Shown: positions 1 to 64,000 of the stretch, piece by piece
Layout of the letters: each line of letters opens with the position of its first letter
How positions within the stretch are numbered: the stretch's first letter is position 1
Source: Spiroplasma chinense
GTDB lineage: Bacteria > Bacillota_I > Bacilli_A > Mycoplasmatales > Mycoplasmataceae
Assembly: GCF_008086545.1 (NCBI RefSeq)
Contig: NZ_CP043026.1
Coordinates: 372,001-436,000, forward strand
Direction of reading: 5' to 3'
DNA: 64,000 nucleotides
Position numbers and translations under genes: made by a program
Notes under the pieces: model-generated
The model's input: the letters and a program-made list of their open reading frames with translations, nothing else
Database searches by the model: none
Told to the model about the DNA's origin: nothing

Positions 1-9678: not shown

Positions 9679-11502
9679 ATGGATAAAAAAATCATTAATA
9701 TAGCTGTTATTGCTCACGTTGATGCTGGTAAATCTACATTAGTAGATGCATTTTTAGGTCAATCAGGAGTTTTTAGAGCTAATGAAGAAATAAAAGAACA
9801 AGTTATGGATAGTAACGACCAAGAAAGAGAACGTGGAATCACAATTTATTCAAAAAACTGTGCAATTGAGTACAACGATTACAAAATTAATATCGTAGAT
9901 ACTCCTGGCCATGCTGATTTTTCAAGTGAAGTTGAAAGAATTATGAAAACTGTTGACACAGTTATTTTGCTTGTGGATTCAGCAGAAGGACCAATGCCAC
10001 AAACTAGATTCGTTCTTTCAAAAGCATTAGAACTAGGGTTAAAACCAATCTTATTGATTAACAAAATTGACAAAAAAGACCAAAGAGCATTAGAAGTTGT
10101 TGATGAAGTTCTAGAATTATTTATGGAATTAGATGCAAACGACGAACAAATGGAGTTCCCAACATTATTTGGAACTGCAAGAGAAGGTAAAGTTCAATAT
10201 TCAATGGATGAACCAAGTGATAACTTAGTTCCTTTATTTGAAACAATTATTAAACAAGTTGGAAATTACCCAATTGAATTAGCACAAGAACCAGTTCAAT
10301 TACAAATTTCATCACTTGCATATGATTCATTTATTGGAAGACTTGGAATTGGAAGATTATTTAAAGGGGTATTAAAAGAGGGACAACAAGTTTCTATTTC
10401 AAAAAATGATGGTTCAATTACAAAAGGGAAAATATCAAGTTTATTTATTTACCAAGGACTTAAAAGAGTTGCTGTAAAAGAAGCTCAAGCAGGAGAAATT
10501 GTTGTTATTGCAGGTATTGCTGACTTAACAATTGGAGATACAGTATGTTCACCAGACAATATTGATGCATTACCTCCAATTATTATTGAAGAACCAACAA
10601 TGAGTATGAACTTCTTAGTTAATACTTCACCATTTGCAGGTAAAGTTGGTAAATATGTTACAACAAGAAATATCAAAGAAAGATTAGACAAAGAATTGGA
10701 AGTTAATGTTGGATTAAAAGTTGACGCATTAAGTGATTCTTCAGCTGATGGATTTAAAGTATTGGGAAGAGGAGAACTTCACTTATCTGTTCTTATTGAA
10801 ACAATGAGAAGAGAAGGTTTTGAACTTGGAATTTCTAGACCAGAGGTTGTATTTAGAATTGATGAAAAAGGTAATAAACTTGAACCTATGGAAAAAGTTA
10901 TTATTGATGTACCATCAGAATATTCAGGAACAGTTATTAACAAACTTAACCTAAGAAAAGGTATGATGCAAGACATGGATAGTGATGGAATCAGAGATAA
11001 AGTTACTTACATAGTTCCAACTCGTGGATTAATTGGATTCAAATCAGAATTTACAAACGATACTCGTGGAGAAGGAGTTCTTGTTAAATCATTTATTGGT
11101 TATGAAGAATACAAAGGAAGTATCGAAGGAAGAAACAACGGTGCATTGGTTTCAATGGCAAACGGAGTTACTTTACCTTATGCTTTAGGTAACTTAGAAG
11201 AAAGAGGTATTTTATTTGTTGGACCTCAAGTTGAAGTTTATGATGGAATGATCATTGGACTTCACTCAAGAAGTAACGATTTAGAAGTTAACCCAACAAC
11301 AGGTAAAAAACTTACAAATACAAGATCTAGTGGTACTGATGATTCAGTTAAACTTACACCAGCAAGAAAATTCACTTTAGAAGAAGCTTTAGAGTTTATT
11401 GAATGAGATGAATTGGTAGAAGTTACACCAGAAGATGTAAGATTAAGAAAAAAATGACTTTCAAGCAATGAAAGAAAACAACATAGAAACGATCCTCACT
11501 AG
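9679..11502 (+). CDS. typA: Ribosome-associated GTPase TypA/BipA
   Basis: Encodes 607 residues, normal for TypA. The G motifs are clear: A-H-V-D-A-G-K-S-T (G1), the switch segment R-E-R-G-I-T (G2), D-T-P-G-H-A-D-F (G3) and N-K-I-D (G4). Domain II and the two alpha/beta domains follow, ending with the TypA-specific C-terminal part (T-R-G-L-I-G-F-K-S-E-F). TGA Trp codons near the end mean that standard-code translation stops about 32 residues early; the real stop is TAG 11500-11502. TypA binds the ribosome and helps 50S assembly and stress adaptation. It has its own AGGAG site and a terminator overlapping the stop, so it is a single-gene unit. Confidence 0.97.
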
Positions 11503-11517
11503 GATTGTTTTTTTATA
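11486..11517 (+). terminator. Terminator overlapping the typA stop codon
   Basis: AACGATCCT pairs with AGGATTGTT (one G-T pair), followed by seven T. The hairpin includes the final typA codons. Confidence 0.75.
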
Positions 11518-11673
11518 TCCAATAAATGTTATACTCATAAAGAGCGATAATTGTTTTCATACTAATTAACAATGTTTAATTATTAAAATGAAGATGATTA
11601 AAGAAATAGTGTTTGTTTAGTTAATAATACGAGTTTTAATAATTTTTTATCAATTGAAAGACGGTGATAAAAA

Positions 11674-12084
11674 ATGAATAATTCAGAATGATATGTTAAT
11701 AGTTTTAGATTTAATAAATTTTACAAATTATGTATATTAATATCATTTTTAGCATCTATTAGTTTAATTTCATTAATTTTTTTACAACTGTTTCTTTTTA
11801 AAGGAACAAATAGTAATGTCTTAATTTATATTATGCTTGGTTTTTTGGTTCTTTCAGAACTATTTGGATTGGTTTCTAGGTACTTTTACTTTAGAATAAT
11901 CAAATTCAAATCTAAACCTTGTTCAAAAATTGTTGTTTTTTCAAAAATAGCATTTTTAATACCTGTGATTAATTATGTTTTTTGAATTTTTATAGTTTCT
12001 ATAAAACAAAGACAATTAATGAATAAATATGTGGATTTAAACAGAAATAGAATTTATAAATCAATTATAAAAAACTATAAATAA
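11674..12084 (+). CDS. Small membrane protein of unknown function
   Basis: Encodes 136 residues with TGA Trp codons at residues 6 and about 101. Three hydrophobic segments are visible near residues 17-43, 53-70 and 88-108, with basic loops (K-F-K-S-K-P) between the second and third and a basic tail. No family recognised. The ribosome site is weak (AAAGACGG). The upstream gap of about 170 bases after typA holds no further recognisable element. Confidence 0.65.
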
Positions 12085-12159
12085 TAACATCTTTTATATA
12101 ATTTTTCTTTTAAGGCTTTTTCCTATAAAATATTTTTATATGAAAGTGAAGGATGTATT

Positions 12160-13086
12160 ATGGAAGAAAAAAATATCAACTACCCTTTTAAAGAGGTAGT
12201 TGAATTAGAAAATGAAATTTTTGATAATAAAAAAATTTTAAAAAGAAATTCAACAACAAAATCAAGAAGTTTCTTATTTTGGACTTATATGGTTTTTTTC
12301 ATATTTTTTGTGTTTATTGGTGGAATAATAGGTATTTTTGCTTACCTATATTCAGATCCAAACAGATTTATGGACCACTTCTGAGTATTTTTAATTTTTA
12401 TCCCTTTAGCATTGTTGGCAAATATTTTTCCCTGAACAACTGTATTTTTATTAAGATATAGAAGTTTTGCAAAAGTAAATCCACCTAGTGTAGAGGAAAT
12501 AATCAAAAAAATTGATGTAAAAGAAATTTACAACAATGTGGTTAAAAGAAATTTTAATGAAACAGATTTAAGAATAGATGAAATAAAACAAATTAAAGGT
12601 GTAAATGATCAATATCAGTATCTTTTAGAAAATAAGGATGTTGAATTTAGAGATTATGAAGATTTAAGAAGACAAAAAGTATTTGAAGAAGATGAAATGT
12701 TATTTACATATAAAGGTGAAAAATACAGATTTAATAATAACTATGAATGTCAAAAGAAAAGTTATTACTCTTTTGGGTTTGCAATATTTGCATTTCATAT
12801 TAAATCATTCTTCTTCAATATCCCTGTAAGTCATGAACAAGAAAATTCAAGATATAATCCATTAAGGTGAGTAGCTTATGGATTACCTACATTGGTTAGA
12901 AATTATAAATATAAGGTAACTATTACAAGATTGAGTGATAATAAAAAAGTTACTATTAATAACGTGGATTATGAAAAAATAATGTTTAATTTTGATGGAT
13001 GTGCTTCTTTAGATGAGGCTAAATTTATAGAAAGAAAAGTTAAAAACAATATAAGTTTTATTATTTCAAATATGAAAAAGTTTTAG
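12160..13086 (+). CDS. Membrane-anchored protein, DUF3137-like (tentative)
   Basis: Encodes 308 residues. It is split by TGA Trp at 12382, 12433 and 12868 in the standard code, but the frame is continuous. A cytosolic start of about 40 residues precedes two hydrophobic segments near residues 43-67 and 77-97. The rest is soluble and has F-I-I-S-N at the very end. The layout (two membrane segments, then a long soluble domain with short E/R/K-rich strands) resembles proteins labelled DUF3137 in Mollicutes; I am not sure of that. The GAAGGATG ribosome site is good. Confidence 0.7.
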
Positions 13087-13095
13087 ATTATTAAC

Positions 13096-13121
13096 ACAAG
13101 AATATTTTATTCTTGTTTTTT
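13096..13121 (+). terminator. Rho-independent terminator
   Basis: ACAAGAATA and TATTCTTGT arms around three bases, followed by eight T. Confidence 0.8.
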
Positions 13122-13249
13122 TTGTTGTCGAAAAGTTAGTGTTAAAGTAGTTATTCCCATTTACCAGTCAAAAAATATATGCATTTAAGTAATTGATTAA
13201 TTTTGTAAAAAAAATGAAAAAGTGTTAAAAATTAGAGTTATGATTATAG

Positions 13250-14620
<1,371 letters not shown>

Positions 14621-14631
14621 TTTAATTTATA

Positions 14632-14659
14632 AACTTCAACCATTGGTTGAAGTTTTTTT
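14632..14659 (+). terminator. Strong terminator after eno
   Basis: A ten-base perfect stem (AACTTCAACC with its complement) with a three-base loop, followed by T residues. Confidence 0.9.
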
Positions 14660-14741
14660 ATTTCAAAAGACAATTGAAATATACATGCTGATAGGCTTGA
14701 AAAAGAGATTCTATAGTATATTGATTCGAATAGATTAAAGT

Positions 14742-14772
14742 AAAAAAAATCTAGTTTTAACTAGATTTTTTG
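14742..14772 (-). terminator. Terminator of the reverse-strand methyltransferase operon
   Basis: AAAAATCTAG and CTAGATTTTT arms around a six-base loop. On the reverse strand a T run follows. It overlaps the methyltransferase stop codon and could also work on the forward strand, so it separates the convergent units. Confidence 0.75.
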
Positions 14773-15522
14773 TTTGAAACTTGCAATAGCTATAAAGCCT
14801 AAATGTTTCTTATATTTCTTAAATACATTTCTCATCGTTTTGAACTGAACTTTATTTTCCTTTTTAAATGCATTTCTTATTATTTTAAAAGTGTTTACTA
14901 TTCCTTCATCTTTGATTAGACCTCTTGGTGTTAAAAGTGTCATCTTTCCACAAGTGTATTTGATTTGACCAAAACCGTTAGATTCTAATAAAAATAGTCA
15001 CTCATCAACAGTTTTTGGTTCTACACTTGTGTTTATAGTTTCTGACATTTCTTTTATAATCTGTTTTTGAAGTTGTATATCATTTGTAAGTAAACAAATA
15101 TCGTGATTTAAAAGAACTCCGTTATCTTTTAAAACTCTATTATATTCTTTTAAGGCTGTTATTTTTGAGTTTTGATTTAGCATTGTTAACATAGCTTCAT
15201 TAAAAATAACATCAAAAGTTTCATTTGAAAATTCAAGTTTAAAAGCATTTCCGGGAGAAAAAGTTAAGTTTTTATATTTATTTTTTTTACTGTTTTTAGC
15301 TTGCTCTAGGGCAAACAAATCTTTATCAACAGCTGTTATGATTGAATTATATTTTCTTGCAAGTTCAAATGAAGTGGTACCCTTATTGCAACCAACTTCT
15401 AAAATATTTTTGTTATTTAAGTTGGTTTGTTTTTTTAATCAATTTGTAGCTTTGACTCCTCCGGGTCTTAATCTCTTTTTACCTAATTTAGATAAAAATA
15501 CGTGTCCCATAATCTTATTCAT
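14761..15522 (-). CDS. Class I SAM-dependent methyltransferase
   Basis: Encodes 253 residues on the reverse strand with two internal TGA Trp codons. The SAM-binding motif I is L-E-V-G-C-N-K-G-T-T near residues 38-47, followed by the acidic strand end A-V-D-K-D and the F-D-V-I-F-N-E-A strand (motif IV). An N-terminal K-R-L-R-P-G-G-V-K-A-T-N-W segment and a basic C-terminal third are typical of the Methyltransf_11 group. The substrate is unknown. The ATG overlaps the stop of the upstream cupin gene (TAATG), so the two are translated together. The N-terminus contains R-L-R-P-G-G, as in some metalloid or small-molecule methyltransferases, but this is not diagnostic. Confidence 0.85.
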
Positions 15523-15851
15523 TAATTTGTTTCGTTTAAAATCAAAAGTATTTTAAAGTCTTCTAATGCATGAAGTGAATGAACAATATTTGCAGGCATT
15601 AAAATTGAATCATCTGTTTTTAACAAATATTCTATTTTATTAATTATTACTTTTAATTTTCCATCTAATACGATAAGTAAGGCATCTTTTGTAGAAGTGT
15701 GATCGCTAATTTCTTCGTTTTTTGCTACAGAAAAAAGAGTTATATTTGTATCTTTAGAATTTGTAATAGTTTTACTAGATATTTGACCTTCTTTATAGTT
15801 GATACTGTCTTTTAAATTTATAATTTGACTGTATTCTATATTTTTAAACAT
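15522..15851 (-). CDS. Small single-domain cupin protein
   Basis: Encodes about 109 residues from the ATG at 15851, which a GAGG site precedes by 12 bases. In-frame ATGs at 15863 and 15869 are alternatives. The single double-stranded beta-helix shows the L-I-V-L-D-G-K-L-K-V turn and the M-P-A-N-I-V-H-S-L-H-A segment of cupin motif 2. Motif 1 is reduced to one likely metal ligand (I-S-D-H). Such proteins often act as sensors or small-molecule binding partners. It is the first gene of a two-gene operon with the methyltransferase. Confidence 0.75.
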   Translation of the reverse strand: MFKNIEYSQIINLKDSINYKEGQISSKTITNSKDTNITLFSVAKNEEISDHTSTKDALLIVLDGKLKVIINKIEYLLKTDDSILMPANIVHSLHALEDFKILLILNETN

Positions 15852-16027
15852 GTTTTTTTTCATCCTCATTTCTTGACTTAAATATTCTACTATAAATGTA
15901 AAGGTGAAAATTTTCATAGAAAATTTTGTTATAAAAAGTAAAGAAAATAGTTACAATTAGACTTATAGAAAAAAGTTATTTTTATATTAAATAATTTATA
16001 ATATAAGTTATTAAAAGGTGAAAAAAT

Positions 16028-16954
16028 ATGTTTGAAAATAAAAAGAAAACAAAATGATATTTAATAGGTATTTTATATACAATAATTTTTGCTGCATTTG
16101 TAACATTTATCTTTAAGGACTATTTAATTTCTAAATTAGTTGTGGAAAATATGGCAAATAAATCAGATTGATTAAAACATAGTTTTGATATGTATGGAGT
16201 GATTATCTATATTATTCCAATTTATACAATTATTTTTTATGCAACATTATACTTATTTAATTTAAAAAAAGTTAGTTCGAAATGAGTTATTTCAATTGAA
16301 ACTATAATTTCAATCATTTCACTAGTTATTATAATTTTGGCTTCAATGGAATTTGAATGATTCAAGACTAAAAATGAACAAAATTCAATTGAAATAATAT
16401 CTGCATTAATTTGATATTTTATTGTTTTAGCTTATATGGTTTGTCTTCAAAGTTTCACTTATAAAGAAAAATTACATACAAATAAGGAATTTTTAAATGA
16501 AATTATTGTTAAAACAATTTATGCTGCAATAATGGTTGCTTTAGCAATGTTAAGTGTAGAGATTTTAAAAAACATTTTTGGAAGACCTAGACCAAGAGAA
16601 ATTTTTGCAACAGAAGATCCAAAATCATTGTTTAAGTATGCATTTGAAATTAACTTTACAAAAACTAGAAGTAAAAGTTTCCCTTCAGGACACACAACAA
16701 GTGCAGCAACCATGCTTGCAATGTTATTTTTCATAGATTTTAATAAAAATAAAACTCAATATCTTTTATTGTTTATAGTATCTTGAGTAGGAATTATTTT
16801 AACAGCTATTTCAAGAATAATGATTCTTGCACATTTTGCAACTGATGTTACATTTGCAATAATGATGTCTGGAGCATACTTCTTAGCTGCTAAACCAATA
16901 GGAGATAAAATCATACAAAGAATTCAAAAAAGAGGAGAAAAACAAAATGGCTAA
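16028..16954 (+). CDS. PAP2-family membrane phosphatase
   Basis: Encodes 308 residues with about six TGA Trp codons. It is polytopic, with roughly six membrane segments. The three catalytic motifs of the PAP2 family are all present: K-N-I-F-G-R-P-R-P, F-P-S-G-H-T-T and S-R-I-M-I-L-A-H-F-A-T-D (conserved Lys, Arg, Pro; then Ser-Gly-His; then Arg and His). These enzymes remove phosphate from lipids such as phosphatidate or undecaprenyl pyrophosphate; in a wall-less cell a phospholipid or isoprenoid substrate is likely. The 3' end overlaps the start of ruvX by eight bases. Confidence 0.88.
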
Positions 16955-17369
16955 ATATATTGGATTAGATTTAGGAAGTAAAACTATAGGTGTTGCTACA
17001 AGTGAAGGTTATTTTGCAAATACAAACTCTACAATTAGATTTGAAGAAGATAATTTTGAACAAGCCTCAGAATTATTAGACCAATTCTTAAAAAAAGAGG
17101 GTTATGAAAAAATAATAATTGGTTTACCTAAAAATATGGATGGAAGTTCTGGACATAGAGTAGATATGGTAAAAGAATTTATAGATGTATTTTTAGATAA
17201 AACTGATATAAAACAAGAAGATATTGTAGAGGTTGATGAAAGATTAACAACAAGAATGGCTAAATCAATTATGATTGAAGCAAATTTAAGTCGAAAAAAA
17301 CAAAAAGTAAATAAAGATCAATTAGCGGCAAAATTAATACTAGAAACTTTTTTACAACAAACTAGATAA
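16947..17369 (+). CDS. ruvX: Putative Holliday junction resolvase RuvX/YqgF
   Basis: Encodes 140 residues, typical for the family. The RNase H-like fold is shown by Y-I-G-L-D-L-G-S-K-T-I-G-V-A (first catalytic Asp), I-I-I-G-L-P-K-N-M-D-G and D-E-R-L-T-T-R-M-A (a second acidic pair). A late acidic position is expected near A-A-K-L-I-L-E-T-F-L. YqgF/RuvX is linked to 16S rRNA processing and to junction resolution. An AGGAG site lies inside the end of the PAP2 gene. Confidence 0.93.
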   Translation: MAKYIGLDLGSKTIGVATSEGYFANTNSTIRFEEDNFEQASELLDQFLKKEGYEKIIIGLPKNMDGSSGHRVDMVKEFIDVFLDKTDIKQEDIVEVDERLTTRMAKSIMIEANLSRKKQKVNKDQLAAKLILETFLQQTR

Positions 17370-17402
17370 CTCAAATGTGTTAAAATTTTTATGGAGGACT
17401 TT

Positions 17403-17969
17403 ATGAAACACGAACTAGTAAAAGAAATCTTATATACAAAAGAACAAATAGATGTTCGAACAAAAGAGTTGGCAGAAGAAATTTCAAAATTTTACGAAAC
17501 TCAAGAGGTTAAGGATAATACAGTTATCTTAATTGGGCTTTTAAAGGGTTGTGTACCTTTTATGGCTAATTTCTTGAATAACTTTACATATGAATGTCAA
17601 ACTGAATACATGGTAGTTTCATCATATTTAGGTGGAACTAAAACATCAGGTGAACCAAAAATTAACTTAGACTTAAACTTATCAATAAAAGATAAAACTA
17701 TTTTAATTGTTGAAGATATTGTAGACTCAGGATTGACTCTTGATTATGTAAAAAAATACCTTTATTTCAAAGGAGCAAGAGATGTTAAAATTTTAACAAT
17801 GCTTGATAAACCAGAAGGTAGAAAAGTTGAAATGAACGTTGAATGAAGTGGTTTTACAATCCAAAATCAATTTGTTATTGGTTATGGTTTAGATTACGAA
17901 GAAAGACTTAGAAATCTACCATATGTTGCAATTTGTGATACAGACAAATTGAAGGATTGAAAATGATAA
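17403..17969 (+). CDS. hpt: Hypoxanthine phosphoribosyltransferase
   Basis: Encodes 188 residues. It salvages hypoxanthine and guanine to nucleotides using PRPP. The PRPP loop [14 protein letters not shown] is exact, the [10 protein letters not shown] loop holds the conserved Lys, and V-S-S-Y-L-G-G-T is the flexible loop. The C-terminal Asp for the purine ring lies in I-C-D-T-D. Although an ATG exists at 17391, GGAGG at 17392-17396 sets the start at 17403. The protein ends in W-K-W with both Trp encoded by TGA. Confidence 0.95.
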
Positions 17970-17991
17970 ATGCATTCAGGTGCATTTTTTT
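17968..17991 (+). terminator. Rho-independent terminator after hpt
   Basis: AAATGCA and TGCATTT arms around six bases, followed by T. It sits between hpt and the ribosome site of the next gene. Confidence 0.7.
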
Positions 17992-18005
17992 ATTAGGAGA
18001 ATAAT

Positions 18006-18887
18006 ATGAAAAAAGAAAGTTTAAAAAAAGAAGTTAAGATACTTAAAGAATTTAAAAAACGAATTAAAGAAATTTATGTAGAAAATAAGTTTCTAAAAAT
18101 TAGTTTTAAAGTTAATGTATTTTTATTTTATATTGTTGCTTTATCTGTTATTTTACAAGCAACTGTAATTTCTAACCCAATTTTTAACTTTGTAAATATA
18201 GGGTTTTCAGCTTATATTTTATTAAATTTTACTATTATTGGATGATTTTCAACAGAGTTTTATTATAAGAGATTAAAGGTCTTTGAATTTGATATAGAAT
18301 TAAACAAAAATAAATCATCAATTTCAAGAATAATTGACCTATCATCACCAAGTTTTATTTTTCACAGTATTTTAATTAGTTTTGCTTCAGTTTTAATTTT
18401 TGTATTTCAATTACTTACTACTTTTGAAGAAATAACAATTGTTGGTGAAATTGGAATAATTGCAATACACTTATTATTGATCCCAGCTTTTGTAAGAATG
18501 TTTGAAACAATCTTAGAAGTTATGGATAGAATGAAAAAACTTATGAATCACTATTTAGTAAGTCAATTTGAAAGTATGGCATATCTATTTGATGATGCTA
18601 AATTTGATAAAAACTACACTCACCTAATATTTGAAGAATATAATTTAGTATCAAGAAATAGTATTTTCTTAGTACTTGCAAAACATTTCAGTGATGAAGA
18701 TAAAGAAGAAATAAAAAGAATAAATGAATTAATTTTAGAAAGATATAAACACCTTTGAATGGTATATACAGAGTTATATAGATTATTTAGAGATCAAAAA
18801 AACTTTGAAAACAAAAGACTTATGAAACTTTTAAGAATTAATTTAATTTCATTCCTATATATTTGAGAAGACTTCTTTAAATTTTAA
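18006..18887 (+). CDS. Membrane protein of unknown function
   Basis: Encodes 293 residues. A basic N-terminus of about 35 residues is followed by about four hydrophobic segments (near residues 37-58, 62-80, 118-138 and 148-165). A long helical, charged C-terminal part contains D-R-M-K-K-L-M-N-H-Y and ends in F-F-K-F. No family recognised. AGGAGA precedes ATG 18006. Confidence 0.75.
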
Positions 18888-18948
18888 AATAAACGTCAAA
18901 TTAAACCAAGTTTTTAGGCTGGGTAAAATATTGATGTTTATTTTTTTT
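18888..18948 (+). terminator. Long-stem terminator
   Basis: AATAAAC-GTCAA near 18888 pairs with TTGAT-GTTTATT near 18931-18942, followed by a T run. The loop of about 30 bases makes this a weaker case. Confidence 0.5.
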
Positions 18949-18978
18949 ACATTTTTAATGTAAAAACCCCATTTGTTA

Positions 18979-18984
18979 TATAAT
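18979..18984 (+). promoter_or_regulatory. -10 box of the pfkA-pyk operon
   Basis: A perfect TATAAT lies 20 bases before the start codon of pfkA, with the ribosome site GGAGG between them. No clear -35 box. Confidence 0.55.
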
Positions 18985-19004
18985 CTACATATGGAGGCAA
19001 TTGT

Positions 19005-19976
19005 ATGATTAAAAAAATAGGTGTTTTAACATCTGGAGGAGATGCTCCGGGTATGAATGCTGCAATTGCAGGTGTTATAAAAGCTGCAATTGCGAAAGGA
19101 ATAGAGCCTTACGTTGTAAAAGACGGTTATAAGGGTCTTGTTAACAAACAAATAGAAAAAGTAGATAGTAAATTTGCTTCTGACATCATTTCAAAAGGTG
19201 GAACTATTATTGGTTCTGCTAGATTTGTTGAATTTAAAGATGAAGAAGTAAGAAAAGTGGCAGTTGAAAATTTAAAAGAAATTGGAATTGAAGCATTAGT
19301 AGTAATTGGTGGAGATGGAAGTTATCAGGGAGCTGAAAAACTTACACAATTAGGTATTAATTGTGTGGGTTTACCAGGAACAATTGATAACGATATTGTT
19401 TCATCAGACTACACAATTGGATTTGATACAGCTTTAAATACTGTTGTTAGATCAATTGATGCAATTCGTGATACTATGAATTCTCACAACAGATGTAGTG
19501 TTGTTGAAATCATGGGAAATGCTTGTGGAGATTTAACTCTATATGCAGCAACAGCAACTGGTGCTGAAGTATTTTCAACAAAAGAAAGTTTTTTAACTGA
19601 AGAAGAAATTTGTTTAGAAGTTAAAAAAATGGCAGACGCAGGAAAAAGAAGTGTGATAGTTGCTATTGCAGAAAAAATGTATCCAGATGCTCATAAATTG
19701 GCAGAAAAAATAGAACAAGCATCAGGTTATGTTACAAGAGCAACAATTCTTGGACATGTTCAAAGAGGAGGAATTCCTTCAGCAATGGACAGATATCTTG
19801 CAACAACAGCTGGAGTATTTGCTGTAGAACAATTGGTTGAAGGTAAAGGTGGATTATACATTGGAATGAGTGAAAATAAACTTGTTGCAAGAGATATTAA
19901 TTCAACTCTAAATATGCCAAGAAAAGATCAAACAAAAGAATACGAACAGTTAAGAAAAATTAACAAAGTATTATAA
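19005..19976 (+). CDS. pfkA: ATP-dependent 6-phosphofructokinase
   Basis: Encodes 323 residues, normal for bacterial PfkA. It phosphorylates fructose 6-phosphate to fructose 1,6-bisphosphate. Seen: the [15 protein letters not shown] start (ATP site), [10 protein letters not shown], the catalytic loop P-G-T-I-D-N-D-I, the M-G-N-A-C-G-D-L segment (the fructose-6-phosphate site is usually M-G-R-x-x-G; here Asn replaces Arg), and [10 protein letters not shown] near the C-terminus. GGAGG precedes the ATG. The next gene, pyruvate kinase, follows after 24 bases, so the two form an operon. Confidence 0.97.
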
Positions 19977-20000
19977 TTTTAGAAAGACAGGTTATATTAT

Positions 20001-21458
20001 ATGTTACAAAAAGAAATAGAATTTTATGAACCAAGTGAACTTAATAAAAAAATAAAAAGAACCAAAGTTGTTACAACTATTGGACCAAGCACAAACACAA
20101 AAGATGATATGAGAAAATTATTTGAAGCTGGAATGAACGTTATCAGATTAAACTTTTCTCATGGTAGTCAAAGTGAACATATTGAAAAAATTAAATCAGC
20201 AAGAGAATTAAGAGAAGAATTAGAAAAACCAATTTCAATCCTTTTAGATACTAAAGGACCTGAAATCCGTGTTGGTAAAATGATTGATGGAGCTCAAGAA
20301 GTAAAAGCTGGAAGTGATATTAGAATTTATACTACTGAAAAAGAATATGCTTCAAGAGAATGTAAAGCTACAGAAATGACAGTATCTTACGATATGAGTG
20401 TTGACTTAAAAGCTGGAGACACAATTCTTGTAGATGATGGAAAGTTAACATTAAACGTTTTAAATGTTGAACCAGGACTTGTAAATTGTAGAGCTTTTAA
20501 TGCTCATACATTAAAAACAAACAAAAGAATTAACTTACCAGGTGTTGACTTCTCTTTACCTTTCTTAAGTGCTAAAGATGTTGATGATATTAGATTTGGA
20601 GCAAAAAATGGTATTGACTATATAGCAGCTTCATTTGTAAATACAGCTCAAAACATTAAAGATATTAAAAAAATCTTAAAAGAAGAAAATGCAGAACACA
20701 TTCAAATTATTTCAAAAATAGAATCTAAAATTGGTATTTTAAATATTGATGAAATAATTGAAGAAGGTGATGGAGTTATGGTTGCTCGTGGAGATTTAGG
20801 ATTAGAAATTCCTTTTTATGAAGTACCTTACTGAGAAAAACAAATCATCAGAAAATGTAGAGCAAAAGGAAAACAAGTTATTGTTGCAACTCAAATGTTA
20901 GAATCAATGACAGACAATCCTCAACCAACAAGAGCAGAAGTTACTGACGTATACTACGCTACTGAAATGGGAGCAGACGCTACAATGTTATCTGGAGAAT
21001 CTGCAGCTGGAATTTATCCTTTTATTACAACAGAAACTATGTCAACAATTAACAAACGTGCTGAATTAAGTTTTTATGGAAAAATCTATTATGATAGAGC
21101 TTTAGAAGTTGCTAGAAATTCAAGTTCTGGTAAAAGAGCTCAAATAGCTGACGAACTTTCAAATATTACAAGAAATGGTAAATATGAATTTGCAGTAGTT
21201 CTTTCAAGAACTGGTGAATTATTAAAAACAATTTCAAAATTTAGACCAAACGTAACTATTTTAGGAGTTTGTGAAACTGAAAAATTATGAACTGCATTTG
21301 GTGCATGACATTCAATCTTTATGAACAAAGTAGATTCAATTGATGAAGCTATTGCAAATCCTTCAGTGATTTCAGAAATTGCAAGATCTTGAGGAGCTAA
21401 AAAAGGTACTGAAATTTTAGTTGTTAGATCTGAAGAAATTAAAATTGTAACAGTGTAA
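20001..21458 (+). CDS. pyk: Pyruvate kinase, copy 1
   Basis: Encodes 485 residues. It makes pyruvate and ATP from phosphoenolpyruvate. Seen: K-V-V-T-T-I-G-P-S, N-L/F-S-H-G (phosphate binding), D-T-K-G-P-E-I-R, the catalytic I-S-K-I-E-S, M-V-A-R-G-D-L-G-L-E, and A-T-Q-M-L-E-S-M with P-T-R-A-E-V. About five Trp are TGA codons, so standard translation gives fragments. The N-terminus is about ten residues longer than in copy 2 at 23710. It lies in an operon with pfkA, as in many Firmicutes. Confidence 0.96.
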
Positions 21459-21792
21459 TAAAACTAACCAAAATAACAAGAAGTTTGTAAATGATTTAGA
21501 ACTAGAACAATCTAGAGCGTTTAAAAATTATCTTCTTTGGATTTTGATATAAACAACCTTAAAAAAGTTGTTTTTTTTGTATAAAAATAAGGAAATTTTT
21601 CTACTTATTTATAATTATTTAAAAAAATAAAAAAATTAAGTTTATAATAAAATTATTAATAAACATTACAATTATCAATTGATTGGTTGCTTGCTAGTGT
21701 GACAAAAGTAGAGATAAGTCATTTTTTTCCACTTTACAATTAAATATAAATACTAATAATTATGAATTAAATAAAATAGGAGGTATTTAAAT
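21459..21792 (+). other. Gap between pyk copy 1 and the lipoprotein genes
   Basis: No gene seen in 334 bases. It holds the pyk terminator at 21552-21579, a likely -10 box TATAAT at 21643-21648, and a strong AGGAGG ribosome site at 21778-21783 for the next gene. The rest is AT-rich leader with no structure I can support. Confidence 0.5.
21552..21579 (+). terminator. Terminator of the pfkA-pyk operon
   Basis: AACAAC and GTTGTT arms around nine bases, followed by eight T. Confidence 0.65.
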
Positions 21793-22557
21793 ATGAAAAT
21801 AGTTTTGAAAAGTTTTGCATCATTGATTGTAACTTTTTCTGTTGCAACTAATGTTGTATCGTGTGGTGCTCGAATAATAGATGTTGATATAAATAAAGAT
21901 AATGGAGATAAGTCAATTTCATTATACGAGTATTTAGGAGATACTAGAAGAATACTGATAGATACTAATGAAGCTTCCATTAACGGAAGTTTTAGTGAAG
22001 AAAGAGCAATAGAAATACTTCAAGAAAGAATAAGATTAGAAATACATTCTGATTTTAATAAAGATTTATTTAATTTTAATCACATTTATGGCCTTGTGTC
22101 AGATGGATATATTTTAGTTAGTCCCAAAGATGGTAAGAGTGGCTTTGATCAAAATAGCAAGGCATATTATTATATTTTAGGCATCCACTCAGAACCATAT
22201 GTCCCAAGCGTATCGGGAAAATTTTCATGATGAGTGATTGATGCCTATTCAAAAATTATGAAAGATAAATGTTTATTTTTGAAAAACAAATATTTAAGTG
22301 AGGGTCATTATAAGGTAGAGTCAAAGATCTATCAAGAATATTTAAGAAGACAAATTCAATACCAAATGTTAAGAGTAATTTTAAGTAAAATTGAAGTATC
22401 TGGTGATAAACCGGAAGATGGTGAACTAACGCAAGGTATTGAAATAGAAGAAATAGTATTGGATAACCTTTATAAAAGTTTAAAAGATGAATTGCTAGAA
22501 GAAACACTTTATGATGTAGAACGAATAATAAATTATGCAAAAAATTTCATTATATAA
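21793..22557 (+). CDS. Lipoprotein of unknown function
   Basis: Encodes 254 residues. The signal peptide (basic start, hydrophobic core) ends in the lipobox V-V-S-C near residue 24, so the mature protein is probably lipid-anchored on the cell surface. Two TGA Trp codons in a row at 22228-22233 split it in the standard code. The mature part is acidic with no recognised domain. It has a strong ribosome site AGGAGG and begins a lipoprotein block inserted between two pyruvate kinase genes. Confidence 0.75.
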
Positions 22558-22606
22558 CAAAATAAAATTTGTAATTTGGTTGGTGGTCGGGCGAAAGAGG
22601 AAATGA

Positions 22607-23194
22607 ATGAAAAAATTAATGAGTATAATTGGTGCGCTTGGTATTTTAATAACCGGAGCATCTCAAAGTTGTCTTTATATGAATAATAATAAGGAAGAAT
22701 TTTTACGAGAAAGTAATAAAATTTCTAGAAAAATAAATTTATCAGAACAAAAATTTGAAAAAGTTGAACTTGATATAGAAGGTGTAAAAGATATTGCAAT
22801 TATAGAAATTGTCGCAATACAAAATTTGATAGAAAAACCTAATAAAACTCCAATTCAAGCAGATTTTTTAAGACATTATTTAGAACAAAAAGAACAATAT
22901 GTAACTCTTGGGGCTATAAGTGTTTTGCCAAAAGTTGGTCAAAAAATTACTTTTAACTATAATGTTGTAGCATTACCAAGTAATTATCAGTATTCGGGAA
23001 TTGCTAATTTTACTATTATATTAACTAACTCTGGGATTCAAACAGAAATCCCTTTAGAAGCAAATGAAAATATTTCTTACTCTGATAATTATAGATTATG
23101 AACGGGAGGGTGAGTGTGAGACTCATATACTTCAAATAAAAAATTTGCTGTTGTTAATTGAAGAAAATTTGCAGATACTTGAACAGAATTTTAA
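22607..23194 (+). CDS. Lipoprotein or exported protein, N-terminal part of a probably frameshifted gene
   Basis: Encodes 195 residues up to TAA 23192-23194. The start M-K-K-L-M-S-I-I-G-A-L-G is a signal peptide; a Cys follows in A-S-Q-S-C, an imperfect lipobox. AAAGAGG precedes the start, and a competing ATG at 22603 is in another frame. The reading frame stops in the middle of a Trp-rich stretch (several TGA codons). An open frame continues in the next phase from 23158 to 23529. Adding one T in the TTTT at 23189-23192 would join both parts into one protein of about 307 residues, so this copy looks truncated. Confidence 0.6.
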
Positions 23195-23529
23195 ATATTT
23201 TTTCACTAGGAATTAATAAACAAGTTATTAAATTTGATATTAGGGCGAATGCAGCTACTGATTTTTATGCTTCGCAATCAATTAACACCACAATAGAAGT
23301 GAATCTAACAAATATAACTGAAAAGAAAACTAAAATTGAGGGGGTTGGACAATATATTGATATTTACGGAACTGTGGGTACTTCTAAAGTGGAAGCTAGT
23401 TTCGTGTCATCTATTTATAGAGATAACACATTTATTTATGTAGAATTTGACTTCCATTTAGGAATTGGGGCAGCTGCAACAAGATATGTGAGCATGAAAG
23501 CTGAAGCAGATAATCTAAGATTTAGTTAA
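23195..23529 (+). pseudogene. C-terminal remainder of the frameshifted lipoprotein gene
   Basis: This open frame (phase differs from 22607-23194) has no signal peptide, ribosome site or ATG of its own at a sensible place. It encodes beta-strand-like sequence (I-E-V-N-L-T-N-I, Y-I-D-I-Y-G-T-V) and ends A-D-N-L-R-F-S, which resembles the end N-V-N-N-F-Y-F-S of the secreted protein at 59216-60763. That supports it being the true C-terminus of the upstream gene. A TTG at 23158 could start it as a separate gene, but this is less likely. Confidence 0.55.
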
Positions 23530-23617
23530 ATTTTTTAAAAATAAGGAGTGGTTGAATAAGTAACAAGATTACAAAAAAAGAATTATTGTTATTTTGATTA
23601 TTTAAATTAAACCTAAG

Positions 23618-23644
23618 AAATAAGCAAGATTGCTTATTTTTTTG
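23618..23644 (+). terminator. Terminator before pyk copy 2
   Basis: A perfect ten-base stem AAATAAGCAA with its complement, a two-base loop and a T run. Confidence 0.8.
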
Positions 23645-23674
23645 CTTTTTATATAAACATTACCTTCAAAGTGT

Positions 23675-23680
23675 TATAAT
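23675..23680 (+). promoter_or_regulatory. -10 box of pyk copy 2
   Basis: TATAAT lies 30 bases before ATG 23710, followed by the AAAGGAG ribosome site. Confidence 0.55.
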
Positions 23681-23709
23681 TTTTTTGATACAAAAAAGGA
23701 GAAAAAAAC

Positions 23710-25146
23710 ATGAAACTATATAACTTAGAAGATAAAGTTAAAAGAACCAAAGTTATTACAACAATTGGACCATCTGTACACTCAAAAGAAGCTTTAAAAG
23801 AATTATTTGAAAAAGGGATGACAACAATTCGTTTAAACTTCTCACATGCTGATTTTGAAGAACATGGAGCAAGATTTGAGTGAGTTAAAGAATTAAGAAA
23901 AGAAATTAACAAACCAATATCAATCCTTTTAGATACTAAAGGACCTGAAATTCGTGTTGGTAAAATGAAAGACGGGAAACAAGAAATTAAAGCTGGAACT
24001 GAAGTTACAGTTTACACAAACCCAGAAGAATTTACAACAAGAGAATGTGGACCTACTGAATTACAAATGTCATATGACATGTCACAAGATGTTAAAGTTG
24101 GAGATAAAGTATTAGTAGATGATGGAAAATTAAACATGACAGTTACTGATGTTAAACCAGGACTTGTTATGTGTAAAGCATTTAACACACACTTAGTAAA
24201 AAACAACAAACGTGTTAACTTACCAGGAGTTGACTTTACATTACCATTCTTAGCAGAAAAAGATTACAATGATATCAAATTTGGAATTAAAAACGATATC
24301 GATTATGTAGCTGCATCATTTGTAAATACTGCAGAAAACGTAAAAGAAATCAGAAACTTATTAAAAGAAAATGGTGGAGAACACATCCAAATCATTTCAA
24401 AAATCGAATCACAAATCGGAATTGACAACATTGATGCAATTATCGATGCAAGTGATGGAATCATGGTTGCTCGTGGAGATTTAGGATTAGAAATTCCTTA
24501 CTACGAAGTACCTTACTGAGAAAAACAAATCATTAGAAAATGTAGAGAAAAAGGTAAATTAGTTGTTGTTGCAACTCAAATGTTAGAATCAATGACAGAT
24601 AACCCAGCTCCAACTAGAGCAGAAGTTACTGACGTTTACTATGCTACAGAATTAGGATCAGATGCTACAATGTTATCTGGAGAATCTGCAAACGGAGATT
24701 ACCCATTCATTACAACTGAAACTATGTCAACAATTAACAAACGTGCTGAAATTGAATTTTATGGAAAACTATACTATGAAAAACAATTAGAAAACGCAAG
24801 AAAAACAACATCAGGAAAAAGAGCTGACATTGCAAATGAATTAGCAAACAAAGCTATTGATGGAAAATACGAATATGCAGTTGTTGCATCAAGAACTGGT
24901 GAATTATTAAAAACAGTTTCAAAATTCAGACCAAACGTAACTATTTTAGGAGTTAGTGCTGAAGAAAAATTATGAACAGCATTTGGTGTATGACACTCAA
25001 TCTTTATGAGTAAAGTTGAAAACTTTGATGAATTCTTAACTGATGAAAAAGAAATTTCAGAAGTTGCAAAATCATGAGGAGCAAAACCAGGAGAAAAAAT
25101 CCTATTTGTAAGAAACGAAGACATTAAAGAAATTACTGTTGCTTAA
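23710..25146 (+). CDS. pyk: Pyruvate kinase, copy 2
   Basis: Encodes 478 residues. It carries the same motifs as copy 1 (T-I-G-P-S, D-T-K-G-P-E-I-R, I-S-K-I-E-S, M-V-A-R-G-D-L-G-L-E, P-T-R-A-E-V), all catalytic residues present. Large stretches are identical to copy 1, especially the region around residues 240-345. Codon choice (CGT, ATC, AAC) is more selective than in copy 1, suggesting this is the highly expressed one. It has its own promoter and terminator and starts without the ten-residue extension of copy 1. Confidence 0.96.
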
Positions 25147-25170
25147 TTTTAAAAAATAATTATATTGTTT

Positions 25171-25196
25171 AAAAAGACTTGAAAGAGTCTTTTTTC
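25171..25196 (+). terminator. Terminator of pyk copy 2
   Basis: AAAAGACT and AGTCTTTT arms around a short loop, then a T run. Confidence 0.75.
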
Positions 25197-25236
25197 TTTT
25201 GTTTAAATACATCAGGTCTTTAAAAATTAATTTTAC

Positions 25237-25257
25237 TTATTATTATTATTATTATTA
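25237..25257 (+). repeat. TTA trinucleotide repeat, seven units, before lipoprotein copy A
   Basis: Seven perfect TTA units, followed by TA and two more TTA. A TATATT -10-like box overlaps the 3' end (25256-25261). It lies about 60 bases before the start codon. The matching repeat of copy B has six units. Confidence 0.9.
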
Positions 25258-25317
25258 TATTATTAGGGTGTAAGGCAAAGTGATGTTTGTCTGAATGAGT
25301 AAAGGAAGAAGAAAATT

Positions 25318-25869
25318 ATGAAAAAAATATTAAGTATTTTAGGCTCAACTTTATTGGTGGTGCCAGGAACAACATCAACAATTTCTTGTGGTCCGCCAAA
25401 AAAGGATAGTAATAAATTAGAAGATATTATAAAAGTAACTGACTTAGGAGAATTTGATTCATTTTTGGATATAACTATCAGTAAATCAACTCTTTACGAT
25501 AGATTTGTTGAACTAAACAATAAGATTGAACCTGGTGATGTGTTATTGTATCTTTTTGATGATAGTTCTGCATATATTGTTCCCGACATTTTTTCAAATA
25601 AAACTGGAAGGGTTAAAATAACCTTTACAGTTAAACAAGAAAATTCGTTAAAAAGTTTTATCACACAAACTGATTTGGGTACAATTGAGAATAAAAAAAG
25701 CGAAACAATTATTAATAAATTAAAAGAGTTAAATCCTCAAATAGATGAGCTGGAATATCCAAGTATTCGTGTAGATAACACTTTTGATTTATTTGAAGAT
25801 AGTCAAACCATTTCTAACAGAGGTTTTGAACAACCAGGAGTGGTATCAGTAACTTTCAAAGTAGGATAA
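25318..25869 (+). CDS. Lipoprotein, tandem duplicate A, two-repeat type
   Basis: Encodes 183 residues. The signal peptide ends in the lipobox T-I-S-C near residue 24, so the protein is a surface lipoprotein. The mature part is made of two related units of about 75 residues. Each starts T-D-L-G, carries a helix with N-K/L-x-L-N or similar, and ends in a strand V-T-F-x-V or I-T-F-T-V. It is a close copy of the gene at 26062, sharing leader, signal peptide and 3' end. A TTA repeat lies in its promoter region. Its function is unknown; surface variation is a possibility. Confidence 0.8.
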   Translation: MKKILSILGSTLLVVPGTTSTISCGPPKKDSNKLEDIIKVTDLGEFDSFLDITISKSTLYDRFVELNNKIEPGDVLLYLFDDSSAYIVPDIFSNKTGRVKITFTVKQENSLKSFITQTDLGTIENKKSETIINKLKELNPQIDELEYPSIRVDNTFDLFEDSQTISNRGFEQPGVVSVTFKVG

Positions 25870-25885
25870 AAAAATATAGATATCA

Positions 25886-25917
25886 AAAACACTTAACCAC
25901 TTATTAAGTGTTTTTTT
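25886..25917 (+). terminator. Terminator of lipoprotein copy A
   Basis: AAACACTTAA and TTAAGTGTTT arms around seven bases, then T. The same hairpin recurs after copy B. Confidence 0.8.
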
Positions 25918-25983
25918 ACTGTCGATTAAAGTAATTTTTAAATAACGATGTTAAATACAACAGGTCTTTAAAAATCAATTTAC

Positions 25984-26001
25984 TTATTATTATTATTATT
26001 A
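25984..26001 (+). repeat. TTA trinucleotide repeat, six units, before lipoprotein copy B
   Basis: Six perfect TTA units followed by TA and two TTA, in the same position relative to the start codon as the seven-unit tract of copy A. Confidence 0.9.
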
Positions 26002-26061
26002 TATTATTAGGGTGTAAGGCAAAGTGATGTTTGTCTGAATGAGTAAAGGAAGAAGAAAATT

Positions 26062-26607
26062 ATGAAAAAAATATTAAGTATTTTAGGCTCAACTTTATTG
26101 GCAGTGCCAGGAACAACATCAACAATTTCTTGTGGTCCGCCAAAAAAGGAAAATAAGTTAGAAAATCTTATAAAAGTAACTGACTTAGGAGAATTTGAAA
26201 ATTTTAGAAGTCTAATTGGTAATGTGGATATAGAGGAAAGACTTATGGAATTAAACGAAGATCTCGAAAATTGATATTTTTCGTTATACATTATTGACGA
26301 TAGTTCAGCATATGTTGTTCCAACTAGTTTATCTAATAAAACAGGTATGGTTAAAGTGACTTTTACTATTAAACAAGAAAATGAGTTCAAGAATTATGTT
26401 ACACAAACTAATTTGGGTAACATAGAAAATAATGAGAAGAAAACAATTATTAATAAGTTTAAGGAGTTAAATCCACAAATCGATGACCTAGAATCTCCAT
26501 ATATTACCGTTGAGAATGAATTTAATTTATTTGAAGATAGTCAAACCATTTCTAACAGAGGTTTTGACCAACCAGGAATAGTATCAGTAACTTTCACAGT
26601 AGGATAA
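26062..26607 (+). CDS. Lipoprotein, tandem duplicate B, two-repeat type
   Basis: Encodes 181 residues with one TGA Trp at 26272. The signal peptide and lipobox are the same as in copy A apart from single changes (V to A). The N-terminal half has diverged from copy A between about residues 30 and 95. The last 30 residues (D-S-Q-T-I-S-N-R-G-F onward) are nearly identical, which points to recent duplication plus local divergence or recombination. It is predicted lipid-anchored on the cell surface. Same leader and terminator as copy A. Confidence 0.8.
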
Positions 26608-26622
26608 AAAAATATAGATATC

Positions 26623-26655
26623 AAAAACACTTAACCACTTATTAAGTGTTTTTTT
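26623..26655 (+). terminator. Terminator of lipoprotein copy B
   Basis: Same AAACACTTAA stem and T run as after copy A. Confidence 0.8.
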
Positions 26656-26770
26656 ACTGTCAATTAAAGCAATTTTTAAAAAAATATGAATTTTTAAAAA
26701 TTAATGTATAATTTTTATGGTTGTAAATTTAAGAAAATAAATAAACATATATTAAGAAAGGAAAGTAAAA

Positions 26771-28720
26771 ATGAAAATCACTTTATTAGATGGACAAGTT
26801 AAAAGTTATGACGAACCAAGAAAAGTTCTTGACATAGCTGGAGACATTGCCACAAGTTTAAAGAAGAAGTGTGTGGGAGCACTTATTAACGGAAAGGAAG
26901 TAGTTCCTTCTGAAGCAATGATCAATAGAGATTGTAAATTAGAATTAATTACTGAAAGACACGAACTTTTCAGTAGAGTTGTAAACTATACTGCAAAATT
27001 AGTAACATGTCTTGCTTTAGAAAGAGTATTTCCTGAAGGTGAAGTTGTACCTTACGAAGATAATTTAGACACTGATGAATTTTTTGCTTTCTTTGATTAC
27101 GAAAAGGGATTAAAGTTTGACGATTTAAAAGAAGTTGAACTGGAAGCAAATAAAATAATTAAGGAAAGTTTAGAATTTAACTTCAATACTACAAGTCTTG
27201 AAGGATATGTTGAAGAAATGAAAAAAACAGGTTCAAGTGAAGAATTTATCAATTGAACTTTAGATTTAAATGAAAAAAGTTATATTAAATTAGCAATAGG
27301 GGTATTGGGTGGTGTTCCATTCTTAGCTCGTTACGCAACACTTGCAAAAACAAGTGATCTGTTTAAAATAGAATTCACACAATTAACAGGAGTATCTGTT
27401 GAAAATGGTGATGTACAAAAATCTATTTATAAAATTCATGGTTTAACTGCAATTAGTGAAAAAGACTTTAAAGAATTGGTAGAAAAAATAGAAGAAATTA
27501 AAGCAAGTGATCACAAAAACATTGCAAAAAATTTAGAAATTTATCACTTAGATCCTTTAATTGGACAAGGATTACCAATTTGATTACCAAATGGTGCAGT
27601 TTTAAAACAAGAAATAAAAAAATATTTAATGGAAAAAGAATTTGAATATGACTTTATTCAAATTGAAACTCCAGTAATTGGAACTTCAGATTTATATAAA
27701 ACATCAGGACACTGAGAACACTATAGAGATGATATGTTTGCTCCAATGTTCTTACCAAAAGAAGAAATGGTTTTAAAACCTATGAGTTGTCCACACCACA
27801 TTAGTGTATACAACTTTAAACCAAGAAGTTACAAAGACTTACCATTAAGATTTGCAGAACATGCTTTACAACATAGATACGAATCTTCTGGAAGTTTAAC
27901 TGGTTTGGAAAGAGTTAGAGCTATGGAACTTACAGATTCACATATCTTTGTAAGACCAGATCAAGTAAAAGAAGAATTCAAAAGATGTTTCAACTTAATT
28001 CAAGAAGTATTGGCAACTTTTGATATTAAAGTGGACTATTTATCTTTATCTTTAAGAGATCCTAAAGATAAAGAAAAATACTTTGATGATGATAAAATGT
28101 GAAACAATGCTGAAAGCGAATTAGAAGATGTGTTAAAAGAAATGGATTTAGAATACAAAAAAATGCCAGGTGAAGCTGCATTCTATGGACCTAAATTAGA
28201 TATTCAAGCAAAAACTTCAATTGGACATGAAATTACTGTTTCAACTATTCAACTTGATTTCTTGTTACCACAAAAATTTGATTTAAAATACATTGGACCT
28301 AAAGGGGAAAATGAAAGACCAATTATGATTCATAGAGGATTGGTTGGAACTTATGAAAGATTTGTATCAGTTCTTTTAGAACAAACAAAAGGTGTTTTAC
28401 CTTTATGATGTGCACCAAAACAAGTACAAATAATACCTGTAAATATCGTTGCAAACTCTGATTATGCAGAACAAGTTAGAGTTGAATTGAGAAAAAATTT
28501 AATTAGATCTGAAATTGATAAAAGAGATGAAAGATTAAGTTACAAAATTAGAGAAGCACAAGTTAGAAAAGTGCCTTATCAATTAGTTCTTGGTGAAAAC
28601 GAACAAAAAAATGGAACTGTAACATACAGAACCTATGGAAGTGAAGAACAAATTACTGTTAGCTTACAAGAATTTATCGATAAATTAAGAGAAAAAATAG
28701 ATAGAAAAGTTTATGGTTAA
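26771..28720 (+). CDS. thrS: Threonyl-tRNA synthetase with degenerate editing domain
   Basis: Encodes 649 residues, normal length. A TGS domain occupies residues 1-60. The class II core is intact: M-S-C-P-H-H (zinc Cys), H-R-Y-E-S-S-G and E-R-V-R (motif 2), D-S-H-I-F (zinc His), [12 protein letters not shown] (motif 3 and the last zinc His), then the anticodon domain. In the editing domain the usual H-x-x-x-H is N72-Y-T-A-K76, and the C-R-G-P-H stretch is replaced by V-L-G-G-V-P-F. The editing catalytic residues are therefore gone, although the domain is still present. TGA Trp codons split the gene into five pieces in the standard code. AGGAAAG precedes the ATG. Confidence 0.97.
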
Positions 28721-28746
28721 ACACTATTAAAATAGGAGAAATAACA

Positions 28747-29790
28747 ATGAATAAAAAGTCTGTAAAAATACAAGATGAAATAAATCAACTTGAAAAAGAA
28801 GATTTTAGTGTCTTGGATAAAGAGCATGGATTTATGGTTGCTGGAATACTTGGAGGTTTTTCAGCAGCCATTCATAAAATGGAATACTTGTTTATTAAAC
28901 AAATTCTACTTGGTGTACTTGGAGGAATTATTTTAGCTGCAGGTTATACAGCTGTTGTATTTGCTACAGTAACTAAACCAGGAATGGATCCAATCTTTTT
29001 AGGAATTCTTTTCCCAGGATGTATTATTACTATTACATTCTTAGGAGGAGGTTTATACACTTCTCATGTTGTGTCAACAATTCCAACAATTAAAAAAACA
29101 ATCTTTGTTGAAGATTATTTAAAAGGAATACTTGGTGTTTTATTAGGAAACTTTTTAGGAACATTATTCTTTGTAATAATCTTTACATTAGCAGGTGCCC
29201 ACACAAATAGTGCTGTTTTTGCAAAAGCATATTCAATGGGTATTCATAAAATGTTTGAAGCTGGAGAAAGCAATAGTGCAAAAACAATTGTTATTTCAGT
29301 AATTGCAGTATTTGCAAGTGGTATTTTGTGTAACATTATGGTTTCATCAACTTTACCATTAACTAGTGCTTCTAAAAATACTTTAGCTCCATTCTTCTTG
29401 TTCTTATTCCCAATAGCATTCTTTGTTATTTCAGGATATCAGCATGCCCCTGCAAATACTTTCTTCTTGTGAATGATGATTTCAGAAAACATCTTTCACT
29501 TTGGAAGTGATGCACTTCAAAATACATATCACATAAATGAACAATGAGTTGATATTGTAAAATACATATTTATCAATTTAATTCCTGCAATTTTAGGTAA
29601 TTGAGTTGGTGGAGCAATCATACTTCCTGGAATTTTACACTTAATTAATAGTGATATTACAAATGTTTTCTTTAAAAAAGAAAGATTAAAATTTTTAAAT
29701 CACCAATTAGGTAGAATTCAAGAAAAAGAAGAGGCTAAAAAACTTAAATTAGAACAAAAAGCTAAAAACAAAAGTGTAAAAAAACTTTAA
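28747..29790 (+). CDS. Formate/nitrite transporter family (FNT) channel
   Basis: Encodes 347 residues, longer than most FNT proteins (about 270-290) because of a Lys/Glu-rich C-terminal tail. Six to seven hydrophobic segments are visible. The family signature G-F-E-H-S-V-A-N appears here as G-Y-Q-H-A-P-A-N, with the pore His kept. The first repeat carries G-G-G-L-Y-T-S-H. FNT proteins form pentameric channels for formate, nitrite, lactate or hydrosulfide. For a fermenting Mollicute, export of lactate or formate is plausible. An AGGAGA site precedes the ATG, 26 bases after thrS. Confidence 0.85.
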
Positions 29791-29796
29791 AAAATA

Positions 29797-29825
29797 TAAA
29801 ACTCTAATATCTTTTAGAGTTTTTG
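29797..29825 (+). terminator. Rho-independent terminator
   Basis: AAAACTCTAA and TTAGAGTTTT arms with a five-base loop, then T. Confidence 0.75.
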
Positions 29826-29858
29826 TTGTATAAAATTAGAGTTAGAAAGCGTGATATT

Positions 29859-31667
29859 ATGGCTGAGAAATTTAGCTCTGAAAAAGCATTTAGTAAAAAG
29901 AAAATGTTTGCAACAATTAGAATGATTGGAGAAGGAGTTAAAAACTATCCTATCAATTTCTTTTTCTTGGTTTTTGTAAATATTTTTGAATCGATTTTTT
30001 TCTCAACCACAACAATAGTTGTAAGAGAAATGACAGAAGCTATTAATAATACCGTAGATCAAACAAGTCAATTTTGAGGCATGAGTATTCACTGGACAGT
30101 TTGAATATATATTGGGATAGGTTTTTATCTATGTTTGCTTTTCTTTGACTTCTTTACAAACTTTTTATCTCAATTATTTGCAAAGAAATTAGAAATTCAT
30201 TTAAGACAAAAAGCACTATCACATATTGTAAATATTGATATTAGTTATTATTCTAAAAATCAAATTGGTTTAATAATGTCAAGAATTATAAATGATACAG
30301 AAAATGTGGGTAGCGCGTTTAATGATTTCTTTTTAAATTTAATATATATGATTGCAAGTATGACAACCACTTTAATTATTATGTATTCAATTGATGTTAA
30401 ATTAGCTTCAATTGCAACAGGTTGATTATTCTTTATGTTTGCAGTTATTTGAGTTATTTTTGTTTATTATAGACGTGCATTGATAACTGCAGTTGATGTA
30501 AGACAATCAATTGATGCAGATATAACTGATAGATTAATAAATGTAAGATTAATTAAATCATCTGGTTCTGAAATTAGAGAAACAAATAGAAATATTGATT
30601 TACATAAAAAATACGATACAAAACAACAAAAAGTTATTGGATGACAATCTATTTTGGTTGTTTTTAATAATGCTATGGCTTGAATGTTACCGGCATCTAT
30701 GGTTATGATTTCGGTTTTAATGTATGAAAGTGTAAAAACACCAGCAGAGCTTTCTGTGATAATCACAACCTTTACTTCTGCTAGTTTTAACTTACTTACT
30801 AACCTAATGGTTCTTACAATGACTATGAGGGGTATGACAAGAGCTGCAAATTGTACTATGAGATTGAATTACATTTTTGATGCTAAATCAATTATGGAAT
30901 TTAGCGATGAACCTATAAAAATTGATTCGATTGACAGTGTAGAGTTCAAAAATGTAGGTTTTTCATATCCTGAATCACCTAAAAATCAAATATTACCAGA
31001 AATAAACATAAGTTTTGATAAAGGAAAAAGTTATGCTTTTGTTGGTGAAACAGGGGTTGGTAAATCAACGATAGCTAAAATGTTACTTAGATTTTATGAT
31101 GCAACAAAAGGCGAGGTTTTGATCAATAATATTGATATTAAAAAGTTAGATCTACCAAATTACTTATCTCTTGTTGGTTATGTTGAGCAAGAACCTCAAA
31201 TTCTGTATGGCACTATTCTAGAAAATGTTATGTATGGTTTAAAAAACGTTGATAAAAAGGACGTTATTGAAGCATGTAAAAAAGCAAAATTGCATTCTTA
31301 TATTGATACTTTGCCAGATAAATATGATACAATTTTGGGAGAACGTGGTTTTATGTTTTCGGGGGGTCAAAAACAAAGACTTGTTATTGCAAGGTTGTTT
31401 TTAAAAAATCCTCAATTACTTATTTTAGATGAGGCAACAAGTGCTTTGGACAATATTGTTGAAAAAGAGATCCAAAAAGAACTTGATGAACTTATGAAAA
31501 ATAGAACAACGATTGTTATCGCACATAGGCTAAGCACAATCAAAAACGTTGACAATATTATAGTTTTAGAACGAAATATTGGAATAGGGCAAATTGGAAC
31601 ATTTGATAAATTAAAAAATGAACCGGGAAGGTTTCAAAAATTATATAAATATGGTTTATTAAAATAG
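29859..31667 (+). CDS. ABC exporter, fused permease and ATPase
   Basis: Encodes 602 residues. The first 320 residues carry about six membrane segments (type IV exporter layout), the rest an ATPase. Seen: Walker A G-E-T-G-V-G-K-S-T, Q-loop V-E-Q-E-P, signature F-S-G-G-Q-K-Q-R, Walker B L-L-I-L-D-E-A-T-S-A-L-D, H-loop I-A-H-R-L-S-T. The Q-loop Gln and catalytic Glu are present. It would act as a homodimer or with a partner encoded elsewhere. Substrate (lipid, drug or peptide) unknown. The start at 29859 is chosen over an upstream TTG because of the ribosome site. The PTS genes follow after eight bases. Confidence 0.92.
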
Positions 31668-31675
31668 GAGGTTTT

Positions 31676-31993
31676 ATGGAAATAGATTGACAAGATATTT
31701 CTATGCAAATTATTACCCATTCTGGTACTGCAAAGACTAACGCAGTAATGGCTATCAGAAGTGCAAAAGAATTCAATTTTTCAAAGGCAGAAGAATTAAT
31801 TGAGTCAGCTGAAACTGAAATGAACAAGGCGCACAATGCGCATATGGACATTGTGGTTCATGAAGCACAGGGAAATGATTTAGAGTACAAATTGTTATTT
31901 GTACATGCAGAAGACCAACTATTAAATACACAAACCATAATATTATTGGCAAAAGAAATGATAGAAATGTATAAAATAATCGAAAAAAAATAA
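31676..31993 (+). CDS. PTS lactose/cellobiose-type IIA component
   Basis: Encodes 105 residues, the normal size. A three-helix protein that passes phosphate from HPr to IIB. The catalytic His is in L-F-V-H-A-E-D-Q-L-L (family: V-H-A-Q-D-H-L-M). The helix N-K-A-H-N-A-H is also typical. TGA Trp at residue 5 hides the true start in the standard code; GGAGG precedes ATG 31676. Its IIC and IIB partners lie at 34002 and 36197. Confidence 0.92.
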
Positions 31994-32021
31994 TATATTG
32001 AAAGTTAAAGGGTGAGTTAAA

Positions 32022-32975
32022 ATGGCTAAAGCATTTACAATAGATTTAGGAGCAACTTCTGCAAAATGTGCTTTTTTTGATAACGATAAAGTTATTGCAA
32101 AATTTACATTTAGTACAAATCCAAGAGAAAACCTATTAGAAAACATAGGTAAAGAAGCAAGAGAAGTTGCTGAAAAAAATAACATTGATATGGATAATTT
32201 AGACTTTATAGGAATTGCAGTTTGTGGTATTGTTGACAATGCAGAGGGTAAAGTTATCTATTCAACAAACTTAGGTTGAAGAGATTATCCTGTTAAAGAA
32301 GAAATGACAAGAATATTTAAAAATGAAAAAGTTGTAGTATTGAATGATGCAAAAGCTGCAACGTTTGGTGAATGAAGTAAAGGGTTAAAAAAAGTACCTG
32401 ATTCAATGGCTTTATTTACAATAGGAACTGGTGTTGGTGGAGGAGCTATCTTCAACGGGCGACTAGTTTTTGGAGATAACACTGGACTTCCAAGTGAACC
32501 TGGACATGGTGGTGGATTCCAAGATGAAATCCAATGTGGTTGTGGATTAAAAGGATGTATAGAACCTATTTCATCTGCTTCAGGAATTGAAAGAGAATTA
32601 ATAGCAAAAGCTAAAGTTTCAACTGGACCTCTAGGCGAAAGATATCAAAAATTAGGAGATAATATGCATATTAAAGATATTGCAGATTTATTCCAAGAAA
32701 AAGATAAAGATGTAATTGCTGTGTTCTACAAAGCTTTAGAACCATTAGCAAAAATAATTTCTGTGATTATTCACTTCTTTGATGTGTCTATGATAGTTAT
32801 TGGTGGAGGACCTTCAAATTTAGGAAAACCATTATTAGATCTATTGAAAAAACAAGCAGCAAATTATGTTTTACCAGATTTCTATGAACGTTTAAACATT
32901 GTTCAAGCTTCATTAAGCGATTTAGTTGGAGCTTGAGGTGTTTATGAATACGGTAAAGCTGAACTGAAATTCTAA
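32022..32975 (+). CDS. ROK-family sugar kinase
   Basis: Encodes 317 residues. ROK kinases phosphorylate glucose, N-acetylmannosamine and similar sugars. Seen: the N-terminal phosphate loop D-L-G-A-T-S-A-K, catalytic Asp in L-N-D-A-K-A-A, G-T-G-V-G-G-G-A, and the zinc-binding cysteine set C-G-C-G-L-K-G-C-I-E with the His in G-H-G-G-G-F. TGA Trp codons split it in the standard code. It sits between the PTS IIA and IIC genes, so it probably phosphorylates the free sugar released from an imported disaccharide; glucose is the default guess. Confidence 0.92.
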
Positions 32976-32981
32976 AAAAAT

Positions 32982-33004
32982 AAAACAAAATGTTTTGTTT
33001 TTTT
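32982..33004 (+). terminator. Weak AT-rich terminator
   Basis: AAACAAAA and TTTTGTTT arms with a minimal loop, then T. It may reduce rather than stop transcription into the lipoprotein and IIC genes. Confidence 0.5.
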
Positions 33005-33054
33005 ATTTGTAAAGTTTAATTTATTTATATAAAATTTAGATAGTGAGGTTAATT

Positions 33055-33996
33055 ATGAAAAGAATGCTAAGTTTATTAGGGTCACTTCTTTTATCAGCTA
33101 ACATTGCAGTGGTTTCTGCAAATGTTGTTTCGTGTGAAGGAAGATACTCAAGACAAATAAATAATATTGTAAATAATGATAGAGAAATATATTTTGGTAA
33201 AAAACAATATGATTGAAGAGACATAAAAGAAAAAGATGGTACTTATCAATTGATAGCTAAAAATACACAATATTTTGACGACATAGCAAAAGAACCTCAA
33301 AAGTTTTATGATTTCACAAAAACAGTTTTAAAAGATTATGAAGAAGCAAACACTTGATTTGAATCACTAATAGCTGGAAATAAATTGTCTGCATGAAAAA
33401 CAATAGTTCTAAGAGATGATCAAGAAATAGGAAATACATCATTTGAATTGAACTATGAGTTGGAAAATGAAATATTAGATTTTCTTGAAGATGAAATTAT
33501 TACACCAGAATTTCAAGTTAATATTGCAAAATTGGCAGTAGCTAAAAAAGCATATACTTTGTTAATGGAAATTAAAAGTTATACTGAAAAAATTTCAGCA
33601 AATATAATTGGTGACGAAGAGGGAAGTTTGACTTCAAGAAACGAATGAGAAATAACTACTTTAATAAAGAAATCAGAAGTAAGTCTTGAAAGAAGTTTAT
33701 TTGTACCTCTTTTTAAAACAATTAGTTTAGGGGTAATTAAATCTAGAGGAACAAGTCAAACTAAAATTAAGTTTGACCCAAGATTAGTTAGATACTTACA
33801 ACCAGGAACGTTTGATGTTGAAGGAATTAAAGATGCTTATGATGATTTCCCTGGTAAAGAGGGCGACGAGGATTATATTAATGAAAGTGAATTATTCAAC
33901 TATGCTGTTGCTTATAACAACTTAATTGAGAAAGTTTCGTTATTTGCATACGGAAAAAATACTGTAAGTGATATTGTTAAGGAAATAGGAGACTAA
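33055..33996 (+). CDS. Lipoprotein of the PTS locus
   Basis: Encodes 313 residues. The signal peptide ends with lipobox V-V-S-C near residue 27, so it is lipid-anchored outside the membrane. The mature part is helical and acidic, with no recognised domain. Five TGA Trp codons occur. It is placed between ROK kinase and PTS IIC, five bases before IIC, which suggests a role in delivering or binding the sugar outside the cell. GAGG precedes the ATG. Confidence 0.8.
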
Positions 33997-34001
33997 TAAA
34001 T

Positions 34002-36188
34002 ATGGAAAAATATGCTAAATTCCCAGAGATAAATAGTCTCTACAATACAATTATTCAAAATAAACAAACTTACAAGAAAAATACTCAAGATATAAAAGAA
34101 TCTAGAAAAATTTTGTCTGCAAAAAAACATAAAGCAAAAGATATCAAACATCATTTTAAAAAAATTATGCATGGTAAAATTAATGAACTTAAAAATGAAT
34201 TCAACATTAATTTAACTGGATCTAAATATGTAAAAAATGATATTGATGCTATGTATGAAAAATACAACAATGAAGTAACTCTATTAAAACAAAGTTATAA
34301 AGAAAAAACAGAGTTAAGAGTTAATAAAGCAAATGATGAGATTAAATCAATTGAATCTGCTATTAAAGTTATGAAAGAAAAAAACAAAGCTCTTTCAATC
34401 AAAAACAAAGAATTAAAAATTACTATCAAAGATAAGTGAACACAACTTGAATCAGTAAGAAATGAAAAAGATATCGAACTAAAAAACGATGTAGTCGTTG
34501 CTGCGAAAATTTTTGCTGATAAAAAAGCAGAATTTAAGCAGAAATATATTGATGATAGAAACAAAATGATTGAAGAATTTAAAGTTGAAAACCCTGAAAT
34601 AAAGAATTTCAATTCAATTTTAAGAAAGCAAACTAAATCAAGATTAAAACCATTTAAAAGCGACGATGAGCGCAAAGTTTATGAATTAACAGTGGCTCTT
34701 AATCAGTTGGCGATTCAATTTAAAAACAAAGTATCTTTCCAAAAGAAAATGTTTAGAGATACTAAACTTGAAGTTAGATACAACAAAGGAAAAGGTAAAC
34801 CTCTTTCATTTAAAGTGTTTATTGATAACACAACAAAAGCTGCAGGAGCATTTTCAAATAATAAATTTATTTCTGCTTTAAGAGGAGGTTTCTTCTCAAT
34901 TATGCCTTTGGTTATAGTTGGTGCTGCCTTTATTCTTATAAATAACATTATCTTATCTGCTGCAAACGGAGGATTATTCAACTTCTTTGTAATGGATATA
35001 GATTCATTAAATGTTTTAAACCAACTAAAATCAATTGGTGTTAACATTTGAAATGGTACATATGCATTTTATGCATTATTACTAGGAGCTGCAATTGCAT
35101 ATCATTTAGCACCATACTATAAAGTTAATAGTTGAGGGGCTGCTATGCTAACATGTGCGTCAATTGTTGTTATGAATACAACAATATTCTCAGACCTTAC
35201 TTCAATGGGAAGTTCTGGAATGTTTACTGCAATATTGGTAGCTTTCTTATCAACTGTTATTTATGGAAAAGCATCAGAAAATGAAAAACTAAAAATCAAA
35301 ATGCCTGAATCAGTACCTGATGGAGTGGCAAAATCATTTAATAACTTAATTCCTTATGCATTAGTTTTAATTATGTTCTCACTAATGGCATTTACAATTG
35401 CAGAAGTTGGACTGTTAATTGGAGATATTAAAATTGGAAATGAAGTTAGAACATTTAGTACATTCAACGAATTAATTGTTGTTGTTGTACAAAAACCTTT
35501 AGTTCATGCGGTTTCTGGATTTGGTGGAATGGTTACAATTGTATTCTTCTGACAAATTCTTTGATTTTTAGGAATTCACGCTTCTGGAATACTTTCACCA
35601 ATTGTAGAACCAATACAATTGACAGGACTTATCCAAAATCAAGAAGCACTAGCTATTGGAGCTGATCCAAAATATGTATTTACAAATCCATTTATGAATA
35701 ACTTTATTCACTTAGGTGGAACTGGGGGAACCATTGCTTTAATAATTGCTATATTTGTTTTCTCAAAAAGAAGTGATTGAAGAGCGATGGCAAAAATCAC
35801 AATAATACCTGCACTATTCTGTGTTAACGAACCTTTAATGTTTGGATTACCAATAGTATTGAACCCAATACTATTAATTCCATTTGTAATTGGACCGTTA
35901 ATAGCTGGAATGTTTGCTTACTTTGCAACAGTCACAGGTATGATGAGTTACACATCTGTAATTGTTCCATGGACAACCCCACCAATCATTGGAGGATTCT
36001 TATCCACAAAAGATGTCTGGGGTGGAATAGTTGCGCTGATTAACTTTGGAATATTGTTGAGCGTTTATACTCCATTTGTTTTACTTGCAAATAAACTTGA
36101 AAAACGCGAATTAATGACTAAATATAAAAATATTGATTTACCAGGAATGGTAATTCAAGACAAAATACAAACAAATATAATTGCTTAG
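34002..36188 (+). CDS. PTS IIC component with a long N-terminal helical extension
   Basis: Encodes 728 residues; ordinary lactose/cellobiose IIC proteins have about 430. Residues 1 to about 270 are soluble, very rich in Lys and Glu and look like a coiled coil. From about residue 273 the sequence is a membrane IIC domain with about ten hydrophobic segments, including H-A-S-G-I-L-S-P, N-P-F-M-N-N-F-I-H-L-G-G-T-G-G-T and P-A-L-F-C-V-N-E-P-L-M-F-G-L-P, the IIC sugar-site motifs. IIC takes the sugar across the membrane. The extension is probably cytosolic and may dock IIA, IIB or the kinase; I see no break, so it is one gene. Confidence 0.9.
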
Positions 36189-36196
36189 GAGGAAAA

Positions 36197-36490
36197 ATGA
36201 AAAAAATTTTACTAGCGTGCTCTGCTGGAATGAGTACATCAATTCTTGTGAAAAAAATGCTTGATGAAGCATTTGAGCAAGATATTGAAGTTGAAATTAA
36301 AGCAACTTCAGTATCAGAGGCAAAATTAATTGGAGATAATTGAGACATAGTTTTAATTGGACCACAAGTTGCATATGAATTAGATGGACTAAAAAGTGCA
36401 CTTACAAAACCAGTATTTACAATCGATCAAACTTTATATGCTAAAGCTGATGGACAAAAAGTTTTAGAATTTGCAATGTCAAATATCTAA
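36197..36490 (+). CDS. PTS lactose/cellobiose-type IIB component
   Basis: Encodes 97 residues. The phospho-accepting Cys8 is in L-A-C-S-A-G-M-S-T-S, the P-loop of this IIB class. It takes phosphate from IIA and gives it to the sugar in IIC. AGGAGG lies directly upstream, and it is eight bases from the IIC gene. It ends the IIA-to-IIB cluster; a terminator follows. Confidence 0.93.
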
Positions 36491-36500
36491 TAACAAACTT

Positions 36501-36527
36501 AAAAACTCTTGTAAAAGAGTTTTTTTT
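36501..36527 (+). terminator. Rho-independent terminator after PTS IIB
   Basis: AAAAACTCTT and AAGAGTTTTT arms with a short loop, then T. Confidence 0.8.
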
Positions 36528-36558
36528 ATTGTTAGAATATATCTAGAAAGAGGTAAAC

Positions 36559-37662
36559 ATGAAAAAGCAAATAGGTATTTCAATTTTCCCAGAACAATCT
36601 TCATTTGAAAAAGATAAAGAATATTTAGATAAAGCAAAAAAACTTGGATATAGTGTGGTTTTTACGAGTGTTTTGCATTTTGTAGGTCAAGAAAATGACA
36701 AACAAAAAGCAAATATGGTATTAAAATCACTTAAATATGCTAAAGAAATAGGTTTTTATACAATATTAGATGTAGAATATCTTTCAATGGAGTTAATTGG
36801 TATTTCTGTAAATGATGTAAGTAAATGTAAAGAATATGGGATTGATTGTTTACGTCTTGATTCACCAAGTTTACCTGCAGAAATTGCAAACATAACACAT
36901 AATAAAGCAAAAGTTGATATTCAACTTAATATGTCAAATAATGATAGCCTTATAGATAATGTAATGGATTATCAACCAATAAGATCAAGACTAAGTGGTT
37001 GTCATAACTTTTATCCCTTAAAATATACAGCTTTACCATTTGATTACTTTACTCAAGCAAACCAAAGATATTTAAAATATAGATTAAGTACAGCTGCATT
37101 TGTTGCAAGTCACAACGGAGAAATGACTTCAGCTGTTGGACAAAAAGAATTGCCAACTCTTGAAATGCAAAGAGATTTAGAAATTTCAACACAAGCAAAA
37201 ATCTTGTTCTATACTGATGAAATTGACACTGTTTTAATTGGAAATGCATATGCAACTGACCAAGAATTAGAACAATTGGCAAGTATAGATTTTGATGAAA
37301 TAACTTTTGATCTAAATTTACCAGAACAAGTAAGTGAAGTTGAAAAAAATATATTACTTTACCCTCACTTTAGAAGGGGAGATATTTGTGAGTTTTTTGT
37401 AAGATCAACTTTTTCAAGAGTTGAATTTAAAAACGAACAAGTAATTCCAAGACCTACTAAAAAAACTTTTAATGTAGGAGATATTGTAATAATTAATGAT
37501 AATGATAAAAAATATAAAGGTGAAGTTCATATAATATTGAAAAATGATTTTGAAAATGAAAATGAAAGATATAATTATGTTGGACAAATAAGTGAAAGTG
37601 AAATGTTTTTATTGAGTTTCATTAAACCTTGAACTCATTTTAGGTTTAAATTTATTCGGTAG
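36559..37662 (+). CDS. DUF871 protein, MupG-like 6-phospho-glycosidase
   Basis: Encodes 367 residues, normal for DUF871. The N-terminal TIM-barrel starts G-I-S-I-F-P-E, and the family segment G-C-H-N-F-Y-P-L is exact. The C-terminal domain holds H-F-R-R-G-D. A studied member, MupG, cuts MurNAc-6-phosphate from disaccharides after PTS uptake. Mollicutes lack a cell wall, so the substrate here may be another 6-phospho-disaccharide or scavenged wall sugar. It lies just after a terminator behind the lactose/cellobiose PTS genes. The real stop (TAG 37660) lies past a TGA Trp. Confidence 0.85.
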
Positions 37663-37728
37663 TTTTAAAACTAAAAATATAATATAAAACTATAAAGTCT
37701 ATCAAGTAGACGTTAAACTGGAGGAAAC

Positions 37729-39390
37729 ATGAACGTATTAGTAAATAAAATTTCAAATGTATTTGAAAACATAATTAAAGAAAATAACATTGTTGGAGAA
37801 ATTCAAATCGAAAGACCTAGAGAAGAAAATAATGGTGATTTTTCAACAAACTTTGCTTTAATAAACTCAAAAAACAATAATACAAATCCAAGAGAACTTG
37901 CTCAAAAATTAGTAGAATGTCTTTCTAAAGAAGAGATATTTGAAAAAGTTGAAATGGCAGGACCTGGATTTATAAACATGACAATAAAAAACAACCTTTT
38001 AAATGAAGTTGTTGCAGAAGTTTTAAATAAAAAAGAAAACTTTGGTAAATCAGAAACAAAAAACTTTAAATATAATCTTGAATTGGTTTCTGCAAATCCA
38101 ACAGGTTACTTACATGTTGGACATGCAAGAAATGGGGCAATTGGAGATTCAGTTGCAAAAATTTTAAGATTTGCAGGTTATGATGTAGAAACTGAATACT
38201 ACACAAATGATGCTGGTAATCAAATTAACATCAGTGCTTCAACTTTATTTTTCCATTACAAAGAGTTATTAAACTCACCAGTTAATAAACCAGATGAAAT
38301 GTATGGTGGAGATATGTACATTGAAATAGCAAAACAGTTTATTGATAAATATGGAGATAAATTTATTACTTTTGATATTGTAGATAACAAAATTAACGAT
38401 ACAGAAACACATAACTTATTTAAAAAAGAATCAATCGAGTTATTTATGACTGAAATTAAAAAACAATTAAATGACTTTGGTGTTGATATTGAACTTTATA
38501 CAAGCGAAGCTGAAATGTATAAAAACAATCAAATTGAAAAAATGCTTGAAAGTTACAAAGAAAGTGGAAGTACTTATGAAAAAGAAGAAGCTCTTTGATT
38601 AAGAACTACAGATTACGGTGATGATAAGGACAGAGTTCTTATAAAATCTAATGGAGATTATACTTACATAACACCAGATCTTGCAAACCACGATGTTAGA
38701 TTTAAAAGAAGTAAATCTGACAAATACATCAACTTTTGAGGTGGAGACCACCATGGATACATCATTAGAATGAACGCTGGACTTGCACTTCTAGGACACA
38801 AAAAAGGTATTTTAGAAATTGATATGATTCAAATGGTTAGACTAATTAAAGATGGTCAAGAATATAAAATGTCAAAAAGAAAAGGGACAGCTGTTTGATT
38901 AATTGATTTACTTGAAATGGTTGGAAAAGACTCATTAAGATATATGTTACTTTCTAAAACACCATCAAGTCATATGGACTTTGATATTGATATTGCATAT
39001 CAAAAAAACAGTACTAACCCTGTATTTTATGCTCAATATGCAACTGCAAGATGTAATAAAATCATCTTAAAAGCAGAAGAAAATAATATTGATTTAAATG
39101 GTGTTAAAATTACTGATTTAACAAGTGAAAAAGAAAAACAATTAATTATTCTTTTAGATTCATTTAATAAAACTGTAGAATATGCTGCATCTTCAAGATT
39201 GCCAAATATTATTACAGATTATATTCAAAACATAGCTAAAAGATTCCATTCATATTATGCAGATTCAAAAATATTTGATTTAGATAATATAGAATTGACA
39301 AAACAAAGAGTTCTTTTAACAAAAGCAATTTTCCAAGTACTTTCAAATGCATTTGGATTAATTGGGATTGAAGTTATAAAGGAAATGTAA
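37729..39390 (+). CDS. argS: Arginyl-tRNA synthetase
   Basis: Encodes 553 residues, as usual. Class I motifs: H-V-G-H-A-R-N-G (HIGH) and Y-K-M-S-K-R-K-G (KMSK). The N-terminal Add1 domain and the C-terminal DALR anticodon domain ([11 protein letters not shown] then the all-helical end) are both recognisable. Three TGA Trp codons cut it in the standard code. GGAGGAA precedes the ATG. Single-gene unit closed by a strong terminator. Confidence 0.97.
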
Positions 39391-39391
39391 A

Positions 39392-39418
39392 AAAACCCGT
39401 TTCAAACGGGTTTTTTTA
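39392..39418. terminator. Bidirectional terminator between argS and a convergent lipoprotein gene
   Basis: AACCCGTTT and AAACGGGTT arms with a one-base loop, T run on the forward strand and A run in front. It also contains the stop codon of the reverse-strand gene, so it serves both. Confidence 0.9.
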
Positions 39419-40393
39419 TTTGCTTAGTACTATATCTCTAAAGCTACTTAATTTATTATATTTATATTTAGTTCCTAAATCTTGATTCGAAATAAATCAA
39501 GATTTTTTTGCATTATCTGTTGTGTGATTAAAATCCTCTTCATCTCTAGAATGGTCTGTTGTGACACCTACAAATCACTTGTCTTTATCAAGTGAAAAAT
39601 AATAGTTTATTCATTTTGCATAAACTTCAACGATTTTATCTAAAACAGCATCATCTATTTCGTTATCTGTTTGATAACTAAATTCTCCATGATGGAGATC
39701 ATCTCAAACTGTATCATAATGGAAAATAAAGTTAAAATCTTGGTCAATGGCTTTTATGGACCTATTTTCATTTTCTTTCATTGCATTTTCGTAAATAAAA
39801 TCAGTATAAGTTTGTGCTTCTTCTAAATTCTTTAGTTTATCTTTGAATGGATTGTTATCTGAAGTTTTATCTGATAATGATGATAAATTATAGCCCTCAT
39901 TTTCTTTTAAAGCTGAGTCTGCATCAAATTGATCATCTAATGCATTGTTGACATCTCTATCTAAAACTCCTCATGTCATATTATTGTTATTTGTATATGA
40001 GTTTGGATTCATTGCAAATCAATTATAAAAAGCAGCATTTTTGCTATCTTTATACTTTGCTTTCACTTTTGAAAAGATATCTTCTCCGCTTTTTTTAGGA
40101 TTTCCATTAGAGTCTGTAACTTCATATTGAGAACCGTATAAAACAGTTCTTCAAGCATTTCCAGAATCTACAACGCTAGTTTCAAACTCTTTACTGTCAA
40201 AAACTAAATTTTCTTGTGCATTTTCATTTAATAATGGCATAACTTTTGTTTGTAAAGTTTGGTAATCCAAACCATCCAAACCTAATAAAATAAAATTCTT
40301 TATTTCGTTATTTACATTAGGTTTAGGTGTTCCACAAGAAGCTACCACTAAAGTTAAAGATAAAGTTGGTATTAAAAGTAATTTCTTTTTCAT
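39416..40393 (-). CDS. Alkaline-phosphatase-superfamily lipoprotein
   Basis: Encodes 325 residues with many TGA Trp codons. The signal peptide M-K-K-K-L-L-L-I-P-T ends in lipobox V-A-S-C near residue 20, so it is on the cell surface. The mature protein starts with I-L-L-G-L-D-G-L-D (first metal Asp). D-S-G-N-A-W-R-T-V-L-Y-G (nucleophile Ser region), H-Y-D-T-V-W-D-D-L-H-H (Asp and His) and V-T-T-D-H-S (Asp-His) follow. These are the metal-site pattern of phosphatases, phosphodiesterases and sulfatases. The exact substrate cannot be told; a phosphate- or sulfate-ester on host glycans or lipids is possible. GAGGAG precedes the ATG at 40393. Confidence 0.75.
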
Positions 40394-40427
40394 AATATTC
40401 TCCTCAAACGTTTTTAAACATATAAAG

Positions 40428-40433
40428 ATTATA
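40428..40433 (-). promoter_or_regulatory. -10 box of the phosphatase-like lipoprotein gene
   Basis: TATAAT on the reverse strand. The expected -35 position falls at 40451-40456, directly beside the 16-base T/A tract at 40456-40471. Confidence 0.5.
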
Positions 40434-40455
40434 GTATTTAATTTAAAGACTTGCA

Positions 40456-40471
40456 TTTTTTTTTTTTTTTT
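40456..40471. repeat. Homopolymer of 16 T between divergent surface genes
   Basis: Sixteen T in a row (A on the other strand) in the 127-base gap between the phosphatase-like lipoprotein and the surface operon starting at 40521. Such tracts change length easily during replication. Confidence 0.95.
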
Positions 40472-40520
40472 GTAAACTCTATATGTATTTTGTGTTTAGG
40501 GGAAAAGGAAATTTTTAAAA

Positions 40521-41708
40521 ATGAAAAGGCTTACAAGGAAATTAATGCTAACTTTATTGGTTGGTGCAACAACAACAGCTTCGGCAGGTGTTGTTTTAGT
40601 AAAAAATAATAAAAGTATTTTGGATTTAAACAGAATAAATATCGGCAACTATTTAAATGAAGAAAAAATACTAAGTTCAATATCAAAATTGACCTATGAC
40701 GACATTAATACCAAGGAGTCAAATGGTTTAACAAGCAATTTAGAATTAAGTTTTAAGTCTATAATATCAAGACTTATGAATTTTAAAACTTTTAACTCTA
40801 AATTTTTTTATGGAAAAATTGATGAAAATTCAAGTTTCGAAACTAAAAGTGAAAACTTTATAACTTTCGATTCTCAGTCACCAAATAATGCAATATACTT
40901 TTTCACAATAGAAGTATCAATTCCCAAAAATATAGTTTCAGATTTTTATGGAACAACATATATAACTATTGATTTAAGACCAGATTTTTCTGGGTTAGAA
41001 AAAATATATATAAATTCAAAAAATAAACCAACAAGTAATAGTGATTTTTTAAATAAGCTTAAATTGTTTACAAAAAATAAAATAACAATTAAAAAATTCA
41101 GAGAACAATATACTAACTTTGAAATATCTGATGACTTTATAGATTTAGACTTTTCTTCAATAGATAAATTTAAAATTGATTCTGAATATGATGTTTTAAA
41201 AACCGATGCTTTAGATTCACTTTCAAATAAACAAAAAGCAAGGTTATTTAAAATAGGTGAAGATAAACAAATAGAATTTATTGAAGGTTTGATTTTAGGT
41301 GAAGACAATAAATTAGATGCAAGTAATTGACCAAATGAAGTAAATGGTAAATTAGAAGACTATTGACCAATAAATACAAAAGAAAATAGAGCTAAGTTAG
41401 ATGACAAATTAATAGATTGATTAGAGCCTCTTAAAAATACAGTTCTAGATAAAATTAAAAAAACCTATAATGCTGAAAGTCTCGCAATCGAGGATATCAA
41501 TAAATTAAAATTTGGCATTTTGGTAAGTAATAAAGCTGTGGATTTAGAAACAGTAACGATTGGCGAATTGAGTAAACACATTTCTGATAGAGAAAAAGAC
41601 AAAAAATGAGCGATAATTTCAATAACTGATTCAGAAAGTTACAAATTACAAATTAAAGAAGGGGTAGAAAGCGTAAAAATGCATTTTGATGTATTTTTTG
41701 AGGATTAG
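40521..41708 (+). CDS. Exported or membrane-anchored protein, first gene of surface operon
   Basis: Encodes 395 residues with TGA Trp codons in the last third. The start M-K-R-L-T-R-K-L-M-L is a signal sequence with a hydrophobic core ending near residue 28. There is no Cys for lipidation, so it may be secreted or stay anchored. The mature part is Lys/Asp-rich with short strand-helix alternation; no domain recognised. AAAGGAA is the ribosome site. The next gene starts three bases after its stop. Confidence 0.75.
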
Positions 41709-41711
41709 AAA

Positions 41712-44360
41712 ATGAAAAAATTATTAAGACTACTTGGATTATCTGCTGTAGCTCTCTCAATCCCTACAGTTTCTTGTTCGAGGATAGCTTCAGGAATTGG
41801 TGGAAATATTAATAACGGTGGCAGTGATGATTATGACATGAGCGAGTTTACAAACCCACAAAAAAATTACAATTATCAATCAGGGGCTGTAAACTCAACT
41901 CCTGATAATAAACAAAATAATAATCCTATCTATGGTTTTTTTGGTTCACAATATTTTACTTATGCAATTTACAATAAAAAAAATGGTACAAAAGAATTAA
42001 ATGGGGATAAACAAAATTATTTAAAAGTAAATAATCCTAAATTAGAATTAAACGTTTGAAAAGAACAAAGCTCAGCTGCACAATTAATACTTGTAAACAA
42101 ATTTGATAATCTTTCAAAGTATACAAATTTAAAGGTTAGTGTTGATGGAGATCAAAGCAACTTGACAGTTGAACCTAAATTCGAAAAGTTTATAGATGTT
42201 TATGCTCCACAAGCGAATAATAATTATTTGGGAAACAACGGGTTAGACCAATATGTACCAGATGCAACTTATCAGGAAAATGAAATAGTTCCAAAAAATG
42301 AGGTTCAACCAGTTTGAATAAATTTTAAAGCAGATAGAGCAGCTAAAACAGGAACTAGAAATTTAGCTTTAAAAATAGACTATGTTTATGATGGAAAAGA
42401 ATATTCTTATTCTTATGATATGGCTATAACTATAGATTCAAAAGTCTTATCGTTAGAAGAAAAAAATAGTTCAAATGATTTAATAGCTGATAATCAATCG
42501 TTTGATGCCACTCCTTATTTTGTTAAAGGAATGGCAGAATTTAATAACTATAAACAAGTTAAAACAAATAGTTATTCTGATGCTGAAAATAACACAGGAA
42601 AAGCAATATTTTCTGAGTATAGTGGTAAAACTTTAAGTATGGATGTTAATTCAAATGATTTCAAATTAAACAATGATTACTTGATTAAGTTATTTAAAGA
42701 TTCACTTTCAGGTGACGCTAAAAACAGTTCAGATAATTATAAATTTGAATTAATTGAAGATGGGGAATATACAAGTTTCTTTATAAAGATTACAAACAAG
42801 AGTAATGAACAAGATTTTGCATACATTAACCAAAGTTATAAAATAGTTGGAAATAAATTTAGTGTTGACTACAAACCATATAATTCAACTTGAAAAGAAG
42901 GGCAAGACCCAACAAATAAATATATTCAACAATACTTGGCTGAACCAAATTCTAAAGTAATGGATGGATATTTAGAACCATTAAAGCAAGCAAATCAAAG
43001 TTTCCTTTATGTGAGTGGATTTCATAAAAACGCAATTGAATATTATGGTCAATTAAAAAAAGAAACACTTATAGATAAAAACTCATATTATAAATATCTT
43101 TTAAATAATTCGTTTGAAGAAACTTTTGCAAATGGATGAGATTGAAAATTTAATTTTACAGGTCTTTTAGAACATATGAAATTAGCTGCTAAATATAACA
43201 TTAAAGAAATACATTTAAATACAATGGATGTTGGTGGATTTAGTTTTAACTTTGCAACTGGTGATGATACTTACAGAGAACTTGGACTATACTCTGGTGT
43301 AGATCTTGTAAGTACATCAACAGGTAAAATATCTTCTCAAGGAAATGTTTATGTAAAAACTGTACACACACAATTGGCAAAACAACTTTCAAAATTCTTA
43401 ATTGATAACAAAGACAATAAAGATATTCAATTAAAAAATGGAGATAATGTAAAAATTTATTCAACTTTTGATGAACAAAATGAATCATCAATAGAAACAA
43501 TAATGAAAAACTTTAAAGAAAATGCTGTAAGTGATGATCAAATCAACAGAGTTTATTCTTATGCATTTATAGGATGAAGATCTGAAATAACCAAATTGAT
43601 TAAAAAGAACATTTCAGCAAATGATGAAAAGAAAATCAATGACTATATTTCAAGTGATTACGTAGACACTTATGTGATGCAATCAAGAATGTTGAAAGAA
43701 GTTTTAGATAATAACTTTAATATGGAAGTAATAAGAAAAGCAATTTTAAATAGACGTGAATCTAACAAAGTTCATAAGTTCTATTTCTACAATTCTTGAA
43801 ATAATTATCCAGGAGCATTTATACAATCTGATTATTCTGAAACTGCTTGATTAATGCTATTCTCTGCCTTAATGGGAGCTAATGGTTTTGTAAGATTTGC
43901 ATATGATCATTATGCAACTGTAAACCAAGGTTCATTTGATGAAAATGGATTACCACAAATTTACAGTACTGAAAAATTAATAGGTTCTGGAAATGTTGAC
44001 CATGAAGCTGGACAAGATTTTTTAACTTATGGAGGAGATGCAAACAACAATGCTTTGATAAGTATTAGAATGCAAGTCAATATAAATATTTTAAATCATA
44101 TTTATAAATTAAAAACCTTACTAAACTCTGGTTTAAATGTTGTTTCTGAAAATACTTTAATTAGAGCTTTATCACAAGTTGGTTATCCTGTATCAAGATT
44201 AATTGAAAAAAATAATAATCAATACAAATGATATGAGAGTGAAAATAATGATATTGAAAAATTTAATTTATATTCATCAACTTCTAATAACTTTTCAAAA
44301 ACATTAGGACAACAAGTTTATGAGTTGATAAGTATTATAGATAAATTAAAAGGAGAATAA
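41712..44360 (+). CDS. Large lipoprotein, DUF4091/GH123-like glycosidase (paralogue 1)
   Basis: Encodes 882 residues. The signal peptide ends in T-V-S-C (lipobox). An Asn-rich linker (residues 30-70) leads into beta-rich domains. The second half looks like a TIM barrel: I-K-E-I-H-L-N-T-M-D, Y-S-T-F-D587-E588-Q, then Y-S-Y-A-F-I-G-W-R, Y-F-Y-N-S-W-N-N-Y-P and L-M-G-A-N-G-F-V-R-F-A-Y-D. The order of a D-E pair, a W-x-x-x-P segment and a late G-F-x-R-x-A-Y strand resembles DUF4091/GH123 beta-N-acetylgalactosaminidases, which use an Asp-Glu pair. Not proven from sequence alone. A probable surface glycosidase. Confidence 0.7.
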
Positions 44361-44362
44361 TT

Positions 44363-45133
44363 ATGATATTTAAAATTAATACATTATTTTTAATTTTTTT
44401 ATTAGCTCTTTCTCTGTTTAGCATTTTAAATTATTTTACTTTTACAAAAACCAAAAAATGAAATTATATTTTTCTGGGTAAAGATATTGGTTTAATGGTT
44501 TTATCAATAATAACTTATTCTATTTTTGAATTCGTATTAGAAGATCAATATAAAAATGGTTTATTTATACCTTCAGAATTAAATTATTATATTTTATTTA
44601 CATTATTGGCAATTCAAGTTGGTTTTATTATTTTCTGATATTTTGATTTTAAATTTAATTTAAAACAAAATATCTTATCAATAGTTTGTTTATCTTTAAG
44701 TATTGTATTTGTGATTTTAGATACAATACTTAGTCAAGTATATTTGAATTCTAATATCAGTTTCAATACGTTCATGATATGTTTCTATGTTTCAGTTTCT
44801 ATTTTAATTGTTTTACTACTTAGTCAAACAATTATTAATGAAATAATCAGATTTAAAAATAACAACTCTGTAAAGAGAGAGGTTAGAATGATTATCAAAG
44901 CGTCATTAACATTTATATCAACAGTTTTACAAATTATAATTTTAATTTCTGCTGTTTTATACAGCAAAGACAATAGCAAAGGAAAGATATTCTCTGATTG
45001 ATTAAATTATGGATATCTTCTAGGGATAATTATGTTGTGATATCCAACAATCTTATTTCAAAGTATCAATCTATTCGTATATTTAGAAGACAACAAGACT
45101 GAAAAGAAAGAAGTTGTAGAAAATTTAAATTAA
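44363..45133 (+). CDS. Polytopic membrane protein in the surface operon
   Basis: Encodes 256 residues with six to seven hydrophobic segments, TGA Trp codons and a short charged C-terminus. No family recognised. It begins two bases after the stop of the first glycosidase-like gene, whose AAAGGAGAA end serves as the ribosome site. It ends 19 bases before the second one. Its position suggests a role in export, anchoring or uptake for the two surface enzymes. Confidence 0.75.
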
Positions 45134-45152
45134 AAGTCTTGCGGAGGAAAAA

Positions 45153-47417
45153 ATGAGAAAGAAATTAATGGTTTTTGGTTCGGTTATGCTTGGAATAAGT
45201 ATAATTGGAGCACAAGCTTTAACAGTTTATGATAAATATTTTAAAGCTATATCAATCGACGGAAAATACATAGAAAATGTAGTTTCTGTAGGAAAAGAAG
45301 ATATGGATAAAGATTTGAATATCTTCTTTGGAGATTCAATGTATAACTATGCAAACTATTATGATTCAAATAATAAAATTACTTTTAACGGTAATTATGA
45401 CTCTCTATTCAATACCGAAAAGAAAGCAAGTCAATTAAATGTTTGAAGAAATGATAGAAAAAGCGAACAAATGATAATTGTAGGAAACAAAAATAAAAAT
45501 TTAGAAAGTGTATCTGCATATATTACAAACTTTGATAATGGAGTTACTGCACAAGTTTCTGCAAGTAATTTAATTAAAAGTGAAAAATCAAAAGGAACTG
45601 TAGCTATACCAAATGGTATGAGTTACCATCCAGATAAAATTTACAATAACTATGCAAATAGATTTGATGATTTCATAGTTCAACCATTTTTGGTTAACTT
45701 TTCAAGTTACTCAGATAAAGTTGTTGAAGGAACTTATGAATATGAAATTACATTAAATTATAAAGTTGATGGTGTATTTAAAACAAAAGTTGAAAAAATA
45801 AGTATTCAAACTTACAACATTGATGCAAATATAGATAATGGATTTTCATTCAATGCAATGACAAGTCCAGCAACACTAGCAACTTATAATTTAAATCCTG
45901 CAAATGTTGAGGGTGCAAATAGTTCAAGAACTATTTCACAAAGAGCAACCGATAACAAACCAAATAATCAAGAAGCTGCTTCTGTTAAAAAATATTTAAC
46001 AGATAAAGAAATGTATTTTGATTGAATGACGTTTAATAAAGATTATTATCCAACATATCTTAAAGATGATTACAAAGATTTATTAAAAGAAAATTACAAA
46101 TACATGAATGAAATGAATTCGGAATATGCATATGCTCCAACATTTGGAAATTCGGTTATGAGAATTAAAGTAAAAAACAATAACGTTTATAATACTCATG
46201 AAGAATATCTTGAAGATATTTCAAAGAGTACTAAAGAAATGTTAGAAAATGATAACCTTGAATATACTTTTGATTTTGATGGAATGAAAAAGTATATAGA
46301 ATTTGCAAAGGAAAACGGTTTTAAAAAAATCTATCTTCCTTCAATTACTAGAGGAACAAATGGAATTAAGTTCTTTTATGATTATGATAACAATAATGGG
46401 ATAAGTTCTAATTTTTCTGGAAATGAAAATGCGCCTAACTTAAACTTCTATATAGTTTCTGCGTTAAAAGATCTTTTAATAGGATCTTCAAATGCAGGAA
46501 TAATAACTGAAGCAGGTCAATTATACATTGATAAAATCATTCCTAAACTTACAAGTTCTTTATTAGAATTTATAAATGAAAATAAAGAACTATTAAAATT
46601 AGATGATGGTAATGATATGCAATTCTACATTTCAATGGATGAAACTTCTTATTCAATTGATAGTGATATTGTAAAAGCAGTTAAATCAGTTGACACTGAT
46701 TCAAAATTAAAATTCCACGCTTATGTTGGATGACAATATGATATTGATATAAAAACTGATAAGGGTGTTGAAGAAAGAATTGTAAATATGTTTGATGACA
46801 TCACAATTCAACAAAGAGAAATTATTATGAAAGCTTTAGATGATAAAACTATTTTTGAGAGATTGAAAAAAGCTTTTGCTGAAAGAAAAGCTATGGGTAA
46901 AAAAACTTGAATGTATTCTTCTTGAAACAATGCCCCAGCAACATATGTAGCTTCACTTCCTTCAGAATCTTATTGAGGAATGTTAGCAGCTTACAAATTT
47001 GGTTTAGATGGATTTACTAGATTTGCTTATGAAGGATACAGAAGCAACATCACAGCTGATGGTGATTATGACAATTCTCATAAAAATGAACCTGGTGATG
47101 CATACTTAATGTATCCAACTTACTATCTAAAAAATAGTGCACCAAGTATGAGAATATTTAATATTGAAGAAGCGTATCATTTAGTTAAAAAAATGGAAGT
47201 TTTAACTGAAATAGGTGAAAGTAAATTATCATTTACTAATAAAGAAAAAGAATTAATTTTAAATCAAATTGGTAGACCTACAAAATTCACTCAAGATTCA
47301 AACTTTATATTTACAGTATCTCCATCATTGAAAGATATTGATATTACAAAAACTTCAACTTACGTAAATGTAATGATTGAAAATGTAAAACAATATTTAG
47401 AATTGAAAGGTTTTTAG
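45153..47417 (+). CDS. Membrane-anchored DUF4091/GH123-like glycosidase (paralogue 2)
   Basis: Encodes 754 residues and is related to the 41712 gene. Residues 1-25 form a signal or anchor without lipobox Cys. The matching C-terminal elements are F-A-K-E-N-G-F-K-K-I-Y-L-P, F-Y-I-S-M-D496-E497, Y-V-G-W-Q, M-Y-S-S-W-N-N-A-P and F-G-L-D-G-F-T-R-F-A-Y-E-G-Y. The D-E pair is again in place, so both copies look active. The N-terminal domain differs from that of the first copy. GGAGG precedes the ATG. Likely substrate: amino-sugar-containing glycans of the host, by family analogy only. Confidence 0.7.
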
Positions 47418-47426
47418 GTGATATTT

Positions 47427-48707
47427 ATGAAAAAATTACTTAATTTAATGGCTAGCATAACTTTATCTGTATCTGCAACAAGTTCACTTGTTGCTTGTGG
47501 TTCAGATATTAAGCCAGAAAATATTAATATAAATATCTCAAAATCTCAATTAAATGATTTTGTAGAACAAAATAGTGTAGTAGATTTAATAAAGAGTAAA
47601 AATATAACAAAGTTAAAAGAACTTGAAGTACAAATTTTAAAAAATGCAAAAGTTAGTCCAAGTAAAGCAAAAGTTATGTTGAGTCCTGCGTATAACGCAA
47701 ATTCAAATATTTTTATAACAATTGATCAAATCAAAGATCTACCTGTTATTAACATGTTTTCTCTAGTTATTTTTGCAACACCAAATAATTATGTAGAAAG
47801 TAAAAGTTATGATAATAGAGCTTTATTATCAGAAATTTCTACAGAAATTAGTGTAAATGAAGCTTTGTTGTTTCAAGAAGAAGCTCAAGGTATTGATAAA
47901 GTTTATTATTATTATAAAAAATCTATGGAAAAGATTTTAGATCAAATTTCACAAAAAGCAGATAATGAAAAAATCTTAAATTCATTAAAAGAAAAATATA
48001 ACTTAAAAGATGCTCAAGAACTAAAAGACTATATTGAAACAAATTTAAAAACTATTTTAAATAGTGCTCAATTAGATACATTGGCTCAAGTTGAAAATAA
48101 TAAATTTACTATCAATGTAAAAGAAATTGAAAATCAACCCAATTGATTAAACAGTACTTTTGTTAAATTTGATAGTTACTATAGTGGTGTTACACAAGCT
48201 CTAGAAAAAGACTTAAATTATTCAGTAGTAACTCCAATTACAATTGATAATAGAGAAACTCAAAAAATCGAAGATATCTATAGACTTGGTCAAAACAAAG
48301 ACGAAAAAAATGAAGAAGAAACTTTTGCATTAAGGGTAAAGGGTCAAGCAGAATCAACTAATTTTGGTGATTTATATCCAATAGTTAAAAAATATGTTTC
48401 TGAAATTATGTCAAATCATTACATAGAAAGTGGTTTAGAAATAGGGTCTGACATGTTTGAAATGAGGCTGATTAAAGCAGCTTCTGGTGACGATGTATTT
48501 TGAAGTACAGGGTGAAGTAGTGATGCAAATATTTGGGTAGATAATGCTAAACTTTCAGTAGCATCCCCGGGTAAATATTTTGGTGAAACATTACCAATAT
48601 TAAACATTTTATTCTATAGTTCAAATACTGAATATATTACTGTTAAAAATGATGCTGAAAACAAGAAATTAGCTTTATTCCATTTACCAGTTAAATTCAC
48701 TGGTTAA
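47427..48707 (+). CDS. Lipoprotein, last gene of the surface operon
   Basis: Encodes 426 residues. The signal peptide ends in L-V-A-C, a clear lipobox. The start at 47427 is preferred over GTG 47418 because AGGTGA sits eight bases upstream. The mature part is helical, with long Lys/Glu/Asn-rich segments near residues 140-210, then a more structured C-terminal part with three Trp (two TGA, one TGG). No domain recognised. Confidence 0.75.
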
Positions 48708-48763
48708 TTAAACATTTTTTTATAAAAAAAGTAAAAAAAGTGAATTTTTAGCAATTAATAATA

Positions 48764-48769
48764 TATAAT
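48764..48769 (+). promoter_or_regulatory. -10 box of the infC operon
   Basis: TATAAT before the long infC leader; the expected transcript starts near 48777. Confidence 0.55.
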
Positions 48770-48774
48770 AATTT

Positions 48775-48913
48775 TGGTTTAAAAGAAGAAGCGCACAGCT
48801 CACCGTCACTTTAAAGAAAACGGTAAAAACTTATTTACTATCTAAATAAAACATAGATACGTTAAAATAATTTTCAAGTGTGCTCCTAGACTTTTAAGGC
48901 ACACTTTTATTTT
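48775..48913 (+). promoter_or_regulatory. Leader RNA of the infC-rpmI-rplT operon (L20-leader-like)
   Basis: About 140 untranslated bases precede infC. They contain a small stem (ACCGT with ACGGT) and end in a terminator-like hairpin: AAGTGTGC at 48876-48883 pairs with GCACACTT at 48899-48906, then TTATTTT. A terminator inside the leader of this operon is typical of L20 feedback control in Firmicutes, where free L20 promotes premature termination. The role is inferred from position and shape. Confidence 0.6.
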
Positions 48914-48922
48914 GGAGGAAAA

Positions 48923-49453
48923 ATGGCAGACAACAAAAATGCAAAAACAGAATTTGTGAATAGAGAAATAAGAGCTAGACAAATTTTGATTATTAAAGAA
49001 GATGGTTCAAAAGAAGGACCATTAAATAAATTCGAAGCTTTAAAATTAGCTGAAGAACAAGGACTTGACTTACTTCAAGTGGGTATGCAAGACAACTCAA
49101 CAGCAATAGCAAAAATATTGGACTTTGGTAAGTTCAAATATGAACAAAAAAGAAAACAACGTGAAAACAAAAAAAACCAAATCAAAGTTGAAAATAAAGA
49201 AATTAGACTTACAGTTGGTATTGGTGATCATGATATGGATACAAAAGCTAGAAAAGCTAGAGAATTTTTAGAAGCCGGAGATAGAGTTAAAATTTCTTTA
49301 AAATTTAAAGGAAGAGAAATAGCTTATCAAGAATTTGGACTAGAAACACTAAAAAAATTCTATACAAAAATTGAAGATATCGCCAAAATTGAAAAAGATG
49401 CGAAATTAAACACTCGTTTCTTAGACATGTATGTAGTGCCTAAAAAAGGTTAA
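48923..49453 (+). CDS. infC: Translation initiation factor IF-3
   Basis: Encodes 176 residues, the usual length. The N-domain begins V-N-R-E-I-R-A-R, the linker is rich in Lys/Arg, and the C-domain has K-E-I-R-L-T-V-G-I-G-D-H-D and V-K-I-S-L-K-F-K-G-R-E. IF-3 keeps the 30S subunit free and checks the start codon. GGAGG precedes ATG 48923. First gene of the operon with L35 and L20. Confidence 0.97.
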   Translation: MADNKNAKTEFVNREIRARQILIIKEDGSKEGPLNKFEALKLAEEQGLDLLQVGMQDNSTAIAKILDFGKFKYEQKRKQRENKKNQIKVENKEIRLTVGIGDHDMDTKARKAREFLEAGDRVKISLKFKGREIAYQEFGLETLKKFYTKIEDIAKIEKDAKLNTRFLDMYVVPKKG

Positions 49454-49474
49454 TAAACGAAGGGAGAAAAAGTT

Positions 49475-49669
49475 ATGCCAAAAATGAAAACTAAACGTGC
49501 ATTAGCTAAAAGAGTTAAGAAAAACGGAACTGGTAAACTTAAAAGAGGTCATGCTTATAGATCTCACTTAGCACAAAACAAAACCACAAAACAAAAAAGA
49601 CATCTTAAAAAAGCATCATTCGTATCAGCAGGTGATATGAAACGTCTAAAAGGATTATTACAAAACTAA
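49475..49669 (+). CDS. rpmI: 50S ribosomal protein L35
   Basis: Encodes 64 residues, highly basic. The start [13 protein letters not shown] and the [12 protein letters not shown] segment are diagnostic. AGGGAG precedes the ATG. Confidence 0.97.
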
Positions 49670-49685
49670 AAGGTAGGTAAATAGT

Positions 49686-50051
49686 ATGGCAAGAGTAAAA
49701 TTTGGAAAAGTAACAAGAGCAAGAAGAAAACGTTGAATCAAAAGAGCTAAAGGTTACTACGGAACAAAAAAAGCAAACTACAAGAAAGCACATGAACAAG
49801 TTGTACGTTCAATGCATTATGCATTCGTTGGACGTAAACTAAGAAAACGTGATTTTAGAAAACTTTGAATTGTACGTATTAATGCAGCTGTTAGACCTTT
49901 AGGTTTAAGTTATTCAAAATTCATGAATGGTGTAAAACTAGCTGGAATTGATATCAACAGAAAAATGTTATCAGAATTAGCAATTCATGAACCAAAACAA
50001 TTTGAAAAAATTGTAGATGCTTCAAAAAAAGCTTTAAGCGCTAAAAAATAA
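49686..50051 (+). CDS. rplT: 50S ribosomal protein L20
   Basis: Encodes 121 residues. TGA Trp codons at residues 17 and 60 break it in the standard code, so it is easily missed. Diagnostic parts: M-A-R-V-K-F-G, the [12 protein letters not shown] segment and [13 protein letters not shown]20 is needed for early 50S assembly and represses its own operon in other Firmicutes. Confidence 0.97.
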
Positions 50052-50062
50052 GATGACAATAT

Positions 50063-50085
50063 ATCGAGCATAGCTCGATTTTTTT
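50063..50085 (+). terminator. Terminator of the infC operon
   Basis: ATCGAGC and GCTCGAT arms with a three-base loop, then six T. Confidence 0.9.
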
Positions 50086-50189
50086 GCTTCTATATAGAGT
50101 TTTGACAGACTTATAAAAAAAGTGATTTAAAAATAGTTTTAAACTTACCTATTTCTTATATAATATATAAATATTGAGGTACTAGAAAA

Positions 50190-50540
50190 ATGGCAAAATT
50201 AGATGAAAAAGGAATTATAGAATTTACAGAAGAAGACATTGAAACAGCTTGAAACAATTCACCAGAACTAGTTAATAAAGAAGCACAAGAATTTAGAATG
50301 TGTTTTATTTGTAAATTTCACATGAAAAGAAAAGAATTTAATAATTTAGAGTTGGGTAAATTTGGTTGAATACCAGAACCAATAAATATCAAAAATTTTA
50401 GTTTTGAAAGCGCAAATTTTGTTGCAATACATCCAGGATGTTCTGAATTTAGACCAAAAGATGATTGTACTAAAATTCTAAATAAAGTAAAAAAAATGCT
50501 TTGAGCATTTGATGAAAGTATTTATGAAAATGAAAAATAG
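50190..50540 (+). CDS. Small Cys-containing protein of unknown function
   Basis: Encodes 116 residues; three TGA Trp codons (residues 21, 57 and 104) hide it from standard translation. M-C-F-I-C-K-F-H-M near residues 37-44 gives a C-x-x-C-x-x-H set, and further Cys occur near residues 84 and 93, so a zinc or metal site is possible. Acidic N-terminus, no membrane segment. No family recognised. The ribosome site (TTGAGG) is moderate. The gene is convergent with trpS, and the two share a terminator. Confidence 0.75.
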
Positions 50541-50562
50541 GACAGAGTCCTATTTTCTTTTG
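50534..50562. terminator. Bidirectional terminator between convergent genes
   Basis: A ten-base stem AAAATAGGAC with its complement, loop of three. It contains the stop codons of both the 50190 gene and trpS. Confidence 0.85.
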
Positions 50563-51563
50563 TAATTTAGACCAGTTAGATTTAATACTTTGGTCATTTT
50601 TTTTCTAGCTATTTTTCTAGCTTTTTCTGCACCTTCATTTAATCAATTATCAACTTCATCACTACCAAGTAATTGATTATATCTTGTTTGAATGTCTGTT
50701 AATAAAGCTACAACAACTTCACTAACTTCTTCTTTTAAAACGCCATAATCTTTTCCTTCAAAGTGTTTTTCTACTTCATTCATTTCAACTTCTTTTAATG
50801 CTGAATATATTGTAAGAAGATTACTTACACCTGGTTTATTTTCAGGATCATATTTAATTATATTTTCAGAATCAGTAACTGCTGATTTGATTTTCTTTTT
50901 AACTTCATTTACATCATCTAATAATGCAATAAAACTTTTAGGATTTTCAGCAGATTTAGACATTTTTTTGCTTGGATCTTGTAGGTCCATAATTTTTGAA
51001 CCTACTTTTGGAGTAAATTCTTCAGGTGTTGAAAACATTTCTCCAAACTTATTATTCATTCTTTCTGCTAAGTTTCTTGTAAGTTCTATATGTTGTTTTT
51101 GGTCTTTCCCAACTGGTACAAAAGCAGGGTCATAAAGTAAAATGTCTGCCGCCATTAAAACAGGGTAAGTTAATAGACCAGTTGGAATGAATTCAGTTCC
51201 ATTTTCAGATTTCATTTTTACTGATTTGTCTTTGAATTGAGTCATTCTTTGTAGCTCACCCAAAGTTGTATTACAAGTTAAAACCCAAGCTAGTAGAGTG
51301 TGTTCTAAAACTTCGCTTTGTACAAAAACTGTTGATTTTTTTGGGTCTAAACCACATGCAAAGTATAAAGTAACCATGTTTTTTATATTTCTTCTCAAAT
51401 CTTCTTTACCAATTGGTGTTGTAATTCCGTGTAAATTTGCAACAAAAACAAACATTTCAAATTCATCTTGCATTGAAACAAAGTTTTTCATAGCACCAAT
51501 ATAATTACCTAATGTCATTTGTCCTGTGGTTGTAATTCCACTTAACATTCTTTTTTTTTCCAT
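50550..51563 (-). CDS. trpS: Tryptophanyl-tRNA synthetase
   Basis: Encodes 337 residues, the normal size; the reverse-strand end lies 93 bases past a TGA that encodes Trp. Class I motifs: the T-T-G-Q-M-T-L-G-N-Y-I-G start (HIGH equivalent), M-A-A-D-I-L-L-Y, and K-M-S-K-S (KMSKS). It charges tRNA-Trp; in this organism the enzyme supports tRNAs that read TGG and TGA. GGAG precedes the ATG. Confidence 0.97.
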
Positions 51564-51664
51564 AAAAATATACTCCTTTAAAAATAAATATCATTGTTAT
51601 TATACATTTTATTTGTTTTTATAATATTAAATAAGTAAAATATATTATACAGGTGGTAAAAATT

Positions 51665-52468
51665 ATGTTTAAATTTAGTATTGTAAAAAATGATTACATT
51701 GTAACTGATGTTAGTGTTGAACAGTTGTTATCAACTCTAACATCAAAAGGACATGTTTTAGATGAAAAAGAACCAAATTTTGTTTTTGTAATTGGGGGTG
51801 ACGGAACCTTTCTTAAAGCGGTTCAAAAATACCAAAATAGCATACAAAAAATAAAGTTTATTCCTTTTAAATCAGGGGGAATAGGTTTTTATACAAATAA
51901 AAACAGAGTAAATGAACTTGAAACTATCCTAGAAATGATTGACAAAGAAACATATTTTGAACATTCATATGAAATGTTAGAAATAAAAAATGGAAAAACA
52001 ACTCATCTTGTAACAAATGAAATGAAAATTCTAAACGAAACTAAAGCTACTTATATAAAGATATTTATAAATGATGAGTATTTAGAAACATTTCATGGAA
52101 CAGGACTTGTAGTTTCAACCCAAACTGGAAGTACAGGTTATATGAAGTCTACTGGAGGCGCTGTAATTCTTGCAAAAGGTGTTGGATTATATCAAATCCA
52201 AGAACTTGTGCCAGTAAGTACAAACAAGTTTAGAACATTAAATTCACCTATAATTTTAGACAAAAGAAGTAAAGTTAGATTTGAATTAGAAAATATAAAT
52301 GATTTGTTAATTTGTGATACAAAGCAAAGAAAAATAGAGGATAAAATTTTAGATATTACTGTAAGTGATATTCAAATTAAAATGATAAGTCATATTAACC
52401 CTAAAGATACAAGTGAAATAAAAGTTTTACGTGATATCTTTATTAAAGATAAGGAAATGATTGAGTAA
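51665..52468 (+). CDS. nadK: NAD kinase
   Basis: Encodes 267 residues. It makes NADP from NAD using ATP or polyphosphate. The catalytic G-G-D-G-T-F-L motif, the N-E lead-in (V-T-N-E-M) and the conserved T-G-S-T-G-Y-M-K-S-T-G-G segment are present. The start at 51665 is chosen because AGGTGG is upstream; a GTG at 51653 would remove that spacing. Its last base overlaps the next gene (TAATG). Confidence 0.93.
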   Translation: MFKFSIVKNDYIVTDVSVEQLLSTLTSKGHVLDEKEPNFVFVIGGDGTFLKAVQKYQNSIQKIKFIPFKSGGIGFYTNKNRVNELETILEMIDKETYFEHSYEMLEIKNGKTTHLVTNEMKILNETKATYIKIFINDEYLETFHGTGLVVSTQTGSTGYMKSTGGAVILAKGVGLYQIQELVPVSTNKFRTLNSPIILDKRSKVRFELENINDLLICDTKQRKIEDKILDITVSDIQIKMISHINPKDTSEIKVLRDIFIKDKEMIE

Positions 52469-52821
52469 TGAATTTTATTTTAACTATAACATTAGCGTTT
52501 GTTGCATGTATTTGTGCACTTGCTTTATTGATATATTTAAGTCTTGCAAAAAAGATAAATATTAAATTTAAAAGAGATAAATTAATTAATGATCCAAAAG
52601 CATTTACTTATCCAAACATTTTAAAAGGTTTGGGTGGAATTCAAAATGTAGAAAAACTTGAAGACAAACAAATTAAAGTATTGTCTTCAAGTTTGGTTGA
52701 TGAAAAATATCTAACTAAAATTGGTGTAAAAGCTAAAGTTGAAAAAGATATTGTAACTTTATCTGTTAAAGGCTTTAACTTAAACAACTTTTATAAGAGG
52801 TTAGATAAAGACTTAAAATAA
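52468..52821 (+). CDS. Membrane-anchored PTS EIIB-like protein lacking the active Cys
   Basis: Encodes 117 residues. Residues 3-27 form one membrane segment, with a basic region after it. The soluble part matches the glucose-type EIIB fold: I-L-K-G-L-G-G-I-Q-N-V corresponds to the family's L-G-G-x-x-N-I, and I-G-V-K-A-K-V to the G-A-x-G-V turn. The normal phosphorylated Cys (family: D-x-C-x-T-R-L) falls at Lys/Gln in L-E-D-K-Q-I-K, so it cannot carry phosphate. Probably a regulatory or structural relative. Overlaps nadK by one base. Confidence 0.75.
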   Translation: MNFILTITLAFVACICALALLIYLSLAKKINIKFKRDKLINDPKAFTYPNILKGLGGIQNVEKLEDKQIKVLSSSLVDEKYLTKIGVKAKVEKDIVTLSVKGFNLNNFYKRLDKDLK

Positions 52822-52853
52822 AAGAGAACTTTTAAAAGTTCTCTTTTATTTTT
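52820..52853. terminator. Bidirectional terminator
   Basis: AAAAGAGAACTTTT and its complement form a long perfect palindrome, with T on one side and A on the other. It separates the convergent EIIB-like and rhodanese genes. Confidence 0.85.
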
Positions 52854-53145
52854 CAAATTTTCTTTTATATGCAAATGAACCACCAGACAAAGTTCGAGCA
52901 TTATAACCTTGCTCTCTTAAAAATAAGGCAGCTTCACCACTTCTATTTCCAGCATTACATACTGTCACGATGGGTCTTGTAAAATCAATCCCTAAATAGG
53001 TTCTATAATTGTTAAATAAATCTTTAAGTTCGATGTTTTTAGCATGTGGTACTTTATAAAGAGAATCAAATTCTTGTTTAGTTCTAACATCAATAACTAA
53101 AACATCATCTTCAATTTCTTTAAATTCTTCAACTGATATATTCAT
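52846..53145 (-). CDS. Single-domain rhodanese-like sulfurtransferase
   Basis: Encodes 99 residues from ATG 53145, which has GAGGTGA upstream; a longer in-frame start exists but has no ribosome site. Seen: V-I-D-V-R-T-K-Q-E-F, the active loop V-C-N-A-G-N-R-S-G with the catalytic Cys, and a short C-terminal helix. It transfers sulfane sulfur from thiosulfate or persulfides to an acceptor. Confidence 0.9.
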   Translation of the reverse strand: MNISVEEFKEIEDDVLVIDVRTKQEFDSLYKVPHAKNIELKDLFNNYRTYLGIDFTRPIVTVCNAGNRSGEAALFLREQGYNARTLSGGSFAYKRKFEK

Positions 53146-53317
53146 TATTTTCACCTCATAATTATTATATTTTATTATTTTACTTTCTAACATTAAAAAC
53201 TAAATTGACAATATATGTAAGGTAGATAAAATAAAAAGCAAAATAAAACACTGTTTTATATTGCTATTTGTTAATAATTTACTAAAATATAGGTGTATTT
53301 AAAAGGAGAAAGAATAT

Positions 53318-54148
53318 ATGAAAAAATTATTAAGTATATTGGCAGCTACAAGTTTTATAGCTTCTTCTTCAGCAACTGTTGTTGCTTGTGGAACAGAGGT
53401 TATAACTTTGACAGATAGTCAAAGAAAAACTTGAGATGAAAAATACAACAATTTGTTAGATCTATTTCATAATGAAATATACACACAAATTTTTAGCGGT
53501 ACAAATAGTGAATTAATATCAAAAACAACAAAAAGTTTAGCTGAAAGAAATAGCGAAACTGGTAATTTAACTTTAAAGAAAGAAATTTCATTAAGTTCAA
53601 CTGATAGAGCAAACATGAAAGAAATTAAAAGTTTCTTCTTAGACACTCAACCTGCAACTATTTACTTGTTAGAAAGAGCGGAAAAAGAAAAAGTTACTTT
53701 TGCAAAAAATGCAGAAGAAATTAAAGGTGTTAAAGATGAATACAATACAAAATTTGAAGAGTACAAAACTAAACTAGAAGAAAATGGTTCTTTAAAAGGT
53801 GTTATGGATGCTCTTATAGAAAAAAGAAATAATGCTGATGGAGAAGAACAAGCAACATATAAAAGTTTAATTAACTTTTTAGAAAATCCTACAGCACAAG
53901 GTTTATCATTATTAAACACTTTACACGATAGTAAAGATGAAAGTGTTAAAATTTCTGATGAAGATTATAATGCAATCAAATCATTGATCGAGTTAGAATT
54001 TAAAGTTTCAATGCCAGGTTACTTATTTGAAATTTGAAATTTAAGTACTTTTATAACAGAATATGACACAAGTTATAAATATAATAAAAAAGCAGAAGGT
54101 TATCAAGAACTTACAGCTAATTGAAAAAGCGCTTATAATTTAGGTTAA
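53318..54148 (+). CDS. Lipoprotein with coiled-coil-like mature part
   Basis: Encodes 276 residues. The signal peptide ends with V-V-A-C, a clear lipobox near residue 24. The mature part is strongly helical and charged (E-K-V-T-F-A-K, Y-K-T-K-L-E-E), with the last third containing two TGA Trp codons. No known domain. AAGGAGA precedes the ATG. It stands just before the ABC permease array but has its own terminator. Confidence 0.8.
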
Positions 54149-54160
54149 TATAGCAACAAA

Positions 54161-54186
54161 AACAATAGGATTCTATTGTTTTTTTT
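54161..54186 (+). terminator. Terminator, first copy of a repeated hairpin
   Basis: AACAATAG and CTATTGTT arms around four bases, then T. The same arms recur at 56819 and 63343, each after a unit of this region. Confidence 0.85.
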
Positions 54187-54227
54187 ATTTTAATAACTGA
54201 TACACCTTTTATTATTTTTTCATATGT

Positions 54228-54327
54228 TATTATATGGGTATATGGTAAGTGGTACCAAAACTATTTAACAATTAAAAATTAACAACTATCAAAATTCTCA
54301 CCATGCCAGAAAAGGAGATAGTTATTA
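54228..54327 (+). promoter_or_regulatory. Leader of the ABC array, copy 1
   Basis: Similar to 59113-59215 and partly to 56866-56915. It has a TATGTTATTATA promoter-like start, then TATGGTAAGTG, then AACTATCAAAA, then ACCATGCCAGAAAAGG. TATGGT at 54241-54246 can pair with ACCATG at 54300-54305, just before the ribosome site. Confidence 0.6.
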
Positions 54328-56058
54328 ATGATATATTTAATAAAATTTAATTACAATAGAATATTTACATCTAAGTTTTTTATTTTTTCTACTCTATTTA
54401 CATTTCTAAGTAGTTTAATGCTTTATGTTATATGGGTAGTTAAAGATTCTAATTTATACTTAAATTGAATTTCTCTAGCTGTTTGAATTATTTACATTGC
54501 ATCAATGAGTGTTTATTTTATATCAAACATAATGATATCTGATGTTAAAAACGGTATCTTTAGTTTAGAGGTAAGAAAAGGTGTTGATTATAAAAGTGCT
54601 ATGTGAGTAAAACTGATGGTTGTAAAATCTATTATTTGATTAACCATACTTTTAGCTATGCTTTTGTTTTATATAGTTGTTATTATAATAAAACCTTTAA
54701 AAGTTCAAGCTTATATGGATGGATTTATACCTGGTTATGCTGCATTGTTTGCTCTAGATTTTTTATTTACAGGAACTTGTTTGTTATGTGGAAGTTTTAT
54801 AAAATTAAAACCTTTATTGGCTATAAATTCGTTTTTAATAGGAGTTTTTATTTTTTCTCCACTAATAGGCACTTTTCACACAGCTTTTTTGCATAAAAAT
54901 TATAAATATGGTGTTTATGTAAGTTCTTCTAGCGAACATTTAACAGGACTTAGATTACAAAAATACGCCGATGAAAATAAAGAAGGTTTAGTTTCGTTTT
55001 TCTTTAATGAAATTACAACTTTTAATGATCCTGAAAATTTGGTTATAAAAAGAAAAGGTAATATTTTAGACCATAGTTTTGATTACATCTTAGAAGAAAA
55101 AAATTTTAGAATGTTTTACTTTTTATCAATTGGACAACCTCTTGAAATTGAAGAAACATTAAACGCAGATAAAGAAATGAACGCAGTTTTTGATTTCTCT
55201 TTAACAGAAAAATTCAAAAACAGTAAAATAATTAATTTTTTTAATAAAACTATTCTTATAAATGAAGAAAACAATTTTGAAGAATCCATTTTTGAAGGTT
55301 TTGATATAAAAAATTTAACAGGTAAAAACCAACTATTTGATTATCTAGATTTTTTAAGTTCTACTGAGATGGTTCAACTATTAGAAAAAGAATTTAATTT
55401 TAAAGATGTAAAAAAAGATTTAAATTTTATTAAAGACTTAGCATGAGATTTTTGACTTTGAGAAAAAATGTTTGTAGGTCCAGATTATAGGGGTGATTAT
55501 ATTGTAAATGTAAATAGTGGTACGTCTGGAGTTTATCCTTCTGTATGGGGAACTGCAAGATATTATTCTTTTTCATCACTAACAGATTATAAAATACGTG
55601 ATGGGAATCAACTTTTTATAATTTTAATGTCTTATTGAATTTATAAAAATGGACGAGTAAAACCAAATACTGGTAAAAATGTGGTTGAAGGATCGGCTTA
55701 TGATTTGATATATAATGATGAAGATAAAAAAAGTAAACTATTTTTGGTAAATCCAATATTTAGCTTTCCTTATATGACATTATTTACAAAAACTTCAAGC
55801 AATATTTTTGTAAGTGAATTTTTAAGTGATACTTTAATGCCTTTTACTTATATGCATGATTTAGCTCTATATGAAAATGAAAATGCTATAGTCAAGGAAA
55901 CTAAACTGTTTATAGAAAGAGATAATTTGCCTGTAAAGTATTTTGAAAACACCAAATTAGTAATTGATGTTTGAAAATTTTATTTGGCATATATTGTCAT
56001 AGCATTTATTCTTGCCTTGCCCACTCATTTCATTTATATAAAAAGAGTTAGACCATAA
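54328..56058 (+). CDS. ABC permease with large extracellular domain, paralogue 1
   Basis: Encodes 576 residues with many TGA Trp codons. Five or so hydrophobic segments fill residues 15-190. A large hydrophilic domain of roughly 350 residues follows, with G-K-N-Q-L-F-D-Y and I-R-D-G-N-Q-L-F. One last membrane segment (about 551-570) has a short basic end R-V-R-P. Hydrophobic N-terminal part and single C-terminal helix resemble an ABC-2 permease with an ectodomain inserted before the last helix. The ATPase gene follows after 15 bases. It shares motifs with the permeases at 57123 and 60782. Confidence 0.8.
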
Positions 56059-56073
56059 GGTGGGGGTGATGAT

Positions 56074-56811
56074 ATGTTGGAAATTAAAAATTTAACAAAA
56101 TTATTTTCAAGTGGTGATGGTATTTCAAATATAAGTTTTAGCATCAAACCAGGTGACATTGTAGGGATGGTCGGAGATAATGGTGCTGGTAAGTCAACTA
56201 TTATAAAAACTTTATTTAATGAATATGGAAAAAATAGTGGAGAATTTTATTTAGATAATTTACCTCTAAATAAAAAAGACTATAAGAAAATGGCTTTTTT
56301 TCCAGATCAAAGTATTTTTCCGAACAATATAAGTATTGAGAAATATTGTACTTATTCTGGATGTTTATCTGGAATAAGTAAAAAAACTATTTTATTAAGA
56401 ACTAGAGAATTATTAAAATATTTAAAATTATATGAATATAAAAATAAGACTTTTAAACATTTATCTGCAGGTATGCAAAAAAGAGCGATGCTCGCAATCA
56501 CTTTGATTTCAGACCCAGAAATCATAGTTTTGGACGAACCAACTTCAAATTTAGATTTATCATCTAGATTTGAATTTCTAGAATTACTTAAAAAACTTGC
56601 AGGTTCAAATAAAACAATACTAATAACCAGTCACATAATAAATGAGTTACAAGGTCTAATTAATAAATTAATTATTATTAAGGAAGGAACCTTAATTTAT
56701 GAAAAATATTTAGAAGAAAATGAAATGATCTTATCAATTTATAATAATAAAACAAAAAGCAACGAAGTTAATAAGGATAGAAATAATTTAGCAGATATTT
56801 TTTCAAAGTAG
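56074..56811 (+). CDS. ABC transporter ATPase 1
   Basis: Encodes 245 residues. Walker A G-D-N-G-A-G-K-S-T, signature L-S-A-G-M-Q-K-R-A, Walker B I-I-V-L-D-E-P-T-S-N-L-D, H-loop I-T-S-H. No membrane segment; it binds the cytosolic face of a permease. GGGGGTGAT lies before the ATG. It is closely related to the ATPase at 62600, including the insertion after D-Q-S. Partner: permease 1, perhaps also permease 2, which has no own ATPase. Confidence 0.93.
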   Translation: MLEIKNLTKLFSSGDGISNISFSIKPGDIVGMVGDNGAGKSTIIKTLFNEYGKNSGEFYLDNLPLNKKDYKKMAFFPDQSIFPNNISIEKYCTYSGCLSGISKKTILLRTRELLKYLKLYEYKNKTFKHLSAGMQKRAMLAITLISDPEIIVLDEPTSNLDLSSRFEFLELLKKLAGSNKTILITSHIINELQGLINKLIIIKEGTLIYEKYLEENEMILSIYNNKTKSNEVNKDRNNLADIFSK

Positions 56812-57122
56812 CAACAAAAACAATAGAACCCTATTGTTTTTTTATTTTATTTTATTCAAACTTTTGTATGCTAATATAAAAGAGTACGGTAAGTACTAAA
56901 AACTTATCAAAAGTAAAATTATTAAATTTTAATAATTACAATTTCAATAGCAAATAATATCTAAAACATAATAATAAAATTTAAAAATAACAATAAAAGT
57001 AGCAATTAATTAATTTCTGGCTGCAGTTTTTTTGTTGGAAGAATGTATCTATAACATTTTTTTAAATAAAATTTGAACTCACACTTTAAAATTCAGGGTA
57101 TCAATCTAGGGGGGTAATTAAT
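56812..57122 (+). other. Gap before permease 2 with partial leader repeat
   Basis: About 311 bases without a gene. It holds the AACAATAG terminator (56819-56845), a partial copy of the array leader (TATGCTAATATAAAAG, GGTAAGTACTA and ACTTATCAAAA between 56869 and 56916), then AT-rich sequence with a CTGGCTGCAG patch at 57019. A GGGGGG ribosome site at 57110 fits the TTG start at 57123. The second half of the leader found in copies 1 and 3 is missing here. Confidence 0.55.
56819..56845 (+). terminator. Terminator after ATPase 1, repeated hairpin
   Basis: AACAATAG and CTATTGTT arms around AACC, then T. Confidence 0.85.
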
Positions 57123-58928
57123 TTGAAAAGCTTAATTATTTTTAATTATGGTAGAATGCTTCGTAATAAATTTTTTTGGTTCTTAACCTCATTGATCCTC
57201 GTGACAAGTTTAATTTTGTGAGGTGTTTGAACAAATCTTGAAGGACTGAAAATTAAAAATGACTCAAGATTTCATCATTGAATTAGTTTTTCCTTGTGAA
57301 TTTTGTATGTTTGCATAATAACAATTTGAACCGTAGGAGTTTTTGTGATTTCTGATGTAGAAAATGGTATATATAGTTTAGAAGTGAGAAGGGGTTTAGA
57401 TGCCAAACTTATAACATGAATTAAATTGTTAGTATCCAAAAGTGTTTTGTGATTCATTGTTTTATTTGGTATGCTTTCATTTTATTTGATTGTGATAATT
57501 TCAAAACCTTACTCAGAAGAAATGTTTTTAAAAGGCTTCATACCAGGATATTTTGCTCTAATTGTATTAGATATATTTTTTACAGGATTATGTTTTTTTG
57601 TTGCAAGTTTTGGAAAAATTAAGTTAATGACATCTATCGCTTCTTTTTTAACTGGTATTTTAGCAATATCACCCGCACTTTCAATTCTTCATTTAGCTAT
57701 TATTTATGATGATAGTATTTATGCTGATTATAGATATATAAATGGGTTGGAAATGCAAAAGTTAGCTAAAAGTAAGCCTGATGGGTTAACACATTTGCTA
57801 TTTGAAGGTTTTGCAGATTTTAACAATAACAAAACACTAGAGGTTTTTAAAAAAGAAGATAAAGGAGAAGATGAGGGTTTTGAAAGAACACAAAATTCAC
57901 TTTTAGAAGATTTTGATAATAAATCAGGTGGGTTATGAGAAATAATTTATTACTATATAACTTTAGGACAAATCTTGGACATAGATGTACTGTTAAATAG
58001 GAACGCTGCTTTAAATAGTTATTTAGAGTTTAAGTACAAAAAAGATTCAGAAATTTCAAAACTGCATAGTTTTTTTGAAATAACTAATCTTAAAAGTGAC
58101 AAAAGTTATTTTGATAAAAGTGTTTTTAAAAAATTAAAAAAAGATAATATTGTTGGTAAAAATCAATTAAATGACTATTCAAAATTTATAACTTCAAAAG
58201 AAGTGATATCTAATTTGGAGCAAAAGTTATCCTTGCAAAACTTAGGCGTAGAGATAAAAGAAATTAATAAACTTATTTATAAAGAAATATCTAATTTTGG
58301 TATTTTAATAGAGACTGAAAAAATGGGTTCTTTAAATAAAATCAAATTTTCGCTAAATGGAAATGCGCAATCCGATGTCGGATATAGTGGAGTGCGTAGC
58401 TATGAGTTTGGAGAATTTTCAACAAATCCAATTGATATATATGATGCCTTAAAAGTTAAAGATGGAAATCAATTATGGATGATGTTTTTGATTTATTTGA
58501 TAGGTGCTGCTTCAAAGGGTCGAGTGGCCCAAGGTGAATGACCTGGTTTTTATAAATGGAGTGATGTTATGGAAGATGATATTTGGAGACTAAGAAAATT
58601 GTTTTTAGTAAACCCCTTTATGAGTATTCCTTTTATGAGTCTTTTCACTTTAAGAAGTAATGATTTGACTTTAAATAATGGCTTAATGAAAGTTTTAATT
58701 CACAACTTATATATACAAGATGTTATCCCTAAAGTAAATGAAAATTATGAGCCAGAAATTAACTATATTAGGAAAGCTTATTATAATATTTCAAAATCTC
58801 CAATTATAGATTATGAAGTAACTGATGTAGTTTTAAGAAGTGATGTTTATTATATTTCCTATTTATTTTTTGGTCTATCATTTCTACTTATAGGACACTT
58901 TATTCATATTAGAAAAGTAAAGCCATAA
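57123..58928 (+). CDS. ABC permease with large extracellular domain, paralogue 2
   Basis: Encodes 601 residues from a TTG start at 57123 (aligned with the ATG starts of paralogues 1 and 3; strong GGGGGG site; in-frame TAA upstream). N-terminal membrane block, ectodomain with G-K-N-Q-L-N-D-Y and K-D-G-N-Q-L-W-M, and a C-terminal segment ending I-R-K-V-K-P. Sequence and length match paralogue 3 (601 residues) more than paralogue 1. No ATPase gene follows; a terminator region and a new leader come next, so it probably uses the ATPase of 56074 or 62600, or acts alone. Confidence 0.8.
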
Positions 58929-59054
58929 AGGAGTTCAATCCATCTCTTTAATGTTACAGAACTATTAAAAACAGACTGGTTTATGTGATATATTTTATAA
59001 TCTGATATTTTAAATAAAAATTCAACAAATAAATATAACATTAACAAATAAAAC

Positions 59055-59099
59055 AAAAAAATAGAAATTTACAATTTAAAGGTTTCTATTTTTTATTTT
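59055..59099 (+). terminator. Terminator after permease 2
   Basis: AAAAATAGAAA and TTTCTATTTTT arms with a loop of about 16 bases, then T. Confidence 0.6.
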
Positions 59100-59112
59100 A
59101 TTCAAACTTTTA

Positions 59113-59215
59113 TATGCTAATATAAAAGTGTATGGTAAGTGCTAATAACTTATCAAAACTTAAGATTAACAATTAATAACTATCAAAACTGGCCATACCA
59201 GAAAGGGTGATATTT
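59113..59215 (+). promoter_or_regulatory. Leader of the ABC array, copy 3
   Basis: TATGCTAATATAAAAG, GTATGGTAAGTGCTA, CTTATCAAAA, then GGCCATACCAGAAAGGG. GTATGG at 59130-59135 pairs perfectly with CCATAC at 59193-59198, which lies next to the ribosome site. Copy 1 keeps the pairing with one G-U pair. Confidence 0.6.
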
Positions 59216-60763
59216 ATTAAAAAAATGTTAACTATTTTTGCTGCCTCGTGCTTATTCTTTGGAGTTGCAATTGGAAATTATAATAATATTACAAATATAC
59301 AGAATGTTAAGGTCAAAAACCATTATAAAAAATCTAAAAATAAAGTTTTAGAATTATCTAGAATAAAAGTTGAAGATTTTGAAACTGATCTTGCTATTTT
59401 TGATAATAAACATATAGATGAAAATACTTATTTAGAAGAAATTAAGTGATCAATGATTGATAGTAATCCTCATATAGAAGATGAACTTTTTAATATATGA
59501 GATTCTTATTTATATAACGAACCCTCACAATGATTTGCAAATGGGATTGATTGAGAAATGCCAGATAGGAACGAAGAAATTTTGACAAGAGTTACTTTTA
59601 GACCTAAAAATTTATCTATGTTTAAAGGTGCTTTAAGTTTCAAAATGACTTTAGTTAATAAGTCTAAAAGAGTATATTCGTTAAATAGTATTATTAAAAA
59701 TAAAAATCTTGGAACTATAAGTGATAATAGTGTTCAATCATTGATGAATAACATTGAGACTAAAAATAAAGATTACAAAATTAATTGAACACAATTGAAA
59801 ATCAGTTCAATTAATAATAGGAGTGCATTGATAACACCGATTATGAATTCGGAATATTACAGAGGTGAGTTAAAGATTGAATTCTTATTAGGTATTAATT
59901 TGAATGATGTTATAAACAATTTTGAACTTGGTACAATTAAGGTTAAAATTGATGAACAATTAATATTAGATATATTGGCAGAAAAAAACAATAAAGTAGA
60001 TATTAAAGAACTTAAGGTGCAAAATATAGATTTAGAAAGAGAAATTGCAGTAGTTGTTCCAATTAATGAAAATTCTATATATTATGGGTCAATAGAAGTA
60101 ACTTTTAAGGAAATTAAACATTTATCTAGTATTATTAAAAATACTTTCTTGGGAGCATTTTCAAATGTAAACACTTTAAGTGTGGTGGACATGATAGTAA
60201 GATATAACGAAGGTGCTACTCATTATGATTTTTTGATAAATCATTCAACAGTTACTTACACAGGTTTTGAAATATATGGTAGGGAAGATAACCATTACTT
60301 TGGAACTGTTAGAATAAGTTTTTTAGCAAGTGATAAATGATTTGGAAAGATTGAATCAGGAAGAAGACAAGTAGATTCTTATATGACTCTTCAAACTGAT
60401 ATCAAAATACAATCAATAAGATTCACGCCAAGTCTAGGAAAAACAGCTTTTTTAGAAAATTATAGATGGCTGAATTTTGACGCATTTAAATTTGCTAAAT
60501 TAAATAAAGATGTAAAAATAAATGAAAAAAAAGGTGGTTTCAAATTGGAGCTTACTAAATATTCTGGTGGCAAGGAATTGTTTCATTATAGCTATTCAAA
60601 TGTAAATTGAATGAAAAGTTATGCTTTCATTGAATACAGATGAGAATATGCCACAATAGTACTTTCTATCTTAACTGCTGCTGAAGCACATGCAAAACAA
60701 CAAAATGCAGCATGAGCGAGAGCTACTACAGAGGTCAATGTAAATAATTTTTACTTTAGTTAG
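59216..60763 (+). CDS. Secreted or anchored repeat protein of the ABC array
   Basis: Encodes about 515 residues with nine TGA Trp codons. I place the start at ATT 59216 because GAAAGGG ends eight bases upstream; the first ATG is at 59225 and has poor spacing. The first 20 residues are a signal sequence (F-A-A-S-C-L-F-F-G); its Cys is too early for a normal lipobox. The body contains three to four repeats of L-G-T-I, N-N-I, V-P-x-x-N and Y-x-G-x-x-x-V-x-F, the same kind as in lipoproteins 25318 and 26062. It ends N-V-N-N-F-Y-F-S. It directly precedes permease 3. Confidence 0.7.
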
Positions 60764-60781
60764 AAAGTATGTGAAGTTTTA

Positions 60782-62587
60782 ATGAAAAGTTTAATTAAAT
60801 TTAATTATAGTAGAATCTTTTTTTCTAAAATATTTTGAATATCTTTTGCATCTTTGTTTTTGTTCAGCGTTGTAATGTGAAGTGTTTGAAGTAATCTAAA
60901 ATATGATTCTTATTATAAACATGCAATTTATTATCAATGAACAACTTTTGTTTTATGGCTTCTTTTTATCTGTGCCTTTACCATTTGGACAACCTCAAAT
61001 TTTATTTTAACTGATATTGACAATGGTATATTTAGTTTAGAGATTAGAAAGGGATTGGATCATAAGACAATTGTTTGAGTAAAAATCTTAATATCAAAAA
61101 CCATATCATGATCTGCAATTTGTTTGGGTATGCTATTATTTTTTGTTATTGTAAAAATTTCTGCCCCACTCAACAATGATTACTTTTTAAAAGGGTATAT
61201 TCCAGGTTATACAGCATTAATAGCTGCAGATATTTTTTTTACTGGTATTTGCGTACTGGTGGGTAGTTTTCTAAAAATGAAAGTTATGTTATCAGTGTCT
61301 GCATTTTTAGCAACATTGCTTTCTCTATCTCCTGCCTTTGCAATACTTCATGTAGAATTTCTACTTAATAGTGAAATTTCAGTAGAGTATAAAAACATAA
61401 ACTCATTGAAAATACAAAGTTTGGCAAAAGAAAATCCTAAAGGCATTGTTAATTTTATGTTTAGTGAATTAGCAAAACTTAAAGAAGAGACAATATTTGA
61501 CTTAAAAGAAAAACCTAATTCTTCGACTGATTTAAAAGGTGATGAAGCTTTTAAAAAAATTGAAGAATACTTTAAAGAAGCGCACTATGAAGTTTGGGGG
61601 GTAATATATTACTATATTAATTTCGGTTATGTTTTAGATTTGGAGTTTTTGTTTAACGAAAATGAAAAAATAAGCAAAAATACTGAATTTAAACTCTCAG
61701 ATAGTTTTAAGTCATCTGATTTATACAAATTTTATGAGCTTTCCAATTTAAAAAATGCTAAAGGAAATTTTAAAGATACCCTCTTTAATGGTTATAGTAA
61801 AAAAAATTTAAGTGGTAAAAACCAACTTAATGATTATATTAAATTCTTAACATCAAAAGATACAATAACAAGTCTTGAAACAACGCTTGGTTTAGAAAAT
61901 ATAAAGGATGAAATTATTGAAATAAAAGAAATTATTAAACATGAAATAGCATTTTTTGAAGTTTCTTTAAAGGACGGAACTGAAGAAGGTGGAAGAAAAA
62001 ATATAATAAATTTTAATGATAATTTTTCTCAAAGTATTGGTTACGAACATATAAGTTATTGATGATTGCATAGTTGAATAGTTAACTTGTTAGATTATCA
62101 AGAAGAATTAAGCATAAGAGATGGGAATCAAATGTTTATGATGTTTTTAACTTATTTTATTGGAAAAGCTGCTAAATTGAATCCTGACCGTGAAAATGTT
62201 GACTACTCAAATAGTGTTTATCAAATTATTCAAAATGATCCTTTCTCGCTAAGAAAGGTTTATCTTGTTAACCCATTTATGAGTCTGGTTTTTATGAGTT
62301 TGTATACAGTTCGCTCTAATGATGTAGGTTTAAATAATGTATTGATGAAAAATCTAAATTCTTGACTTATTCTACAAGATATTAAATTGATACAAAATCC
62401 GAAATGGATTAATCAACAAAGAGAATTAATTGAACCATATTCTCCTTTAGAAGATGTGCCAACCATTGATTATGAAGAATCTAATGTAGTTTTAAGAAGT
62501 GGTGTGTATTATATTTCGTATTTATTTTTTGGGCTAACATTTCTGCTTATAGGACACTTTATTTATATTAGAAAAGTAAAACCATAG
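60782..62587 (+). CDS. ABC permease with large extracellular domain, paralogue 3
   Basis: Encodes 601 residues. Start K-S-L-I-K-F-N-Y-S-R-I is shared with paralogue 2. About five N-terminal membrane segments, then an ectodomain with G-K-N-Q-L-N-D-Y and R-D-G-N-Q-M-F, and a C-terminal membrane segment Y-L-F-F-G-L ending I-R-K-V-K-P. The motif P-F-M-S-L-V-F-M-S-L is shared with paralogue 2. The start lies 18 bases after the secreted protein and the ATPase follows after 12 bases, so three genes form one unit. Confidence 0.8.
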
Positions 62588-62599
62588 AAAGAGGTAAAA

Positions 62600-63334
62600 A
62601 TGATAAGAGTTGAAAATTTAACCAAGTTATTTTCAGAAACAAATGGTGCAAGGGATATAAGTTTTGAACTAGTTCCAGGTGATATTGTAGGAATGGTTGG
62701 AGATAATGGTGCTGGTAAGTCAACCATTATAAAAACCTTCTTTAATGAATATAGAAGAAATGATGGAAAAGTTTATTATAATAACGAAGTTATAAACAAA
62801 AGAAAATATAAAGATTTTGCTTTTTTTCCAGATCAAAGTATATATCCAAGAAATATATCAATTGAAAGATTTTGTATATACTCTGGTTGTTTATCAAACA
62901 TGAGTAAAAAAGAAAGTAAATCTACTACTTTAAAATTATTAAGACATTTAGAACTATTTGAACATAGAACAAAGACTTTCAAAGAATTATCTGCAGGAAT
63001 GCAAAAAAAAGCGCTTTTAGCAATTACAATGGTATCAGATCCAGAAGTTATTATTTTAGACGAACCAACTTCTAACTTAGATGTAAAATCTAGAATAGAA
63101 TTTCTAGATATTCTAAAAAGACTATCAGAAAAAAACAAAATAATAGTTATAACTAGTCACATAATAAATGAATTACAAGGCTTGGTAAATAGGGTATTAA
63201 TTATTAAAGATAGTAGACTAGTGTTAGATAAGTACTTAGAAAATAACGAAAAAATAATAGACTTATACCAACAAAGTGCTTCAAAACATTTTCAACTTGA
63301 TAAACAAGGTTCTTTTGAAGATATATTCTCCTAA
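62600..63334 (+). CDS. ABC transporter ATPase 2
   Basis: Encodes 244 residues. Walker A G-D-N-G-A-G-K-S-T, signature L-S-A-G-M-Q-K-K-A, Walker B V-I-I-L-D-E-P-T-S-N-L-D and H-loop I-T-S-H are all present. AAAGAGG precedes the ATG. Very similar to ATPase 1 over the whole length, the C-terminal 30 residues differ most. It ends with S-F-E-D-I-F-S, as ATPase 1 ends A-D-I-F-S-K. Confidence 0.93.
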   Translation: MIRVENLTKLFSETNGARDISFELVPGDIVGMVGDNGAGKSTIIKTFFNEYRRNDGKVYYNNEVINKRKYKDFAFFPDQSIYPRNISIERFCIYSGCLSNMSKKESKSTTLKLLRHLELFEHRTKTFKELSAGMQKKALLAITMVSDPEVIILDEPTSNLDVKSRIEFLDILKRLSEKNKIIVITSHIINELQGLVNRVLIIKDSRLVLDKYLENNEKIIDLYQQSASKHFQLDKQGSFEDIFS

Positions 63335-63342
63335 TAGCAATT

Positions 63343-63370
63343 AAAAAACAATAGATTTCTATTGTTTTTT
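63343..63370 (+). terminator. Terminator after ATPase 2, repeated hairpin
   Basis: AACAATAGA and TCTATTGTT arms with a short loop, then T. Third copy of the AACAATAG hairpin. Confidence 0.85.
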
Positions 63371-63419
63371 AATTTTCTAAAAAATGCATAAAAACATATA
63401 AATTAACAGCAAATTAAAT

Positions 63420-64000: not shown

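Follow-up and report, generated by a model that had tools for sequence, protein, structure and literature searches.

A lineage-specific array of predicted type V ABC permeases with large outer domains in Spiroplasma chinense

We analysed a 64,000-nucleotide stretch of the Spiroplasma chinense genome (the window; positions 372001-436000 of the contig, in a genome of 1.37 Mb in which TGA is read as Trp, table 4) and found in it an array of six genes that is real, properly delimited, beyond chance and part of a large family. The array encodes three permeases with a predicted type V (ABC-2-like) core and a large outer domain (P1, P2 and P3), two ABC ATPases (A1 and A2) and a secreted protein (S). 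The open reading frames, called with table 4, lie in the order P1-A1 / P2 / S-P3-A2 and span 54328-63334, with a lipoprotein gene in front (53318-54148) and an RNase J-like gene, at the window end, behind. The features of the array are as follows.

54161..54180, + strand: terminator stem 3' of the lipoprotein gene (genome-wide stem search)
54218..54327, + strand: P1 leader, related to the S leader
54328..56058, + strand: P1 permease, 576 aa; predicted type V (ABC-2-like), 5 TM, outer domain of ~370 aa, 1 TM
56074..56811, + strand: A1 ABC ATPase, 245 aa (PF00005, 1.7e-24)
56819..56838, + strand: terminator stem 3' of A1 (genome-wide stem search)
56836..56938, + strand: P2 leader block, 83% identical to its S counterpart
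57123..58928, + strand: P2, lone permease and sister of P3, 601 aa
59082..59219, + strand: S leader, ribosome-binding site folded into a predicted stem
59216 or 59225 to 60763, + strand: S secreted protein, about 515 aa, Sec-type signal peptide
60506..60760, + strand: C-terminal domain of S, common to secreted proteins near other P-A units
60782..62587, + strand: P3 permease, 601 aa
61388..62491, + strand: P3 outer domain, residues 203-570, mostly helical in the AlphaFold model
62600..63334, + strand: A2 ABC ATPase, 244 aa, motifs intact
63347..63366, + strand: terminator stem 3' of A2 (genome-wide stem search)

Genes are closely spaced within the units (12-18 bp: P1-A1 15 bp, S-P3 18 bp, P3-A2 12 bp) and far apart between them (A1-P2 311 bp, P2-S 287 bp), and the boundaries P1-A1 / P2 / S-P3-A2 are therefore right; from this spacing, co-transcription of P1-A1 and of S-P3-A2 is likely. 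A preliminary description of this DNA had grouped the genes in the same way and had reported a repeated terminator and a repeated leader, all of which our analysis bears out. Copies of the terminator stem AACAATAG..CTATTGTT are identical and number exactly three in the genome, all at this array; one of them closes the preceding lipoprotein gene. P1, P2 and S are preceded by leaders of related DNA (73-83% identical): the A1-P2 spacer aligns with the P2-S spacer over 103 bp at 83%, and the latter with the lipoprotein-P1 spacer over 116 columns at 73%. The first genes that these leaders precede are unrelated. Shared terminators and leaders fit tandem copying of the regulatory borders as read from the sequence, and the leaders may give the units a shared regulation. 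The predicted fold places the ribosome-binding site in a stem in both the P1 leader (54238-54335, z -1.4) and the S leader (59128-59222, z -2.6). We rejected the leader as a family-wide RNA element, as its pattern is found in this genome only upstream of P2 and S; it has no Rfam match and was not seen upstream of related units. P2 might have originated as a unit stripped of S and A, but no convincing remnants of S or A were found in the spacers around it.

P1, P2 and P3 are each built of a short basic N-terminus, five TM helices, a hydrophilic segment of 371-389 residues without cysteine, a last TM helix and a basic C-terminus. From the distribution of charge (positive-inside rule), the hydrophilic segment is predicted to lie outside the cell. 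Both motifs noted earlier, G-K-N-Q-L and D-G-N-Q, are present in all three proteins, and the build given in the preliminary description (N-terminal membrane block, hydrophilic domain, last helix) holds for each. Overall identity among the permeases is 32-43% (P3 is 42% identical to P2 and 32% to P1), being higher in the membrane block (42-47%) than in the outer domain (26-35%). In a tree P2 pairs with P3, and P1 with its closest paralogue, a copy at 1.303 Mb (genome position 1303129). The tails of P2 and P3 are nearly alike, with 90% identity over the last 29 residues, possibly through gene conversion. No Pfam or NCBIfam family was found for P1-P3, and a PDB sequence-profile search with P gave no match, in agreement with the earlier remark that the family was not recognised.

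The predicted structure points to a type V core. We obtained an AlphaFold model of P3 from eight sequences (mean pLDDT 65, pTM 0.50), in which the membrane block is mostly at 70-90 and parts of the outer domain (392-444 and 495-572) are below 50 and not readable. The model has an elbow helix (2-13), a coupling helix (83-89), TM1-5 extending to residue 195 and TM6 at 573-599, with the outer domain of ~370 residues between TM5 and TM6. It thus combines six TM helices, an amphipathic elbow and a TM2-TM3 coupling helix; the elbow helix and outer elements between TM5 and TM6 are hallmarks of type V systems (PMC8386196). When the model was compared with the PDB by Foldseek, every match above 0.6 probability was type V (NosY, PmtD, ABCG2, CcmB, ABCG25). 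Probabilities were 0.97-1.00 for NosFY, 0.95-0.98 for PmtCD, 0.4-0.7 for ABCG2 and 0.69 for CcmB, with E-values of 0.5 or worse and an aligned length of about 185-235 columns, that is, the membrane block only; the P3 outer domain matched no known fold in the PDB. P1-P3 themselves have no ABC2_membrane match in Pfam; two permeases of a second, related group hit ABC2_membrane_3 (PF12698) at 4.6e-4, below the family cut-off. The suggestion of an ABC-2-like permease with an ectodomain is supported by these weak matches in relatives, by homology of the membrane block and by the type V-like predicted fold. A match of the ectodomain to MacB or to a lantibiotic permease, which the preliminary description had named as evidence against its reading, was sought in Pfam, NCBIfam, the PDB and by Foldseek, and none was found.

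Both ATPases have intact Walker A and B, signature and H-loop motifs (in A1, GDNGAGKS, LSAGM, IIVLDEP and TSH), as expected of the cognate ATPases of a type V system, and are 59% identical to each other. Intact ATPase motifs and a type V core together predict an ATP-driven engine. The best NCBIfam models for A1 and A2 are GldA, DrrA and the lantibiotic-immunity LanF, none of which reaches its cut-off: A1 scores 130.7 bits against galliderm_ABC (cut-off 309.75), and the ATPases 126-129 bits against GldA (cut-off 402.6). With these scores we rejected both a LanFEG immunity permease, for which P gives no match, and GldA-GldF-GldG, for which there is no GldG/ABC_transp_aux match.

The listed reading frame of S begins with GTG at 59207. 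ATT at 59216, which follows a good ribosome-binding site and gives a protein starting MKKMLTIF, is probably the true start, rather than an ATG or GTG. An ATT start after a good ribosome-binding site is also apparent in a P gene of another genome (G007, L081, around 7600). S carries a Sec-type signal peptide without a lipobox, consistent with the secretion earlier ascribed to it. Its description as a repeat protein stands in part: three copies of 'LGxI...Y.G...F' can be seen by eye, and the repeats, which lie in the middle of S, align in shifted registers with a 641-aa repeat lipoprotein of the same genome (E 2e-11; this lipoprotein in turn matches the MAG1450 lipoprotein family weakly), but BLASTP of S against itself gave no separate repeats. 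S has no match in Pfam, NCBIfam or PDB sequences, its C-terminal domain none in a PDB sequence-profile search, and an AlphaFold run on S from two sequences (pLDDT 28) gave no usable model.

The connection of S with the permeases is in its last ~80 residues, which recur in secreted proteins of other lengths next to P-A units. A profile trained on five such proteins found a sixth in the same genome (1.2e-9), three genes from another A-P unit, and an untrained 421-aa protein directly before P-A in Spiroplasma sp. TIUS-1 (2e-19). Among 60 genomes of the family, 15 of the 48 domain matches are no more than 3 kb away from a P gene, where 0.64 are expected; without the training rows the count is 10 of 42 against 0.56 expected, six of the ten being less than 100 bp from P. 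For the 10 of 42 the Poisson probability is 5e-10, a figure that ignores shared ancestry, related genomes not being independent events. The domain-P pairs span five genera of the survey, and a homologue of S, 35% identical, stands directly upstream of A-P in another genome (G015), as S itself does of P3. For the other 33 of the 48 matches, no P gene was recognised at that distance; some of these are beside lipoproteins, and three, secreted proteins at L108, L111 and L116, adjoin an ABC ATPase gene of another kind, a hint that the domain may serve more than one ABC system. P1, P2 and four permeases of genome G014 have no domain-bearing neighbour. Judged by gene neighbourhood, the domain is linked to the P-A system and not exclusive to it. 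The earlier proposal that S is either cargo or outer partner is strengthened by the shared domain, but the Sec-type signal peptide of S makes it less likely to be a simple export cargo than a docked partner.

The genome holds ~15 close ATPase relatives of A2 (at least 137 bits), each adjoining at least one protein of 550-670 residues with the 5+1 TM shape, and ~20 permeases of that shape in all. The P subfamily of the window has five members; the two that lie beyond the window, at 102.7 kb and at 1.303 Mb, are each accompanied by an A of their own. The membrane block of the other twelve aligned permeases is homologous to theirs (hhalign 98.7%, E 4e-16, 191 columns), with no alignment of the two groups in the outer domains. 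Of 60 genomes in the family, 26 were positive with the P profile; a class-wide draw gave 10 of 296, all from the same family. In these searches the P type did not occur outside a single family (Spiroplasma, Mesoplasma and kin). Examples are Spiroplasma sp. TIUS-1, Acholeplasma multilocale and Mesoplasma seiffertii. A TIUS-1 A-P unit (L092) occupies the position that the array has in the window, between trpS-like and RNase J-like genes (names taken from their translations), which argues that the array site is old. The phrase 'locally expanded' in the preliminary description is correct as to local copies and too narrow, as the expansion is genome-wide and family-wide. A contig scan with the single P3 sequence and a search of plasmids found nothing.

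Lipoproteins adjoin many units (at 53318 in the window, at least five in L079 of G014, and in L085 and L088). A larger array of secreted-protein, P and A genes at G000:C1:86000-104500 (L041, L007) also contains secA (PF07517, 1e-118). Within the lipoprotein cluster of L079 (G014:C1:1132000-1151900; 8354-11870, minus strand), two lone P genes flank two reverse transcriptases, Drt3a (2.9e-27) and Drt3b (7.3e-40), a DRT3-type defence pair. In the window itself, the protein encoded at 45153-47417, beside a 6-TM protein and a lipoprotein, is exported and carries a GH123 glycoside hydrolase domain (PF13320, 2.1e-17).

One distantly related unit (P profile 2.9e-7) has a recognisable control element. 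At L047 (G000:C1:1203000-1213000), an operon at 2533-7835 on the minus strand begins with a cobalamin riboswitch (RF00174, 75 bits), followed by genes for a 375-aa lipoprotein-like protein, a DUF4430-like protein (weak match, 0.022), a 172-aa multi-TM protein (by eye similar to an ECF S component), an A-P unit and CobA (6e-49). The DUF4430-like protein might, on this weak match, be a B12-binding surface protein. Since this unit sits under a cobalamin riboswitch, the units are probably specialised for different cargoes.

The reading that we prefer, and hold tentatively at a little short of an even chance, is that the array comprises three transcription units, all belonging to a type V ABC system specific to this lineage, whose engine would move the outer domain of P, with S docked, for work at the surface of a wall-less cell. 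The engine would pair two A subunits with a P dimer, either a homodimer or one of P2 and P3; P2 might share an ATPase, as the preliminary description had proposed. Binding and hydrolysis of ATP by A would move the membrane helices, and TM5 and TM6 would pass the movement on to the outer domain, a mechanical use of ATP rather than simple export. Sec-exported S would dock through its C-terminal domain on the outer domain of P and would be held and worked at the surface, by analogy with NosD and NosFY. Because S has an export signal but is not lipid-anchored, and the cell lacks a wall, docking would be the simplest way to keep it at the surface. The complex might handle, as putative cargo, a ligand, a lipoprotein of the cell surface or a small compound that is exported.

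Alternatively, the units could be plain exporters of small molecules, lipids or peptides (drug, bacteriocin or toxin efflux, or self-immunity), with the outer domain as a lid or sensor and S as a co-regulated surface protein rather than a physical partner. We consider this unlikely. The preference of the ATPases for GldA, DrrA and LanF models, which would favour it, is offset by all of these models staying below cut-off; PmtCD and ABCG2 are among the fold matches and many units are without a C-domain neighbour, yet the domain is linked to P ~18-fold above chance, and the riboswitch and CobA of L047 are ill-suited to drug efflux. Import or surface capture of nutrients, one per unit, by the outer domain and a secreted or lipoprotein partner appears improbable. 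The case for it comes from L047, with its riboswitch, CobA and DUF4430-like and ECF-S-like proteins, and from type V including some importers (PMC8386196); however, L047 is only a distant relative whose ECF-like protein could import with a housekeeping module, the ATPase profiles are otherwise exporter-like, and the window array has no nutrient signature. That P-A extracts, releases or sorts lipoproteins or secreted proteins, Lol- or MacB-like with a type V core, is highly improbable despite the lipoproteins next to many units and the relation of the S repeats to a lipoprotein, as there is no FtsX or Lol family match and a wall-less cell has no outer membrane as a lipoprotein destination.

Extended to the whole family, the preferred mechanism would define a family-specific type V mechanotransmission class, in which the TM5-TM6 outer domain couples ATP hydrolysis to partners with a common docking domain, through ~15 engines, one for cobalamin, each surface function having its own unit; this generalization is possible though doubtful. 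For a reduced organism with a 1.37 Mb genome, so many ATPases and permeases of one unnamed kind are a heavy commitment, and the permease, the outer domain and the partner domain all go unnamed in the curated family models. In the open literature, with most subscription papers outside its scope, we found no published description of the P family. If S docks on the outer domain, wall-less bacteria would have ATP-driven surface machines, and type V ABC systems a wider role. The cobalamin-controlled unit offers a concrete handle on function.

Among known systems the closest is NosDFY, a type V ABC complex whose engine can act on an exported partner, the periplasmic NosD. Among the fold matches it fits the membrane block best (probability up to 1.00, with a TM-score by target of 0.50-0.57), and it likewise has a Sec-exported partner, an ATPase and a 6-TM permease from neighbouring genes. 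NosY, however, lacks the 370-residue outer domain, and NosD is a beta-helix protein, which S is not recognisably; no nos genes or copper context were seen around the array, and with S giving no Pfam match we did not assign it to NosDFY. PmtABCD, ABCG2, Wzm/Wzt and CcmAB have the fold predicted for P, of five TM helices, outer loop and TM6, with elbow and coupling helices, but their TM5-TM6 outer element is short, whereas here it is ~370 residues with no known fold and linked secreted partners are found with the P-A units. In LnrMN, NatB and YhaP of Bacillus the outer domain comes after TM1, whereas that of P lies between TM5 and TM6 and differs in fold and size. These proteins are type V/VI hybrids (PMC11466899). 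They too combine a type V-like core with a large extracellular domain, and the weak ABC2_membrane_3 match in two related permeases is a further likeness; it begins at profile position 159, past that family's outer domain. MacB, FtsX and LolCDE (type VII) share the idea of mechanical work on an extracytoplasmic partner and belong to another family, with four TM helices and no elbow helix; membership of P in type VII was rejected, as it has 5+1 TM helices rather than four and no FtsX/MacB match. By its predicted fold, the system described here is a variant of the type V ABC systems and not a new category.
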